Source of the DNA: an uncultured Hyphomicrobiales bacterium
GTDB taxonomy: Bacteria; Pseudomonadota; Alphaproteobacteria; Rhizobiales; Beijerinckiaceae
Length of the DNA: 64,000 bases
NCBI GenBank assembly: GCA_903884435.1
Contig: CAISEY010000343.1
Location: forward strand, 1-64,000
Direction: 5' to 3'
Shown here: positions 1 to 64,000 of the stretch, piece after piece
How the letters are laid out: every line of letters begins with the position of its first letter
Numbering within the stretch: the first letter of the stretch is position 1
Notes under the pieces: model-generated
What the model was told of the DNA's origin: nothing
What the model saw: only the letters and a program-made list of their open reading frames with translations
Databases searched by the model: none
Made by a program: the position numbers and the translations under genes

Positions 1-1141
1 AGGGCAGCGTGGTGATCGACGAGGGCGGATCGAAATCCCAATGCGGCCAGTCGGACGCGTAAAGCAATTGCGTCTCGGCCTTCATTTTCTCCATGGTCGA
101 CTGGAGAAGCTTCATGTCCGTGCGCTCCAGCGGCTGGCTCGAATAGAACATCTCCTGCATGTATTCGCTCGGCAGGCGCTTGAGGCCTGGCGCCTCGCTG
201 GGGCGCATGAGCACTTCATGGTCGAGGCGCTGCATGATGTAGGGCACCCACGCGAGGCCGCTCTCGATCCAGATCAGCTTCAGTTTCGGGAAACGTTCCG
301 GCAGCGCGTTGACGACCCAGTTCGTCAGATGGATCAGGTTGAAATGCACGAAGGAGAGCGCGTGCATGGAGAGAAAGCGGTTGAGCTGGGTGAAGGACTG
401 GTCCTGCCAGATGATGCCCGAATGGAACGACAGCGGCTTGCCGGTTTCCTCGATCATCCGGTAGAGCCTCATGTAGGTGTTGTGCCAGATCGGCTTGAAA
501 CGCACCGAGCAGATGGTGAAGCCGACAATCTGCGGATGGTTGCCATATTCGCGCACGACGCGCTCGGCCTCCTCCGGCGTGTTGAAGGGCAGATAGGCGA
601 AGCCGATGAGCCGCTTGTCGAGCGGGAAAATCATCTCGGTGAGCCAGCGCATGTAGGCGCGGCCGAGATAGACCTCGACGTCCTCCATGGCGTTGAGCCC
701 GAGATTGAGCATCGCGGTGGGAAAAATCACCTGATAGTCGCAGCCCATGGCGTCCATGCTGCGTCGCATGATTTCGGTGAAGGACTCGCCGGGCTTGTCG
801 AAGCCGGGCGTTTTCTCGCGCGGTCCGTCCTGATGGGCGACGCGCCCGTCCATGCCCTGCAACGCGAGGCCAGGCGCGGCGGGCACCAGCGGGTTGTTGA
901 CGCCGCGCTTCTGCATGAGCTCCGCCGTGTTCTTCAACACGTCGTTTTCCATGAATTGCAGGATTTCAGGCCAGAATCGACCTTCCTGAATGTGCGCGTC
1001 CACGTCGACGATGAGATCGTAATCGTCGTACTGGCGCTTTTGTTGTTTCGTCGCGGCGTAAAGATAGTCGCGCGTGTCGGTTTCCGCAGTGAGTTCGGGA
1101 AGCTTTCGCACGCTGGCGGGGATTTTCAATTCATCGGGCAT
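1..1141 (-). CDS. Amidohydrolase family (amidohydrolase_2 / ACMSD-like) metal-dependent hydrolase, C-terminus truncated by window start
   Basis: Minus-strand reading from ATG at 1141 is open to the window edge: MPDELKIPASVRKLPELTAETDTRDYLYAATKQQKRQYDDYDLIVDVDAHIQEGRFWPEI...MGCDYQVIFPTAML...LIWIESGLAWVPYIMQRLDHE...LLYASDWPHWDFD. It is absent from the ORF track because it runs off the edge. Confidence 0.85.
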   Translation of the reverse strand, partial: MPDELKIPASVRKLPELTAETDTRDYLYAATKQQKRQYDDYDLIVDVDAHIQEGRFWPEILQFMENDVLKNTAELMQKRGVNNPLVPAAPGLALQGMDGRVAHQDGPREKTPGFDKPGESFTEIMRRSMDAMGCDYQVIFPTAMLNLGLNAMEDVEVYLGRAYMRWLTEMIFPLDKRLIGFAYLPFNTPEEAERVVREYGNHPQIVGFTICSVRFKPIWHNTYMRLYRMIEETGKPLSFHSGIIWQDQSFTQLNRFLSMHALSFVHFNLIHLTNWVVNALPERFPKLKLIWIESGLAWVPYIMQRLDHEVLMRPSEAPGLKRLPSEYMQEMFYSSQPLERTDMKLLQSTMEKMKAETQLLYASDWPHWDFDPPSSITTLP

Positions 1142-1177
1142 GATCGGGCTCCGGACTGGAGAAGGACGGGACGGCTG

Positions 1178-1552
1178 TCAGGCGCCGCGGATCGTCGCGT
1201 AGACATCGCCGTTCTCGACGCGCAGTTTCACGCCGCGCAGGCGGACTTCGCTTTTCGCGGGATGGCGGCCGGTGCGAATGTCGAATTCAAAGCCATGCCA
1301 CGGGCAGGCGACGTTCATGTGCGTCTTCGAAAATTCACGACCGCGACCGGTGCGGTCCTCGTTCACCGCCTCGTCGGTGCGCGCGATCAGCTTGCCCTGG
1401 CACGCGGGGCCATCGAGATGCGGACACCGGTTCTCCCACGCGAAAAACTCGCCGCCGACGTGGAAGACTCCGAATTCGAATCCGTCGATCTCGAAAACCT
1501 GCTTGCCCGGATCCGCGAAGGACTCCACGCGGGCGACCTTTATTTCCGCCAT
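1178..1552 (-). CDS. Rieske [2Fe-2S] ferredoxin-type protein
   Basis: CPHLDGPACQGK...CPWHGFEFD matches the Rieske C-x-H / C-x2-H motifs; 124 aa; lies upstream of the amidohydrolase on the same strand. Confidence 0.9.
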   Translation of the reverse strand: MAEIKVARVESFADPGKQVFEIDGFEFGVFHVGGEFFAWENRCPHLDGPACQGKLIARTDEAVNEDRTGRGREFSKTHMNVACPWHGFEFDIRTGRHPAKSEVRLRGVKLRVENGDVYATIRGA

Positions 1553-1698
1553 GCTTCACTCCCCCGATGCCCCGCGCGCGGGACTGATTTTCGTGGAAGC
1601 TAGCGCGGCGAAGGCCGCCTTGGCAAGAGACGCGCGCGATTGACGAAGCGACGCGCGCTGCTACGCTGCGTGAAAAGAACACACGCGGAGGGCACCCC

Positions 1699-2745
1699 AT
1701 GCACCGACAAATCGCGCGTCCTTTCACGCGCCGGGCGCTCGTCGCCGGCGCCGCCGCCGGCCTCGCCGCGCCGGCCCTCGCGCAACAACTCGAAGCCGTG
1801 TCGCTCGGCATCGTCAATTCCGTCACCGACGTTGGATTCATGGTGGCGGACAAGCGCGGCTACTTTCGCGAGGAAGGGCTCGAGGTGAAATTCATCGAGT
1901 TCGATTCCGCCGCGCGCATGATCGCGCCGATGGCGTCGGGCGAGCTCAACGTCGGCAGCGGCGGCGTCTCCGCGGGCCTCTACAACGCCGTGGCCCGCGG
2001 CCTCGGCATCAAGATCGTCGCCGGCAAGAACCAGACGCCGCCTGGACGCTCGAGCCAGAAACTGCTGATGCGCAAGGATTTCCTGGATAGCGGCCGCTAC
2101 AGGACACTGGCCGACCTCAAGGGCATGAAGATCGCCAACGGCGCCGCGGGAAGTTCGGCGACGGCGCTGCTCGTGAAAATCCTCGACAAGGGCGGCCTGT
2201 CGATGAAGGACATCCAGGAAGTCTACATGAACTTCACGCAGCAGATCATCGCGCTGGAAAACCGGGCGGTGGACGCGGCGCTGACCGCCGAGCCGCAGGC
2301 GACGGAATCGATCCGCCGCGGCGCGGCGAGCATTCTCGCGGATTATGAAATCTACCCCGACCACCAGATTTCCGGCGTGCTCTATTCCGCCGATTTCATG
2401 AAGAACCGCCGCGACGCCGGCGTGCGTTTCCTGCGCGCCTTTCTGCGCGGCGTGCGCGATCACGAGGACGCGCTCGTCGATGGAAAAATGATCGGGCCCG
2501 GCGCCGACAAGATCATCGACATCCTGGTGGAATACGGCCCCATCAAGAATGGCGACGTCTATCGCTCGTTCGTGCTCGCGCAATGTCCGCCCAACGGCGA
2601 AAACAGCATCGCGAGCCTGAGCGAGGATCTCGCGATTTTCAGGCGTCTCGGCATCATCGAGGGCGACGTGAGCGTCGAGAAGGCGGTCGATGGAAGCTTC
2701 GTGGAGGCGGCGCTGAAGAGCATCGGACGCTACGTCCGCAAGTAG
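1699..2745 (+). CDS. ABC transporter substrate-binding protein (NMT1/SsuA-like)
   Basis: Signal peptide (FTRRALVAGAAAGLAAPALAQ) followed by an NMT1-like fold sequence (GIVNSVTDVGFMVADKRGYFREEGLEVKFIEF). Confidence 0.85.
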   Translation: MHRQIARPFTRRALVAGAAAGLAAPALAQQLEAVSLGIVNSVTDVGFMVADKRGYFREEGLEVKFIEFDSAARMIAPMASGELNVGSGGVSAGLYNAVARGLGIKIVAGKNQTPPGRSSQKLLMRKDFLDSGRYRTLADLKGMKIANGAAGSSATALLVKILDKGGLSMKDIQEVYMNFTQQIIALENRAVDAALTAEPQATESIRRGAASILADYEIYPDHQISGVLYSADFMKNRRDAGVRFLRAFLRGVRDHEDALVDGKMIGPGADKIIDILVEYGPIKNGDVYRSFVLAQCPPNGENSIASLSEDLAIFRRLGIIEGDVSVEKAVDGSFVEAALKSIGRYVRK

Positions 2746-2763
2746 GCGCCCCGTGCCGCGATG

Positions 2764-2792
2764 TTGACACCCGCGTTCCCGGTTGTTCTAGT
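2764..2792 (+). promoter_or_regulatory. Candidate sigma70-type promoter: TTGACA - 17 nt - TCTAGT
   Basis: Perfect -35 hexamer at 2764-2769, 17-nt spacer, weak -10 at 2787-2792, just before the GGAGGAG at 2808 and ATG at 2818. Confidence 0.35.
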
Positions 2793-2817
2793 CGGAGCAA
2801 CAAGCATGGAGGAGACG

Positions 2818-3909
2818 ATGGTCGCCACGGTAGCGATGCGCACGAAATTGTGCGACCTGCTTGGCGTCGACGCGCCGGTCATCAACGCGCCCATGAGCGA
2901 GGAGGCGGGACCGGAACTCGCCATCGCGGTTTCGCGAGCGGGCGGTCTCGGCATGCTCGGACATGGCGTGACGGACCTCGATCAGGTGCGCGAACACATC
3001 CGCGCGGTGAAGGCGGCGACGGACAGGCCGTTCGGCGTCGGGCTTTTGTTTCCGCTGGGCGACGCGCCCCCGAAGGCGACGCGCGAGGAGCCCGTCGAGG
3101 TCGCGGCCAGACCGATTCCGGCCTTTCTCGATCATCTCGTGGGGCCCGAGGGGTTGCCCGCGACCGTGAGCAACCGGCGCCAGGCGCTCGAGGTCGCCGA
3201 CCAGCGTCTCGACATCGCCATCGAGGAAGGCGTGAAAATTCTCACCTGCGGGCTTGGCGCGCCCGACCGCGTGATCCGGCGCGCGAAGGCCGCCGGCGTC
3301 TTCGTCATCGCGCTCGTCGGCAGCGTGCGCGCGGCGCGGGACGCGGAGGCGCGCGGCGTCGACGCGATCATCGCGCAGGGGCACGAGGCCGGCGGCCACA
3401 CGGGCCGCACGTCGACGCTCGTGCTCGTGCCGAAGGTCGTCGCCTCGGTCACGGTGCCCGTGATCGCCGCGGGCGGGATCGCGGACGGACGCGCGATGGC
3501 GGCGATGCTGCTGCTGGGCGCGCAGGGCGTGCTCGTCGGCACGCGCTTTCTCGCGACGCCCGAGGCGCGCACGGCGCCATCGCACAAACAGGCCATCGTC
3601 GACATGCGCGACGACGACACGATCATTTCGCGCTGCTTCACGGGCAAGCCGGCGCGCGTCATCCGCAACGCCTTCATCGACGCGTGGCGCGGCCACGAGT
3701 CCGAAATCCTGCCCATGCCCGCGCAGATGGACCTCGTGCGCGCGCTCGTCGAGCCGGCGAAGAAACAGGGACGCCTCGACGCCGCGAACTGGCCGACGGG
3801 CCAGGGCGCGGTGAACGTGAAACGGATCATGCCGGCCGCGGAGGTCGTGAACGAGTTGCTGGCGGAGGCGCGCGAGGCCTTCGCGCGCGGCGCGGCCATG
3901 GCGCGCTGA
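2818..3909 (+). CDS. Nitronate monooxygenase / 2-nitropropane dioxygenase-like FMN protein
   Basis: VDAPVINAPMSEEAGPELAIAVSRAGGLGMLG, QGHEAGGHTGR and VIAAGGIADGRAMAAMLLLGAQGVLVGTRFLAT are typical NMO motifs. The 2818 start is chosen from promoter/RBS context; 2806 is possible. Confidence 0.88.
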   Translation: MVATVAMRTKLCDLLGVDAPVINAPMSEEAGPELAIAVSRAGGLGMLGHGVTDLDQVREHIRAVKAATDRPFGVGLLFPLGDAPPKATREEPVEVAARPIPAFLDHLVGPEGLPATVSNRRQALEVADQRLDIAIEEGVKILTCGLGAPDRVIRRAKAAGVFVIALVGSVRAARDAEARGVDAIIAQGHEAGGHTGRTSTLVLVPKVVASVTVPVIAAGGIADGRAMAAMLLLGAQGVLVGTRFLATPEARTAPSHKQAIVDMRDDDTIISRCFTGKPARVIRNAFIDAWRGHESEILPMPAQMDLVRALVEPAKKQGRLDAANWPTGQGAVNVKRIMPAAEVVNELLAEAREAFARGAAMAR

Positions 3910-3941
3910 CGCGCCGGACACTTTCAGGAGGAACGGACATC

Positions 3942-4796
3942 ATGGACATGAACGTGGCGAAGATGGCGCGGGACGCGGACCATCAGGTTGTCGTCGAATT
4001 CGAGGATCGCATCGCGTGGGTGCGGATCAACCGGCCCGAGAAGCGCAACGCGATCTCGCCGGCGCTCGCCGCGAAAATGTCGGAGACGCTCGACGCGCTC
4101 GAGACCGACGACCGCTGCGCCGTCGTCGTCATCACCGGCACGGGCGCGGCGTTTCACGCGGGCATGGACCTGAAGGAATTCTTCCGCGCCACGGACAGCA
4201 TGCCCGCCGACGCGCGCCGGCGCCTGTCGGAAATCAACTCCGACTGGCAATGGCGCCGCCTGCTCTATTTCGCCAAGCCCACCATCGCCATGGTCAACGG
4301 CTATTGCTTCGGCGGCGGCCTCAATCCGGTCTGCGCCTGCGACATCGCCATCGCGGCGGAGGAAGCGACGTTCGGCGTCTCGGAAGTGAACTGGGGAATC
4401 GTGCCCGCCGGCAACGTGCTCAAGTTGCTGTCGTGGGTTCTCTCGCCGCGCGACGGCATGTGGGTCGCGATGTCCGGCGAGCCCTTCGACGGCAAGAAGG
4501 CCGCGGAAATCCGGCTCGTCAACGAGGCGGTGCCCCTCGCGAAATTGCGCGAGCGCGTGCGCGAGATCGCGTTGAGCTTCGTAGGAAAGAACCCCTACGC
4601 GGTGCGCGCGACGAAACACGCGTTCCACCGCGTGCGCGACATGAACTTCGAGGATTCCGAGGATTATCTCTTCGCGAAGCTCGCGGAATCGCGCTTTCAG
4701 GATCCGGAAAAGGGCCGCGACAAGGGCATGTCGCAATTCCTCGACGAGAAGTCCTACCGGCCAGGCCTTGGCGCCTACAAACGCGAACCGAAATAG
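3942..4796 (+). CDS. p-Hydroxycinnamoyl-CoA hydratase/lyase (feruloyl-CoA hydratase/lyase-like, crotonase fold), copy 1
   Basis: VRINRPEKRNAISP, GMDLKEFF, PTIAMVNGYCFGGG, KGMSQFLDEKSYRPGLGAYKRE. Confidence 0.85.
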   Translation: MDMNVAKMARDADHQVVVEFEDRIAWVRINRPEKRNAISPALAAKMSETLDALETDDRCAVVVITGTGAAFHAGMDLKEFFRATDSMPADARRRLSEINSDWQWRRLLYFAKPTIAMVNGYCFGGGLNPVCACDIAIAAEEATFGVSEVNWGIVPAGNVLKLLSWVLSPRDGMWVAMSGEPFDGKKAAEIRLVNEAVPLAKLRERVREIALSFVGKNPYAVRATKHAFHRVRDMNFEDSEDYLFAKLAESRFQDPEKGRDKGMSQFLDEKSYRPGLGAYKREPK

Positions 4797-4806
4797 GCGG
4801 CGGACG

Positions 4807-6999
4807 ATGGATCTCGCGCGTTCCCGGGCCGGGGTCGAGGCGCTGCTCAATCCGAGCAATGTCGCGCTCGTCGGCGCCAGCGACCGTCCCGGAAGCTGGG
4901 CGGCGCGCACCTGGCACAGCCTGCACAAATACAAGTTCCCCGGAAACGTCTTTCCGGTGAACCCGGGCCGGGAAACGCTGCTGGGCGCGCGTTGCTATCC
5001 CGACCTCGCGTCGCTGCCGGAAGCGCCGGATCACCTCGTCGTCGTCGTGCCCGCCAAAGCGGTCGCGGCGACGTTGCGGGCTGGCGCGAAGGCCGGCGCG
5101 CGCAGCGCGACGATCCTCGCCTCCGGCTTCGAGGAAGCGAAGACGGACGAGGGCCGCGCGCTCGCCGCCGACCTCGCGCGCGCCATCGCCGAAACGGGGC
5201 TCGCGGTTTCAGGGCCGAACTGCCTCGGCAACATTTGCGCGCGAAGCAAGCTCGCGACGCTGAGCCAGGACGGCGAACTGTCGATGCGGGAGGGGCCCGT
5301 CGCGCTCGTCGGACAAAGCGGCGGCGTCGCGATTTTCGTCAATCGCGCCTTGCAGGACCGCGGGCTCGAAGCGGGCTACATCGTGTCCACCGGCAACGAG
5401 ACCGGACTGACGACAGCGGACTACCTCGCCTATTTCGCGACGGAGCCGGCGATCCGGGTCGTGCTCTGTTATTGCGAGGGCGTGAAGGACATCGCGACGT
5501 TCCGCGCCGCCTGCGAGGCGTTGCGCGCCGCCGGCAAGTCCGTCGTCATGTTCAAGTCGGGCCAGTCCGACGCGGGTCGCGAGGCGGCGCTGGCGCACAC
5601 CGGCTCGCTCGCCGGAAGCATCGAGGCCTTCGACGCGCTCGCGGCGGACCTTGGCGTCATCCGCGTCGACAGTTTCGACGACGCCATCGAAGTCACCGAA
5701 ATTCTCGTCCACTCGCGCGCGCCGGCGGGCCGTCGGCTCGGCGCGCTGTCCCTGTCGGGCGCCTATTGCGGCATGCTCGTCGACGCCGCCGCGCGGCACG
5801 GCATGACCTTTCCGCCGCTGGCGGAGGCGACCAACGCGAAACTGCGCGCGCTGCTCTCGGTTGGCGCCAGCTTCGGCAATCCGCTCGACGGCGGCTTTGG
5901 CGTGCTGACCAGCGAGGACACCTACGCCGCCTGCGTCGAAATCCTGGAAGGCGATCCGGGCGTCGACGCGCTCGTCATTCAGGAGGAATTGCCGCGCGAG
6001 CCGGGCGCGGACCGGCGCGGCGAACGCTATTTGAAGCGCGTCGAGCAATTCGTCGCGACGAAGGCGACGAAACCGGTCTTCCACACGACGATTTTATCGC
6101 ACGGGCAGAACGACCACAGCCGGGCGCTGCGGCGGGAACTGCCGCGTCTGACCTTTCTGCAAGAGGGAGGGAAATCGCTTCGCGCGCTCGATCTCGTCGT
6201 CTCCCGCGACGAACGCGAACGGCTGGCGGAGCCCGACGGCGCGGGCGCCATGACGCCGGAACAGGTCGCGCTCGCAGAGTCGCTGCGCCAGCGGGCGAAA
6301 GCCGGCGGCGGCGCGCCCGTCGCGCTCAACGAAGTCGATTCGAAAGCGCTGCTTCGCGCCTGGGGGATCGCGGCGGCGCGCGAGGAAATCGCCCGCGACG
6401 CGGCGGACGCCGTCGCGATCGCGAAGCGGATCGGCTTTCCCGTCGTGCTGAAGGCGGTTTCGGCGGATCTGTTGCACAAGTCCGACGTGGGAGGCGTGCA
6501 ATTGAATCTCGCGACGCCCGACGAAGTCGCGGCGGCCTGGCGCAAGATCGCGGACAATCTCGCGCGTCACGGATTCGCGGGCAAGCTCGATGGCATGCTC
6601 GTCGGTGAATTCGTGCGCGGCGGAATTGAACTCGTGCTTGGCGTGCATCACGATCCCGAGGCTGGCCCGACGGTTCTGTTTGGAAGCGGCGGCGTGTTGC
6701 TCGAACTCGTGAAGGACGTGGCCTTCGCGGCGCCGCCGGTCGGCGCGCGCAAGGCGGCGGCGCTGGTGGCGCGGACGCGCGCGGGGCAATTGCTGCGCGG
6801 CTATCGCGGCGGCGACGCGCACGACATCGCCGCCATCGAGGCCGCGGTGACGAACATCGGGCGGCTCGCGCGCGATCTCGGCGACGTGATCGAATCCATC
6901 GACGTCAATCCCTTCGTGTCGCGCCCCGGCGGCGGATGCGTCGCCCTCGACGCGCTGGCGATCCTGCGCGACCGCGTCTCCGGGAGGCCCGCGCGATGA
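4807..6999 (+). CDS. Acetate--CoA ligase family protein (ADP-forming, CoA-binding + ATP-grasp), copy 1
   Basis: NVALVGASDRPGSWAART, GPNCLGN, VGQSGGVA, and C-terminal ATP-grasp IGFPVVLKAVSADLLHKSDVGGVQLNL. Start at ATG 4807. Confidence 0.9.
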   Translation: MDLARSRAGVEALLNPSNVALVGASDRPGSWAARTWHSLHKYKFPGNVFPVNPGRETLLGARCYPDLASLPEAPDHLVVVVPAKAVAATLRAGAKAGARSATILASGFEEAKTDEGRALAADLARAIAETGLAVSGPNCLGNICARSKLATLSQDGELSMREGPVALVGQSGGVAIFVNRALQDRGLEAGYIVSTGNETGLTTADYLAYFATEPAIRVVLCYCEGVKDIATFRAACEALRAAGKSVVMFKSGQSDAGREAALAHTGSLAGSIEAFDALAADLGVIRVDSFDDAIEVTEILVHSRAPAGRRLGALSLSGAYCGMLVDAAARHGMTFPPLAEATNAKLRALLSVGASFGNPLDGGFGVLTSEDTYAACVEILEGDPGVDALVIQEELPREPGADRRGERYLKRVEQFVATKATKPVFHTTILSHGQNDHSRALRRELPRLTFLQEGGKSLRALDLVVSRDERERLAEPDGAGAMTPEQVALAESLRQRAKAGGGAPVALNEVDSKALLRAWGIAAAREEIARDAADAVAIAKRIGFPVVLKAVSADLLHKSDVGGVQLNLATPDEVAAAWRKIADNLARHGFAGKLDGMLVGEFVRGGIELVLGVHHDPEAGPTVLFGSGGVLLELVKDVAFAAPPVGARKAAALVARTRAGQLLRGYRGGDAHDIAAIEAAVTNIGRLARDLGDVIESIDVNPFVSRPGGGCVALDALAILRDRVSGRPAR

Positions 7000-8168
7000 C
7001 GACCTTCGATCTCACGCAAGACCAGCGCGCGTTGCGCGACGCCGCGCGCACGTTCGCCCGCGAGGTCATCCGACCGACGGCGCTGGAGGTGGAAAAGGCC
7101 GGCGGCGTCGTGCCGGCCGACCTGATCCGGCGCATGGCGGGCCTCGGCCTCACGGGTCTCGACATTCCCCGGGAATTCGGCGGACAGGGATTCGACGCGC
7201 TGACGTCGGCGATTCTCGTCGAGGAAATCGCCTGCGGGTGGTTTTCCGCGGCGACCTACGCCGTCAACATGGCGGTGCGGCCCATCGTGCAGGCGGGCAC
7301 GCGCGCGCAAAAGGAAAAATTCGTGCCCGGACTGTGCCGCGGCGATCTCTTCGCGGCTTTCGCGCTCACCGAGCCGGAAACCGGCTCCGACGCGGCTTCC
7401 GTGCGCACGCGAGCGGTCCGCGACGGCGATTCCTGGGTCGTCAACGGCGCGAAGATTTACATCACCAACGGGGCGCGCGCCGATGTCGTGGTGGTTTTCG
7501 CGCGCACGTCCGACGAGGGACGCGGCAAGGGACTGACGCTGTTTCTCGTCGAACAGGGCGCGCCCGGCTTTTCCGTCGGTCAGCGATTCCGCACGCTGGC
7601 GCACGAGGCGAACCCGATCGCGGAACTGATCTTCGACAATTGCCGCGTCCCCGCCGAAAACATGCTCGGCGTCGAAGGCGAGGCCTTCGCCTACATGCAG
7701 AGGGATTTCGCGCAGACGCGCGCGATCTACGGCGCGCGCTGCGTCGGCGTCGCGCAGGCGGCGATGGATTACGCCTTGCAACACGCCGTGCGGCGCAAGC
7801 AGTTCGGGCAGGCCATCGCGAGTTTCCAGGGCATCCGCTTCAAGGTCGCGGACGTCCTGACGAAAATCGAGGCGGCGCGGGCGCTGACATACCGCGCCTG
7901 CGCGCTTGTCGACGCGGGGTCCGCCGAGGCGCAGGTCGCTGCCTCCATGGCGAAGAATTTCGCCAGCGACGTCGCCGTCGACGCGACCGCGGAGGCCATC
8001 CAGATCATGGGCGGCCACGGATTCATGCGCGATCACCCGGTCGAGCGTTTCTATCGCGAGGCCAAGCTGTTCGAGCTGGGCGACGGCACGCAGGAAGTGC
8101 TGCGGCTGCTCGTGTCGCGCGACGCCAACAAGAAGGCCGAAAGCGGAGAGAGCGCGCGGCTCGACTGA
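6996..8168 (+). CDS. Acyl-CoA dehydrogenase, copy 1
   Basis: FALTEPETGSDAASVRT, GAKIYITNGARAD, QIMGGHGFMRDHPVERFYREAKLFELGDGTQEV. ATGA overlap with the preceding gene. Confidence 0.95.
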   Translation: MTTFDLTQDQRALRDAARTFAREVIRPTALEVEKAGGVVPADLIRRMAGLGLTGLDIPREFGGQGFDALTSAILVEEIACGWFSAATYAVNMAVRPIVQAGTRAQKEKFVPGLCRGDLFAAFALTEPETGSDAASVRTRAVRDGDSWVVNGAKIYITNGARADVVVVFARTSDEGRGKGLTLFLVEQGAPGFSVGQRFRTLAHEANPIAELIFDNCRVPAENMLGVEGEAFAYMQRDFAQTRAIYGARCVGVAQAAMDYALQHAVRRKQFGQAIASFQGIRFKVADVLTKIEAARALTYRACALVDAGSAEAQVAASMAKNFASDVAVDATAEAIQIMGGHGFMRDHPVERFYREAKLFELGDGTQEVLRLLVSRDANKKAESGESARLD

Positions 8169-8194
8169 CGACAGACGATCGATGGAGGGCAGCG

Positions 8195-9166
8195 ATGAGT
8201 GGACTCGCAAGAACCGGACGCCGCGGCTTTTTCACTCTGTGTCTGTCGCTCCTGACCATGTTCGGGATCGCGGCCACGGCGCGCGCGCAATCGAAGTTGC
8301 GCGTCGGCGTTTTGAAGATCGGCGGACAGACGAACGCGTGGGTCGCGCGGGAGCAGGGACTTTTCGGGAAGCGCGGGCTCGACGTGGACTTGACCTTCAT
8401 CCGCTCGGGGTCCGAGGGCGTCGCGGCGATGCAGGGCGGTTCGCTCGACATGATCATTTCAATTCCCGGCTTCGCGATCATCGGCAACGAGCGCGGCCTC
8501 GGCCTCGTCATGGTGTTGCAAAACCAGGTGGCGGCGAAAACGCCGCCGGACAGCGCGGCGCTGCTGGTGGGCGCGGATTCGGGGATCACGTCCCTCGCGC
8601 AACTCGCGGGCAAGCTCGTCGGCATCAACGCGTTGCACGCGCAGGAGGTCGTGTCGGCGCAGCACCTCATCCGCAAGGCGGGCGTGCCGCGCGACCAGAT
8701 CAAATATATCGAGACGCCCTACGCGGCGATGGGGGAGGCGCTGAAACGCGGCGATGTCGCGGCCATCGTGCCCGTCGAGCCCTTCGTGACGACGACGCTG
8801 CAACGCGGCATCGGCAAGGTGGCGGCCTGGGCCTACAACGAGGCGGTTCCGGAGCAGCCGACGGGGGCCTATTTCGCCAAGCGCGCCTGGGCGGAAGCGA
8901 ACCGCAAATCGCTGGCGCTCTATCGCGAGGCCATAGACGAGGCGAACGCGTGGCTGCTGTCGGACACGACGCGCGCGCGCGCCGCCGTGTCGCAATTCAC
9001 GGGTCTCGCGCCGGAACTCGTGGCGGCCATGCCGCTCATTCCATGGTCGACGAAAGTGGACGCGTCGAAATGGGCGGCCCTCGTGAGCCTGCTCAGGGAG
9101 GAAGGCGAAATCGAGAAGGACCAGAAGCCCGAGGATTTCATCCTCGAACTCGAACCCGCGAAATAG
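8195..9166 (+). CDS. ABC transporter substrate-binding protein (NMT1/SsuA-like)
   Basis: Signal peptide, then KLRVGVLKIGGQTNAWVAREQGLFGKRGLDVDLTFIRSGSEGVAAMQGGSLDM. Confidence 0.85.
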   Translation: MSGLARTGRRGFFTLCLSLLTMFGIAATARAQSKLRVGVLKIGGQTNAWVAREQGLFGKRGLDVDLTFIRSGSEGVAAMQGGSLDMIISIPGFAIIGNERGLGLVMVLQNQVAAKTPPDSAALLVGADSGITSLAQLAGKLVGINALHAQEVVSAQHLIRKAGVPRDQIKYIETPYAAMGEALKRGDVAAIVPVEPFVTTTLQRGIGKVAAWAYNEAVPEQPTGAYFAKRAWAEANRKSLALYREAIDEANAWLLSDTTRARAAVSQFTGLAPELVAAMPLIPWSTKVDASKWAALVSLLREEGEIEKDQKPEDFILELEPAK

Positions 9167-9178
9167 CCCACGCGGCGC

Positions 9179-9625
9179 TCAGCCGGTTCCCCAGCCGTTG
9201 CCGTGGCTCCAGCCTTCCGGGGCGGGTTCGGTTCCGTCGAAATCGAGTTCGACGTTGGCGCCGAACGGATCCTTGAAGAACATTTGCCAGACGCCGAAGG
9301 GATCGTTGAGCCGGCGCATGCGCCAGGGAACGTTCTTTTCCTTCAACATCGCGATGACGGCGTGCATCCCCGTGGCGCGGAAGGCCATGTGGTCGAGCAA
9401 GCCGGCGGTGTCGTCGGGCAATTCTTTCTTCTGGATGACGTGCAGGATCGGCTTGTCGCCCATGTAGAGCCAGAGGCCCGTGCCGCCGAGATCGGGCGGC
9501 CGCGGGCCGACGCGCAGGCCGATCATTTCGTAAAAGGCCTGCGTCTTCGCGTTGTCCGCGGTGATGACCGTGAAATGATCCATGCCGCGAAGGGCGAACC
9601 CCTGCGTACGCGCGCCTGCGTTCAT
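9179..9625 (-). CDS. VOC (glyoxalase/bleomycin-resistance fold) family protein
   Basis: MDHFTVITADNAKTQAFYEMIGLRVGPRP...DHMAFRATGM...FFKDPFGANVELDF. Confidence 0.88.
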   Translation of the reverse strand: MNAGARTQGFALRGMDHFTVITADNAKTQAFYEMIGLRVGPRPPDLGGTGLWLYMGDKPILHVIQKKELPDDTAGLLDHMAFRATGMHAVIAMLKEKNVPWRMRRLNDPFGVWQMFFKDPFGANVELDFDGTEPAPEGWSHGNGWGTG

Positions 9626-9638
9626 CGACGCCTCCCGT

Positions 9639-10793
9639 TTACTTTGACGATTTCAGGCCCATGAGATTGGCGAGCAGATTGCGCTGCGTCTGCGAGGTGC
9701 CCGCGGCGATGGTCGTCGAGCGGGAGTCGCGCAGATAGCGCTGCATGTCGAAATCCTCGTTGAGGCCATAGCCGCCCATGATCTGCACGCCCATGTTGGC
9801 GTGGCGGGCGTACATCTCGGACGTGAAGAGCTTGGCGTGAGTGATTTCCTTCAACGCGTCCTTGCGCTGCGAGACGAGCCAGTTGGCGCGCCAGGTGAGC
9901 ATCTTGCCGGCCTCGAGTTCGGTTTCCATGTCGGCGAGCATGTGGCCGATGGCCTGGAAGGAGCCGATGGGCTGGCCGAACTGCACGCGCTCGGCCGCGT
10001 AGCTTTTCGCCAGATCGAACACCGCCTGCGAACCGCCGCAATTGCCGGCGGAGGAGACAGCGCGCTCGTATTGCAGGCCGCCCATCAGGCAATCCCAGCC
10101 GCCGCCCTCGCCGCCGATGACGCGATCGGCGGGCACGGACACGTCCTTGAGGAAAATCTCGTAGGTTCCGACGCTGCGCCGTCCGAGCATGTTGAGCTTG
10201 CGCAGTTCGACGCCGGGCGTGTTCGCGTCGATGAGAATATGCGTCATCCCCTTGCGGTAGTGCGCCTTCGTGTCCGTCTTCACGTAGGCGCAGATGACGC
10301 TGTTCTTCAGGCCCGCGCCGGTGGTCCAGAGCTTCTGGCCGTTGACGACGTAGCGGTCGCCGTCGCGGACGGCCGTGGTGCGCAGGGCTCCCACGTCGGA
10401 GCCCGCGTCCGGCTCGGAGATGCCGATGGCGAACTTGATTTCGCCGCCGAGCAGTTTCGGCAACCAGTGCGCGCGCTGTTCGTCCGTGCCCTTGCGCAGG
10501 ATGTTGAGGCCGCAAAAGATGCTGCCGCCGAACGCCATCGTCACGTCGGTCGAGACGCGCGAGAGTTCATAGACGACGAGCGCCACGTCGAGCGCGCTGC
10601 CGCCAAGGCCGCCGACGCGCTCGGGGAACGGCAGGCGCAGCAGGCCGGCTTCCGCCCAGGCCTGATAGAGGTCCTCGGGATAGGCGCGTTCGCGATCCCA
10701 CTTGCGCAGGGCTTCGGGGGGCGCGTGTTTGGCCATCAGCTTGACGACGCTGTCGCGAAGCATTTCCTGCTCTTCGGTGAAACCGAAATCCAT
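9639..10793 (-). CDS. Acyl-CoA dehydrogenase, copy 2
   Basis: FTEEQEMLRDSVVKLM, GISEPDAGSDVGALRT, GQKLWTTGAGLKNSVICAYV, QIMGGYGLNEDFDMQRYLRDSRSTTIAAGTSQTQRNLLA. Confidence 0.95.
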   Translation of the reverse strand: MDFGFTEEQEMLRDSVVKLMAKHAPPEALRKWDRERAYPEDLYQAWAEAGLLRLPFPERVGGLGGSALDVALVVYELSRVSTDVTMAFGGSIFCGLNILRKGTDEQRAHWLPKLLGGEIKFAIGISEPDAGSDVGALRTTAVRDGDRYVVNGQKLWTTGAGLKNSVICAYVKTDTKAHYRKGMTHILIDANTPGVELRKLNMLGRRSVGTYEIFLKDVSVPADRVIGGEGGGWDCLMGGLQYERAVSSAGNCGGSQAVFDLAKSYAAERVQFGQPIGSFQAIGHMLADMETELEAGKMLTWRANWLVSQRKDALKEITHAKLFTSEMYARHANMGVQIMGGYGLNEDFDMQRYLRDSRSTTIAAGTSQTQRNLLANLMGLKSSK

Positions 10794-10808
10794 CTTGTCC
10801 TCCGGAGA

Positions 10809-12926
10809 TCAGGCGGTGACGATCAGGGCGTCGAGCGCCAGCGCGCCCTCGCCCTTCGCGTAAACATTCACGGGATTGACGTCGATGTCGACGATGTGCG
10901 GATTGGCGAGCATCAGAGCGCCTATTTTCGCGGCGATGCCGGCGAAGGCCTCCACGTCGCGCGGCGGCGAGCCGCGAAGGCCGCGCAGCAAGGCCGCGCC
11001 CTTCAGCTTTTCAAGTTCGCGCGCGATGTCCGCCACCGTCGAATCCGCCGGCAACAAGCGCACGTCGCGCAGGGCCTCCGTCCAGACGCCGCCAAGGCCG
11101 ACGAGCAACACCGGGCCCCATTGCGGATCGCGCCTCGCGCCGACGATCATTTCGAGGCCGCCCTTCGGCGCCATCGCCTCGACGAGCATTCCGTCGAGCA
11201 CGAGACCGGGCGCGGCTTCCTTCACGGCCGCGACCATGCGGAAGCCGGCGAAATCGAGGTCTTCCTGGTTTTCGATCCCGACGACAACGCCGCCCACGTC
11301 GCTCTTGTGGGCGAGCGCGTCGGCCTGCGCCTTGAGGACGACGGGATAGCCGATCTCGCGCGCGACGGCGCGGGCCTCGTCGGAATTCGACGCGAGGCGA
11401 CCGCGCGGAACCGGCACGCCGGATTGCGAAAGAATGATCTTGCCGCGCCATTCGGCCAGCGTCCCGCGGCGATCGATTTCGAACCGCGGAACTTCGTCGA
11501 CGACCGGGTTTCCGCCGCGCGCCTCGCGCGTGGCCTCGCTCCAGGCGGCGATCCGCGCGACGGCGCGCAGGGCGCGCTCGGGCGAGCGGAAGAACGGCAC
11601 GCCGGCCGCGCGCACTTCCTTCAGGAAGACGTCGTTGAGCGGATATTCATCGCCGAGATAGCAGAGAGCGGCGGGCTTGTGGCCATGCGAAACGACGGGC
11701 TCCACCGCCTTCCACTTGGACATTTGCTGCGGCAGGCCGCCGCCCATCGCCGCGACGAGGACGAAGCCGACGCGCGGATCGTCCATGATGGCGCGGGCGC
11801 TGTCGCCGAAAAGCGCCGGCTTCGTCATCGCGGCGGCGGTCACGTCGAGCGGGTTGTCGACCGTCGCGAAGGACGGCAGGATCGATTTGAGCGTCGCCGC
11901 GGTTTCCGGCGAAAATTCGGGAATCGCGAGGCCAATGTCCTCGCAAAGATCGAGGCTCAGACCGCGCAGGGCGCCGGAATTGGACACGACGGCGACGCCG
12001 CCGTCGATCGGCTTCGGATTGCGCGCCAGCAAGGCGCACACGTCGAACAATTCGTCGAGCCCCTCGACCAGCAACACGCCCTCGCGCTCGACGAACGCGC
12101 GCATGACCGCGTAGTCGCCGGCGAGCGAACCGGTGTGGGTCTTCGCCGCCTCGCGCGCGCGCGACGAGCGGCCCGAATGCAGCAGCACGATGGGCTTGCC
12201 GGCGGCGCGAGCGCGCGCCGCGAGCGCGAGGAAATTGCGCGGGCGTCGAATTTGCTCGACGAAAATCGCGAAGGCGCTGACCGAGGGATCGTCGACGAGC
12301 AGTTCGACGCAATCCTCCGAGGCGCTCACCGCCTCGTTGCCGGTGGAAATCGAATGGGACACGGGGACGCCGCGGCCTTGCAGCGCGTAGCGGATGTTGC
12401 CGGACATGGCGCCGCTCTGGGCGATGACGCAGATCCCGGGCCCGGCGGGCATGACGGGATCGACGGGCTCGAAGGTCAGGGGCGCGCGTTCGGCGTAGCT
12501 GACGAAGCCGATGCAATTCGGCCCGATCACCGCGAGGTTGTTTTTCGCGGCGACCGCGGCGAATTCGTCCTGGGCGATCCTGCCGGCCTCGTCCTGCTCG
12601 CCAAAGCCGCTGGCGAAGACCACGGCGCCGCCAATGTCGCGGCGCGCGCAGGCTTCGAGGGTTTCCTTCACGATGGCGGCCGGCACGACGAGAATCGCCG
12701 CGTCGACGCCCATCGGCAGGTCATCGACGCTGGCGACGCAGGCGCGCCCGTCGATCTCGCCGCCGCGGCGGCTGACGAGATGAATCTCGCCAGGGAAGCC
12801 GAAACGCTTCAGATTGACCAGCGCGTTGTTGCCAACGCTGTGTTGTTCCGCCGAGGCGCCGACGATGGCGACCGAACGCGGCTTCAACAGCCGCGCCAGC
12901 GGCGCGCGTTTTTCCTGTCCCGTCAT
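10809..12926 (-). CDS. Acetate--CoA ligase family protein (ADP-forming type), copy 2
   Basis: SVAIVGASAEQHSVGNNAL, GPNCIGF, IAQSGAMSGNI, ATP-grasp IGYPVVLKAQADALAHKSDVGGVVVGI. Confidence 0.9.
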   Translation of the reverse strand: MTGQEKRAPLARLLKPRSVAIVGASAEQHSVGNNALVNLKRFGFPGEIHLVSRRGGEIDGRACVASVDDLPMGVDAAILVVPAAIVKETLEACARRDIGGAVVFASGFGEQDEAGRIAQDEFAAVAAKNNLAVIGPNCIGFVSYAERAPLTFEPVDPVMPAGPGICVIAQSGAMSGNIRYALQGRGVPVSHSISTGNEAVSASEDCVELLVDDPSVSAFAIFVEQIRRPRNFLALAARARAAGKPIVLLHSGRSSRAREAAKTHTGSLAGDYAVMRAFVEREGVLLVEGLDELFDVCALLARNPKPIDGGVAVVSNSGALRGLSLDLCEDIGLAIPEFSPETAATLKSILPSFATVDNPLDVTAAAMTKPALFGDSARAIMDDPRVGFVLVAAMGGGLPQQMSKWKAVEPVVSHGHKPAALCYLGDEYPLNDVFLKEVRAAGVPFFRSPERALRAVARIAAWSEATREARGGNPVVDEVPRFEIDRRGTLAEWRGKIILSQSGVPVPRGRLASNSDEARAVAREIGYPVVLKAQADALAHKSDVGGVVVGIENQEDLDFAGFRMVAAVKEAAPGLVLDGMLVEAMAPKGGLEMIVGARRDPQWGPVLLVGLGGVWTEALRDVRLLPADSTVADIARELEKLKGAALLRGLRGSPPRDVEAFAGIAAKIGALMLANPHIVDIDVNPVNVYAKGEGALALDALIVTA

Positions 12927-12933
12927 CGCGTCC

Positions 12934-13773
12934 TCAGTCGCGCTTGTAGGCGCCGAGGCCCGGACGATAGGACTTCTCGTCGAGGAATTGCGACATGCCC
13001 TTCGCCGCGCCCTGTTCGGGATCGCGGAACTTGGTCGCGTCGATCTTCGAGGCGAGATATTCGGCGGCCATGTCCCAGCTCATTTCGCGGGTGTAGTGAT
13101 AGCCGACCTTGCAGGCGCGCAGCACATGGGGGTTTTTCTCCATGAGCTTTTTCGCGAGTTCCTTCACCTTGTCGACCATTTCGGCCTTCGGCACGGAGAA
13201 ATTCACGAGGCCGATCTTCTCGGCTTCCTTGCCGTCGAACGTGTCGCCGGTCATGATGTAATAGAGCGCCTTGCGCTGTTGCAGCGCGGCGGCGACGGAT
13301 TTCGTCACGATGCCGGCGGGAATGATGCCCCAGTTGATTTCCGAGAGGCCGAAGGTCGCCTCGTCGGCGGAAACCGCGAGATCGCAGGCGCACAGAAACT
13401 GGAAGGCGCCGCCAAAGCACCAGCCATTGACCATGGCGATGGTGGGCTTGGGATAATACATGAGCCGGCGCCATTGCCAGGCGGAGTTGGCGCGGTTCAG
13501 CCGCTCGCGCGCGACCGGCGGGCCGGCGTCCGGCTCGCGGAAATATTCCTTCAGGTCCATGCCGGCCGAAAAGGCGTCGCCCGAGCCGGTCATCACCACG
13601 CACTTGCAGGAGTCCTCGGCCTCGAGCACGTCGAGAACCTGATTCATCTCGAAGACGATGCCGGGATTGATGGCGTTGCGCTTGCCGGGACGGTTCAGCG
13701 ACACCCAGGCGACGCCATCCTCGATTTTCACGAGCACATTGTTTTGCGGCAGGGATGCAAGGGCGTCGGTCAC
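12934..13773 (-). CDS. p-Hydroxycinnamoyl-CoA hydratase/lyase (feruloyl-CoA hydratase/lyase-like), copy 2
   Basis: VSLNRPGKRNAINP, FSAGMDLKEYF, TIAMVNGWCFGGAF, KGMSQFLDEKSYRPGLGAYKRD. Confidence 0.88.
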   Translation of the reverse strand: MTDALASLPQNNVLVKIEDGVAWVSLNRPGKRNAINPGIVFEMNQVLDVLEAEDSCKCVVMTGSGDAFSAGMDLKEYFREPDAGPPVARERLNRANSAWQWRRLMYYPKPTIAMVNGWCFGGAFQFLCACDLAVSADEATFGLSEINWGIIPAGIVTKSVAAALQQRKALYYIMTGDTFDGKEAEKIGLVNFSVPKAEMVDKVKELAKKLMEKNPHVLRACKVGYHYTREMSWDMAAEYLASKIDATKFRDPEQGAAKGMSQFLDEKSYRPGLGAYKRD

Positions 13774-13916
13774 GGGGTTCCTCCGGGATTGGGGCGATGG
13801 CGTCTTTAACCAGACCGCGCGCGACGAGTCGATATGGCTCGCGCCTTGTTTGTCGCCGCGCGCTGGACATATTATCCGGCATGGCCCCGGAGAGGGCCGC
13901 CGGAGGGACGAGTCGC

Positions 13917-14936
13917 ATGAAGTTCGTTGTCGCCTGCCTCGCGGTTCTGATGGCGACCGGCGCTTGGGCGCAGGACGCCGCGCGAGGCTATTTCGCGGGC
14001 AAGACCATCTCGATTCTGTCGCCCTACGAGGGCGCCGGCTCCTACCCGCAAATCGCGCTCGCCCTCGCGTCTCACTTGCCGAAATACATTCCGGGCAAGC
14101 CGGCCGCCATCGCGCAGTTCATGCCCGGCGCCGGCGGCATGAAGATGGCGAATTATCTCTACAAGCTCGCGCCGAGGGACGGGACGAGCATTGGCGTTCT
14201 CTTCGATGGCACCGCGAGCGCGCAATTGCTCTACGCCGGACAGGGCGTCGTCGAATACAGGGCGGACGCCTTCACGCCGCTCGGCACGCTGACGAGGGGC
14301 GACCAGTCCGTGCTGATCGTGCGCGCGGATTCGCCGATCCGGACCGTCGAGGACGCGCGCGAGCGCGAGGTGATCGTCGGCGGCGCCGCGGCGGGCGCGG
14401 GCAATGTCGTCGTGCCGCGCGGACTCAACTTTCTGCTGGGCACGAAGTTCCGCGTGCTCATGGGCTACCCGACGATGGCGAGCATTTTGCTGGCGATGGA
14501 GCAACGCGAGGTCGACGCGACCGTCGTCAACTGGTCCAATCTCGGCCAGCTCAAGCCCGACTGGATTTCGGAGGGAAAAATTCGCGTGCTCGCGCAGGTG
14601 GGCGGCGTGCGGCATCGCGACTTGCCGGACGCGCGGCTGATTTCCGAACTCACCGACAATCCGCGCGACAAGGCCGCGCTGACGCTCATTTCCGCCAATT
14701 CCATGTCGGGCAAGGGCATTGTCGCCGCGCCCGGCGTTCCGCCCGAGCGCGCGGCGGTTCTGCGCGACGCGCTCGCCGCGGTGATGAACGACCCCGATTT
14801 CGCTCTGTTCCTGAAATCGCAAAAGGTCGATCCCGAACCGCAGCCGCCGGAGTTTCTCGCGGACGTAATCGAGAAAATCCTGAGGACGGATCCAGAAATC
14901 GTCAAACTGGTACGCGAGAAAATCGACGCGCCATAG
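13917..14936 (+). CDS. Tripartite tricarboxylate transporter-type (TctC/Bug) substrate-binding protein
   Basis: Signal peptide; YFAGKTISILSPYEGAGSYPQIALALASHLPKYIPGKPAAIAQFMPGAGGMKMANYLYKLAPRDGTSIG. Confidence 0.85.
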   Translation: MKFVVACLAVLMATGAWAQDAARGYFAGKTISILSPYEGAGSYPQIALALASHLPKYIPGKPAAIAQFMPGAGGMKMANYLYKLAPRDGTSIGVLFDGTASAQLLYAGQGVVEYRADAFTPLGTLTRGDQSVLIVRADSPIRTVEDAREREVIVGGAAAGAGNVVVPRGLNFLLGTKFRVLMGYPTMASILLAMEQREVDATVVNWSNLGQLKPDWISEGKIRVLAQVGGVRHRDLPDARLISELTDNPRDKAALTLISANSMSGKGIVAAPGVPPERAAVLRDALAAVMNDPDFALFLKSQKVDPEPQPPEFLADVIEKILRTDPEIVKLVREKIDAP

Positions 14937-14942
14937 ACGCCG

Positions 14943-15965
14943 TCAACGCCGTTCGGGCGGCTTCGGGAAAGACCCCTGCCCGCCCATGCCCGGCGGAAAC
15001 TCTTCCTGCCGCTGATCGCCATCCATCGCGGCCTCGTGCGCCTCGATGTTGGGCGTCCAGAGTTTCAACTGGTCCCGCCGCGCCGAATGGCCGCCGCAAT
15101 CGAAGGCGACCTTCGCCGAGCGGATCGAGGACTTGACGCAATCGGCGTAGAGAATGGTTTCGCCAGACGCCGGGCCGCCAATGATTTCGCCGCGCGGATC
15201 GATGATCGCGCTGCCGCCGGTAAAGCCATCCCCGGACAGAAAGTCGTATTTTCCAGCCAGGGACGCCGGCGGCATGACCGCGCCGACGCACAGCACATAA
15301 CATCCCGACTGCACGGCGAAGGCGCGCGACAGGAGTTGTTGCGAGGGAAAGAACGACGCGCGTTTCGGATTTGGCGGCTCGTAGCCTGGCCACGCCGCGA
15401 CGTGCAGTTCGGCGCCCTGTTCGGCGATGGCGAACGTCGGCAGCGCCATCTGGTGTTCGCAGCCGGAAAGGCCGCTCAAAAGCGCATAGCCGCGGTCGTG
15501 GACCTGCATGTCCATCGCGTCGCCATCGCCCCATATCGAACGTTCGTGCGGCGAGGGGCGCAGCTTCCTCTGGCGCGCGAGCAGTTCGCCATCGGCGCCG
15601 ATGAACAGCAAGGTGGAATAGAGCGTGCCCCGCGTGATCGGATCGCGCTCGCTGACGCCGATGACGACATCGACGCCCGCCTGCCGCGCGGCCTCGCAAA
15701 GCGATTCTGTTTCCGGGCCGGGCACGTCGATGGACCCGGCCATGTAATCGCCGGCGAGATCCCACCAGGCGTCGCCGGTTGGCGCCGCGAGCGAATGCAA
15801 GGGATAACCGGGCAACCAGGCCTCCCCGAAGGCCGCGAGTTGCGCGCCGCGCGCCCCGGCCTGCCGGATCAACCGCAACGCCTTGTCGAGCGAGGCCCCG
15901 GGATCGCAGAAGACGGGCGCGGCCTGAATCGCCGCGACGCGGAAACTGTCTCCCCTGTCGGTCAA
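14943..15965 (-). CDS. Carbon-nitrogen hydrolase (nitrilase superfamily)
   Basis: RVAAIQAAPVFCDPGASLDKALRLIRQAGARGAQLAAFGEAWLPGYP, KLRPSPHERSIWGDGD, LLSGLSGCEHQMALP: Glu-Lys-Cys triad positions of the nitrilase family. Confidence 0.88.
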   Translation of the reverse strand: MTDRGDSFRVAAIQAAPVFCDPGASLDKALRLIRQAGARGAQLAAFGEAWLPGYPLHSLAAPTGDAWWDLAGDYMAGSIDVPGPETESLCEAARQAGVDVVIGVSERDPITRGTLYSTLLFIGADGELLARQRKLRPSPHERSIWGDGDAMDMQVHDRGYALLSGLSGCEHQMALPTFAIAEQGAELHVAAWPGYEPPNPKRASFFPSQQLLSRAFAVQSGCYVLCVGAVMPPASLAGKYDFLSGDGFTGGSAIIDPRGEIIGGPASGETILYADCVKSSIRSAKVAFDCGGHSARRDQLKLWTPNIEAHEAAMDGDQRQEEFPPGMGGQGSFPKPPERR

Positions 15966-16007
15966 TCTCGCGCTCCTTCGACGAAACGGAAACCCTTCGA
16001 ACTCATG

Positions 16008-17219
16008 TCACGGCGCCGCGGTCGAGGACTTGTCCGCGGCTCCCGTGTTGAAATCGAGGACGAGGGTCGGGGAGATCCGTTTCCAGATATGATTGAAGAT
16101 ATTCATCCAGCTCGCGCAATAGACGCTCGGATTGTCGAAGCCGCGCTCGGCGGACCAGCGTTGCGCGAGGTGTCCGCCGCCGCAGGCGTCCATGAATTCG
16201 CACTGTTTGCAGGTGTCGCAAAGTCGAAGGCTGGCGTCGTAAGCCGCGCGCCAGCGAAAGTCCTTCTGGATGTCCTGAAGCGAATCCCTGAACACGCTCA
16301 CGTCGGTGCGCGTGCTGCCGTCGCCGACGATGCGCAGCACGTCGAGCGGCTCCAGGGTTCCGTCGCTCATCAGCGTGACCGTCTCGATCGGCCCGAGCCC
16401 GATCGTGTCGGACACGGCCGCGTCGCCCATCAGGCCCTGGATCATCGCGTCGAGCGTGCTGATGCGAACGCCCCGCGCGGCGTAACGATCGTACCAGACA
16501 TCGAAAAGCTTGATGAAATAGGCGTCAATGGGCGGCGGTTTGTCGAGATGCGACGCGTCGGGCGGCAGAATGTCAAATCTCTCGAACCCCAGTTCATCCA
16601 CGATGTAGGAGAGAATTCGCTCTGGATCCGTCGCCGGATTACAGACGGTGATCAGTCCCGGTTCGATGCCGGCGGCGCGAACGCGCTTCAGTCCGGCGAT
16701 CACGTCGGCATGGGTCCCCTGCCCCTTGAAATCGACGCGTTGCGCGTCGTGAATGTCGGGAGGGCCGTCGATGCTGATGCTGACGCCGATGTCGTACTTG
16801 CAAAAGATTTCAACCCATTCGTCGTCGATGAGAATGCCATTGGTGCACACGCCGCGGTCGATCACGCAGCCCGTGCGCTCCTCGATTCCGGCGAGACTTT
16901 CCTGCAGCTTGACGAAGCGGCGCTTGGGAAACAGCAGCGGCTCGCCGCCGTGAAACACGACCATGAAGTTTTCAAGCTGAAATTCGTTGATGTGTTGTTC
17001 GAGCTTTTCGCAAAAGGCGGATTCGGCTTCCACGGTGAAAACCGCCGGCTTCTTGTAAACGTCGGCGTCGCGAAACCAGTAACAATAGGTGCACGCGATA
17101 TTGCAACGCGAAGCGAGCTTGACCAGCAAAAACGTGAAAACCGGAGCCTCTCCGGCGCCCTGCTGGGCGGAGGGATCGTGCTGGCGGCGCCGGTCGGGAG
17201 GAACATCGACGAACGTCAT
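16008..17219 (-). CDS. Radical SAM/SPASM peptide maturase (GrrM/Fxs/Xye-like, candidate cyclophane-forming)
   Basis: LASRCNIACTYCYW (CxxxCxxC), FHGGEPLLFP, VCTNGILIDDEWVEIFCKYDIGVSISIDGP, and SPASM-like LCDTCKQCEFMDACGGGHLAQRWSAERGFDNPSVYC. Lies next to a repeat-tailed small protein. Confidence 0.9.
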   Translation of the reverse strand: MTFVDVPPDRRRQHDPSAQQGAGEAPVFTFLLVKLASRCNIACTYCYWFRDADVYKKPAVFTVEAESAFCEKLEQHINEFQLENFMVVFHGGEPLLFPKRRFVKLQESLAGIEERTGCVIDRGVCTNGILIDDEWVEIFCKYDIGVSISIDGPPDIHDAQRVDFKGQGTHADVIAGLKRVRAAGIEPGLITVCNPATDPERILSYIVDELGFERFDILPPDASHLDKPPPIDAYFIKLFDVWYDRYAARGVRISTLDAMIQGLMGDAAVSDTIGLGPIETVTLMSDGTLEPLDVLRIVGDGSTRTDVSVFRDSLQDIQKDFRWRAAYDASLRLCDTCKQCEFMDACGGGHLAQRWSAERGFDNPSVYCASWMNIFNHIWKRISPTLVLDFNTGAADKSSTAAP

Positions 17220-17323
17220 GTCAGGGGCGCCATGCGGTTTCGGAAAAAGGGGCCGCGACGGCCCTCGCGGGCGCGAGCTTCACGCCCGCGCTCGCCGCAT
17301 TCATGTACGTCGTCTTCCGGTTC

Positions 17324-17701
17324 TCAGAAGAAACGACGATAGTAGAAACGACGCGGGCGATAGAAACGCCCGTAACGACGATAGAAGCGGCGATAACCGC
17401 GGCGATAGAACCGGCGGTAGAAATATTGCGCGACCTGGGTGCGATCCTTGCCGGTCGCGGCCTGGCTTTCCTGACGCCCCTCGGTGACGATCCCGTCGAG
17501 AGCCGGGTTCGTGGACTTCAAAGTCACCGTCTTGTCGGTCGCCTCGCGGGCGACCGCTTCACCGGCGACGGCGGCGGCGCCGAATCCAACGCCGAGCGCC
17601 TTCAGGCGGTCGAGAAACTTGCGCCTCGAGAGGCCGCTGGCGTTCAGGTCAGCCTGAATTTCGGAGATTTCCCGAGGCTGGTTTGTCCGGTCTTCGCTCA
17701 T
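17324..17701 (-). CDS. Putative radical-SAM-modified RiPP precursor with Tat-like signal and aromatic/Arg-Arg repeat tail (125 aa)
   Basis: ATG at 17701 preceded by AGGAGGACGTGC. Protein MSEDRTNQPREISEIQADLNASGLSRRKFLDRLKALGVGFGAAAVAGEAVAREATDK...QVAQYFYRRFYRRGYRRFYRRYGRFYRPRRFYYRRFF. The tail was checked codon by codon on the minus strand. Confidence 0.85.
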   Translation of the reverse strand: MSEDRTNQPREISEIQADLNASGLSRRKFLDRLKALGVGFGAAAVAGEAVAREATDKTVTLKSTNPALDGIVTEGRQESQAATGKDRTQVAQYFYRRFYRRGYRRFYRRYGRFYRPRRFYYRRFF

Positions 17702-17928
17702 GCACGTCCTCCTGGTTTTATCAGGTTTCCGAATGAATTCGAGGTTCATCCGACGGGAAGGCTAACAGAGGGTCGCCCGACGCGCAACCATTCGAAACCG
17801 CTAAAAACATGGGGAATTTTTCGTGGCGGGATTGTGTTGACCCGCCCTGGTTCCTCCACGATCATGAACTGAAACAGCCCGCGAGCGCGGCCCTTTGCCG
17901 CTCCGCCGGCGAGAATCGGGAGAGAAAC

Positions 17929-18447
17929 ATGTCGGACGGGCAGACCCTCGAATCGACGCGGGCGAAAACATCAACGCCGCGCCGGCCCAAACTCGGACCC
18001 TTCGCCCATGTGAGCATGCCCTGCCGCGACCTGGCGGAAGGCAAAAAGTTCTACCGCGAGGTGCTTGGCGGCGAAATGCGCGTGGACACGCCGACCTTCG
18101 CCGCCTTCATGTTCGGCGACGTGGAAGTCGGCATCGGCAGTCAGGGATGCACGTTCATCGAACCGGGCGCCGAATATCCGCATTTCGCCTTTTACTGCGA
18201 CGCGGAGACGATCGTCGCGATGAAGGCGTGGCTGACGGCCTGCCGGATTCCCACGTCGAACCTCTGGACGCGGCACGGAAAGGAAACGCTGATGTTCTTC
18301 CGCGATCCCTCCGGCAACATGATCGAACTCTACTGCAAGAGCGGCTACGCCGGCGCGGAACACTTGCCAAAGGGACCGCCGCGCGGACATGGCGTGGCTG
18401 TCAACGTCGACGCGTTGCGCTACGACGACTGGAGCCTGCCGGGCTGA
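17929..18447 (+). CDS. VOC family protein
   Basis: FAHVSMPCRDLAEGKKFYREVLGGEMRV...MFFRDPSGNMIELYC. Confidence 0.88.
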   Translation: MSDGQTLESTRAKTSTPRRPKLGPFAHVSMPCRDLAEGKKFYREVLGGEMRVDTPTFAAFMFGDVEVGIGSQGCTFIEPGAEYPHFAFYCDAETIVAMKAWLTACRIPTSNLWTRHGKETLMFFRDPSGNMIELYCKSGYAGAEHLPKGPPRGHGVAVNVDALRYDDWSLPG

Positions 18448-18471
18448 TCGCCGCGGCCCGCCATCGTTCCT

Positions 18472-20769
18472 TTATCGTTTCGCGGCCTTGATGGCGTTCC
18501 ACACGCGCGCGGGCGTGTAGGGAAAATCAAGGTGCGTGACGCCCAGCGGGCGCAGCGCGTCGATGACCGCGCAGGCGAGCGTCGGCACGGCGCCCGTCGC
18601 GCCCGCCTCGCCGACGCCCTTGACGCCAAGCGGATTGCCGGGCGCGGGAATCGGACGGTCAAAGAGTCTGAGGCCCTTCAGTTCATGGGCGCGCGGCATG
18701 CAATAGTCCATGAAAGAGCCGGTCAGCATCTGGCCGCTCGAATCGTAGAGAACCGCCTCGTCGAACACCTGGCCAAGGCCCTGCATGACGCCGCCATGCA
18801 CCTGTCCCTCGGCGAGCGTGTGATTGAGAATGTTGCCGCAATCGTCGACCGCGACGTAGCTCATCAACTCGCATTCGCCGGTTTCCTCGTCGATCTCGAC
18901 CTCCGCCACGTGGGCGCCGGTCGGGAAGGCCCGGGCGGCGGGCATGGCGTATGTCGTGTCGAGCGGCGACCCGCCTTTGGCGGCGTATATTTTCGCCAGT
19001 TCGAGAATGCCCACGGACACGTCGGTGCCGCGCACGAGATAGCGCCCGCCGGTGAATTCGATGTCGTCGACGCTGGCCTCGAGATGACGGGCGGCGAGAT
19101 CGCGGCCCTTCTTCACGGTCTCGCGCGCCGCGAGCAGGAGCGAATTGCCGTGCGACATGAGCGAGCGCGAGCCGATGGTCCCGTCGCCCCGCAATTTCGG
19201 GCCGTCGGGATCGGAATAGCGCAGCGTGACGTTTTCCGGCCTGACGCCGAAGACTTCGGCGACGACTTCCGGAAACACGGTCTCGTGGCCCTGCCCCGAG
19301 GGGCCGGACACGGTGTAGATGGTCGGATTGCCCGAGGCGCCGAACTGGATCGCCGTCTCCTCCACGGGGCTGCCGCCGCCGCCCGCGGGCTCGACGAAGA
19401 CGCACACCGAGGCGCCGCGCAGCTTGCCGCGCCGCCTCGCTTCCGCCCGCCGCTCCTCGAAGCCCGCGAAGCCGGAATGTTTCAGCGCGTCGTCGAGAAG
19501 TCCCGCCGGATCGCCGCTGTCGTATTCGGCGCCGGTTGGCGTCTTGTAGGGGAAGGCCTCGCGCGGAATGAGATTGCGGCGACGCAGTTCGACACGGTCG
19601 ACGCCCATCTGGATCGCCGCCTCGTCGACGAGCCGCTCCATGAGATAGGTGACGTTGGGCCGCGCCGCGCCGCGATAGGGCGTCGTCGCCGTCGTGTTGG
19701 TGAGCACGAGACGGTGCAGGCCATGCACGGCGGGGGTGCGGTAAAGGTTGACGATGTTGCCGGAGGGCGCGAGCGTGTTGGTGAACCCGCCGGGCGAGGA
19801 GAGATAGGCGCCGCCGTTGATGACCCACTGGACACGCAGTCCGAGAAACTCGCCCTTCGCGTCGAGCGCGAGTTCGCCATAAAGCTTGACGCCGCGGCCG
19901 TGATGGTCGCTGACGAAGGTTTCCGCGCGGGTTCCGACCCATTTCACGGGCCTGCCGACCTTTTTCGCCGCGAGCATCAGCGCGCAATATTCCGAATAGG
20001 CCTCGCCGCGGATGCCGAAGCCGCCGCCCACGTCGTGCGCGTGCACGCGCAACTTGTCCTCGGGGATTTTCGTGCCGACGGCGAGGCCGTGACGCATCAT
20101 CGTCAGGCCCTGCGAGGGAACGTAAAGGTCGTAAACGTCCTTGTCCGCGTCGTAGAGAACCGTCGCCGCCTTGGGCTCCATCGGATTGCCGGCGATCCGC
20201 CTCGCGTCGAGCGCGAGTTTCGTCACGTGGGCGGCCTTCGCGAAGGCCTCGTCGGTCTTCTCCTTCGAGCCGTATTCGAAATCGAAGGCGAGATTGTTCT
20301 CGATCTCCGGGTAGAGCAGCGGCGCGCCCGGAGCGAGCGCGTCTTCGGCGTCGATCACCGCCGGAAGATCGCGATAATGGACGACGATTTTTTCCGCCGC
20401 CTCCTGGGCGCGCGCATGGGTGTCGGCGACGACGAGCGCGACCTCCTGGCCGACGAAACGCACGCGCGTTTCGGCCAGCACCTCGCGGTGGGGATCGCGC
20501 AGCTTCATGCCGTTCTTGCCGGGAAACTTGATGAGCGCGGGGGCCGGGCCGAAGCCCGCCGCCTTCGTGTCCTCGCCGGTGACGATGGCCAGAACGCCGG
20601 GCGAGGCGAGCGCCGCCGAGAGATCGAGGCCGAGCAATTCGGCGTGGGCGCGATCCGAGCGCAGGAAATGCGCGTGCGCCTGATCGGGGAAATTCCAGTC
20701 GGACGTGTAACGCCCCTGCCCCGTCACCAGCCTGAAATCCTCGCGCCGTCCGTGAAAAGGTCCGCTCAT
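18472..20769 (-). CDS. Xanthine dehydrogenase/CO dehydrogenase-family molybdopterin-binding (large) subunit
   Basis: VTGQGRYTSDW, PSQGLTMMRHGLA, VHAHDVGGGFGIRGEAYSEY, TTPYRGAARPNVTYLMERLVDEAA, GVKGVGEAGATGAVPTLACAVIDAL. Confidence 0.92.
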   Translation of the reverse strand: MSGPFHGRREDFRLVTGQGRYTSDWNFPDQAHAHFLRSDRAHAELLGLDLSAALASPGVLAIVTGEDTKAAGFGPAPALIKFPGKNGMKLRDPHREVLAETRVRFVGQEVALVVADTHARAQEAAEKIVVHYRDLPAVIDAEDALAPGAPLLYPEIENNLAFDFEYGSKEKTDEAFAKAAHVTKLALDARRIAGNPMEPKAATVLYDADKDVYDLYVPSQGLTMMRHGLAVGTKIPEDKLRVHAHDVGGGFGIRGEAYSEYCALMLAAKKVGRPVKWVGTRAETFVSDHHGRGVKLYGELALDAKGEFLGLRVQWVINGGAYLSSPGGFTNTLAPSGNIVNLYRTPAVHGLHRLVLTNTTATTPYRGAARPNVTYLMERLVDEAAIQMGVDRVELRRRNLIPREAFPYKTPTGAEYDSGDPAGLLDDALKHSGFAGFEERRAEARRRGKLRGASVCVFVEPAGGGGSPVEETAIQFGASGNPTIYTVSGPSGQGHETVFPEVVAEVFGVRPENVTLRYSDPDGPKLRGDGTIGSRSLMSHGNSLLLAARETVKKGRDLAARHLEASVDDIEFTGGRYLVRGTDVSVGILELAKIYAAKGGSPLDTTYAMPAARAFPTGAHVAEVEIDEETGECELMSYVAVDDCGNILNHTLAEGQVHGGVMQGLGQVFDEAVLYDSSGQMLTGSFMDYCMPRAHELKGLRLFDRPIPAPGNPLGVKGVGEAGATGAVPTLACAVIDALRPLGVTHLDFPYTPARVWNAIKAAKR

Positions 20770-20934
20770 TCGCCACCCGCGTGAAAAACACCGCTATCAT
20801 TGTGAAGGCGGGAGGCCACGCGCGCAAGCGGCCCCGCGCTTCCGGAAGCCATCTTTACGTCCGGCCCCGGACAGGTCATGTTCCCGGCGGGAGAGCTCCC
20901 CGGGACCGCCCGCGAATTTGAGTGGAGGAAGACC

Positions 20935-21810
20935 ATGGACGACGCACATATCAAATCCCTCGCCACGCCCTCGCACGGCCCCGTCGAGCGCCGTCAGTTC
21001 CTGTTCATGTCGAGTTGCGCCGTTGGCTACGCCGCCGCCGCCGGCCCGGTGAACGCCCAGGCGATCAGCACCTCCGCCGAAGGCCTGACCGCCGGCGAAG
21101 TGAAGGTCGCCTCGCTCGGCGTCGATATTCCCGCCTATCGCGCCCATCCCGCACAGGGCGGCCCGTTCCCGACCGTGATCGTCGTCCAGGTAATCTTCGG
21201 CGTTCACGAGCATATCAAGGACGTCGTCCGACGTTTCGCGAAGGCGGGCTACTACGCGATCGCGCCCGAACTCTACGCGCGCCAGGGCGACGCCTCGAAA
21301 TTCGACGACATCGCCAAACTCCAGGCGGAGCTCGTGTCGAAAGTCCCGGACGCGCAGGTCGCCTCCGACATCGACAACGCCATCGGCTTCGCGAAGGCGA
21401 GCGGCAAGGCCGACACGGCGAAACTCGCGATCGTCGGCTTCTGCTGGGGCGGACGCCAGGTCTGGCTCAACACGATCCGCAATCCCGCCTTCAAGGCCGG
21501 CGCCGCCTGGTACGGCCCGCTCAAGGGAGAGCCGAACGACCTGCGCCCGAAAACCGTGCTCGACGTGATCAAGGACAGCAAGGTTCCCGTCATCGGCCTC
21601 TACGGCGGCGCGGACGCGGGCATCCCCATGGACCAGATCGAGGCGGCGAAGGCGGCGCTGAAAGCCGCCAACTCCCCGTCGGAGATCAACGTCTATCCCG
21701 ACACGCCCCACGGATTTAACGCCGACTATCGCCCCAGCTACCGCAAGGCGGCGGCGGAAGACGCGATGGCGAAAACGCTCGCCTGGTTCAGGAAGCACGG
21801 AGCCGGCTGA
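20935..21810 (+). CDS. Dienelactone hydrolase family protein with Tat-like signal
   Basis: ERRQFLFMSSCAVGYAAAAGPVNAQA signal; PTVIVVQVIFGVHEHIKDVVRRFAKAGYYAIAPELYARQGD; IVGFCWGGRQ nucleophile motif; DTPHGF. Confidence 0.9.
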   Translation: MDDAHIKSLATPSHGPVERRQFLFMSSCAVGYAAAAGPVNAQAISTSAEGLTAGEVKVASLGVDIPAYRAHPAQGGPFPTVIVVQVIFGVHEHIKDVVRRFAKAGYYAIAPELYARQGDASKFDDIAKLQAELVSKVPDAQVASDIDNAIGFAKASGKADTAKLAIVGFCWGGRQVWLNTIRNPAFKAGAAWYGPLKGEPNDLRPKTVLDVIKDSKVPVIGLYGGADAGIPMDQIEAAKAALKAANSPSEINVYPDTPHGFNADYRPSYRKAAAEDAMAKTLAWFRKHGAG

Positions 21811-21818
21811 GACCCGCG

Positions 21819-21843
21819 GCGCGCGGGCCGCGAGCCCGCGCGC
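21819..21843. other. 10-bp perfect GC hairpin (GCGCGCGGGC-CGCGA-GCCCGCGCGC), possible transcription end structure
   Basis: Inverted repeat read directly, 8 nt after the dienelactone hydrolase stop; no clear U-tract. Confidence 0.4.
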
Positions 21844-22052
21844 GACCGCCGGCGAGGTTGACGCGCAAGGTCATTATGGCTAGCAGTTGCGCCGCTCATT
21901 TTCGATTTCGCGACCGTTAGTTCGCGTTTTCGGCGGCCACGAAGCGCGAAGGGACGTCAACCTTTTGCTCGAACGGCACTGGCGGCGCGACGGAGCGCCG
22001 CGGCGAAAAGTCAGGGGCCCGCGCGGTCGGGGCAGGAGGGGTGTGAGCGTCA

Positions 22053-22889
22053 ATGACGATGACCACGTTGAATAATAACGCGGCCACGGCGGATGCCGAC
22101 GTGAAGATTCGCATCAGCAATCTGTACAAGGTGTTCAACACCAGGAAGGGCCCCTTCACAGCCCTGGAAAACATCAATCTCGACATCCCCACGGGCTGCT
22201 TCTTCATGATCGTGGGACCGTCGGGTTGCGGCAAGACGACCTTGCTGCGCATTCTCGCGGGGCTCGAGGAGCACACGTCCGGCACGCTTGAAATCGCGCG
22301 ACCCGCGAAGGACAGGCCCGGCAACTCCATGGTCTTCCAGGGCGACTCGCTGTTTCCCTGGATGACCGTGTGGGAAAACGCGGCCTATGGCCTCAACATG
22401 CGCTCGCGTCCGCGCGGCGAAATCAAGGACGTCGTCGGCCATTACCTCAACCGGACCGGCCTCGCGAAGTTCCACGACCATTATCCGCACCAGTTGTCCG
22501 GCGGCATGCGCCAGCGCGTGTCGATCGCCCGGTGTTTCGCCAACGATCCCGACATCCTGCTGATGGACGAACCCTTTTCCGCGCTCGACGAGCAGAACAA
22601 GGTGCTGCTCCAGGAAGAGCTCCTGAGAATCTGGGAGGAGACGCGCAAGACCGTCATGTTCATCACCCATTCGGTCGACGAGGCGGTGACGCTCGGCGAC
22701 AGGATCATGATCATGACCGCGCATCCCGGAAAGACGAAGGTCATGGTGGACGTGCCATTCGAACGTCCGCGCGGCGTGCTCGAACTGCGCGCGCGCCCTG
22801 AATACGGCGAACTCGTCTACAACATCTGGGGTTATCTGAAGGACGAAGTGCAGCGCGCCCGCGCCCAGGACGAAGGGAGAGACTCGTGA
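22053..22889 (+). CDS. ABC transporter ATP-binding protein (nitrate/sulfonate/taurine type)
   Basis: Walker A GPSGCGKTTLL, signature LSGGMRQRVSIARC, Walker B LLMDEPFSALD, FITHSVDEAVTLGDRI. Confidence 0.95.
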   Translation: MTMTTLNNNAATADADVKIRISNLYKVFNTRKGPFTALENINLDIPTGCFFMIVGPSGCGKTTLLRILAGLEEHTSGTLEIARPAKDRPGNSMVFQGDSLFPWMTVWENAAYGLNMRSRPRGEIKDVVGHYLNRTGLAKFHDHYPHQLSGGMRQRVSIARCFANDPDILLMDEPFSALDEQNKVLLQEELLRIWEETRKTVMFITHSVDEAVTLGDRIMIMTAHPGKTKVMVDVPFERPRGVLELRARPEYGELVYNIWGYLKDEVQRARAQDEGRDS

Positions 22890-23722
22890 CCGACGCCGTT
22901 CAGACATCTCCGAAGAGCGAAATTCGCGTCGCGCGCGCCCCGACGAAAATTGGCGGGGGCCTGAGCCGCGAGGCGACCGAACGGCTGATGAACCTGATCT
23001 CCCCGGTGGTTCTCATCGGCATCTGGGAACTGGCGGCGCAGCTGGGCTTCATCGACGTGCGCTTTTTTCCGCCGCCGTCGAAGATTTTCAAGGTCATGTG
23101 GAACATGATCGACAACGGCCTGCTGATGAAGCACATGTGGGCCAGTATGCAACGCCTGTTCTGGGGCATTCTCTATGGCGGCGTGCCGGCGCTCATCCTT
23201 GGCGTTTCCATGGGCCTCTACCGCAACCTGCGCATGGTGATCGAGCCGGTCATCGCCGCCACCTATCCCATCCCCAAGAGCGCCATTCTGCCGCTCATCC
23301 TGCTGATTTTCGGCCTCGGCGAAGCTTCCAAGATCGTCATGGTGGCGACGGGCGTTTTCTATCCCATCCTCATCAATTCGATGGCGGGCGTGCTGGAAAT
23401 TCCCAAGGTCCACTTCGACGTGAGTCGCAATTTCGGCGCGAGCCGTCTGCAAACCTTCCGCACCGTGGCGCTTCCCGGCGCGCTGCCGCTGATCATGACC
23501 GGCGTGAAGCTCGGCGTCGGTCTCGGTCTCGTGCTCATCGCCATCGCGGAAATGGTCGGCGCGAAGAGCGGCCTTGGCTACATGATCTGGAACGCCTGGG
23601 AAATTCTCTCGGTCGAGACGATGTATGTCGGTCTGATCACCATCGCCGTGCTCGGCCTGTGCTTCACGCTGATCCTCAACGAGATCGAGCGAATGATCGT
23701 GCCGTGGCGTTCCTCGCGTTAG
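22886..23722 (+). CDS. ABC transporter permease (SsuC/TauC-like)
   Basis: Multiple TM segments; LRMVIEPVIAATYPIPKSAILPLILLIFGLGEASKI and ALPGALPLIMTGVKLGVGLGLVLIAIAEMVGAKSGLG. GTG start overlaps the upstream stop. Confidence 0.92.
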   Translation: MTDAVQTSPKSEIRVARAPTKIGGGLSREATERLMNLISPVVLIGIWELAAQLGFIDVRFFPPPSKIFKVMWNMIDNGLLMKHMWASMQRLFWGILYGGVPALILGVSMGLYRNLRMVIEPVIAATYPIPKSAILPLILLIFGLGEASKIVMVATGVFYPILINSMAGVLEIPKVHFDVSRNFGASRLQTFRTVALPGALPLIMTGVKLGVGLGLVLIAIAEMVGAKSGLGYMIWNAWEILSVETMYVGLITIAVLGLCFTLILNEIERMIVPWRSSR

Positions 23723-23762
23723 GCGCGCCGCCATAAAGGCATAAAGGGAGGGACAAACGCGA

Positions 23763-25004
23763 ATGACAGCGGCCGCAGCGACGGACACCGACGGTTACGT
23801 CGCCTTCCGCTATCGGGACTTTCGTTTGCACTGCGCCGCGCGCCTGATCATGGGGATCGCGATGTCCATGCAGGCGGTGGCCATCGGATGGTATGTCTAT
23901 TCGGTCACGAAAAGTCCGCTCGCGCTCGGCCTGACGGGTCTGTCGACCTTTCTGCCCTCCGCGTTTTTCGCGCTGTTCACGGGCCATGTCGCCGACACCT
24001 ACAATCGCCGGATCATCGTCACGATCTGCTTCAGTATCTTCGCCATGGCCTCCCTTGGCCTGTTGTGGGTCGTGCTGACGGGCGTCACCGACGTGACGCC
24101 CATCTATGTTTTCACCACCATCGGCGGCACGGCGCGCGCCTTCTCCAATCCCGCGGCCCAATCCCTGACGCCGAACCTCGTTCCGAAACAGCATTTCGCC
24201 AACGCCGTGACCTGGTATTCCTCGGCCTGGTCGGCCTCGCGCATCGTCGGTCCCGCGATTGGCGGTCTCGTCTATATTCTGGGGCCCGTCGTGCCCTTCG
24301 CGATCGCCTTCGCCTGTTTCGCCACGGCCACGCTCTGCGTTTTCATGATTTCGACCTCTGGCTCCGCCGCGCAGGCGGGGCGCGGCCCGATCACCTGGGC
24401 GACGTTGAGCGCCGGCCTGCATTTCATCTGGTCCCGCAAGGTGATCCTCGGCAGCATTTCGCTCGATCTCGTCGCGGTGCTGTTCGGCGGCGCCGTGGCG
24501 CTTCTGCCGGTGGTCGCGCAGGACATCCTGCATGTCGGCCCCTGGGGCCTTGGCCTTCTGCGCGCCTCGCCCTCCATCGGGGCGATCGTCATGGGCGCGG
24601 CGCTGGCGCACTGGCCCATACGTGGCGGCGCCGGCAAGAAGATGCTGATCGCCGTCGGCTGCTACGGGCTCGCCACGGTGTTTTTCGGCTTTTCACAACA
24701 TTTGTTCCTGTCGATGGCGATGCTGGCAGCGGTCGGAGCCAGCGACCAGATCAGCGTCGTCGTGCGGCACACCATGGTTCAGGCTGAAACGCCGGACGAA
24801 ATGCGCGGGCGTGTCGCGGCCGTGAATTCCATCTTCATCAGCGGTTCGTCCGATCTCGGAGAATTCGAATCGGGCGTCACGGCCGCCTGGTGGGGCACGG
24901 TGCCGGCCATCGTCTTCGGCGGAGCGGCAACCCTCGTCCTCGCCGCGACCTGGGCGGCGATTTTCCCCGATTTGCGAAACCGCGACAAACTGGTCGAGAA
25001 ATAG
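23763..25004 (+). CDS. MFS transporter
   Basis: Twelve-TM-like hydrophobicity; FTGHVADTYNRRIIVTICF loop motif; TPDEMRGRVAAVNSIFI. Confidence 0.9.
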   Translation: MTAAAATDTDGYVAFRYRDFRLHCAARLIMGIAMSMQAVAIGWYVYSVTKSPLALGLTGLSTFLPSAFFALFTGHVADTYNRRIIVTICFSIFAMASLGLLWVVLTGVTDVTPIYVFTTIGGTARAFSNPAAQSLTPNLVPKQHFANAVTWYSSAWSASRIVGPAIGGLVYILGPVVPFAIAFACFATATLCVFMISTSGSAAQAGRGPITWATLSAGLHFIWSRKVILGSISLDLVAVLFGGAVALLPVVAQDILHVGPWGLGLLRASPSIGAIVMGAALAHWPIRGGAGKKMLIAVGCYGLATVFFGFSQHLFLSMAMLAAVGASDQISVVVRHTMVQAETPDEMRGRVAAVNSIFISGSSDLGEFESGVTAAWWGTVPAIVFGGAATLVLAATWAAIFPDLRNRDKLVEK

Positions 25005-25027
25005 ACAGGATCTGACCGGGAGTCCCC

Positions 25028-26005
25028 ATGTTGACGTCCAGACGCGAACTCATCGCCGGAGCCGGCGCGGCCGCGATCCTGCCGGCGGCGACGCGGGCGC
25101 AACAAAGCTGGCCGGCGCAACCGGTCAAGGTCATCGTCACGCAGGCCGCCGGCGGCACGCCCGACATTGTCTGCCGGATGGTGATGGACCGGTTGTCGAA
25201 GGCCCTCGGCCAGCAATTCTTCATCGAGAACAGGCCGGGAGCCGGCAATGTCGTGGGCGCCCAGGCCGCCGCCCGCGCGCCGGCGGACGGCTATACGCTT
25301 CTGTGGGCGACGGCGGCCTCGCTGATCACCAATGTTTTCACCGTGAAATCCCTGCCCTACGATCCGCGCAGGGATTTCGTCAGCGTCGTGCGCGCGGCGA
25401 AGGGGCCGTTCCTGCTGGTCGCCAATCCGGACCTGCCCGCGAACACCCTGCCCGAACTGATCGCACTGGCGAAGTCGAAGCCGGGCAAGCTCAACGTCGC
25501 GACCGACGGGCCGCGCAACTTCTCCGGGCTCGTCGCGGCCTGGCTCAACAAGACGGCGGGCATCGACATGCGCCAGGTGCCTTACGCCACCATGCCGCAG
25601 GGCGTGCAGGACACGATTGGCGGGCGCGTCGAACTCGCCGTCCTCGCGCTGCCGAGCGCCGGCCCGCAAATGGCCGCCGGCAAGCTGAAGCCCATCGCCA
25701 TCACCTCGGCGCAGCGCGCGCCAGGCTATGAACAGGCGCCGCCCATCGCGGACACGATTCCCGGCTTCGATTTTTATGGCTGGCTCGGCGTGTCCGCGCC
25801 GGCGGCCGTTCCGCGCCCGATTCTCGAAAAGCTCAACCACGAGATCGGCAAGATTCTCGACGACCGGGAGTTCGCCGAACCGCTCGCGAAAATGGGCTTC
25901 TATTCGCTCGGCGGCGCGAGCCTCGAAAAGGCGGCGGAGGAAGTGAACTCCGAATTCGACCTTTGGAAAAAGGTCGTGACGGAAATCGGCCTCGAGCCGG
26001 AATAG
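25028..26005 (+). CDS. Tripartite tricarboxylate transporter-type substrate-binding protein
   Basis: Tat-like signal SRRELIAGAGAAAILPAATRAQ; WPAQPVKVIVTQAAGGTPDIVCRMVMDRLSKALGQQFFIENRPGAGNVVGAQAAARAPADGYTLL. Confidence 0.92.
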   Translation: MLTSRRELIAGAGAAAILPAATRAQQSWPAQPVKVIVTQAAGGTPDIVCRMVMDRLSKALGQQFFIENRPGAGNVVGAQAAARAPADGYTLLWATAASLITNVFTVKSLPYDPRRDFVSVVRAAKGPFLLVANPDLPANTLPELIALAKSKPGKLNVATDGPRNFSGLVAAWLNKTAGIDMRQVPYATMPQGVQDTIGGRVELAVLALPSAGPQMAAGKLKPIAITSAQRAPGYEQAPPIADTIPGFDFYGWLGVSAPAAVPRPILEKLNHEIGKILDDREFAEPLAKMGFYSLGGASLEKAAEEVNSEFDLWKKVVTEIGLEPE

Positions 26006-26093
26006 ACGCGCCGTTTCGCCGCGGGGCGGCCATTGCTCTTCCGCCCGCGCCTGTCCTAACATCGCGCCCGAACAACATGATCGGGAGGCGCGC

Positions 26094-27866
26094 TTGGCGG
26101 CCAGACATTTCCTCGGGGTTTCTTGCGCCGCGTTGCTCGCGGCGACCGCGCTTTCGGCCCGCGCCGCGGACATGACCTGGGAGCGCGCGCTCAACGTCTC
26201 GAAGGAGCCGCAAAACTGGCTGCTCCACCACAAGAACTACGAGGGCCATCGCTACTCGGAGCTCGCGACGATCAACACCGGCAACGTCGCGAATTTGCGC
26301 CCCGCCTTCAGCGTCGGACTCGGCGGAATCCAGGGCGGCGGCATTCACAAGACCGGAAACCTCGAGGCGACGCCCATCGTCGAGGACGGGATGATCTACG
26401 TTCCCGACGGTTGGGGCTCCGTCTACGCCATCGACGCGACAACCGGCAAAAAAGGCCCGATCAAGTGGAAGATGGACCCCGGCACCGACAAGGGCTGGGC
26501 CGGCGAGGTCGCCTGTTGCGGCGTCAACAATCGGGGCGTCGCGCTGTGGAAGGACAAGATCATCTCGGTGACGCTCGACGCGCGGGTCGTCGCCACCAGC
26601 AAGGCGACGGGCGAGGTCGTCTGGGAGCACAAGGCCGGCGATCCCGCGCTGGGAGAAACCATCACGCTCGCGCCGCTCGTCGTGAAAGACCTCGCCATCG
26701 TCGGCTCGGCGGGCGGAGAATACGGCATTCGCGGCTGGATCGAGGCGGTCGATCTCAACACCGGCAAGCGCGCGTGGCGCACGCACACCATCCCCGCCCC
26801 GGGCGAGCCCGGCGGCGAGACCTGGAAAGACGGCCAGGAGCGCTGGAAACACGGCGGCGGTTCGGTGTGGGAGACCGGCACCTACGACACGACGACCGAC
26901 ACGCTGTACCAGGGCATCGGCAATCCGGGGCCCGATTACGATCCCGAATACCGACCGGGCGACAACAAATGGGCGTCGAGCGTGCTCGCCCTCGGCGCGG
27001 CCGACGGCAAGATCAAGTGGGGCTTTCAGTACACGCCGAACGACCCCTACGACTACGACGAAATCTCCGAACATCCGCTGATCGACGTCAGGATCGACGG
27101 GCAGGACCGCAAGCTCGTGGCGCACGCCGCGCGCAACGGCTTTTTCTACGCGCTCGACCGGATCAACGGCTCCTTCGTCGGCGGCCGGCAGTACGTCGAT
27201 CGGCTCACCTGGTCGAAGGGGCTCGACCCCAAGACTGGCAAGCCGCTTGAATACGATCCCTCGAAGACGTTGCAGGAATACCAGCCGAACAGCCATGGCT
27301 CGCGCGCCAGCAAGGCGGGCGGAACCACCTGCCCTTCCGTTCAGGGCGGCAAGAACTGGGAGCCGACGGCCTACAGTCCGAAACTCGAATTGCTCTACAT
27401 TCCCTCGATCGAGGCCTGCGGCGTGTTCGAGACCGTGCAGCAAAAGGATTTCGCCGACCAGGGCGGAACGGTCAAACCGCGCGACAGATTCACCGGCGGC
27501 GCTCCGAAAAACACCGACGCCATGTATGGCGCGATCAAAGCCGTGGATCCCCGCAGCGGCGAGCTGAAAGTCTCGCTGAAGCTCGATTATCCCAACTACA
27601 GCGGTCTGCTCGCGACCGCCGGCGATCTCGTCTTCGCCGGGCATTACGACGGCTCTTTCACCGCCTACGACGCGAAAACCCTGAAGGAACTCTGGCGCTT
27701 TAACATCGGCTCGCCGGTCAACGCGCCGCCCGTGACCTATTCGGTCAACGGCAAGCAATATATCGCCGTGCTCGCGGGATCGCGCATGTCCGCGGCCGTC
27801 ATCGGGCGTTCGCCCGAATTGAAGGACATGTCGACGGCCTCCATGCTGTTCGTGTTTTCGCTGTGA
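26094..27866 (+). CDS. PQQ-dependent alcohol dehydrogenase (quinoprotein), possibly lanthanide-type
   Basis: TTG start after GGGAGG; WLLHHKNYEGHRYSELATINTGNVANLRPAFSVGL, vicinal Cys pair GEVACCGVNNRGVA, GNPGPDYDPEYRPGDNKW, catalytic-region GFQYTPNDPYDYDEI, PTAYSPKLELLYIP. Confidence 0.93.
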   Translation: MAARHFLGVSCAALLAATALSARAADMTWERALNVSKEPQNWLLHHKNYEGHRYSELATINTGNVANLRPAFSVGLGGIQGGGIHKTGNLEATPIVEDGMIYVPDGWGSVYAIDATTGKKGPIKWKMDPGTDKGWAGEVACCGVNNRGVALWKDKIISVTLDARVVATSKATGEVVWEHKAGDPALGETITLAPLVVKDLAIVGSAGGEYGIRGWIEAVDLNTGKRAWRTHTIPAPGEPGGETWKDGQERWKHGGGSVWETGTYDTTTDTLYQGIGNPGPDYDPEYRPGDNKWASSVLALGAADGKIKWGFQYTPNDPYDYDEISEHPLIDVRIDGQDRKLVAHAARNGFFYALDRINGSFVGGRQYVDRLTWSKGLDPKTGKPLEYDPSKTLQEYQPNSHGSRASKAGGTTCPSVQGGKNWEPTAYSPKLELLYIPSIEACGVFETVQQKDFADQGGTVKPRDRFTGGAPKNTDAMYGAIKAVDPRSGELKVSLKLDYPNYSGLLATAGDLVFAGHYDGSFTAYDAKTLKELWRFNIGSPVNAPPVTYSVNGKQYIAVLAGSRMSAAVIGRSPELKDMSTASMLFVFSL

Positions 27867-28240
27867 GAGGGCGCGGGAGATTCACGAGGCGCGCCGGCCT
27901 CGCGTTCGCGGCGGCGCTGCTGGCGACGCCCGCCCTGGCCCATTCCACCTTGCGTCGAGCGAGCCCGGCGGAGGGCTCGCGGGCGCGCGGGCCCGTCACG
28001 GAAATCCGTTTAACGTTTTCACAGGGCGTCGAGGCGGCGCTCTCGACCGCGACGCTGACGCGCGACGGACAGAAGATGTTCGAAAACCGCGCCTTCGAGG
28101 CGGCGCCGAACGATGGCGCCGTCCTGTTGCTCCGCCTGCCGGAAGCGCTCGCCCCGGGGAGCTACCGCCTCGACTGGCGCGCGATGTCCATCGACACGCA
28201 CATGGTTCAGGGGCGCCTCGGATTCGCCGTCGCGCCGTGA
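27863..28240 (+). CDS. CopC-domain copper-binding periplasmic protein
   Basis: ALA-HSTLRRASPAEGSRARGPVTEIRLTFSQGVE...DWRAMSIDTHMVQGRLGFAV: N-terminal His after signal cleavage and D-x-H typical of CopC. GTG start overlaps the PQQ dehydrogenase stop. Confidence 0.88.
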   Translation: MRGRGRFTRRAGLAFAAALLATPALAHSTLRRASPAEGSRARGPVTEIRLTFSQGVEAALSTATLTRDGQKMFENRAFEAAPNDGAVLLLRLPEALAPGSYRLDWRAMSIDTHMVQGRLGFAVAP

Positions 28241-28244
28241 AGCG

Positions 28245-28457
28245 TCAGGCGGCGCGGGCCTCGTAGCCGGCGGCGTTGATCGCGGCGATCAGCGTCCCGG
28301 CGCTCGCCGTCGTCGTCGCGTCGAGCTTGCCGGTGGGCAAGTCGATGGCAACGGCGGCCTCGGGATCGGCGCGTTTGACAATCCGCGTCACCGAGTTGAC
28401 GCAACCCTGGCACGTCATGCCCTTGACCGTGAGTTTGACGTTCGACGCTTGCGTCAT
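28245..28457 (-). CDS. Heavy-metal-associated (HMA/CopZ-like) domain protein
   Basis: LTVKGMTCQGCVNSVTRIV (GMTCxxC), 70 aa. Confidence 0.9.
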   Translation of the reverse strand: MTQASNVKLTVKGMTCQGCVNSVTRIVKRADPEAAVAIDLPTGKLDATTTASAGTLIAAINAAGYEARAA

Positions 28458-28472
28458 CTCGTTTCTCCGTTT

Positions 28473-28862
28473 TCAGGCCTCGCGGATCGCTTCGCCCTCG
28501 ATCTCAACGAGATAGGCAGGGTTGGCCAGTCCCGCAACCTGGACGACCGTGCTCGCGGGCGCATGGCCGCCAAGCCGACGGTTGCGAATTTCGCGCACCG
28601 CCGCGGCCCCGCCAGGAACGGTGCAATAGATCACGAGGCGGACGAGGTCGGCAATTTTCATGTCGCCGGCGGTCAGGACCGCCTCGATGTTGTCGAAAAC
28701 GAGTTCCGTCTGCTTTTCGAGGCCCTCGACGATGGTTCCGTCGGCGCGGGCGCCGACCTGGCCCGAGATGATCAGCCTCCGGGCGACCGGCCCCACGAGC
28801 ACGCCCTGGGAAAACCTCGACCCCGGTGTCTGGACCGTCGGGGGATTGATGAATTTCGGCAT
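28473..28862 (-). CDS. RidA/YjgF family protein
   Basis: RRLIISGQVGARADGTIVEGLEKQTELVFDNIEAVLTAGDMKIADLVRLVIYCT...VQVAGLANPAYLVEIEGEAIRE. Confidence 0.9.
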   Translation of the reverse strand: MPKFINPPTVQTPGSRFSQGVLVGPVARRLIISGQVGARADGTIVEGLEKQTELVFDNIEAVLTAGDMKIADLVRLVIYCTVPGGAAAVREIRNRRLGGHAPASTVVQVAGLANPAYLVEIEGEAIREA

Positions 28863-29012
28863 GGGTCGCCTCCTCGCTGACTGGCCATTCAGCCCGATTT
28901 GCCCGAATCATGCAATGGAGAACTCCATCGCGGCGCTGGCGTCGGGGGAACGACTCGCTTAATTCATCGGGGTCGCGGCGTCGTCGCCGGGCCAGTATCC
29001 ACGGGATCGAAC

Positions 29013-29657
29013 ATGTTCGACTGGTTTCAATCGCTCATGCCGCGCGAGGACAAGTTCTTCGACTATTTCAGCCGGCACGCCCAGACGCTCGTCGACGGCT
29101 CGCGCGCCCTGCGCGACCTGTTGCAGCCCGGCTCGGACATCGCGGCCTGCGCGGCGCGCATCAACGCTTTCGAGGACGCCGCGGACGACATCACCCGCGA
29201 GGTCATGCTGGCGGTGCGCCGCACGTTCATCACGCCCTTCGACCGCAGCGACATCCAGGATCTCGTGGCGTCGATGGACGACGCGATCGACCAGATGAAA
29301 CAGACCGCCAAGGCGATCAGGCTCTTCGAAGTCTCGCAATTCGAGGATCCGATGCGCGAAATGGCCGAGATCATCTGCAAATGCGCGGACATCACGGTCG
29401 ATCTCATCGCCGCGCTCCGGCAAATGAAGAAGCAGTCCAGCCGCCTGATGGCGATGTCGGTCAAGATCACGCGTCTCGAGGAGGAATCCGACGGGCTGCA
29501 CGACAACGGCCTGAAGCAGCTCTTCGTCAAAAATCGCGCCGCCGACCCCATGGCCTACATCGTCGGCGCGGAGATTTACGGCAATCTGGAGAAGGTCGTC
29601 GACCGGTTCGAGGACGTGGCCAATCGCATCAACAGCATCGTCATCGAACATCTCTGA
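29013..29657 (+). CDS. DUF47 (PhoU-like, Pit accessory) family protein
   Basis: MFDWFQSLMPREDKFFDYFSRHAQTLVDGSRALRDLL...RTFITPFDRSDIQDLVASMDDAIDQM; directly upstream of a Pit transporter. Confidence 0.92.
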   Translation: MFDWFQSLMPREDKFFDYFSRHAQTLVDGSRALRDLLQPGSDIAACAARINAFEDAADDITREVMLAVRRTFITPFDRSDIQDLVASMDDAIDQMKQTAKAIRLFEVSQFEDPMREMAEIICKCADITVDLIAALRQMKKQSSRLMAMSVKITRLEEESDGLHDNGLKQLFVKNRAADPMAYIVGAEIYGNLEKVVDRFEDVANRINSIVIEHL

Positions 29658-29672
29658 GCGAAAGGTTCCCTC

Positions 29673-30674
29673 GTGACCAGCATCTCGCTCGCCTATCTCT
29701 ATGTCCTGATCGCGGTCGCGCTGGCGTTCGACTTTCTCAACGGCCTGCACGACGCGGCAAATTCCATCGCCACCATTGTCTCGACGCGCGTGCTCAAGCC
29801 GCAATACGCGGTCGCCTGGGCCGCGTTTTTCAATTTCATCGCCTTCATGGTCTTCGGGCTCAGCGTCGCGCAGACGGTCGGCTCCGGCATCATCGATCCG
29901 AAGATCGTCACGTCGAGCGTGATCTTCGGGGCGCTGATGGGCGCGATCATCTGGAACGTTCTGACCTGGGCGCTCGGCATCCCCTCGTCGAGTTCGCACG
30001 CACTGATTGGCGGCCTGCTGGGCGCCGGCGTCGCGAAGGAGGGACTGTCCGCCGTGGTCTTCGCCGGCGTGAGCAAGACCGTCGCCGCGATTTTCCTGTC
30101 GCCGACCGTCGGCTTCGTGCTGGCGCTTCTCCTGATGCTGCTGGTGTCCTGGCTGTTCGTGCGCGCCGCGCCGGCCTCCGTCGACATGGTGTTTCGCTCC
30201 CTGCAATTCGTCTCCGCCTCGCTTTATTCGCTCGGCCATGGCGGCAACGACGCCCAGAAGACCATGGGCATCATCGCGGTCCTGCTTTACTCGCAAGGCA
30301 TGCTGGAGGGGGGCTTTCACGTCCCGTTCTGGGTCGTGCTTTCGTGTCAGGCCGCGATGGGGCTTGGCACCCTTCTCGGCGGCTGGCGGATCGTTCACAC
30401 GATGGGCTCCAAGATCACGCGTCTCACGCCCATGCAGGGTTGTTGCGCGGAGACGGGCGGCGCCATCATGCTGTTCGCGGCGACCCATTTTGGCATTCCC
30501 GTCTCGACGACGCACACGATCACCGGCGCCATCGTGGGCGTCGGCGCCGCGCGGCGCGTTTCGGCCGTGCGCTGGAACATTGCCAAGGACATTGTCGTCG
30601 CGTGGGTGCTGACCATGCCCGCGGCGGGCGTCATCGGCGCGATCTTCTTCCTTCTCGCCAGACATTTCGAGTGA
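29673..30674 (+). CDS. Inorganic phosphate transporter (Pit family)
   Basis: FDFLNGLHDAANSIATIVSTRVL, GIPSSSSHALIGGLLGAG, LGHGGNDAQKTMGIIA, GIPVSTTHTITGAIVGVG. Confidence 0.95.
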   Translation: MTSISLAYLYVLIAVALAFDFLNGLHDAANSIATIVSTRVLKPQYAVAWAAFFNFIAFMVFGLSVAQTVGSGIIDPKIVTSSVIFGALMGAIIWNVLTWALGIPSSSSHALIGGLLGAGVAKEGLSAVVFAGVSKTVAAIFLSPTVGFVLALLLMLLVSWLFVRAAPASVDMVFRSLQFVSASLYSLGHGGNDAQKTMGIIAVLLYSQGMLEGGFHVPFWVVLSCQAAMGLGTLLGGWRIVHTMGSKITRLTPMQGCCAETGGAIMLFAATHFGIPVSTTHTITGAIVGVGAARRVSAVRWNIAKDIVVAWVLTMPAAGVIGAIFFLLARHFE

Positions 30675-30678
30675 CGCC

Positions 30679-31155
30679 ATGCAGGACGTCGGCGAAAACG
30701 AAAGCAATCCCCTGGCCCGCGAGCAGGTCGCGGCCCTGCCCTGGCGGATCGCCCATGGCGTCGAGGTCATGGTGATTTCCTCGCGCGGAACGCGGCGCTG
30801 GGTGCTGCCCAAGGGCTGGCCGATGAAAGGCAAGACCTTCGCGCAGGCGGCGGCGCGCGAGGCTCTTGAGGAGGCCGGCCTCGAGGGCGTCACCGGCGAC
30901 ACGCCATTCGGTTTTTACGATTACATAAAACGGCTGAAGAACGGCGCCTCGCGGCACTGCACGGTCGCCGTGTTTCCGATGCAAGTCCACCGGCAGCGCA
31001 AGAACTGGCCGGAGAAAGCCCAGCGGACGACCCGATGGATGCCGGTCGAGGAGGCCGCCGCCGCCGTCGAGGAAGCCGATTTGCGACAGTTGATCCTCGA
31101 TTTCGGAGCCTCGATCACCGAAAGCGCGATCACGGCCGGCGCCGCGCGCGGTTAG
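30679..31155 (+). CDS. NUDIX hydrolase
   Basis: GWPMKGKTFAQAAAREALEEAGLEG resembles the Nudix box GX5EX7REUXEEXGU. Confidence 0.9.
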   Translation: MQDVGENESNPLAREQVAALPWRIAHGVEVMVISSRGTRRWVLPKGWPMKGKTFAQAAAREALEEAGLEGVTGDTPFGFYDYIKRLKNGASRHCTVAVFPMQVHRQRKNWPEKAQRTTRWMPVEEAAAAVEEADLRQLILDFGASITESAITAGAARG

Positions 31156-31158
31156 CGC

Positions 31159-32019
31159 CTATTCCGCGCCCTTCTGTGTTTCGACGCGGAAGGCATGCGC
31201 CGGATAGACGCCGAGAATTTTCACCTCGTGGGTGAAAAACCGCAGTTCCTCCAGGGCGCGCCGCAAGCCGGCGTCGTCGGGATGGCCATCGACGTCCACG
31301 AGGAATTGCGTCGCGGCGAATTCGCCATCGACCATGTAGCTCTCGAGTTTCGTCATGTTGACGCCGTTCGTCGCGAAGCCGCCGAGGGCCTTGTAAAGGG
31401 CGGCCGGCACGTTGCGCACCCGGAAAAGGAACGTCGTGACGATCGGTCCCTCGCCCCGCGGCGCCCATTGCGGGGTTTTCGAGAGGATGATGAAACGCGT
31501 CGTGTTGTGCGCCTCGTCCTCGACGTTGCTCGCCAGCGTTTGCAAGCCGTAGATCTCCGCGGCCAGCGCCGGCGCGAGCGAGGCGCGGGCCGGATCGTTC
31601 CATTCGGCGACCTCGCGCGCCGAGCCCGCCGTGTCGCCGGTGACGACCGGCTTCAGCCCGTGCTCCCGGATGATCTTGCGGCACTGGCCGAGCGCGTGAA
31701 CGTGGCTGTAAACCGATTTGATCGTAGCGAAGGAAGCGCCGGGAATCGCGAGCAACTGGAAATGGATCGGCAGAAAGAACTCGCCGATAATGTGCAAATC
31801 CGCCTGCGGCAGGAAATGATGGATGTCGGCGACGCGGCCCGCGATGGAGTTTTCGACCGGTATCATGCCGAGGCCGGCGGTCCCGTCGGAAATCGCGGTG
31901 AACGCGTCCTCGAAGCTCGCGCAGGGCAGCGGCGTCCAGTCCGGGTAAACCTCGTGGCAGGCAATGTGGGAATTCGCGCCGGGTTCGCCCTGGTACGCGA
32001 TGACCTTGTTCACGCTCAT
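31159..32019 (-). CDS. pheA: Prephenate dehydratase
   Basis: AYQGEPGANSHIACHEVYPD, GLGMIPVENSIAGRVADIHHFLP, YSHVHALGQCRKII, ACT region LYKALGGFATNGVNMTKLESYMV. Confidence 0.94.
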   Translation of the reverse strand: MSVNKVIAYQGEPGANSHIACHEVYPDWTPLPCASFEDAFTAISDGTAGLGMIPVENSIAGRVADIHHFLPQADLHIIGEFFLPIHFQLLAIPGASFATIKSVYSHVHALGQCRKIIREHGLKPVVTGDTAGSAREVAEWNDPARASLAPALAAEIYGLQTLASNVEDEAHNTTRFIILSKTPQWAPRGEGPIVTTFLFRVRNVPAALYKALGGFATNGVNMTKLESYMVDGEFAATQFLVDVDGHPDDAGLRRALEELRFFTHEVKILGVYPAHAFRVETQKGAE

Positions 32020-32086
32020 TTCACAACTCTCCCGGGCCCGGCGGGCCAGCCGGTCCGTTTCACACAAACACGCGGAATATTCCAGT

Positions 32087-32689
32087 TCAGCCAAGCCGGA
32101 AGACGACGGCGAGGTTGTTCGCGGGCATTTCCGTGACATCGGGCCCGGAAAAGCCGGCGTCCCGGGCGACGCGCGCGACATCCGCGAGATCGCGCAGGCC
32201 CCAGGCTGGATCGCGCGCCTTGAGATCCGCGTCGAAGGCGAGATTGCTCGCGGCTGTCTCGACGCCCGCCCGGACAAAGGGGCCATAAACCACGAGCGGA
32301 GCGCCTTTTGGCAGGATCGCGGCGGCGCCCTGGAACAGCCCGAGCGTCGCCTCCCAGGGGGAAATATGGATCATGTTGACGCAGAGCACGGCGTCCGCCG
32401 CCACGACCGGCCAGGGGCGCAGCGCGGCGTCGAGCCGCAACGGCGGACGCACGTTGTCGACGCCGGTCTCCGCCGTCCAGGCGGAAATACTGGCGAGCGC
32501 CGCCGCGTCGGGGTCGGTCGGCTGGAATTCGAGGCCAGGCAATTCCCGCGCGAAAAACACCGCGTGTTCGCCGGACCCCGAGGCGATTTCCAGCACGAGG
32601 CCGCTCGCCGGCAAAACGGACCGGAGCACGTCGAGGATCGGTCCGCGATTGCGCGGCGTCGCGGGGGCGTGGCGGCGCGCGTCGCTCAC
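32087..32689 (-). CDS. DUF938 family SAM-dependent methyltransferase-like protein
   Basis: [48 protein letters not shown]...[15 protein letters not shown]. Confidence 0.88.
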
Positions 32690-33426
32690 GGGCGCTTTCC
32701 CCGGAGCATCTCGCGCGCGCGATCGAGATCGTGCGGCGTATCGACGCCAAGGGGAACCTCCCCGACGATGGAGACATCGATGCGCATCCCGGCCTCGAGG
32801 GCGCGCAATTGCTCGAGCTTCTCACGCTGCTCCAGCGGCGAGGGCGGCAGGGCGACAAACCGCGCGAGGGCCGCGCGCCGGTAAGCGTAAAGCCCGATGT
32901 GATGAAACAGGGGCCCCTCCCCGTGCGGCGCGGTGGCGCGCGTAAAATAGAGAGCGCGCAACCGTCCGGGCGCGACCTCCCCGCCCACGACCTTGACGAC
33001 GTTGGGATCGCCGCGTTCTTCCACGCGGCGGATTTCCGCGGCCGCTGTCGCGATGTCGACGCGCGGGTCTTCAAGGGGGGCGGCGGCGGCGCGGATCGTC
33101 GCGGCCTCGACGGTCGGCAGATCGCCCTGGACGTTGACGATGATCTCGCAAGCGCCGCCCGGATCGACGAGGCCCAGCGCCTCGAAAATCCGGTCCGAAC
33201 CGGACTGGTGATGCTGGCCCGTCAACACGGCCCGGCCGCCCGCCCGCTCGACGGCGGCGGCGATTTCGGGGCTGTCCGCGGCGACCACCACGTCGCCAAC
33301 GTCAGCTTCCATGGCGCGCCGCCAGACGTGCACGATCATCGGCTCGCCATGGATATCGGCGAGCGGCTTGCCCGGCAGGCGGGTCGAGGCGATACGGGCG
33401 GGGATGATGACGATCGATCTGGACAT
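32686..33426 (-). CDS. kdsB: 3-deoxy-manno-octulosonate cytidylyltransferase
   Basis: [73 protein letters not shown]. Confidence 0.95.
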
Positions 33427-33557
33427 CTGGCGGCAAAAAGAAGCATGGGACGGGCGCTTATACGTGTTGCCAAGCAACCGGCAAAGCGGGTAATCAACGC
33501 CGCGACGCGACATGACGGCGCGCGCCGCGCCAATCGCCAGACTTGGAGATCCACCGG

Positions 33558-34100
33558 ATGGATTCCTTTGAATTCAACAAGATAGCCGGCAGCGTGTTAG
33601 GCACGCTGCTGTTCGTCATGGGCCTTGGCGTGATCTCCGACGGCTTGTTCTCGCATCCGCACATGGAAAAGGCCGGTTACGCGCTGCCGGGCGCCTCCGA
33701 GGGCCACGGCGCGGGCGCGGCGGAAGCCGCCGTTCACGTCGAGCCGCTGCCGGCCCTGCTCGCGAAGGCCGACCCGAAGAAGGGCGAGGCCGGCGCCAAG
33801 GTCTGCACGACCTGCCACACGCTCGAAAAAGGCGCCGCGCCCAAACCGACCGGCCCCAACCTCGCAGGCGTCGTCGGCCGCGCCATGGGTTCGACCGATT
33901 TCGGCTATTCCGACGGGCTGAAAGGCCATGGCGGCGCCTGGACCTACGAAAGCCTCAACGCCTTCCTGACCAATCCGAAGGCTTTCATCGCGGGCACGAA
34001 GATGGCCTACGGCGGCGAACGCGATCCGGCCAAGCGCGCGGACATCATCGCTTTCCTGCGCTCGATCACGGAAAACGCGCCGCCGCTGCCCGCCCCCTGA
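33558..34100 (+). CDS. Membrane-anchored c-type cytochrome (CycM-like)
   Basis: N-terminal TM anchor; [49 protein letters not shown]. Divergent from kdsB. Confidence 0.92.
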
Positions 34101-34134
34101 GGGCGGACCGGTTTCGCGCGTTCCGATCATCGAC

Positions 34135-34166
34135 AAAAGCCGGCGCGCCCCGCCGGCTTTTTCTTT
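34135..34166 (+). terminator. Rho-independent terminator after the cytochrome c gene
   Basis: AAAAGCCGGCG-CGCCC-CGCCGGCTTTTT: 11-bp perfect stem plus T-tract, read directly. Confidence 0.85.
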
Positions 34167-34270
34167 GCGCCCGGCGTCGCCCGCGGACTCTGGCGGCGCG
34201 GCGAAAAAGCGACATAATCGACGCGAATCATCATCGGGCGTCGATCGCCCCGCAGCATCGGAACCTCCGG

Positions 34271-36133
34271 ATGACATTCACCCGCCGCCAGGCCGTCAAA
34301 CTCGGCGCCGCCGCCCTCGGGGCCGCGCGGCTTCCCGCGATCGCGCGCGCCGCCGACGGCGAGACCGAAACCCACGGGCTCTCCACCTTTGGCGAACTGG
34401 GCGAAACGCCCGATTTTAGACATTTCCGCTATGTGAACCCGGACGCGCCGAAAGGCGGGACCATCGTGATGCAAATTCGCAACACTTCGGGAAACCAAAA
34501 TTTCGAAACGTTCGATTCCTTCAACATCTACATCTTCAAGGGCGACGGCGCGGCGGGAGTCGACGCGCTGTTCGACACGCTGATGGCTGGCAGCGGCGAC
34601 GAGCCGACGACGCAATACGGTCTTGTCGCGCGCGCCGTGCGTGTGTCCGCGGACAAGCTGACCTACCGTTTCCTGCTTCGTCCGGAAGCGCGCTTTCACG
34701 ACGGCTCGCGCCTCACCGCGAACGACGTGGCTTTTTCGCTCAACACGCTGAAGACGAAGGGGCACCCGATCTACCGCGCCATTCTCGCGGAACTCGCCGG
34801 CGCGGAGGCCGAGACGGACGACGTGTGCAAGGTGACGTTCACGCCGAACCGCAGCCGCGACCTGCACCTGATCATCGCGGGGATGCCGATCTTCTCGCGG
34901 GCCTGGTACACGAAGAACGATTTCGAAGCCGCGACGCTCGAGCCGCCGCTGGGCTCCGGCCCCTACAAGGTGTCGCGATTTGAACAGGGGCGCTACGTCG
35001 AATACGAGCGCGTGAAGGACTACTGGGGCGCGAAGCTGCCGGTGAACGTCGGGCAAAACAACTTCGACCGCGTGCGCTGGGAATATTACCGCGAGCGGCA
35101 GATCGCCTTCGAGGACTTCAAGTCCGGCAAGATCAATTATCACGAGGAATACACCGCGCGTTTCTGGGCGACGCAATACGATTTCCCGGCGGTGCGCGAA
35201 GGCCGCGTGATCCGCGAGGAATTGCCGGGCCGCGCCGCGACGCCGGTGCAGGGCTGGCATTTTAACCTGCGCCGCCCGCAGTTCCGCGACGCGCGCGTGC
35301 GCGAGGCGATCATCAATTGTTTCGACTACGAATGGACCAGCAAGAACATCATGTATTCCGCCTACACGCGGTTGCAGTCCTATTTCGACAATTCCGACAT
35401 GAAGGCCGAAGGCAAGCCCGGGCCGGCGGAACTGGCGCTGCTGGAGCCCTTCCGGGCGCGATTGCCGGCGGAGGTCTTCGACATTCCATGGGTTCCGCCG
35501 GTGTCCGACGGATCGGGCTCCGACCGCAACCTCCTGCGCAAGGCCGATGAATTGCTGCGCGCCGCCGGCTGCAAGCGCGAGGGCAGCCAGTTGCGCCTGC
35601 CGGACGGCAAGCCTTTCACCATCGAGTTTCTCGACACGTCCACGGTGATGCAGCCGCACACCGAGCCCTTCGTCGCCAATCTGAAAAAGCTTGGAATCGA
35701 CGCGCAACGGCGCGTCGTGGACACCGTGCAATACAAGCGGCGCACCGACAGTTTCGACTTCGACATGGCGAGTTCCGCCATGGGCGGCTCGATGACGCCC
35801 GGCGTGGAATTGCTGAACATCTACGGATCGAAGGCGGCGGAGACGCCGGGCTCGCGCAATCTCTCGGGCGTGTCCCACCCGGCCATCGACTCGCTGCTCG
35901 ACACGATCGCCAAGGCCGACAACCGCGAGACGCTGAACGTCGCGTGCCGGGCGCTCGACCGCGTGCTGCGCGCCGGGCGCTACATGGTGCCCATGTGGTA
36001 CTCGGGCAAGTCGCGCATCGCGCACTGGGATGTTTTCTCGCGGCCCGCCGACGGACCAAAATACGGCACCGGGGCGCCGGGCACGTGGTGGTGGGACGCG
36101 GACAAGGCGAGGAAAATCGGCTATTCAGGCTGA
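34271..36133 (+). CDS. Extracellular solute-binding protein family 5 (YejA-like)
   Basis: Tat-like signal; HGLSTFGELGETPDFRHFRYVNPDAPKGGTI; HFNLRRPQFRDARVREAIINCFDYEW. Followed by yejB/E/F-like genes. Confidence 0.93.
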   Translation: MTFTRRQAVKLGAAALGAARLPAIARAADGETETHGLSTFGELGETPDFRHFRYVNPDAPKGGTIVMQIRNTSGNQNFETFDSFNIYIFKGDGAAGVDALFDTLMAGSGDEPTTQYGLVARAVRVSADKLTYRFLLRPEARFHDGSRLTANDVAFSLNTLKTKGHPIYRAILAELAGAEAETDDVCKVTFTPNRSRDLHLIIAGMPIFSRAWYTKNDFEAATLEPPLGSGPYKVSRFEQGRYVEYERVKDYWGAKLPVNVGQNNFDRVRWEYYRERQIAFEDFKSGKINYHEEYTARFWATQYDFPAVREGRVIREELPGRAATPVQGWHFNLRRPQFRDARVREAIINCFDYEWTSKNIMYSAYTRLQSYFDNSDMKAEGKPGPAELALLEPFRARLPAEVFDIPWVPPVSDGSGSDRNLLRKADELLRAAGCKREGSQLRLPDGKPFTIEFLDTSTVMQPHTEPFVANLKKLGIDAQRRVVDTVQYKRRTDSFDFDMASSAMGGSMTPGVELLNIYGSKAAETPGSRNLSGVSHPAIDSLLDTIAKADNRETLNVACRALDRVLRAGRYMVPMWYSGKSRIAHWDVFSRPADGPKYGTGAPGTWWWDADKARKIGYSG

Positions 36134-36157
36134 GGGTCAGGCAACGCGGCGGAGTTC

Positions 36158-37252
36158 ATGGCGGCCTATATCGCGCGCAGACTGTTGCTGATGATCCCGA
36201 CCTTGCTCGGGATCCTCCTCATCTCGTTCGTCATCATCCAGTTCGCGCCCGGAGGGCCGGTGGAGCGCGTGCTGGCGCAATTGCAGGGCGCGGACCAGGG
36301 AACGGGCGGGCGCGTCGGCGCCGGCGCCAACGATCTCGGCGCCAATCTGGCGGCGCAATCGGCGGATTCGCGCTATCGCGGCTCGCAGGGGCTCGACCCG
36401 AAATTCATCGCGGAACTGGAAAAGCAATTCGGCTTCGACAAGCCGCCCGCCGAACGCTTCCTGCAAATGGTGAAGAACTACGCGACGCTCGACTTCGGCC
36501 GCAGTTTCTTCAAGGACAAGTCCGTCCTGACGCTCATCAAGGAGAAACTTCCGGTCTCGATCACGCTGGGCGCGTGGATGACCCTGCTGTCCTACCTTAT
36601 TTCAATTCCGCTCGGCATCCGCAAGGCGATGCGCGACGGCAGCCGCTTCGACACCTGGACCTCGGGAATCGTGATCCTCGGCTACGCGATCCCCGGCTTT
36701 CTCTTCGCCGTCTTGCTGGTCATCCTCTTCGCTGGCGGATCGTTCTGGCAGATTTTTCCCTCGCGCGGCCTGTTTTCCGACAACTGGGCGGAGCTCTCGG
36801 CGCCCGCGAAGGTCGCGGATTATCTCTGGCACGTCACGCTGTCCGTGCTGGCGCTGGTGCTCGGCTCCTTCGCGACCTCGACCTTTCTGACGAAGAACTC
36901 CTTCCTCGACGAAATTCGCAAGCAATACGTGCAGACCGCGCGGATGAAGGGCCTCACCGAAACCCAGGTGCTCTACGGCCACGTCTTCCGCAACGCGATG
37001 ATGATCGTCGTCGCGGGCTTTCCCGGAGCCTTCGTCAGCGCCTTCTTCACGGGTTCGCTGCTGATCGAAAACATCTTCTCGCTCGACGGGCTCGGATTGC
37101 TCACCTTCGAATCCGTGATGAACCGCGACTATCCCGTCGTCTTCGCCAACATCTACATTCTCGCCCTTCTCGGCCTCGTGGTGAATCTCCTGTCCGATCT
37201 CACCTACACCTGGATCGATCCGCGCATCGACTTCGAAACGCGGGAGGTCTGA
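36158..37252 (+). CDS. ABC transporter permease (YejB-like)
   Basis: MAAYIARRLLLMIPTLLGILLISFVIIQFAPGGPVERVLAQL; QYVQTARMKGLTETQVLYGHVFRNAMMIVVAGFPG. Confidence 0.94.
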   Translation: MAAYIARRLLLMIPTLLGILLISFVIIQFAPGGPVERVLAQLQGADQGTGGRVGAGANDLGANLAAQSADSRYRGSQGLDPKFIAELEKQFGFDKPPAERFLQMVKNYATLDFGRSFFKDKSVLTLIKEKLPVSITLGAWMTLLSYLISIPLGIRKAMRDGSRFDTWTSGIVILGYAIPGFLFAVLLVILFAGGSFWQIFPSRGLFSDNWAELSAPAKVADYLWHVTLSVLALVLGSFATSTFLTKNSFLDEIRKQYVQTARMKGLTETQVLYGHVFRNAMMIVVAGFPGAFVSAFFTGSLLIENIFSLDGLGLLTFESVMNRDYPVVFANIYILALLGLVVNLLSDLTYTWIDPRIDFETREV

Positions 37253-37253
37253 C

Positions 37254-38438
37254 GTGACGCAGGCCCCGCTCCAGGACGAACTCCAGGCCGCGGCCAGCGC
37301 GCCGCTGGCTCCCGCGTTGCCTGCGAAGGGCTGGCTGAAGCTCGCGCCCGTCAACCAGCGGCGCCTCGACAATTTCCGGCGCAACAGGCGCGGCTTTTAT
37401 TCGTTCTGGATTTTCCTGACTCTGTTCGGCGTTTCGCTCTTCGCGGAATTCATCGCCAACGACCGGCCCATCGCCGTCTCCTACAAAGGCGAACTCCTGT
37501 TTCCGGTTTTCAATGATTATCCGGAAGAGAAATTCGGCGGCTTTCTCGCCACCACCGACTACCGCGATCCCGTGATCGCCAGCGAGATCGAAAGCCGCGG
37601 ATGGATGCTCTGGCCGCCGGTGCGCTATTCCTTCGGCACCGTCAATCTCGACTTGCCGACGCCCGCGCCCTCGCCTCCCACCTGGGCGCTCACCCGGGAG
37701 CAATGCGAGCCCGCGTTGAAGAAGCGATTTCCGGACCGCGCCGGCGCGACTTGCCGCGATCTCGAAACCAACTGGCTCGGCACCGACGACGCCGGCCGCG
37801 ACGTCGTCGCGCGACTGATCTACGGCTTCCGCATCTCCATCCTCTTCGGCCTCACGCTCGCGGGCGTTTCCTCCATCATCGGCATTCTCGCCGGCGCGGT
37901 GCAAGGCTATTTCGGCGGCTGGCTCGACCTGATTTTCCAGCGCTTCATCGAAATCTGGTCGTCGTTGCCGCATCTCTACATTCTCATCATCGTCTCCTCG
38001 ATCATCACCCCGAGCTTCTTCGTGCTGCTCGGCATTCTCCTGCTGTTTTCGTGGGTGTCCCTCGTCCACGTCGTGCGCGCCGAATTCCTGCGCGCGCGCA
38101 ACTTCGAATACGTCAACGCGGCGCGCGCGCTCGGTCTCTCCAACGTCAAGATCATGTTCCGGCACGTGTTGCCGAACGCCATGGTGGCGACGCTCACCTT
38201 CCTTCCGTTCGTCGTCAACGCCTCGGTGACGACGCTCACCTCGCTGGATTTCCTTGGCCTCGGCCTGCCGCCGGGCTCCCCCTCGCTGGGGGAAATGCTG
38301 TTGCAGGGCAAGGCGAATTTGCAGGCGCCCTGGCTCGGGCTCACGGGCTTCTGGGTCATCGCGATCATGCTGTCGCTGCTCGTCTTCGTGGGCGAGGCGG
38401 TGCGCGACGCGTTCGACCCGCGGAAGACGTTTTCGTGA
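37254..38438 (+). CDS. ABC transporter permease (YejE-like)
   Basis: NQRRLDNFRRNRRGFYSFWIFLTLFGVSLFAEFIANDRPIAVSYKGELLFPVFNDYPE; LGTDDAGRDVVARLIYGFRISILFGL. Confidence 0.94.
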   Translation: MTQAPLQDELQAAASAPLAPALPAKGWLKLAPVNQRRLDNFRRNRRGFYSFWIFLTLFGVSLFAEFIANDRPIAVSYKGELLFPVFNDYPEEKFGGFLATTDYRDPVIASEIESRGWMLWPPVRYSFGTVNLDLPTPAPSPPTWALTREQCEPALKKRFPDRAGATCRDLETNWLGTDDAGRDVVARLIYGFRISILFGLTLAGVSSIIGILAGAVQGYFGGWLDLIFQRFIEIWSSLPHLYILIIVSSIITPSFFVLLGILLLFSWVSLVHVVRAEFLRARNFEYVNAARALGLSNVKIMFRHVLPNAMVATLTFLPFVVNASVTTLTSLDFLGLGLPPGSPSLGEMLLQGKANLQAPWLGLTGFWVIAIMLSLLVFVGEAVRDAFDPRKTFS

Positions 38439-38694
38439 GGACGCGCCATGATTCCGGCCGGTAGGGCGCGAAAATGAACACGATCGTTTTGAACCAGACG
38501 CCGTCATCGCGGATGCCGCATCCACGAAAATTGCCCGGCGCGATCCACCTCGTCACGGCGTCGATGTCCCGACGCCGCTCCATCATGACACTGGATGAAG
38601 ACGCGCGGCGGCTCCCCATGACTCCCGGCCGTCTCGACCCTGACATGAAAGGCGTCGAAGCTGTTCCCGGTGCCTGTGTCCGGGGCGCAGCCCG

Positions 38695-40329
38695 GTGAGC
38701 GATAACTCCCCCCTCCTCTCCGTCCGCGATCTCTCGGTCGCCTTCTCGCAGGCGGGCAAGAGTTTCACCGCGGTCGATCGCGTGTCTTTCGATCTCGCGC
38801 GCGGACGCACGCTGGCGCTCGTGGGAGAATCCGGCTCCGGCAAGTCCGTCACCGCGCTCGCCATCGTGCGCCTGCTGGGCGCGACCTCCGCGACGTTTCC
38901 GACGGGCGAAGCGCTCTACAAGGGACAAGACCTGCTGCGCGCCGGCGAGGACGAGCTGCGCAAGGCGCGCGGCGCGGAAATCACCATGGTCTTTCAGGAG
39001 CCCATGACCTCGCTCAATCCGCTGCACACGATTGAAAAGCAGATCGGCGAAATCCTGGAACTGCACGGCATGGCCGGGGCCGACGCGCGGCGCGCGCGCG
39101 TCGTGGAATTGCTCGACGAAGTCGGCATTCCCGATCCCGCCTCGCGCATCGGCGCCTGGCCGCACCAGCTCTCGGGCGGGCAGCGCCAGCGCGTGATGAT
39201 CGCCATGGCGCTCGCCAACCGGCCCGATCTCTTCATCGCGGACGAGCCCACCACCGCGCTCGACGTGACGGTGCAGGCGCAAATCCTGAAGCTGCTGAAG
39301 GAGCTCCAGCAAAAGTATGGCATGGCCATGCTGTTCATCACCCACGACCTCGGCATCGTGCGCAAGATCGCCGACGACGTTTGCGTGATGCAACGCGGCA
39401 AGATCGTCGAGGCGGGGCCGACCGCGCGGGTTTTCGACGCGCCGCGGCATCCCTACACTCGCGCGCTGCTGGCGGCCGAACCGAAAGGCGATCCGCCGGC
39501 GCCGGACGCCGCGGCGAGGCCGGTCGTCACGGGCGACAACATCCGCGTCTGGTTTCCGATCAAACGCGGCTTCCTGCGGCGCACCGTCGGCCACGTCAAA
39601 GCCGTCGATGGCGTCGACATCGTCGTGCGCGAGGGACAGACCGTCGGCGTCGTCGGCGAATCCGGCTCCGGCAAGACGACGCTCGGCCTCGCGCTGCTGC
39701 GCCTCATTCGCTCGGAAGGCGCCATCGCCTATCTGGGCAAGCCCATCGACGCGCTCGGGTCGAAGGCCATGCGACCGTTGCGGCGAGAGATGCAGATCGT
39801 GTTTCAGGATCCGTACGGCTCGCTGTCGCCGCGCATGTCGGTCGCCGAAATCGTCGAGGAAGGGCTGCTGGTGCAAAACCGAGGTCTCGGCGCGCGCGAG
39901 CGGCGGGAGATCGTCGCGCGCGCGCTCGCCGACACGGGGCTCGACCCCGCCGCGATGGACCGCTATCCGCACGAGTTTTCCGGCGGACAGCGCCAGCGCA
40001 TCGCCATCGCCCGCGCCATGGCGCTGGAGCCGCGCTTCGTGGTGCTCGACGAACCTACGTCGGCGCTCGACATGTCCGTTCAGGCGCAGATCGTCGATTT
40101 GCTGCGCGACCTGCAAAGGCGCCGCAATCTGGCCTATATGTTCATCAGCCACGATCTCCGGGTCGTGCGGGCGCTGGCGACCGATCTCATCGTGATGCGA
40201 GGGGGCAAGGTGGTCGAGAGCGGCCCGGCGCGGGATATTTTCGCGGCTCCGTCGAGCGACTATACAAAGGCGCTGTTCGCCGCCGCCTTCAATATCGAGG
40301 CGGCGCCGGCCGACGTCATTCATCAATAA
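38695..40329 (+). CDS. ABC transporter ATP-binding protein with two ATPase domains (YejF-like)
   Basis: Two Walker A motifs ([24 protein letters not shown]), two signatures ([24 protein letters not shown]). GTG start. Confidence 0.95.
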
Positions 40330-40336
40330 GGGTCTC

Positions 40337-41554
40337 ATGACGCGCGCCATTCTTCTCGTGCTCGATTCCTTCGGCTGCGGCGGCGCGGCCGACGCGGCCG
40401 ACTTTGGCGACGCGGGCGCCGACACGCTCGGCCATGTCGCGGAGGCCTGCGCCGCCGGACGCGCGGACCGGGCGGGGCTGCGCGCCGGCCCGCTGCGCCT
40501 GCCGTTTCTCGACGCGCTGGGGCTTGGCCTCGCCGCCGAGGCCTCGACCGGAAAGCTTCCGCCGGGCCTCTCGCGCCCGGCCTCGCCCCGCGCCGCCTGG
40601 GGTTACGGCGTCGAGGTCTCGAAGGGCAAGGACACGCCGTCCGGCCATTGGGAAATCGCCGGCGCGCCGCTCGATTTTCCCTGGGGCTATTTCCCGGACA
40701 CGCGGCCCGCCTTTCCGCCGGAGCTGACGCGCGCGATCGTCGAAGCCGGCGGGCTGCCGGGCGTCCTCGGCGACAAACACGCCTCCGGCATCGACATTCT
40801 GGAGGAACTTGGCGCCGAACACATGGCGAGCGGCAAGCCGATTGTTTACACGTCCGTCGATTCCGTGCTGCAAATCGCCGCGCACGAGGAAACGTTCGGG
40901 CTCAGGCGACTTTACGATCTGTGCCGGATCGTGCGACGCCTCGTCGATCCGCTCAACATCGGCCGCGTCATCGCGCGGCCCTTCGTCGGCCCGGGGCCCG
41001 GAGCCTTCAAGCGCACGCCGCGCCGCAAGGATTTCGCCATGCCGCCGCCCGCGGGAAACCTGCTCGACCGCGCCGCGGAGGCGGGGCGCGCCATCGTCTC
41101 CATCGGCAAGATCGGCGACATTTTCGCCCATCGCAACACCGGGCGGGAGATCAAGGGCGCGGGCCACGCCGACCTCGTCGAAAAGACGCTCGCGGCGATG
41201 GACGAATTGCCCGACGGCGGCCTGCTGCTCGCCAATTATCTCGACCTCGACACGGACTACGGCCACCGCCGCGACGTTCCCGGCGCGGCCTTTTGCATCG
41301 AGGATTTCGACGCGCGCCTCGCGCGGATCGCGGCGGCGCTGCGGCCGGGCGACCTCGCGGCGTTCACCGCCGACCACGGCAACGATCCGACGTGGCGCGG
41401 CGCCGACCACACGCGCGAGCACGCGCCGATTCTCGCCTTCGGCCCCGATGTCGCGCCGCGCGCGCTCGGGCGGCGCGAGACCTTCGCGGACATCGGCGCC
41501 AGCCTCGCGAAACATCTCGGCCTTCCGGCCACGACGAGCGGGAGGCCCTGGTGA
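40337..41554 (+). CDS. deoB: Phosphopentomutase
   Basis: [85 protein letters not shown]. Confidence 0.95.
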
Positions 41555-41616
41555 CGAGGTTCGACACGGGCTGCGCCTGCTGCCGCGACGATTTCTACGA
41601 TTACGAGGAATGGCTG

Positions 41617-42246
41617 ATGAAAAACGTCCACGTCGTCGATCATCCGCTCGTGCAGCACAAACTGACGCTGATGCGCGACAAGGATTGCTCGACACAGAAG
41701 TTCCGGCGCCTGCTCAACGAAATCGGCATGTTGCTGTGTTACGAGGTGACGCGCGAACTGCCGGTCGAGGCCGTGAAAATCGAAACGCCCATCGCGGAAA
41801 TGCACGCGCCGAAACTCTCCGGCAAGAAGCTCGTGTTCGCCCCGATCCTGCGTTCGGGCATGGGCTTTCTCGACGGCATGCTGGAACTCGTGCCGTCGGC
41901 GCGCGTCGCCCACATCGGCCTGTATCGCGATCCCCAGACGCTTCAGGCCGTTCAATACTATTTCAAGGCGCCGCAGGACGTGGCGGAGAGGCTCGTCATT
42001 CTCATCGACCCCATGCTCGCCACCGGCAATTCCGCCTGCGCCGCCATGGAACTGCTGAAGAAAAAGGGCGTGAAGGACATTCGTTTCGTGTGCCTTCTCG
42101 CCGCGCCCGAGGGAATCGAAAAGCTGCGCTGCGCGCATCCCGACGTGCGAATCTGGACCGCCGCCATCGACAGCCATCTCAACGAGCACGGCTATATCGT
42201 GCCGGGGCTGGGAGACGCGGGGGACAGGATGTACGGGACGAAGTGA
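41617..42246 (+). CDS. upp: Uracil phosphoribosyltransferase
   Basis: [69 protein letters not shown]. An alternative GTG start at 41551 would add 22 residues. Confidence 0.92.
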
Positions 42247-42251
42247 CTGAA

Positions 42252-43688
42252 TTAAGTCAATTTTTCCTTATAAACATCGTCCGTGAGGTAGGAATCAGAA
42301 AAATTATATTTTTCTTTAATAAAATAACGAGCAAGCATGCGTATTACTTCCGCTGCGTTGAAAAGCCGCCGGGATTCATTGGCAATATCTGGATCGGAAG
42401 GCACGTCGCGTGCGGCGTGCGCAGTCGCGACACGACAATATTTATAGATATAATTACCGTAATCAACTCCAATTTTTTCTCTATTTTCTTCAAAAATATT
42501 CAGCATATATTCTGGAATGGATTTCCTGATTTCTGGAAAAACATCATTCACCCAGCTGAGAATTTTTTCCCTCGTGTCGTACGTTGTCTCGAATACACGA
42601 AAAAAACTGACCACGGCGTGACTTGCCAATCCCACTGAGGACGCATTCAATCCGTCACGGTAGTAAGCCAAACACCGCTTCAAATTATCGTCATCCGGAA
42701 CTGTTCGACAAAAATACCAATCAGGCATTGTCATGAAAGCTAAATTTTTCCTCGGTACTTGTACGGGGATAGGATTTCCGGACCATCCCTCGTGTAAAGA
42801 CGCCGGCCTGTCTTCGCACCAACTCATTACGCTCAACATGCGATTTATGAGTGACCGCGCATCGGTGACTGAGATGCGTTCATTGACCAAATCAATGCTG
42901 ATGGAATTCGAGTAATCTTTCGTCTTCGGGAATAGAACAAAATGGTGCCCGCCAAATTTCGTTCTCGTTGGTTCTTTTGGCCACGCTACTTCTGCGTCAA
43001 CGCGCAGGTTCAGAAACCTGGACGAAGAACGAGCCCCAAGTCGCTGGTAAAAATTCTCCTTCTCTTGCTCTGTTTCGTATTCGCGCCAATCTGTCTTTAA
43101 AGGTCGATCCAGTTTCCGCGAAATTGAAAGTCCGCTTGACAGGTCTCTGAAGAATGTTGACCCGAACGATCTTTGAACGGCTGTTAAATTTTGCAATCGT
43201 TCGTGCTTATAATTTTTCTCGGCCCCAGACGAGAGAAGACTGAAATTATATTTCGATACAAATGAAGCTGTCTTATCTCGGTCATTTTCACGAAATGAAA
43301 TTGTCGCGGAATATTCTTCATCTTGCCGATTATATCCAACAGATAAAGTTAATCTTAAAAGATTCGAACCCGGATCACCAAACCCAACTAGATTTGCCAC
43401 TACGCGTCTCAAATTTTCCTCGCCCTTATATGACATTTCTGCTCCGCCGACAGGACGCAGGTCGCCCAAAATTAGCGAAGCAAGGCCAGCAGAGCCGGGC
43501 AGTGGATGCGCAAAACTCAACACCGCATTCGCAATTTGCTCGTCGGATAATCTGATCCCGGAATTTTCGCGCCCTCGGGGAAGAAGGGCATAACCTCTCA
43601 AGCTTTCAAAACGCGTCTGTGTTTGATCGAGTTTTTCGTTCCAAGAGAGCCGTTCATGCAACCAGAACATAAGATCACGCGCATACAT
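42252..43688 (-). CDS. Uncharacterised AT-rich-island protein with C-terminal HEPN-like features (R-x4-H)
   Basis: Open frame 42252-43748. ATG at 43688 is preceded by GAAAGGAG and is preferred to the TTG at 43748. The C-terminus reads YKYCRVATAHAARD...AAEVIRMLARYFI. The surrounding composition is clearly AT-richer. Confidence 0.7.
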   Translation of the reverse strand: MYARDLMFWLHERLSWNEKLDQTQTRFESLRGYALLPRGRENSGIRLSDEQIANAVLSFAHPLPGSAGLASLILGDLRPVGGAEMSYKGEENLRRVVANLVGFGDPGSNLLRLTLSVGYNRQDEEYSATISFRENDRDKTASFVSKYNFSLLSSGAEKNYKHERLQNLTAVQRSFGSTFFRDLSSGLSISRKLDRPLKTDWREYETEQEKENFYQRLGARSSSRFLNLRVDAEVAWPKEPTRTKFGGHHFVLFPKTKDYSNSISIDLVNERISVTDARSLINRMLSVMSWCEDRPASLHEGWSGNPIPVQVPRKNLAFMTMPDWYFCRTVPDDDNLKRCLAYYRDGLNASSVGLASHAVVSFFRVFETTYDTREKILSWVNDVFPEIRKSIPEYMLNIFEENREKIGVDYGNYIYKYCRVATAHAARDVPSDPDIANESRRLFNAAEVIRMLARYFIKEKYNFSDSYLTDDVYKEKLT

Positions 43689-43878
43689 TCGGCGACAAGC
43701 TCCTTTCAGTCGAATGAGAACAATTGCTTCATATAAGATATTTTCCAAATTTTGGAGATGTTTAGCATGGACCTGTCACCGAAAAGTCGATTGGTAACTA
43801 TTTCAAAATGAATGACGGCAGCGAGCTGCGCCAATCAGAATTTTCGTTGAAGCGCGTTGAGCGGAACTCCCTCCCCCC

Positions 43879-44904
43879 TCACCTCGGCCTGAAAATCTCG
43901 TCAAACACCTTCTGCGCCGCCTTCGTCTCCTCCGGGTTCTGCATCAGGAACACGATTTTCTTTTCCGCGAGTTTCTGCCGCACGTCCTTCGGATTCGCGT
44001 CCACGTCGAGGCGCGTGGGGATGCGGCCTCCGTTTTTCGACGCGTATTCCTGCGCCTCGCGGCTGAGCAGGAAGTTCGCGGCGAGTTTGGCGGCGTTGGG
44101 ATGCGGCGCGTGGCTGTTGATGCCGACCATGCCGAACCAGAGATGAACAGGGTCGAGCGGGACATAATCCGTCGGCTGGCCCTGCTGTTTCAGGTTCGTC
44201 GTCAGCATCGTGTAATTCATCAGCGCGATCGGATATTCGCCGGCGGAAATCTGCCGCGCCATGGCGAAATGGCCATCGACGATGACGGGGTTGAGCGCCT
44301 TCGCGATGTCCTCGAGAATTTTGCGGCCCCTGTCGGCGCCGTAGTGCACGAACAGCGCCGCCATCCATTCGCGGTCCGTCGCTTCCAGCGCCACCTTGCC
44401 GGCCCATTGTTTCTTCGTGGCGAAATCCTCGTAGCTCGCCGGAAGCTCCTCCTTCTTCACGAGGTTGGTGTTGTATTGCGGCGCGTTGTAGCCGGCGTAG
44501 ACGCCATACCAGCGTTTGTCCGGCCCGCGCGCCTCCGGCATGATGTCCCTGGCCAGCGGCGGCTCCCAGGCCAGCGCCAGCGCGGGCGGTATGTGATGCA
44601 CGGAGCCGGCGTTGTGCACGTCCCACGATTGCTGGCCGGTGCGCGCCTCGAGCGCGATGCGCGCCAGCATCGGCGATTCCGCGTTGCGCACGTAGTTCAC
44701 CTTGATGCCGGTGGCGTCGGTGTAGAGCTTCCACATCGGCAATCCCTCCTGTTCGTTGGTGGAGGAATAGACCGTGAGTTCGCCCTCCGCCTTCGCGGCG
44801 GCGAGCAATTCGGGAATGATCCAGTCGGGCGCCGCTGTTTGCGCGAGCGCGGGGGCGCCGGCGCAGAGAGCGAAGGCGGAGAGAAGGGCTCGGGCGAGGG
44901 TCAA
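43879..44904 (-). CDS. Extracellular solute-binding protein family 1 (Fe3+-type ABC SBP-like), copy A
   Basis: TTG start at 44904 after CAGGAGGCAGCC; signal peptide; AKAEGELTVYSSTNEQEGLPMWKLYTDATGIKVNYVRNAESPML; VNPHAPHPNAA-like C-terminal half. Confidence 0.85.
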   Translation of the reverse strand: MTLARALLSAFALCAGAPALAQTAAPDWIIPELLAAAKAEGELTVYSSTNEQEGLPMWKLYTDATGIKVNYVRNAESPMLARIALEARTGQQSWDVHNAGSVHHIPPALALAWEPPLARDIMPEARGPDKRWYGVYAGYNAPQYNTNLVKKEELPASYEDFATKKQWAGKVALEATDREWMAALFVHYGADRGRKILEDIAKALNPVIVDGHFAMARQISAGEYPIALMNYTMLTTNLKQQGQPTDYVPLDPVHLWFGMVGINSHAPHPNAAKLAANFLLSREAQEYASKNGGRIPTRLDVDANPKDVRQKLAEKKIVFLMQNPEETKAAQKVFDEIFRPR

Positions 44905-44950
44905 GGCTGCCTCCTGGCGTTCGTGGACACGGGATCTCTCGCGGCGCGGC

Positions 44951-45979
44951 TCACCGCTTCTTGAAAATCTCGTCGTAGATCTTGTTGGCCGCGCGCGATT
45001 CATCGCCGCTGATCAGGATGGGAACGAGCTTCTTCGAAAGCAGGCGCGTCAGCGCGTCCTTCGGAGTCGGCTCCACGTCGTCGCGCGTCGGCAGGCGGCC
45101 CGTCTTCGCGGCGAATTGCTGGGCCTCGCGGCTGATCATGAAATTCGCCGCGAGCAAAGCCGCGGCGGGATGCGGCGCCTTCGGGTTCACGCCAACCTGC
45201 GAAATGAAAAACGAGACGGGATCGAGCGGGAAAAACTCGACCGGCGCGCCGGTGAGTTGCATGTTGCTCGTCAGCATCGTGTAGTTCGACAGCGCCACCA
45301 TGTGCTCGCCCGCGGCGAGGGCGCGCGCGAGCGCGAGGTGCCCGTCGACGATCACCGGATCGAGCACGCGCACCATCTCCCCGAGCAGCTTGCGGCCACG
45401 CTCCTCGCCGAAGTGCCTGAACATGCCGAGCATCCATTCGCGGTCGGCGGTGTCGATGGCGACGCGGCCAGCCCATTGTTTCTTTTCGAGGAATTCCTCG
45501 TATGTTTTCGGCAGGTCTTCCTTCTTCACGAGGCTCGTGTTGTAGGCGGGCGCGTTGTAGGCGGCGTAAACGCCATACCACTTGCGGCCGGGGTCGCGCG
45601 CCTCGGGCCGCAGGTTCCTGGCCTCCGGAGGATCGAAGGCCTTCGTCAGGGCCGGCGGCAAACGGCTCACGGCCGTGGAATTCATGATGTCCCACGACGA
45701 CTGGCCCGCGCGCGTTTCCGTGAGGATGCGCGAGATCAGGGGCCCCTCGGCGCCGCGAATGAAATTGATCCTCACGCCGGTCACGTCCTGAAACAGCCTC
45801 AGGTGCGGCAAGGCTTCCTGTTCGTTGGTGGAGGAATAAACGGTCAACTCGCCTTCCGCGCGCGCCAGCGGCAGGAGGTCGGGAATGACCCAGGAAGGGA
45901 GCGGCGTTTGCGCGCGGGCGGAGGCCGTCGCGGCGAGCGCGATCGCGGCGACGCGTGCGAGCGAGCGCAATTGGATCAT
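44951..45979 (-). CDS. Extracellular solute-binding protein family 1, copy B (paralogue of copy A)
   Basis: ARAEGELTVYSSTNEQEALPHLRLFQDVTGVRINFIRGAEGPLI; colinear with copy A over its whole length. Confidence 0.88.
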   Translation of the reverse strand: MIQLRSLARVAAIALAATASARAQTPLPSWVIPDLLPLARAEGELTVYSSTNEQEALPHLRLFQDVTGVRINFIRGAEGPLISRILTETRAGQSSWDIMNSTAVSRLPPALTKAFDPPEARNLRPEARDPGRKWYGVYAAYNAPAYNTSLVKKEDLPKTYEEFLEKKQWAGRVAIDTADREWMLGMFRHFGEERGRKLLGEMVRVLDPVIVDGHLALARALAAGEHMVALSNYTMLTSNMQLTGAPVEFFPLDPVSFFISQVGVNPKAPHPAAALLAANFMISREAQQFAAKTGRLPTRDDVEPTPKDALTRLLSKKLVPILISGDESRAANKIYDEIFKKR

Positions 45980-46054
45980 GTCGTCCTCCCGGCGCGGGTC
46001 GTCCCCGCGCGGGGATGTTGGCGCGGCGGGAGGCGACGTGTCAAACGCCGCCGG

Positions 46055-47620
46055 TCACGCCCGGCGCAGGGCGCGCGGGCTCTGGTCGACGAGGTCCATC
46101 ATTTCGTGGACGAGCTTTTCGGTCAGCGCCGCGCGGGTTTTCGCGTGCGCGGGCTCGTCCCACAGGTTGTGCGTTTCGTCGGGATCGGCGACGCGATCGT
46201 AGAGTTCGCCCCAGGCCTCGCCCTTGTAGATCGACAGGCGCCATTGTTCCATCAGCAGCGTGCGCACGAAGGCCGCCGTCGCGAAGCCCATGCGCGGCAT
46301 GTTGTCCTGATATTCGATGACGAGGCTGTCGCGCGCCGTTCCGGCGCCATTGATCGGCGCCGAGAGGGAGCGGCCCTGAATGCCCCAGTAGGGCTTGAGG
46401 CCGGCCCGCTCGATGATCGTCGGCGCGAGATCGGCAGTCGAGGCCAGGGCCCTCGTGACGCGGGCCGCGCGGCTCGCGGGATCGGACCAGATGAAGGGCA
46501 CCTGCGTGATCGAATTGAGTTGCAGCGCGCCCTTGAGCAGCAGCCCGTAATCGCCGAGATAATCGCCGTGGTCGGCGTTGAAGACGATGACGGTGTTCTC
46601 GTATTGCCCGTTGGCCTTCAAAGCCGCGACGATCTCGCCGATGGCGTCGTCGATCATGGTGATCATGCCGCAGCTCAGCGCCATCGCCTCCTTCAGCTCG
46701 CGCTCGTCGACCATGAAGGCTTCCTGCGTCGAGGTGACTTCGGTTTTGTCGAGATGTTTCGCGCGCATCGCCAGCATGGGCGGGACGGGATTCCGATGCG
46801 CTTCCCAGGGCAGTCGCGTGTTGAAATCGGCCGGATTGTACATGTCCCAGTATTTGCCCGGCGGCGTGAAGGGATGATGGGGATCGGGAAACGACACGAA
46901 CGCGAAGAAGGGCCGATCCTCGCCCTTCGCGCCGTCGAGGAAGGAAATCGCGCGGTCCCGGATGAACGAGGTCGGATAAAGCTCCTCCGGAATGGGCGTG
47001 CGCACGGCCTGCGGGCAGGTGTAATCGTGCGGCAGTTGATTGGCCTTGTCGCGCCAGGCGTCGGCCTCGGGCGTCTTCGATTTCAGCCACTGGTAATAAT
47101 GGCCATGCGCCTGGTCGCCATGGTTCGTCACCATGTCAACCTGGTCGTAGCCATAATAGGGCGGACGGAAGGCGTAGAAATCCGCGGAGAGATAGCGCTC
47201 GGGCGTCTCGTTGAGATAGTCGCCGCCATCGTCCTTCCAGGCTTCACTGATGGCGCCGAGCGCCGCGGGATCGACGGGCTGCGGCGCGGGAAAAGCGGTC
47301 ATCGCCTGGACATGGCTCTTGCCGATGAGCGCGGTGCGATAGCCGCCCTCGCGCAGAACCTCGACGAACGTGCTCGCGTCGTAGGACAGATGATTGCCGT
47401 TGTGGCGCAGCCCGTGGGCGGAGGGCATCCGGCCGGTCAGCAATGTCGCGCGATTGGGCATGCAGACGGGGCTGGCGACGTAAAACCGCTCGAAACGCGT
47501 GCCGGTCGCGGCGATGGCGTCGATGTTCGGCGTGCGGACGACCGGGTGCCCCTGGCAGCCGAGATAGTCGGCGCGGTGCTGGTCGGTGATGATGAAGAGA
47601 AAATTCGGCTGTTTCGACAT
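46055..47620 (-). CDS. Type I sulfatase / alkaline-phosphatase superfamily hydrolase
   Basis: NFLFIITDQHRADYLGCQGHPVVRTPNIDAIAATGTRFERFYVASPVCMPNRATLLTGR (C-x-P-x-R sulfatase signature). Confidence 0.93.
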   Translation of the reverse strand: MSKQPNFLFIITDQHRADYLGCQGHPVVRTPNIDAIAATGTRFERFYVASPVCMPNRATLLTGRMPSAHGLRHNGNHLSYDASTFVEVLREGGYRTALIGKSHVQAMTAFPAPQPVDPAALGAISEAWKDDGGDYLNETPERYLSADFYAFRPPYYGYDQVDMVTNHGDQAHGHYYQWLKSKTPEADAWRDKANQLPHDYTCPQAVRTPIPEELYPTSFIRDRAISFLDGAKGEDRPFFAFVSFPDPHHPFTPPGKYWDMYNPADFNTRLPWEAHRNPVPPMLAMRAKHLDKTEVTSTQEAFMVDERELKEAMALSCGMITMIDDAIGEIVAALKANGQYENTVIVFNADHGDYLGDYGLLLKGALQLNSITQVPFIWSDPASRAARVTRALASTADLAPTIIERAGLKPYWGIQGRSLSAPINGAGTARDSLVIEYQDNMPRMGFATAAFVRTLLMEQWRLSIYKGEAWGELYDRVADPDETHNLWDEPAHAKTRAALTEKLVHEMMDLVDQSPRALRRA

Positions 47621-47757
47621 CGGACGCGGCTCCCCCGCCGGAGCGCGGCGCCGGCTGTCATGCCTATAGCCCGACGCCGGGCTTCGCAAAAGCCGCGCTT
47701 CCCAATCGACCCGGTCTGTCCTAAGCTCGAGACAACTTGACCTTGGAGGAATCGCGG

Positions 47758-48141
47758 ATGCGGATGGTATGGGCGGGGGCCGTGATATTGGCCGGCATTG
47801 CCGGCGCGCGGGCGCAGGAACACGCGGGCGAGCACGGGCCCGCCGATCTCAATCCGACGCAGGCCGAGGGCCGCCGTCTCTATCAACAGTCCTGCGGCGT
47901 GTGCCACACGAAGCCGACGATCACGGCGCCCCTGTTCGGACCGCAATTGTCGAAGCTGGTCGTCGAGGGCGCCCGCGAGGCCCAAGCGAAAAAGCAGATC
48001 GCCGACGGCTCCCCCAACATGCCCGGCTTCAAATACAATTACACGCCCGGGCAGATCGACGCCGTCGTTGAATTCCTGAAACTGCTCCCCGCTCCGGCGC
48101 CCCATCCTGCGGCCGCCGCGCCCGCCAATCCCCCCCGCTGA
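47758..48141 (+). CDS. Small periplasmic c-type cytochrome, module 1
   Basis: Signal peptide; QAEGRRLYQQSCGVCHTKPTITAPLFGPQL; DGSPNMPGFKYNYTPGQIDAVVEFL. Confidence 0.9.
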   Translation: MRMVWAGAVILAGIAGARAQEHAGEHGPADLNPTQAEGRRLYQQSCGVCHTKPTITAPLFGPQLSKLVVEGAREAQAKKQIADGSPNMPGFKYNYTPGQIDAVVEFLKLLPAPAPHPAAAAPANPPR

Positions 48142-48155
48142 CAGGAGACACGAAG

Positions 48156-50018
48156 ATGAAACTGTCACAGTTTTTCAAGGGCGCCACCGCTCTCGCCGGC
48201 CTCCTCGGCGCCTCGCTCGCGGCGTCCGCCAGCGCTTTCGCCGCCGACGCCCTTCTGTCCGGCGTCGTCAAATCGCCGACCGGGGAAAAAATGGGCGGCG
48301 TCACCGTTTCCGCCAAGGCGGAGGGATCGACGATCACGACCACCGTCTTCACGGATGAAAACGGCGAATATTATTTCCCGCCGCTCGCCTCGGGAAAATA
48401 CAATGTCTGGGCGCAGGCCCTGACCTTCGAAACCGCGAAATCCCCCGTGGAACTCGCGGCGAACAAGGCGCAGAATTTCGACATGAAGCCGCTGGCGGAC
48501 TTCGCCCGCCAGCTTCCCGGCGACGAACTCCTCAACGCGCTGCCGGCCGTGACCAACGACGACAAGCGCCTGAAGAACCTCATCCGGAAGAACTGCACGG
48601 GCTGCCACACCGCGAGCTATCCGTTGCAGCACAGGTTCGACGAAGCCGGCTGGTTCGCCGTCCTCAATCTGATGAAGCAGGTCAACGTCCTCGGCGTGCA
48701 CGTGCCGGATCGCGCCTTCAACGGCACGATCGAAACACACCAGAAGGAGCTCGCCGCCTATCTCGCCCGCGCGCGAGGTCCAGGCGAGACGTCGATGAAG
48801 TTCAACTTGCGTCCACGCCCCTCCGGAGAGGCCGCGCGCGTCGTTTTCCGCGAATACGACGTGCCCGTCGACGCGGAGGAAGGCCTTCCCTACAAATACC
48901 TGCCGCACAATGGCTCGGACTGGTCGCTCGGTTCGCCCTCCGGCATGAACGGCGCGAACGGCGTGCACGACGCCCAGCTCGATCTCGACGGCAACATCTG
49001 GTGGACGCAGGCGCATCCGACGAAAACCACGACCGTCGCGCGCGTCGACGCGAAGACGGGCGAAACCAAAATCTTCAAGATCAGCGAGCCAGGCGGCTAC
49101 GCCAGCAATTCGCATGGCATCATCCGCGACCCGAAGGGGTTCCTCTGGTTCAACTCGCGCCCGTCGGCCCCGCGGGGCCTGCGCCAGGCGCTGGTGAAAA
49201 TCGATCCGAAGACGCAGACGCTGACGAATTACGTCCCTCCGGACAACATGGCCTACACCGCGGGCTCGCTCGATTTCGACGGCAAGGGCTTCATCTGGGT
49301 GACGACGCCGGACGGCGCGTTGCGCTTCGATCCCGTCGCGGAAAAGTTCACCGCAGAATTCAAGTCAGTGACGTTCAAGAACGCCAATGGCACGGTTCCT
49401 GTTTACGGGATCGCCTCGGATCGCGATGGCAACGGCTGGTGGGCCGGGATGGCGCAGGACTTCATCGAGAAAGGCGACACGTCCACGGGCAAGGCGAGTG
49501 AATTCAAGCTGCCGCCGGATCGCAAGGAGCTCGACTACCTGACCGCGGCGGAGAAGGACTTTTATCAAACATTCCAGCCCGTGGACTTCAACTCGCCCTT
49601 CCCCTGGGCGCAGGGCCCGCGCCGAATGGGAACCGACAAGAACGCCGACGTGTTGTGGGTCGCCAATTCGTTTGGCGGAAACTACGCGCGCGTCGACACG
49701 AAAACCTCCGAGGTCAAGCTGATCGACCTGCCGAATCCCGAGGTGCAGCAGCCCTATCACGTGGCCGTGGACAACAGCCACGCCGCGTGGACCAACCTGT
49801 GGAGCACGGACCAGGTCGCGAAATACGATCCGGCCAGCGGCAAGTGGACCCTCTACGATCTGCCGTCGCGCGGCACGGAGACTCGCTACATCTCCGTCCT
49901 GGAAAAGGAAGGCCAGCCCATGCAGATCGCGATCCCCTATTCGCGACTGCGCAAGATCGCGGTCATGCAGCCCCGCGGCGTGGACGAAATCGCGAAGTTG
50001 AAGGCGTCCGCGAAATAA
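48156..50018 (+). CDS. Carboxypeptidase-regulatory-like domain + haem motif + Vgb-like beta-propeller protein, module 1
   Basis: LSGVVKSPTGEKMGGVTVSAKAEGSTITTTVFTDENGEYYFPPLASGKYNVWAQA; NCTGCHTASYPLQHRFDEAGW; repeated propeller segments (VHDAQLDLDGNIWWTQ, ITDPKG/RDPKGFLWFN-type). Confidence 0.85.
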   Translation: MKLSQFFKGATALAGLLGASLAASASAFAADALLSGVVKSPTGEKMGGVTVSAKAEGSTITTTVFTDENGEYYFPPLASGKYNVWAQALTFETAKSPVELAANKAQNFDMKPLADFARQLPGDELLNALPAVTNDDKRLKNLIRKNCTGCHTASYPLQHRFDEAGWFAVLNLMKQVNVLGVHVPDRAFNGTIETHQKELAAYLARARGPGETSMKFNLRPRPSGEAARVVFREYDVPVDAEEGLPYKYLPHNGSDWSLGSPSGMNGANGVHDAQLDLDGNIWWTQAHPTKTTTVARVDAKTGETKIFKISEPGGYASNSHGIIRDPKGFLWFNSRPSAPRGLRQALVKIDPKTQTLTNYVPPDNMAYTAGSLDFDGKGFIWVTTPDGALRFDPVAEKFTAEFKSVTFKNANGTVPVYGIASDRDGNGWWAGMAQDFIEKGDTSTGKASEFKLPPDRKELDYLTAAEKDFYQTFQPVDFNSPFPWAQGPRRMGTDKNADVLWVANSFGGNYARVDTKTSEVKLIDLPNPEVQQPYHVAVDNSHAAWTNLWSTDQVAKYDPASGKWTLYDLPSRGTETRYISVLEKEGQPMQIAIPYSRLRKIAVMQPRGVDEIAKLKASAK

Positions 50019-50062
50019 ATCAAAACAACTGGCGCGAACGCTGGTCTTGTTATAGTGATCCA

Positions 50063-50097
50063 GCCGCGCGCGGTTCTCGCGCGCGGCTTATTTTTTC
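50063..50097 (+). terminator. Rho-independent terminator after propeller protein 1
   Basis: GCCGCGCGCG-GTTCT-CGCGCGCGGC followed by TTATTTTTT, read directly. Confidence 0.85.
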
Positions 50098-50149
50098 GTT
50101 CATTTCTCGGTGTTTTGGACTCGCCCCTCGAACCGGGAACCGTGGAATC

Positions 50150-50821
50150 ATGAACGAAGCCGCGCTCGCGCGTGAACAAATGGTCTTTGAACAGCTCGAA
50201 CAGCGCGGAATCCGGGATCCCCGTTTGCTCGACGCCATGCGAAAGGTTCCAAGAGAGCGTTTCGTCGATGTCGAGACGAGCGGCGAAGCCTACGGAGACC
50301 ATTCACTGCCCATCGGAGAGGGGCAGACGATCTCGCAACCCTGGATCGTCGCGCACATGATCCAGTCCGCGGCGATCGAACCCCGCGACCGCGTCCTGGA
50401 AATCGGCGCGGGATCCGGTTATTCCGCCGCCATTCTCGGTCATCTCGCCAATCGCGTCTGGACCATTGAACGGCAAACGCGTCTGGCCCGTTTTTCCGGC
50501 CAGCGAATCGCGATGTCGGGACTCGCGAACGTCACGGTCCTGCGTGGCGATGGAACGCTCGGATGGCCGCCCGCCGCACCTTTCGACGCCATTCTCGTGA
50601 CCGCCGCCGCTCCGCGCGTTCCCGATCCGCTGCGGCGACAACTGGCCATCGGAGGACGGCTCGTGTTGCCAACGGGAGAAGAGCCGGAGTCCCAAAGATT
50701 GACGCGGATCGTGCGCCATGGCGCCGATGAATTCAGCGAGGAAGACCTCGGGCGCGTCGCCTTCGCGCCGCTGATCGGCGAACATGGCTTTCCGGAACCG
50801 GGCGCGCCCCGGCGGCGCTGA
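50150..50821 (+). CDS. Protein-L-isoaspartate O-methyltransferase family
   Basis: GIRDPRLLDAMRKVPRERFVD, YGDHSLPIGEGQTISQPWIVAHM, VLEIGAGSGYSAAILGHLANRVWTIER. Confidence 0.93.
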   Translation: MNEAALAREQMVFEQLEQRGIRDPRLLDAMRKVPRERFVDVETSGEAYGDHSLPIGEGQTISQPWIVAHMIQSAAIEPRDRVLEIGAGSGYSAAILGHLANRVWTIERQTRLARFSGQRIAMSGLANVTVLRGDGTLGWPPAAPFDAILVTAAAPRVPDPLRRQLAIGGRLVLPTGEEPESQRLTRIVRHGADEFSEEDLGRVAFAPLIGEHGFPEPGAPRRR

Positions 50822-50915
50822 AGCTCGCGAAACATCCCGTTCACCGGTCCCGAGGCTTTTCTTGTACCGGATCCCGTCGTACCATTCCCGGGAAGAGATT
50901 TCGGGGAGGACGGGA

Positions 50916-51272
50916 ATGAAGCAGATTGCGTTGTCGGGCGCCATGGTCGTGGCGCTGACGTGCGCCGCGGCGGCGCAGCAGGGCCCAGGACTGACCGCGC
51001 CCCAGCGCGAGGGCCAGCGTCTTTTCACGCAGCATTGCGGCGTGTGCCATCTCAAAATTCTCATCAACGTGCCGGCCCCCAACGGGCCCGCGCTCTCGAA
51101 CAAGGTGTTCGAAAACGGCGCCGAGGCCAGCGTGAAAGCACGGATCGCCGACGGTTCGCCCAACATGCCCGGCTACAAACTGATGTTCGAGCCCGCGCAG
51201 ATCGACGCGATCGTCGATTATCTGAAAACCGTCAATCCGCCGCCGCCGCCCGCGGCTCCCGTCCGCCGCTAA
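50916..51272 (+). CDS. Small periplasmic c-type cytochrome, module 2
   Basis: Signal peptide; QREGQRLFTQHCGVCHLKILINVPAPNGPAL; DGSPNMPGYKLMFEPAQIDAIVDYL. Confidence 0.9.
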   Translation: MKQIALSGAMVVALTCAAAAQQGPGLTAPQREGQRLFTQHCGVCHLKILINVPAPNGPALSNKVFENGAEASVKARIADGSPNMPGYKLMFEPAQIDAIVDYLKTVNPPPPPAAPVRR

Positions 51273-51294
51273 CGCAGGCCCGAGAGGAAACCCC

Positions 51295-53142
51295 ATGAAA
51301 AACAAGGTTCACCTGAATTTCCCCAGTCTTCTCGCCATGTCGGTCGCGATGGCTTCGACGATGCTCGCGGCTCCCGCCGCGCTCGCCGCCGACGCGATTG
51401 TTTCCGGCGTCGTCAGGGACGGCGCGGGCGCGCCCATGGGCGGCGTCACCGTATCGGCCAAAGCCGCCGGATCGACCATCACGACCTCCGTCTTCACGGA
51501 CGAGCAGGGCGCGTATTTTTTCCCGCCGCTCCCCGCCGGAACCTACCGCGTGCGCGCGCAGGCCGTGACCTTCGAGACGGCGACCGGCAGTCTCGCCGCC
51601 GACGGCAAGGCAAAACAGGACTTTTCCCTGAAGCCGATGAAGGATTTCGTCCGGCAATTGCCCGGCGACATCCTGCTCGCGGCGATGCCCTCGGAGACGC
51701 CCGACGACGCGCGGATGCACCGCGTCCTGCGCAGCGTGTGCACCGGATGCCACACCGCGAGCTACGTGCTCCAGCACAGGTTCGACGAAGAAGGCTGGAG
51801 CCGGATTCTCGGCTGGATGAAACAGCTCAACGTCTACGGCGTCAAAGTCGATCGTCCGCCGCAGGACGTCATCAACTACAACCAGAAGGAACTCGCCGCC
51901 TACCTCGCGCGCGCCCGCGGGCCAGGCGAATCCTCGATGAAATTCGACAAGATGCGGCCACGCCCCTCGGGCGAGGCGGCGCGGGTCGTGTTCCGCGAAT
52001 ACGACGTGCCGGTGAACCCGGAAGCCGGCCTCCCCGACAAGACCACGACCAACGACGGGTCCGACTGGGCGCTCGGCACGCCGTCGGGCATCGGGTCGAC
52101 CGTCCATGATTCCTGGGTCGACCGGGACGGAAGCATCTGGTTCACCTCGAACGTGCCGCAGCACGTTTCGTCCGTGGCGCGCATCAATCCCAAGACCGGC
52201 GAGATCAAGAACTTCCGCCTGCCCGGCCCGGGCGGCTTCTCCGCTCCGACGCACGGGATGACCATCGATCCGAAGGGCATCGTCTGGTTCAATGTCAACA
52301 CCGGCAAGGGCGGCCTTGGCCGCATCGATCCAAAGACCGAGGAGATCAGGGTCTTCACGCCGCCGGAAGGCATGATGCCGACCGGCGGAGCGACCACCGT
52401 CGATTACGACGGCAAGGGCCGGATCTGGGCCTCGGCGCCGGAAGGCGCGCTGATGTTCGATCCCGTCGCGGAAAAGTTCAGCGAGTTCAAATCGCCGACG
52501 TTCAAGACGCCAAACGGCAACGGCGTGACCTATGGAACGGCGGCCGATCGCGACGGCAAGGGCTGGTGGGCGGAAATGGCGCTCGACATCATCGGCTCGG
52601 GCAATCCGGAAACCGGAAAATCCTCCGAACTCAAGCTGTTGCCGATCAAGTCGGAGCTGGACCTTCTGTCGCCGGAGGCGCGCGCCTTCTACGACAAGGC
52701 CGTCGCGCCGGACTTCAACGCGCCCATGCCCTGGCAGCAGGGGCCGCGGCGCCTCGGCACGGACAAAAACGCCGACATTCTCTATGTCGCGGCGTCGTGG
52801 GCCGGACATCTCGTGAGGGTCAACACGAAAACGAACGAGATGACGACCATTCCGCTGCCCGACCCGAAGGCGACCCTGCCCTATCACGTGCATGTCGACA
52901 GCAAGGGCGCGGCCTGGACCAATCTCTGGATGACCGACCAGGTGGCGCGTTATTCCCCCGCCGACGGCAAGTGGACCCTGTTCGACCTGCCGACCCGCGG
53001 CGGAGAGGCGCGTTACGTCTCGATCATGGAAACCAATGGAACCGCCCAGGTCGCCCTTCCATATTTCCGCGCCAACAAGGTCGCGGTGATGACCTTCCGC
53101 GACGAAGCGGCCATGCAGGCGGCGCGCGCGGCGGCCCAATAG
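51295..53142 (+). CDS. Carboxypeptidase-regulatory-like domain + haem motif + Vgb-like beta-propeller protein, module 2
   Basis: VSGVVRDGAGAPMGGVTVSAKAAGSTITTSVFTDEQGAYFFPPLPAGTYRVRAQA; VCTGCHTASYVLQHRFDEEGW; colinear with the 48156-50018 protein. Confidence 0.85.
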   Translation: MKNKVHLNFPSLLAMSVAMASTMLAAPAALAADAIVSGVVRDGAGAPMGGVTVSAKAAGSTITTSVFTDEQGAYFFPPLPAGTYRVRAQAVTFETATGSLAADGKAKQDFSLKPMKDFVRQLPGDILLAAMPSETPDDARMHRVLRSVCTGCHTASYVLQHRFDEEGWSRILGWMKQLNVYGVKVDRPPQDVINYNQKELAAYLARARGPGESSMKFDKMRPRPSGEAARVVFREYDVPVNPEAGLPDKTTTNDGSDWALGTPSGIGSTVHDSWVDRDGSIWFTSNVPQHVSSVARINPKTGEIKNFRLPGPGGFSAPTHGMTIDPKGIVWFNVNTGKGGLGRIDPKTEEIRVFTPPEGMMPTGGATTVDYDGKGRIWASAPEGALMFDPVAEKFSEFKSPTFKTPNGNGVTYGTAADRDGKGWWAEMALDIIGSGNPETGKSSELKLLPIKSELDLLSPEARAFYDKAVAPDFNAPMPWQQGPRRLGTDKNADILYVAASWAGHLVRVNTKTNEMTTIPLPDPKATLPYHVHVDSKGAAWTNLWMTDQVARYSPADGKWTLFDLPTRGGEARYVSIMETNGTAQVALPYFRANKVAVMTFRDEAAMQAARAAAQ

Positions 53143-53160
53143 GGTCCGGCATGACCCGAC

Positions 53161-53181
53161 GGCGCCGGCCCCGCCGGCGCC
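53161..53181. other. GC hairpin GGCGCCGGC-CCC-GCCGGCGCC after propeller protein 2
   Basis: Perfect 9-bp stem 19 nt after the stop; a TTTTTT run follows only about 30 nt later. Confidence 0.4.
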
Positions 53182-53314
53182 GCCATCGGAAATTGGCGCG
53201 TTTTTTCCAATTAAATCAATCTGAAACCGGGATCCATTCATACTTCGTGAAGAAAGCGCGGCCATTGTCCAGGCGGGCGGGCGGCGCTCCGCGTTTGAAG
53301 GTTCTGGTCTGCAC

Positions 53315-55297
53315 ATGTTCGGTCTGGAAGTCCGCCTGCGGCGGGGCTGGCGCCTGACGCGCAAATGCCTGTTGCTCGCCATTGGCAATTTCTCGCAAGC
53401 TTTTGGCGGCGTGGTCGACGAAAATCTCGCGGGCAAGATACGCGCGGAACAATGGCGCTCCGTTGTCGGACACACCGTTTCGATGATGGCCGCCACCATG
53501 CTGAATGGCGCGATCCTCGTCGCGGCGCTCGGCGGGACGGCGGACCCGCTCTCGCTCGTCGCCTGGACGTTTGCCCTTCTTTCGGGCGTGGGGCTCGTGA
53601 TGACGCGCCGTCTGCTCGCGCGCGCGCGACCGCGCCCGACGCGGACATCGCCGCGGACGATCCGCAGAATTTGCCGGAACGCCTTCATCGCCGGCGTCAC
53701 CTGGGGGGCGGCGCCGCCGCTCTTCTACATGGACGCCTCGCAGGGCGGAAAGCTCGTTCTCACCTGTATCTGCGCGGGCATGATCGGGGGCGGCGCGCTC
53801 GCCTTCGGCAGCGTTCCGGCGGCGGCCGTCGCGATGATCGCGCCCATCGCGGGCGGCTCCATCTGGGCGCTCTGGCGGTCCGGCGAAGCGGAAACGCCTT
53901 TCATCATCGCGCTGCTGGCCAGTTACTGCTTCGTGCTGATCCGCGCCTCGATGCTTCATGCCTTCAACCAGGCGCGCCAGTTCATCTCGCGGACGGAAAT
54001 CGAACAACTGGCCAGCCGCGACCCGCTCACCGGCCTGGACAATATCGCGGTCTTCCGCGGCGCCGCCACGGAGGCCATGCTGCGCCTCGAACGCGCGGGA
54101 GAACCATTCGCGCTTTTCCTCGTCGACATAGACGATCTCAAGAAATTCAACGAGCAGCATGGCCACGCCGCGGGCGACGCCCTGCTGGTCGCGCTCGCGA
54201 ACCGGATGCGCGGGCTCGCCCGCCGCGGCGAACGGATCGCGCGGATCGACGGAGACCAGTTCGCGATTCTGTCGCCCGGCCTCGCGGGCGAGGCGACCCT
54301 GCGCGCCTGCGCCGCGCGCCTGGCGAAAATGCTTGGCGAGCCCTATGAATTCGGCGGCGTGGCGAAATCGATTTCGGTTTGCGTTGGAGTCTTCGCCGCG
54401 CAAAGGGGCGTCGCCGACGCGCGCACGGTCATGCGCAACGCCGAGCTCGCCTTGCTGAAAGCCCAGCGCAAGGGGCGCGGCTCCTTTCACGTTTTCGGCG
54501 CCGGCGACGACGCCGCCCTGCTCGAACGGCAGGCGATGGAGGAGGACTTGCGCCTCGCCCTCGCGCGCGGCGAGTTCCACCTCGAATTCCAGCCGATGTA
54601 CCGCCTCGCCTCGCGCAAGGTCGAAGGCTTCGAGGCGCTGCTCCGCTGGCGCCATCCCGCGCGCGGCCTCGTGCCGCCGTCCGTTTTCATTCCGATCGCC
54701 GAGGAGCACGACCTCATCGAGCCGATCGGCGGCTGGGTGCTGCGCGCCGCCTGCGCCGCCGCGGCGTCGTGGCCGCGCGACGTGCGCGTTTGCGTCAACG
54801 TGTCGGCGCGGCAATTGCGCACGCGGGCGCTTTGCTCGCAGGTCGCGATTCTGCTCGAGGAGTTTGGCCTCGAACCCGACCGCCTCGAAATCGAGATCAC
54901 GGAAAGCGTTCTGGTTTCCGACGACGCGCTTCCGCTTGAAATTCTCACGGAGCTGAGCAAGCGCGGCGTGACGCTGGCGCTCGACGACTTCGGCACCGGC
55001 TATTCCTCGCTTGGCTATCTGCGCCGGCTGCCCTTCGACCGCATCAAGATCGACCGGTCCTTCGTTTCGGAAATTTGCGAGGATCGCGACAGCGCCGCGA
55101 TCGTCAAATCAGTGATCGGGCTCGCCCGCGATCTCGGCATGGAAGTGACGGCGGAAGGAATCGAGACCGTCGAGCAACTGGAATGTCTGCGCGCGCTGGA
55201 TTGCCCCGAAGTGCAGGGCTATCTCATTGGCAGACCGATGGCCGAGGATCGCGTGGACGCCTGCCTGCGCGCGGGCGTGACGCTCGCCGCCGCCTGA
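53315..55297 (+). CDS. Membrane-associated GGDEF-EAL protein, probable c-di-GMP phosphodiesterase
   Basis: N-terminal TM segments; degenerate GGDEF (RIDGDQFAIL); intact EAL motifs (FEALLRWRHP, NVSARQL, EITES, LDDFGTGYSSL, KIDRSFV, AEGIET). Confidence 0.93.
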   Translation: MFGLEVRLRRGWRLTRKCLLLAIGNFSQAFGGVVDENLAGKIRAEQWRSVVGHTVSMMAATMLNGAILVAALGGTADPLSLVAWTFALLSGVGLVMTRRLLARARPRPTRTSPRTIRRICRNAFIAGVTWGAAPPLFYMDASQGGKLVLTCICAGMIGGGALAFGSVPAAAVAMIAPIAGGSIWALWRSGEAETPFIIALLASYCFVLIRASMLHAFNQARQFISRTEIEQLASRDPLTGLDNIAVFRGAATEAMLRLERAGEPFALFLVDIDDLKKFNEQHGHAAGDALLVALANRMRGLARRGERIARIDGDQFAILSPGLAGEATLRACAARLAKMLGEPYEFGGVAKSISVCVGVFAAQRGVADARTVMRNAELALLKAQRKGRGSFHVFGAGDDAALLERQAMEEDLRLALARGEFHLEFQPMYRLASRKVEGFEALLRWRHPARGLVPPSVFIPIAEEHDLIEPIGGWVLRAACAAAASWPRDVRVCVNVSARQLRTRALCSQVAILLEEFGLEPDRLEIEITESVLVSDDALPLEILTELSKRGVTLALDDFGTGYSSLGYLRRLPFDRIKIDRSFVSEICEDRDSAAIVKSVIGLARDLGMEVTAEGIETVEQLECLRALDCPEVQGYLIGRPMAEDRVDACLRAGVTLAAA

Positions 55298-55388
55298 CCG
55301 GGCGCGATCCCCCGCGATTGACTGCCGCGCCCGCGCGCTTCATCCTGGCGCCGGTTTTATTCGCCGCCAGGCGGCGCGGGAGACATTC

Positions 55389-56381
55389 GTGAAAAAGCAA
55401 CTGAGCATCGCCTTCGCCGCCAATCCCCGCACGTGGCCCGTTCTCGACGGGCGCGTGAAAGCGGAAGGCCTCGATCTCTATCCAAGCGTCGTCGGCCCGT
55501 CGGAACTGTTCTGGCGCCAGTTGAAATACGCGGACTTCGACGTGGCCGAAATGTCCTTCTCGTCGTTCATCATCGCGCTGTCCAAGGGCGACGACCGCTT
55601 CACGGGATTGCCGATCTTCACGACGCGGCGCTTCTTCCATTCCTTCATTCTCGCGCGCAAGGATTCCGGGATCGAAAAGCCGGAAGACCTGAAGGGCAAG
55701 CGCGTCGGCGTCACCGAATACCAGCAGACCGGCGCGCTGTGGACGCGCGGCGCGCTCGAGCACGAATGGGGCGTGAAATCATCGGATTGCGAATGGTTCA
55801 TGGAGCGCACGCCCGAACTGAGCCACGGCGGCGCGACGGGTTTCAGGCCGCCGGCGGGCGTCACGGTCCACCAGATACCGCCCGACAAGAGCGTCGCCTC
55901 GATGATGACCTCGGGCGAACTCGACGCCTGCGTGCACTACCGGGGGCACAAGACCATCGTCAACCGCAGCAACCTCGACCTGTTCAACCATCCGGACATT
56001 CGCACCCTGTTCGCCAGCCCGCGCGACGAGGGCATCCGCTACTGGAAGAAGACGGGGATTTTCCCGATCAACCACGGCATGGTCATCCGGCGCGAACTCG
56101 CCGAGAAATATCCGTGGATCGTCATCAATCTCGTGCAGGCGTTCAACGAGGCGAACAGGATCGCCGACGCAGAACGTCTCGAGCATTGCGACTATCACAT
56201 CGCCACGGGCTTGCTGCCGGCCGGGGCGCGGGAGGCGCTGAAAACGACCATCGTGAAACACGGCGTCGTCGCCAACCGGAAGACGCTGGAAGCCGCCGCG
56301 CTGCATTCGGTCGAACAGGGATTGACCGACCGCCTGATGAAGCTCGACGAAGTCTTCGCTCCGTCATCCATGGAGCTTTGA
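55389..56381 (+). CDS. 4,5-dihydroxyphthalate decarboxylase-like / SBP-fold protein without signal peptide
   Basis: MKKQLSIAFAANPRTWPVLDGRVKAEGLDLYPSVVGPSELFWRQLKYADFDVAEMSFSSFI; GKRVGVTEYQQTGALWTRGALEHEWGV. Confidence 0.75.
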   Translation: MKKQLSIAFAANPRTWPVLDGRVKAEGLDLYPSVVGPSELFWRQLKYADFDVAEMSFSSFIIALSKGDDRFTGLPIFTTRRFFHSFILARKDSGIEKPEDLKGKRVGVTEYQQTGALWTRGALEHEWGVKSSDCEWFMERTPELSHGGATGFRPPAGVTVHQIPPDKSVASMMTSGELDACVHYRGHKTIVNRSNLDLFNHPDIRTLFASPRDEGIRYWKKTGIFPINHGMVIRRELAEKYPWIVINLVQAFNEANRIADAERLEHCDYHIATGLLPAGAREALKTTIVKHGVVANRKTLEAAALHSVEQGLTDRLMKLDEVFAPSSMEL

Positions 56382-56418
56382 CGACGGGAAAATGATCCCC
56401 GCCGCCCGGCCCCGCGTC

Positions 56419-57837
56419 TCAACGCGAGACGCGGATGGCGGTGAGTTGCGCGCCGATCTTGCTGAACGCCGTCTGCATGTCGGCGATCGTCGTGGCGTTG
56501 AAATAATTCGCCGCGAGGCCGGCGCAGTCCAGCAGAATGCCCTGGATCGTCGGATCGGTGACCTGGAACGCGATCGTGTAGACCGAGATGTTCGCCGCCC
56601 GCATGTTCGAGCAGGTTTGCTTCAGGATGTTGTCCGCGTCGGCTGAATTGTTGCCGTTGTGCGCCGGATAGGTTGGCGAGACGGTGTTGGCGCCGTCGGT
56701 CATCAGGATGAGAATTTTCTTCGTCGTCGAGGCGTAGGGAGCGCCGTCCGCGAAGGGAAGATCCGGCGACAGGATGCGCCAGCCCCAGAGGAGTCCCGAG
56801 GGAATATAGGTCTCTCCCGTCGCCGTCATCGCGGCGATCTGGGTCTTGATGGCGTTGGGATCGGACGACAGCCGCGCCAGCGGCGCGGGCAGATCCCAGA
56901 CGTCGAAAATCGCGGGCACGGGATCGGAGGCGCTCACCGCCGCCTGAAGATCCTTCGGATAATTGCGCGAGCCCGCCGCTCCGCCCCAGGTGTGCGTGTA
57001 CGATCCCGCGGACCAGCAGGCGGGCGGGCCGGGGGGGCTGTAACTGATGACGGGCGTGTAGGTGTAGGTGTAGGGGATGCCGTCATTGTAACCCGTCGCC
57101 GTGACCGGGGCGCCATAGACATAGGGCCCGGGATAGCTCGGGGACGTGTCGCAGCCCGCCGGCCAGGTGTCCGTGTAGTCGGCGGCGCCGCTCATCCACG
57201 AGGCGTTCTTGTTGGCCGAGCCGATGTTGACATAGTAATTGAAGGGAACGAACCCGACCTTCACCTTGCTCGACGCGCCGGGCGCGGAATAAAGCGTGTC
57301 GACGAGTTGCGAGGCGGCCGCCTGCGCGGCGGCGAGCTTGGCGCCAGCCATCGACCCCGTCGTGTCGAGCGCGATGACGACTTCGGCGCTGCTTCCGGTT
57401 CCGAACATCGCTTCCGCGTTCACCGCTACGTTGATCGTCGTCGTGCCGAAATAGCGCATGAAATTGGTGTTGATCGCCGTCCGCGCCGCCCCCGTGACCT
57501 TGCCGGTCACGTCGACGGAGGAGGTCACGGTTGGCGCCGATCCGTCGGGACTTCTGTATTTCGCCGCGACAAAATTCGCGACGACCGTCTGGACCTGGGC
57601 GTTCGTGCTGCCCTGCGAAAGGGCCGTGGCGCCGGCGATCACCGCCGCGTCCATGGCGATCTGAAGCTCGGACTTCGCCCGCAGCCCCACCGCGTAATCG
57701 ACGCCCGCGCCGACGATGGCGAGAAGGGGCACCATGGAAATCGCGAAGAACATGGCGACATTGCCCTTCGCGTCGGCGGCGAAGGCGCGCGGGGCGCGCG
57801 CGACGGAGTATTTTGATCCGGACCCGGGGGGGCTCAC
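56419..57837 (-). CDS. TadE/TadG-like pilus-assembly protein with VWA domain
   Basis: DAKGNVAMFFAISMVPLLAIVGAGVDYAVGLRAKSELQIAMDAAVIAGA; VWA MIDAS VVIALDTTGSMAG; ILILMTDGANT. Confidence 0.88.
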   Translation of the reverse strand: MSPPGSGSKYSVARAPRAFAADAKGNVAMFFAISMVPLLAIVGAGVDYAVGLRAKSELQIAMDAAVIAGATALSQGSTNAQVQTVVANFVAAKYRSPDGSAPTVTSSVDVTGKVTGAARTAINTNFMRYFGTTTINVAVNAEAMFGTGSSAEVVIALDTTGSMAGAKLAAAQAAASQLVDTLYSAPGASSKVKVGFVPFNYYVNIGSANKNASWMSGAADYTDTWPAGCDTSPSYPGPYVYGAPVTATGYNDGIPYTYTYTPVISYSPPGPPACWSAGSYTHTWGGAAGSRNYPKDLQAAVSASDPVPAIFDVWDLPAPLARLSSDPNAIKTQIAAMTATGETYIPSGLLWGWRILSPDLPFADGAPYASTTKKILILMTDGANTVSPTYPAHNGNNSADADNILKQTCSNMRAANISVYTIAFQVTDPTIQGILLDCAGLAANYFNATTIADMQTAFSKIGAQLTAIRVSR

Positions 57838-58111
57838 TTCAGGACTCCCTGAAAAAGAAATCAGCGCCAGCCGCGTGACGAACTGGCCAATAGCCGGGAC
57901 AGTCGGCGGTTCGTGTTAAAAATCCGCCAGGGCCGAACGCGCGGCTCCCTTTTTGTTCAATTGAAAGGAAGATTGCCGGCGAGAGGGTAAACCATTGGCG
58001 CCTGGCGAAGGCGCGAAGGCCCTGGCGCGAATTGTCCCCGCCCCGGAAATCGAATTTCACTTCGCCGGGAAAGTCGATAAAAGCGCGGGACCCGCCAACA
58101 GTGGATAACCC

Positions 58112-59728
58112 ATGACCTACGATCACAAGCCCCTGTTCCCGCTCGGGAAGGACACGACGCCGTGGCGCAAGCTTTCCTCCGCCGGGCTGCGGACGGAAAC
58201 GTTTTCGGGGCGCGAAATCACCATCGTGCCGCGCGAGGCCATCCGCCTGCTGGCCGAAGAAGCCATGTCCGAGATCAACCAGTTCCTGCGGCCAGGCCAT
58301 CTCGCCCAGCTCGCCAAAATCCTCGACGATCCGGAGGCGACCGCGAACGACCGTTTCGTCGCCTATGACCTGCTGAAGAACGCGAACATCGCGGCGGGCG
58401 GCGTGCTGCCCATGTGCCAGGACACGGGCACCGCGATTGTCATGGGCAAGAAGGGCCGCCTCGTGTGGACGGACGGCGACGACGAAAGCGCCATCGCCGA
58501 GGGCATCCGCGACGCCTACGAAAAGAAGAACCTGCGCTATTCGCAGATGGCGGCGGTCTCGATGTTCGAGGAAAAGAACACGAAGACCAACCTCCCCGCC
58601 CAGATCGAAATCTACGCGGACGGCGAGGACGCCTACAAGTTCCTGTTCATGGCCAAGGGCGGCGGCTCCGCCAACAAGAGCTACCTCTATCAGGCGACGC
58701 CCTCGCTGCTGACGCATGACCGGATGATCGCCTTTCTGAAGGAGAAAATCCTGACGCTCGGCACGGCCGCCTGCCCGCCCTATCACCTCGCCATCGTCAT
58801 CGGCGGCACCTCCGCGGAACTGACGATGAAGACGGTCAAGCTCGCCTCGACGCGCTATTACGACGATCTGCCGACGAGCGGCGGGGAGGACGGACACGCC
58901 TTCCGCGACCTCGCGATGGAAGAGGAAATCCACAAGCTGACGCAGAAGCTCGGCGTCGGCGCGCAATTCGGCGGCAAGTATTTCTGCCACGACGTCAGGG
59001 TGATCCGCCTGCCCCGCCACGGGGCCTCGCTGCCGATCGGCCTCGGCGTCTCCTGCTCCGCCGACCGCCAGGCGCTCGGCAAGATCACGAAGGATGGCGT
59101 CTATCTCGAACAGCTCGAGCACGACCCGGCGAAATACATTCCCGCTGTTGACGAAAGGACGCTCGGCGGCGAGGTGGTCAAGGTCGATCTCAACCGTCCC
59201 ATGAAGGACATTCTCGCGACGCTGACGAAATATCCGATCAAGACGCGGCTTTCCCTCACCGGCCCGCTGATCGTGGCGCGCGACATGGCGCACGCGAAAT
59301 TGCGGGAATTGCTGGAAAAGGGCGAACCTCTGCCCGACTATTTCAAGAACCACCCGATCTATTACGCCGGTCCCGCCAAAACGCCGGCGGGCATGCCCTC
59401 CGGCTCCTTCGGGCCGACGACGGCGGGCCGCATGGATTCCTTCGTCAACGACTTCCAGGCGGCTGGCGGCTCCATGGTGATGCTCGCCAAGGGCAACCGC
59501 TCGAAGGAGGTCCGCGAGGCCTGCCAGACCCATGGCGGCTTCTACCTCGGCTCCATCGGCGGCCCCGCCGCGCGGCTCGCGCAGGACTGCATCAAAAAGG
59601 TCGAGACCGTCGCTTATCCCGAACTCGGGATGGAGGCGATCTGGCGCATCGAGGTGGAAGACTTCCCGGCGTTCATCGTCGTCGACGACAAGGGGAACGA
59701 CTTCTTCAAGGAACTGAATCTGGGGTGA
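58112..59728 (+). CDS. Fumarate hydratase, class I (iron-sulfur type)
   Basis: [81 protein letters not shown]. Confidence 0.95.
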
Positions 59729-59854
59729 CTGGCCAGACCGCGGCCGAATCCCGCTGGCCTGAATTTCCGGAAGCGAGGGTCGCGTCGCGGCGCGACATTC
59801 CGGGAGAGGCCGCCTCTCCGGATGCCCCGGGGCGCCCGGGGGGCGCCCAGGATC

Positions 59855-60001
59855 CTAGAAGAGCGGCAGGCCGAAAATAACGTGGGCGGCGCTGGCCAGT
59901 CCCACGAGAATGCCCGCGATCATCGAACGCACGACCCATACCTGGGCCGGAGCCTTTTTGTTTTCGTATTCATCCGCGAACCGCGGCCTGTGCGAACCCA
60001 T
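59855..60001 (-). CDS. Small single-TM protein (48 aa)
   Basis: MGSHRPRFADEYENKKAPAQVWVVRSMIAGILVGLASAAHVIFGLPLF, read on the minus strand; GGGGGA lies upstream. Confidence 0.45.
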   Translation of the reverse strand: MGSHRPRFADEYENKKAPAQVWVVRSMIAGILVGLASAAHVIFGLPLF

Positions 60002-60271
60002 GGCGATGGTCCCCCGGTCGACTGAATTACTGGCGCGACCATCGGCGAAATTAACTAAGATCCCGTGAACCGTTAGCCTTGATTTTTCCTGATCGACGCT
60101 CGAATAAAGATTTTGTGAATTCCTGATTAATTTCCGGTGGCGCTTCGCCCGGGCCAGCTTTTCGACCCTCTCGCGAAGGCGCGGAAATACGCCACGCCAC
60201 GGCTGGCGCCTCCGTCCCCGCCTGCTATGATCGTTGAAAGTCCGCGAAGACGGCTGAACGGGAGGATCGAC

Positions 60272-61303
60272 ATGAATGGCACGCGACCGATGGCGGCGCT
60301 CGTCTGCGCCCTGCTCCTGGCTCCAGCCGCGGCGCGCGCGCAATCCGTCGAGGAATTTTACCGGGGCAAGAACCTTCGCTTTCTCGTGGGCTACGGACCC
60401 GGCACCGGCTACGACGTTTACATGCGCGTCGTGCAGCGCCACATCGGACGGCACATACCGGGAAAACCCAACGTCGTGCCCGAAAACATGCCCGGCGCCG
60501 GCGGGCTCGTGATGACGAATTATCTCTATAACGTCGCCCCGCGCGACGGGACCGCCATCGGCCTGCCCTCGCGCAATCTCGTCACCGATCCGCTGCACGG
60601 CAACGACGCGGCGAAATTCGAGGCGCTGAAATTCGGCTGGATCGGCTCGGTCTCGAGCGACGTTTCGACCTGCCTCGGTTGGCGCGCGTCGGGCGTCAAC
60701 ACGCTCCAGGACGCCCTGACGCGGGAAATCAAGATTGGCGGCAACGGGCCGCAGACCGATTCGGCCATCGCGCCGCGCATGATCAACCATCTCATCGGCA
60801 CGAAATTCAAGGTTTACAACGGCTATCCCGACAGCGCCGCCGTCGGCATCGCGATGGAGCAGAACGAGGTCGAGGGCTATTGCGGCTTCACCTTCGGCTC
60901 GGTGCGTTCGGCGCGCCCGGTGTGGCTCGAGAAAAACCTGATTTCCGTCATCGCGCAGATGGCGCCGGAAAAACATCCTGACCTGCCGGACGTGCCGAAC
61001 ATCTATGACCTGCTGAAGGACGAGGAATCGCGCCAGGCCTTCATGCTCGTCTTCGGCCTCGGCAAGATGGGCCGCCCCGTCACCGCGCCCCCCGGCGTGC
61101 CCGCCGACCGGTTGCAGGCGCTGCGGACGGCCTTCGCCGAAACCATGAAAGACCCCGAGTTCCTCGCGGACATCAGGAAATCCAACATCGATTTCGACGG
61201 GCCGAGCGGCGCCGAACCGATCGAAAAGCTGATCGCGCAACTCTACGCCATGCCGAAGAAGGTCGTGGACCGCGTGACGGACCTGCGCAACCGGATGGAC
61301 TGA
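60272..61303 (+). CDS. Tripartite tricarboxylate transporter-type substrate-binding protein
   Basis: Signal peptide; YRGKNLRFLVGYGPGTGYDVYMRVVQRHIGRHIPGKPNVVPENMPGAGGLVMTNYLYNVAPRDGTAIG. Confidence 0.88.
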   Translation: MNGTRPMAALVCALLLAPAAARAQSVEEFYRGKNLRFLVGYGPGTGYDVYMRVVQRHIGRHIPGKPNVVPENMPGAGGLVMTNYLYNVAPRDGTAIGLPSRNLVTDPLHGNDAAKFEALKFGWIGSVSSDVSTCLGWRASGVNTLQDALTREIKIGGNGPQTDSAIAPRMINHLIGTKFKVYNGYPDSAAVGIAMEQNEVEGYCGFTFGSVRSARPVWLEKNLISVIAQMAPEKHPDLPDVPNIYDLLKDEESRQAFMLVFGLGKMGRPVTAPPGVPADRLQALRTAFAETMKDPEFLADIRKSNIDFDGPSGAEPIEKLIAQLYAMPKKVVDRVTDLRNRMD

Positions 61304-61448
61304 GCCCGCGGCCGCGCGCCCGGTTGGCCGAACAGGAAAGAATGGCTCGCGATCAGGCCGGAAAAGAACTGATCGCGATCGCGGCTTCCCGCGACGGGGC
61401 TCGCCGCCGTGACGCCGAAACACGCGTGCATGAACCGGCCGTCCGCGC

Positions 61449-62636
61449 TCACTCCGCCTTGTGTTTCAGCAGCATCGCCTCGTCCACGTCCGTGCCCCAG
61501 CCCGGCCCCTTCGGCAGGTGAATAAAGCCGTCCTCGAGTTTGCAGGGATTGGTGAGCAGCTTGCTCCGCCATGGCACCTCGTCGACGTCGAGCTCCATGA
61601 TCTTGAGGTTGGGGATCACCGCGCAGAAATGCGCGCCCATCAGCGTCGCCAGCGGCCCGGCGAAGGCGTGCGAGGCGACGTTGATCTCGTAGGCGTCGCA
61701 CATGCTGGCCATGCGCAGGCTCTCCGGCAGGCCGTTGTACATGGCGTCGATGATCGCGATATCGACGGAGCGTTCCTCGAGATAGGGACGCAACGCCTTG
61801 CGCCCGAGAATGGCCTCGAGCGAACCGATGGGCGTCGAGGACGACTGGCGGATATGCGCGAGGCCCTTCGGGTCGAACGTGTCCATTTCGAGCCACATCA
61901 TGTTGAAGGGCTCGACGGCTTTGGCGAAACGCTTGAAGCCGTCCGTCTTGTAGTTGAAGTTCAGGTCGCAGATGAGCCGCATGTCCTTGCCGGCGCCCTC
62001 GCGCAGCGCCGTCAATTGCTCGATCAGCGCGTCGACGAGATGTTCCTCGACGTTCAGTTCGGGATGGCCGGCGCCGCGCGCGGAGCCCGGCGTGTGGACG
62101 CGCCCGCCCTTGCCGTCGAACACGAGCAGGTTGCACTTGATGGCCCGGAAGCCGCGTTCTTTCGCCTCGCGGCCCGCGCCGACGAGGTCTTCGAGCTTGC
62201 GGATCGCCGGCTTGTCGATGAGCTTGCCGTCGAAATAATGCGCCTGGGTGGCGCGCACGACGCCGCACCGCGACCAGTAGGCGGGGATGCGGTCGCGCAC
62301 CGCGCCGCCGAGCAATTCGGCGACGGAGATATTCGCCGCCTTCGCCTTGATGTCGAGCAGCGCGTTGGCGACGGCGCCGACCGCGTGGGCGTTGAGCCCA
62401 CCGTTCGCCGTGCGCACGAAACTCTGCATGGCCGCGTCGATGTGATTGAGCGCCAGCGGATTCTGGCCGATCACCACCGGACTTAACGCGCGAATGAGCG
62501 AGGTGAGCCCCTTGCGGCCGCGCCGCTCGCCATATTCGGACCAGCCGACGAGACCCGAGTCCGTCGTGATTTTCAAAAACGCGAAATTGTCCCAGCCGCC
62601 ATCGACGTGGAAATCTTCCATCGCGACGATTTTCAT
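61449..62636 (-). CDS. Mandelate racemase/muconate lactonizing enzyme (enolase superfamily) family protein
   Basis: AVGAVANALLDIKAKAANISVAELLGG; GFRAIKCNLLVFDGKGG; LICDLNFNYKTDGFKRFAKAVEPFNMMWLEMDTFDPKGLAHIRQSSSTPIGSLEAILGRKALRPYLEERSVDIAIID. Confidence 0.92.
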   Translation of the reverse strand: MKIVAMEDFHVDGGWDNFAFLKITTDSGLVGWSEYGERRGRKGLTSLIRALSPVVIGQNPLALNHIDAAMQSFVRTANGGLNAHAVGAVANALLDIKAKAANISVAELLGGAVRDRIPAYWSRCGVVRATQAHYFDGKLIDKPAIRKLEDLVGAGREAKERGFRAIKCNLLVFDGKGGRVHTPGSARGAGHPELNVEEHLVDALIEQLTALREGAGKDMRLICDLNFNYKTDGFKRFAKAVEPFNMMWLEMDTFDPKGLAHIRQSSSTPIGSLEAILGRKALRPYLEERSVDIAIIDAMYNGLPESLRMASMCDAYEINVASHAFAGPLATLMGAHFCAVIPNLKIMELDVDEVPWRSKLLTNPCKLEDGFIHLPKGPGWGTDVDEAMLLKHKAE

Positions 62637-62765
62637 CCGTTCCTCCCAACTCCAGGTCCGCGCGCGATCGTAACCGGTTCGCGCCAATTGTCACGGCGCA
62701 CGCCGGCCCGGCGCGCTTGTCGCGGGGCCCGCGAAACGGCTACGATGCGGCAAATGGAGGAAGAC

Positions 62766-63530
62766 GTGGCCCACGAAACCATCACGCTCGACATATCCGC
62801 CCGCGCCATCGCGACGGTGACGCTCAACCGCCCCGACCGCGGCAACGCGCTGAACCAGACGCTCATCGACGAGTTGGGAGAATGCTTCACCGCTCTCGCC
62901 GCCGATTCCGCCGTGCGCGTGATCGTCGTGCGCGGCGCCGGCAAACATTTCTGCGCGGGCGCGGACCTCGGCGGCCCCGGCGGCGCCGGCGAGGCGAAAT
63001 TCACTCTGGCGGGGATGATGGAACGCGTCGATCGCTGCCCGAAGCCAACCATCGCCGCCGTGCATGGCGCGGCGATCGGCGGCGGCTTCGCGCTGACCTC
63101 CTCGTGCGACGTGATTCTCGCGACGCCCGAGGCGTTTTTCTCGATCCCGGAAACGCGGCTCGGCATGGCGCCCTCGCCGACGCTTTCGGGCCTGTTCATG
63201 CGCGCCGTCGGCTATCGCAACTTCCGCCGCTACGGATTTTCGGGCGAGCGGATTTCCGCTGCGCAGGCGCGTGAATGGGGCCATGTCAGCGAGCTTTGCG
63301 CGGCGGACGAACTCGACGCCAGGGTCGAGGCCATCGCCGACGCCATGCTGATGAGCGCGCCGGAGGCGACGGCGCAACTGAAGGCGCGCGTCGCCGAATA
63401 TGGAACGCCGCCGGCCTCGAAACTCTACGATCCCGCGACGCGCGACGCCAAACACACGCGATCGGAAGAGGCGATCGAGGGCGTCGCCGCGTTCCGCGAG
63501 AAACGCAAGCCGAAATGGTATCCGCGATAG
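62766..63530 (+). CDS. Enoyl-CoA hydratase/isomerase family protein
   Basis: TVTLNRPDRGNALNQTL, GAGKHFCAGADLGG, PTIAAVHGAAIGGGFALTSSCDVILATPEAFFSIPETRLGMAP. GTG start after GGAGGAAGAC; ATG 62745 is an alternative. Confidence 0.9.
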   Translation: MAHETITLDISARAIATVTLNRPDRGNALNQTLIDELGECFTALAADSAVRVIVVRGAGKHFCAGADLGGPGGAGEAKFTLAGMMERVDRCPKPTIAAVHGAAIGGGFALTSSCDVILATPEAFFSIPETRLGMAPSPTLSGLFMRAVGYRNFRRYGFSGERISAAQAREWGHVSELCAADELDARVEAIADAMLMSAPEATAQLKARVAEYGTPPASKLYDPATRDAKHTRSEEAIEGVAAFREKRKPKWYPR

Positions 63531-63547
63531 TCGCGCGGGAGGTCGGG

Positions 63548-64000
63548 ATGCAACGCAGACACATTCTCTCCCTCGCGGGCGCGGCCCTCGTCGCGTGTCA
63601 CGCGAATATCGCGCGCGCCGCCGCCGATCCGTCGCTGTACGAGGCGGCGAAGAAGGAAGGCGAACTCGTCTGGTACACGACGCTCATTCTCGACACGGCG
63701 GTTCGCCCGCTGATGAACGCGTTCCAGAAAAAATATCCAGGCGTCAACGTCAAGTTCTCGCGCGCCGACAGCGCCCCGCAGGCGCTCAAGATCATCAACG
63801 AAGGCCGCGCCGGCAAGATGCAGGCGGACGTGTTCGACGGCACGGAGACCTCCGCGCCAATCATCGAGGCGGGTTTCGCGGCGAAATACGTTCCGGCGGA
63901 CTCGGGCAAATACCCGGCGGAAATGAAGGATCCGAACGGGTACTGGCACGCCTTCATGCTGTATTATCTGACGCCGGCGGTGAACACCGACCTCGTCAAG
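63548..64000 (+). CDS. Extracellular solute-binding protein family 1 (Fe3+-type), truncated by window end
   Basis: ATG at 63548; MQRRHILSLAGAALVACHANIARAAADPSLYEAAKKEGELVWYTTLILDTAVRPLMNAFQKKYPGVNVKFSRADSAPQALKIINEGRAGKMQADVFDG; open to the window edge. Confidence 0.85.
   Translation, partial: MQRRHILSLAGAALVACHANIARAAADPSLYEAAKKEGELVWYTTLILDTAVRPLMNAFQKKYPGVNVKFSRADSAPQALKIINEGRAGKMQADVFDGTETSAPIIEAGFAAKYVPADSGKYPAEMKDPNGYWHAFMLYYLTPAVNTDLVK

Follow-up and report, generated by a model that had tools for sequence, protein, structure and literature searches.

The window, a stretch of 64,000 nucleotides, carries on its minus strand a small precursor gene, an rSAM/SPASM maturase gene and a nitrilase-superfamily homologue, and we consider it quite probable that this locus makes a RiPP with three-residue cyclophanes (triceptide type). 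The RiPP reading of the original prediction is strengthened by strict co-occurrence of precursor and rSAM within the genus, a conserved gene order, constraint at the protein level and an rSAM that stands nearest to YhhB and FxsB, not to the sulfatase maturases.

Gene order and build of the precursor

On the minus strand, the gene of the 125-aa precursor (A; 17324..17701, with its ATG at 17701 and AGGAGG directly 5' of it) is followed after 104 nt by that of the 403-aa rSAM/SPASM maturase (B; 16008..17219) and, 42 nt further on, by that of the nitrilase homologue (C; 14943..15965). Recomputing the distance between the precursor stop and the same-strand rSAM start returned the 104 nt given by the original prediction, and the CxxxCxxC motif and Cys-rich SPASM-like C-terminus that it read in the enzyme were found as CNIACTYC and CDTCKQCEFMDAC...YC, respectively. 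The cassette holds neither a protease gene nor a transporter gene. The precursor is built from a Tat-like leader, an acidic to neutral spacer and a Tyr/Phe/Arg tail, and ends in VAQYFYRRFYRRGYRRFYRRYGRFYRPRRFYYRRFF; the YRR-type tail is present as described earlier, with a unit list that was right in substance. Specifically, the 33-residue tail comprises 14 Arg, 9 Tyr, 7 Phe, 2 Gly and 1 Pro, and the composition count agrees with the earlier remark that acidic residues are absent. The putative core, YFYRRFYRRGYRRFYRRYGRFYRPRRFYYRRFF (17327..17425, minus strand), has a net charge of +14 and, parsed without overlap, holds at most seven aromatic-X-Arg triplets.

Such a tail is rare by chance. Among 4749 distinct stop-to-stop frames (60 aa or longer) from all DNA compared, six have 8 or more aromatic residues together with 8 or more Arg in the last 33 positions, and all six are the precursor and its orthologues. 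The precursor scores above the cut-off of no NCBIfam or Pfam family, and the suggestion of a new precursor class therefore stands in this sense, but not as regards the probable chemistry, which is of a known type.

The precursor leader and the rSAM are carried by the identical 5 of 51 genomes of the window's genus. In all five the order of precursor and rSAM is conserved, and the nitrilase homologue comes next each time; mining for repeat proteins near rSAM homologues, as proposed earlier, thus returned a strictly co-occurring, adjacent and same-strand pair. In an order-wide sample of 397 genomes, only two carry both the leader and its closest rSAM: the window's own genome (G000) and G302, which consists of one contig, comes from a different family and supplies the sixth precursor orthologue. 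The genus records, one of them named as a Beijerinckiaceae bacterium and others labelled Rhizobiales, Hyphomicrobiales or Rhizobium, are all metagenome-assembled, and our reading of the isolate names points to fresh water as the habitat. The leader evolves with a dN/dS of about 0.13 (window versus L053: dN 0.17, dS 1.37), and the rSAM enzyme is constrained at the protein level as well. Protein-level constraint extends to the tail, though its units reshuffle between species, a pattern that fits selection on composition and local motif, not on position. A frame or repeat artefact was ruled out by the dN/dS of the precursor together with the composition kept across reshuffled units.

The leader resembles a twin-arginine signal. 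The Tat-like segment, SRRKFLDRLKALGVGFGAAAVAGEAVA (residues 25-51; 17549..17629, minus strand), has AxA at its end, and both SRR and AxA are kept in 6/6 precursor orthologues, in which the leader reads SRRxFLDRLK...AxA (SRRGLLDRLK in G302). Tat models give weak matches at the same leader position, below their cut-off. In line with this, a leader profile matched nothing else in the 397 genomes except the Tat-like signals carried by two hydrolases, which by eye look like dienelactone hydrolases. No such Tat-like signal is evident in YhhA or in the Bradyrhizobium-type precursors described below, and among the literature matches listed we recognised no paper on a Tat-exported RiPP precursor.

The gap between precursor and rSAM contains one or more hairpins followed by a T run (17245..17290, minus strand). 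A strong hairpin is found in all six orthologous gaps, and five of them also have a run of at least four T, the exception being L053. Hairpin and T run are likely to act as a partial terminator that sets the precursor above the enzyme; most transcripts would then stop after the precursor gene, holding the precursor in excess.

The nitrilase homologue retains the Glu and Lys of the Glu-Lys-Cys triad, and the Cys is replaced by Gly or Ser in 5/5 cassettes (GLSGCEH, GLNSWEH and TLAGVEH versus ALNCWEH), with Gly at this position in the window. The protein may be a partner that is non-catalytic or altered; alternatively, it may be a bystander. We put the chances about even that it is linked only and has a role of its own, a reading compatible with the cyclophane explanation. 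In favour of a bystander, G302 has precursor and rSAM with no homologue nearby, and G208, where no rSAM and no precursor turned up, has a close relative that also lacks the Cys; against it, the gene lies directly after the rSAM in 5/5 genus genomes although the genes further downstream differ. A literature search for RiPPs with nitrilases found no paper.

The rSAM enzyme and the precursors of its clade

A search of the rSAM against peptide maturase models, as proposed earlier, gave YhhB as the best match (NF041707; 287.7 bits, cut-off 445), then FxsB (TIGR04269, FxsB/HaaB; 252.8 bits, cut-off 370) and XyeB (176.7 bits), with lower scores for the anaerobic sulfatase maturase (TIGR03942; 123.4 bits, cut-off 349) and GrrM (TIGR04261; 101.5 bits, cut-off 310); the curated cut-off is reached for none of the NCBIfam models. 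The likeness to GrrA/GrrM, Fxs and Xye systems seen in the original prediction thus holds for FxsB, the second-best model, and not for GrrM, which is distant. We accordingly rejected a GrrA/GrrM identity, these being only distant kin. The closest solved relative by sequence is ChlB (PDB 9gm3), at 251 bits versus 136 for anSME with an alignment profile; with the window rSAM sequence as query, ChlB scores 213 bits (residues 26-383) versus 86 for anSME. In the reference list of PMC12636437, ChlB is termed a 'multiple cyclophane synthase'.

Two trees place the rSAM inside a twelve-member clade with 98-100% support. In both, the clade is separate from two sets of enzymes, one made up of YhhB, FxsB and HaaB, the other of XyeB and the sulfatase maturases. 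Because AU tests do not settle the deep placement relative to YhhB and the sulfatase maturases (p 0.19 and 0.23), the clade is best called YhhB/FxsB-like and a member of neither family. A sulfatase maturase identity, which the original prediction had named among the outcomes that would speak against it, was rejected on the scores, the ChlB match and the company of motif-bearing small proteins; the enzyme falls outside the anSME pair in both trees, with the deep order left unsettled by the AU tests.

Members of this clade pair with four unlike kinds of precursor in three phyla, all bearing aromatic-X-Arg/Lys: the Tyr/Phe/Arg tails of the window's genus and G302; Gly-rich FRRGGFVRG-type tails (the Bradyrhizobium type), found in four genomes of Bradyrhizobium size (L056-L059) beside a sister rSAM; FDR/YSR/YDR in Blastococcus mobilis, an actinobacterium; and, in a gemmatimonad, repeats of FDR/FNK. 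The motif exceeds its frequency in same-letter shuffles when six tails are pooled (p 0.0004) and in each other precursor tested (p below 0.006). For the window tail, the overlapping aromatic-X-Arg count is in excess (p 0.003), whereas the non-overlapping count of its tail alone (7 versus 5.3 expected, p 0.13) is not significant, nor are those of three orthologue tails taken singly (p 0.28-0.63), since a tail so rich in aromatic residues and Arg yields the motif by composition. The motif argument therefore rests on the pooled tails and the relatives.

There are several side observations. The FRRGGFVRG-type pairs would allow the aromatic-X-Arg rule to be tested more cleanly. Behind the Blastococcus rSAM lies a YhhC-type 2OG oxygenase (L051, 9119-10795) that scores above the cut-off and is fused to a segment with a weak likeness to peptide arginases (UPF0489); a sirtuin-like protein comes next. 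In the gemmatimonad (L052, 3432-7748), the clade rSAM precedes a PhyH-like protein, and beyond this there is a match to a HExxH-type peptide hydroxylase just below the cut-off. GrrA-like Trp/Arg/Asn/Gly repeat precursors also occur in other genomes of the window's family (L014, L016, L017 and L018), where the adjacent rSAMs are more distant. A small frame from position 1129 of L019, which ends in NFPNFPNFPNFRNF near another rSAM, is a possible further repeat precursor. Additionally, a Rhizobium lusitanum plasmid (L082, 1730-2872) encodes a 380-aa protein with many EMHDQTHSE repeats, which looks like a multi-core precursor and sits upstream of a radical SAM protein and a HExxH modification protein.

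Proposed product and competing explanations

We infer the following route, including the bond, how many rings form, export by Tat and the role of the product. The rSAM/SPASM enzyme would recognise the precursor via its leader, abstract a hydrogen from the beta-carbon of Arg in the aromatic-X-Arg triplets of the tail and join this carbon to the aromatic ring that stands two residues before the Arg. Crosslinking might be iterative, at up to seven non-overlapping sites, and the resulting succession of cationic rings would leave the tail stiff and protease-resistant. The peptide would be modified in the cytosol, then probably be exported by Tat to the periplasm and cut after AxA, which would leave about 75 aa as the secreted protein, its tail a cationic polycyclophane. 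Because this tail is predicted to be charged at +14, rigid and exported, it may bind an anionic partner, such as the envelope, polyphosphate, polysaccharide or the surface of a competitor. A bolder version holds that the tail carries up to seven or eight consecutive Arg cyclophanes, that the product is Tat-exported because it is already rigid and acts in the periplasm or outside the cell, and that the Cys-less nitrilase homologue is a tailoring or chaperone factor; taken as a whole, we regard this version as rather unlikely.

The locus could instead make a RiPP by another chemistry, namely an ether, a C-N bond, a Tyr-Arg side-chain link as in the streptococcal RRR peptides, or an i to i+3 geometry. 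The composition of the tail permits several geometries, and the L049 orthologue favours an aromatic-to-Arg distance of 3, which is more enriched there than distance 2; moreover, related rSAM/SPASM enzymes form diverse bonds (PMC11002830). We nevertheless judge such a product improbable, since the nearest characterised relatives are cyclophane formers and the clade precursors outside the window's subgroup isolate aromatic-X-Arg/Lys clearly. Still further down the scale, and in our estimate very improbable, comes an unmodified tail, in which case the precursor would be exported as a cationic binder and the rSAM would have a different substrate, as it would if it were a sulfatase maturase. The Tat-like signal and the charge would suffice for a binder of the envelope or of polyanions, and the sulfatase maturase model does match the rSAM (123 bits); however, the YhhB and FxsB models score more than twice as high, ChlB is the best solved match, precursor and rSAM co-occur adjacently on the same strand, and the clade accompanies motif-bearing small proteins in three phyla. 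The three-residue cyclophane thus remains our preferred explanation.

Full crosslinking of the tail would yield a ribosomal peptide with a very high density of rings and a genetically encoded rigid polycation. A RiPP precursor with a Tat-type leader would tie RiPP modification to the export route of folded proteins. The clade as a whole would represent probable cyclophane-forming maturases from three phyla whose precursors share only aromatic-X-Arg/Lys; because these precursors differ in all else, the substrate rule of the enzymes becomes testable.

Comparison with known systems

According to a review (PMC11002830), triceptide links connect positions i and i+2, and YhhB forms its bond between C3 of Tyr or C2 of His and the beta-carbon of Arg. 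In line with this, the YhhA cores SYDRMHHRHNRS and AYDRTHNRHNRG correspond to Y-x-R and H-x-R. The aromatic-to-Arg (+2) guess of the original prediction matches this published bond, so the chemistry is less new than it was then thought to be. YhhA/YhhB resembles the window's pair in its small precursor directly upstream of an rSAM/SPASM enzyme, in its aromatic-X-Arg core and in providing the best model for the window rSAM. It differs in that YhhA has 47-84 aa, three triplets and no evident signal peptide, whereas the window precursor has 125 aa and matches no model; the window rSAM stays well short of the YhhB cut-off, and its cassette lacks the YhhC oxygenase and the HExxH domain, with the nitrilase homologue as the third gene instead.

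FxsB/HaaB provides the second-best model and belongs to the same cyclophane-forming group, yet the window rSAM reaches 252.8 of the required 370 bits, and neither HaaA nor a Nocardia candidate precursor has a Tyr/Phe/Arg tail. ChlB is described as fused to an alpha-ketoglutarate HExxH domain, whereas the window rSAM is stand-alone. GrrA/GrrM (OscA/OscB) shares a repeat-tailed precursor, a signal-like N-terminus and an adjoining rSAM; its tails, however, are rich in Gly, Trp and Asn (for example L016 and L018, from the window's family), as against 2 Gly in 33 residues here. No paper describing a precursor of the window's kind was recognised in the literature searched, which excluded the main triceptide papers, so that a prior mention is possible. 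Taken together, the sequence comparisons suggest that the reaction is most likely of a known type, the one published for YhhB, and that it would act here on a type of precursor outside the curated families.
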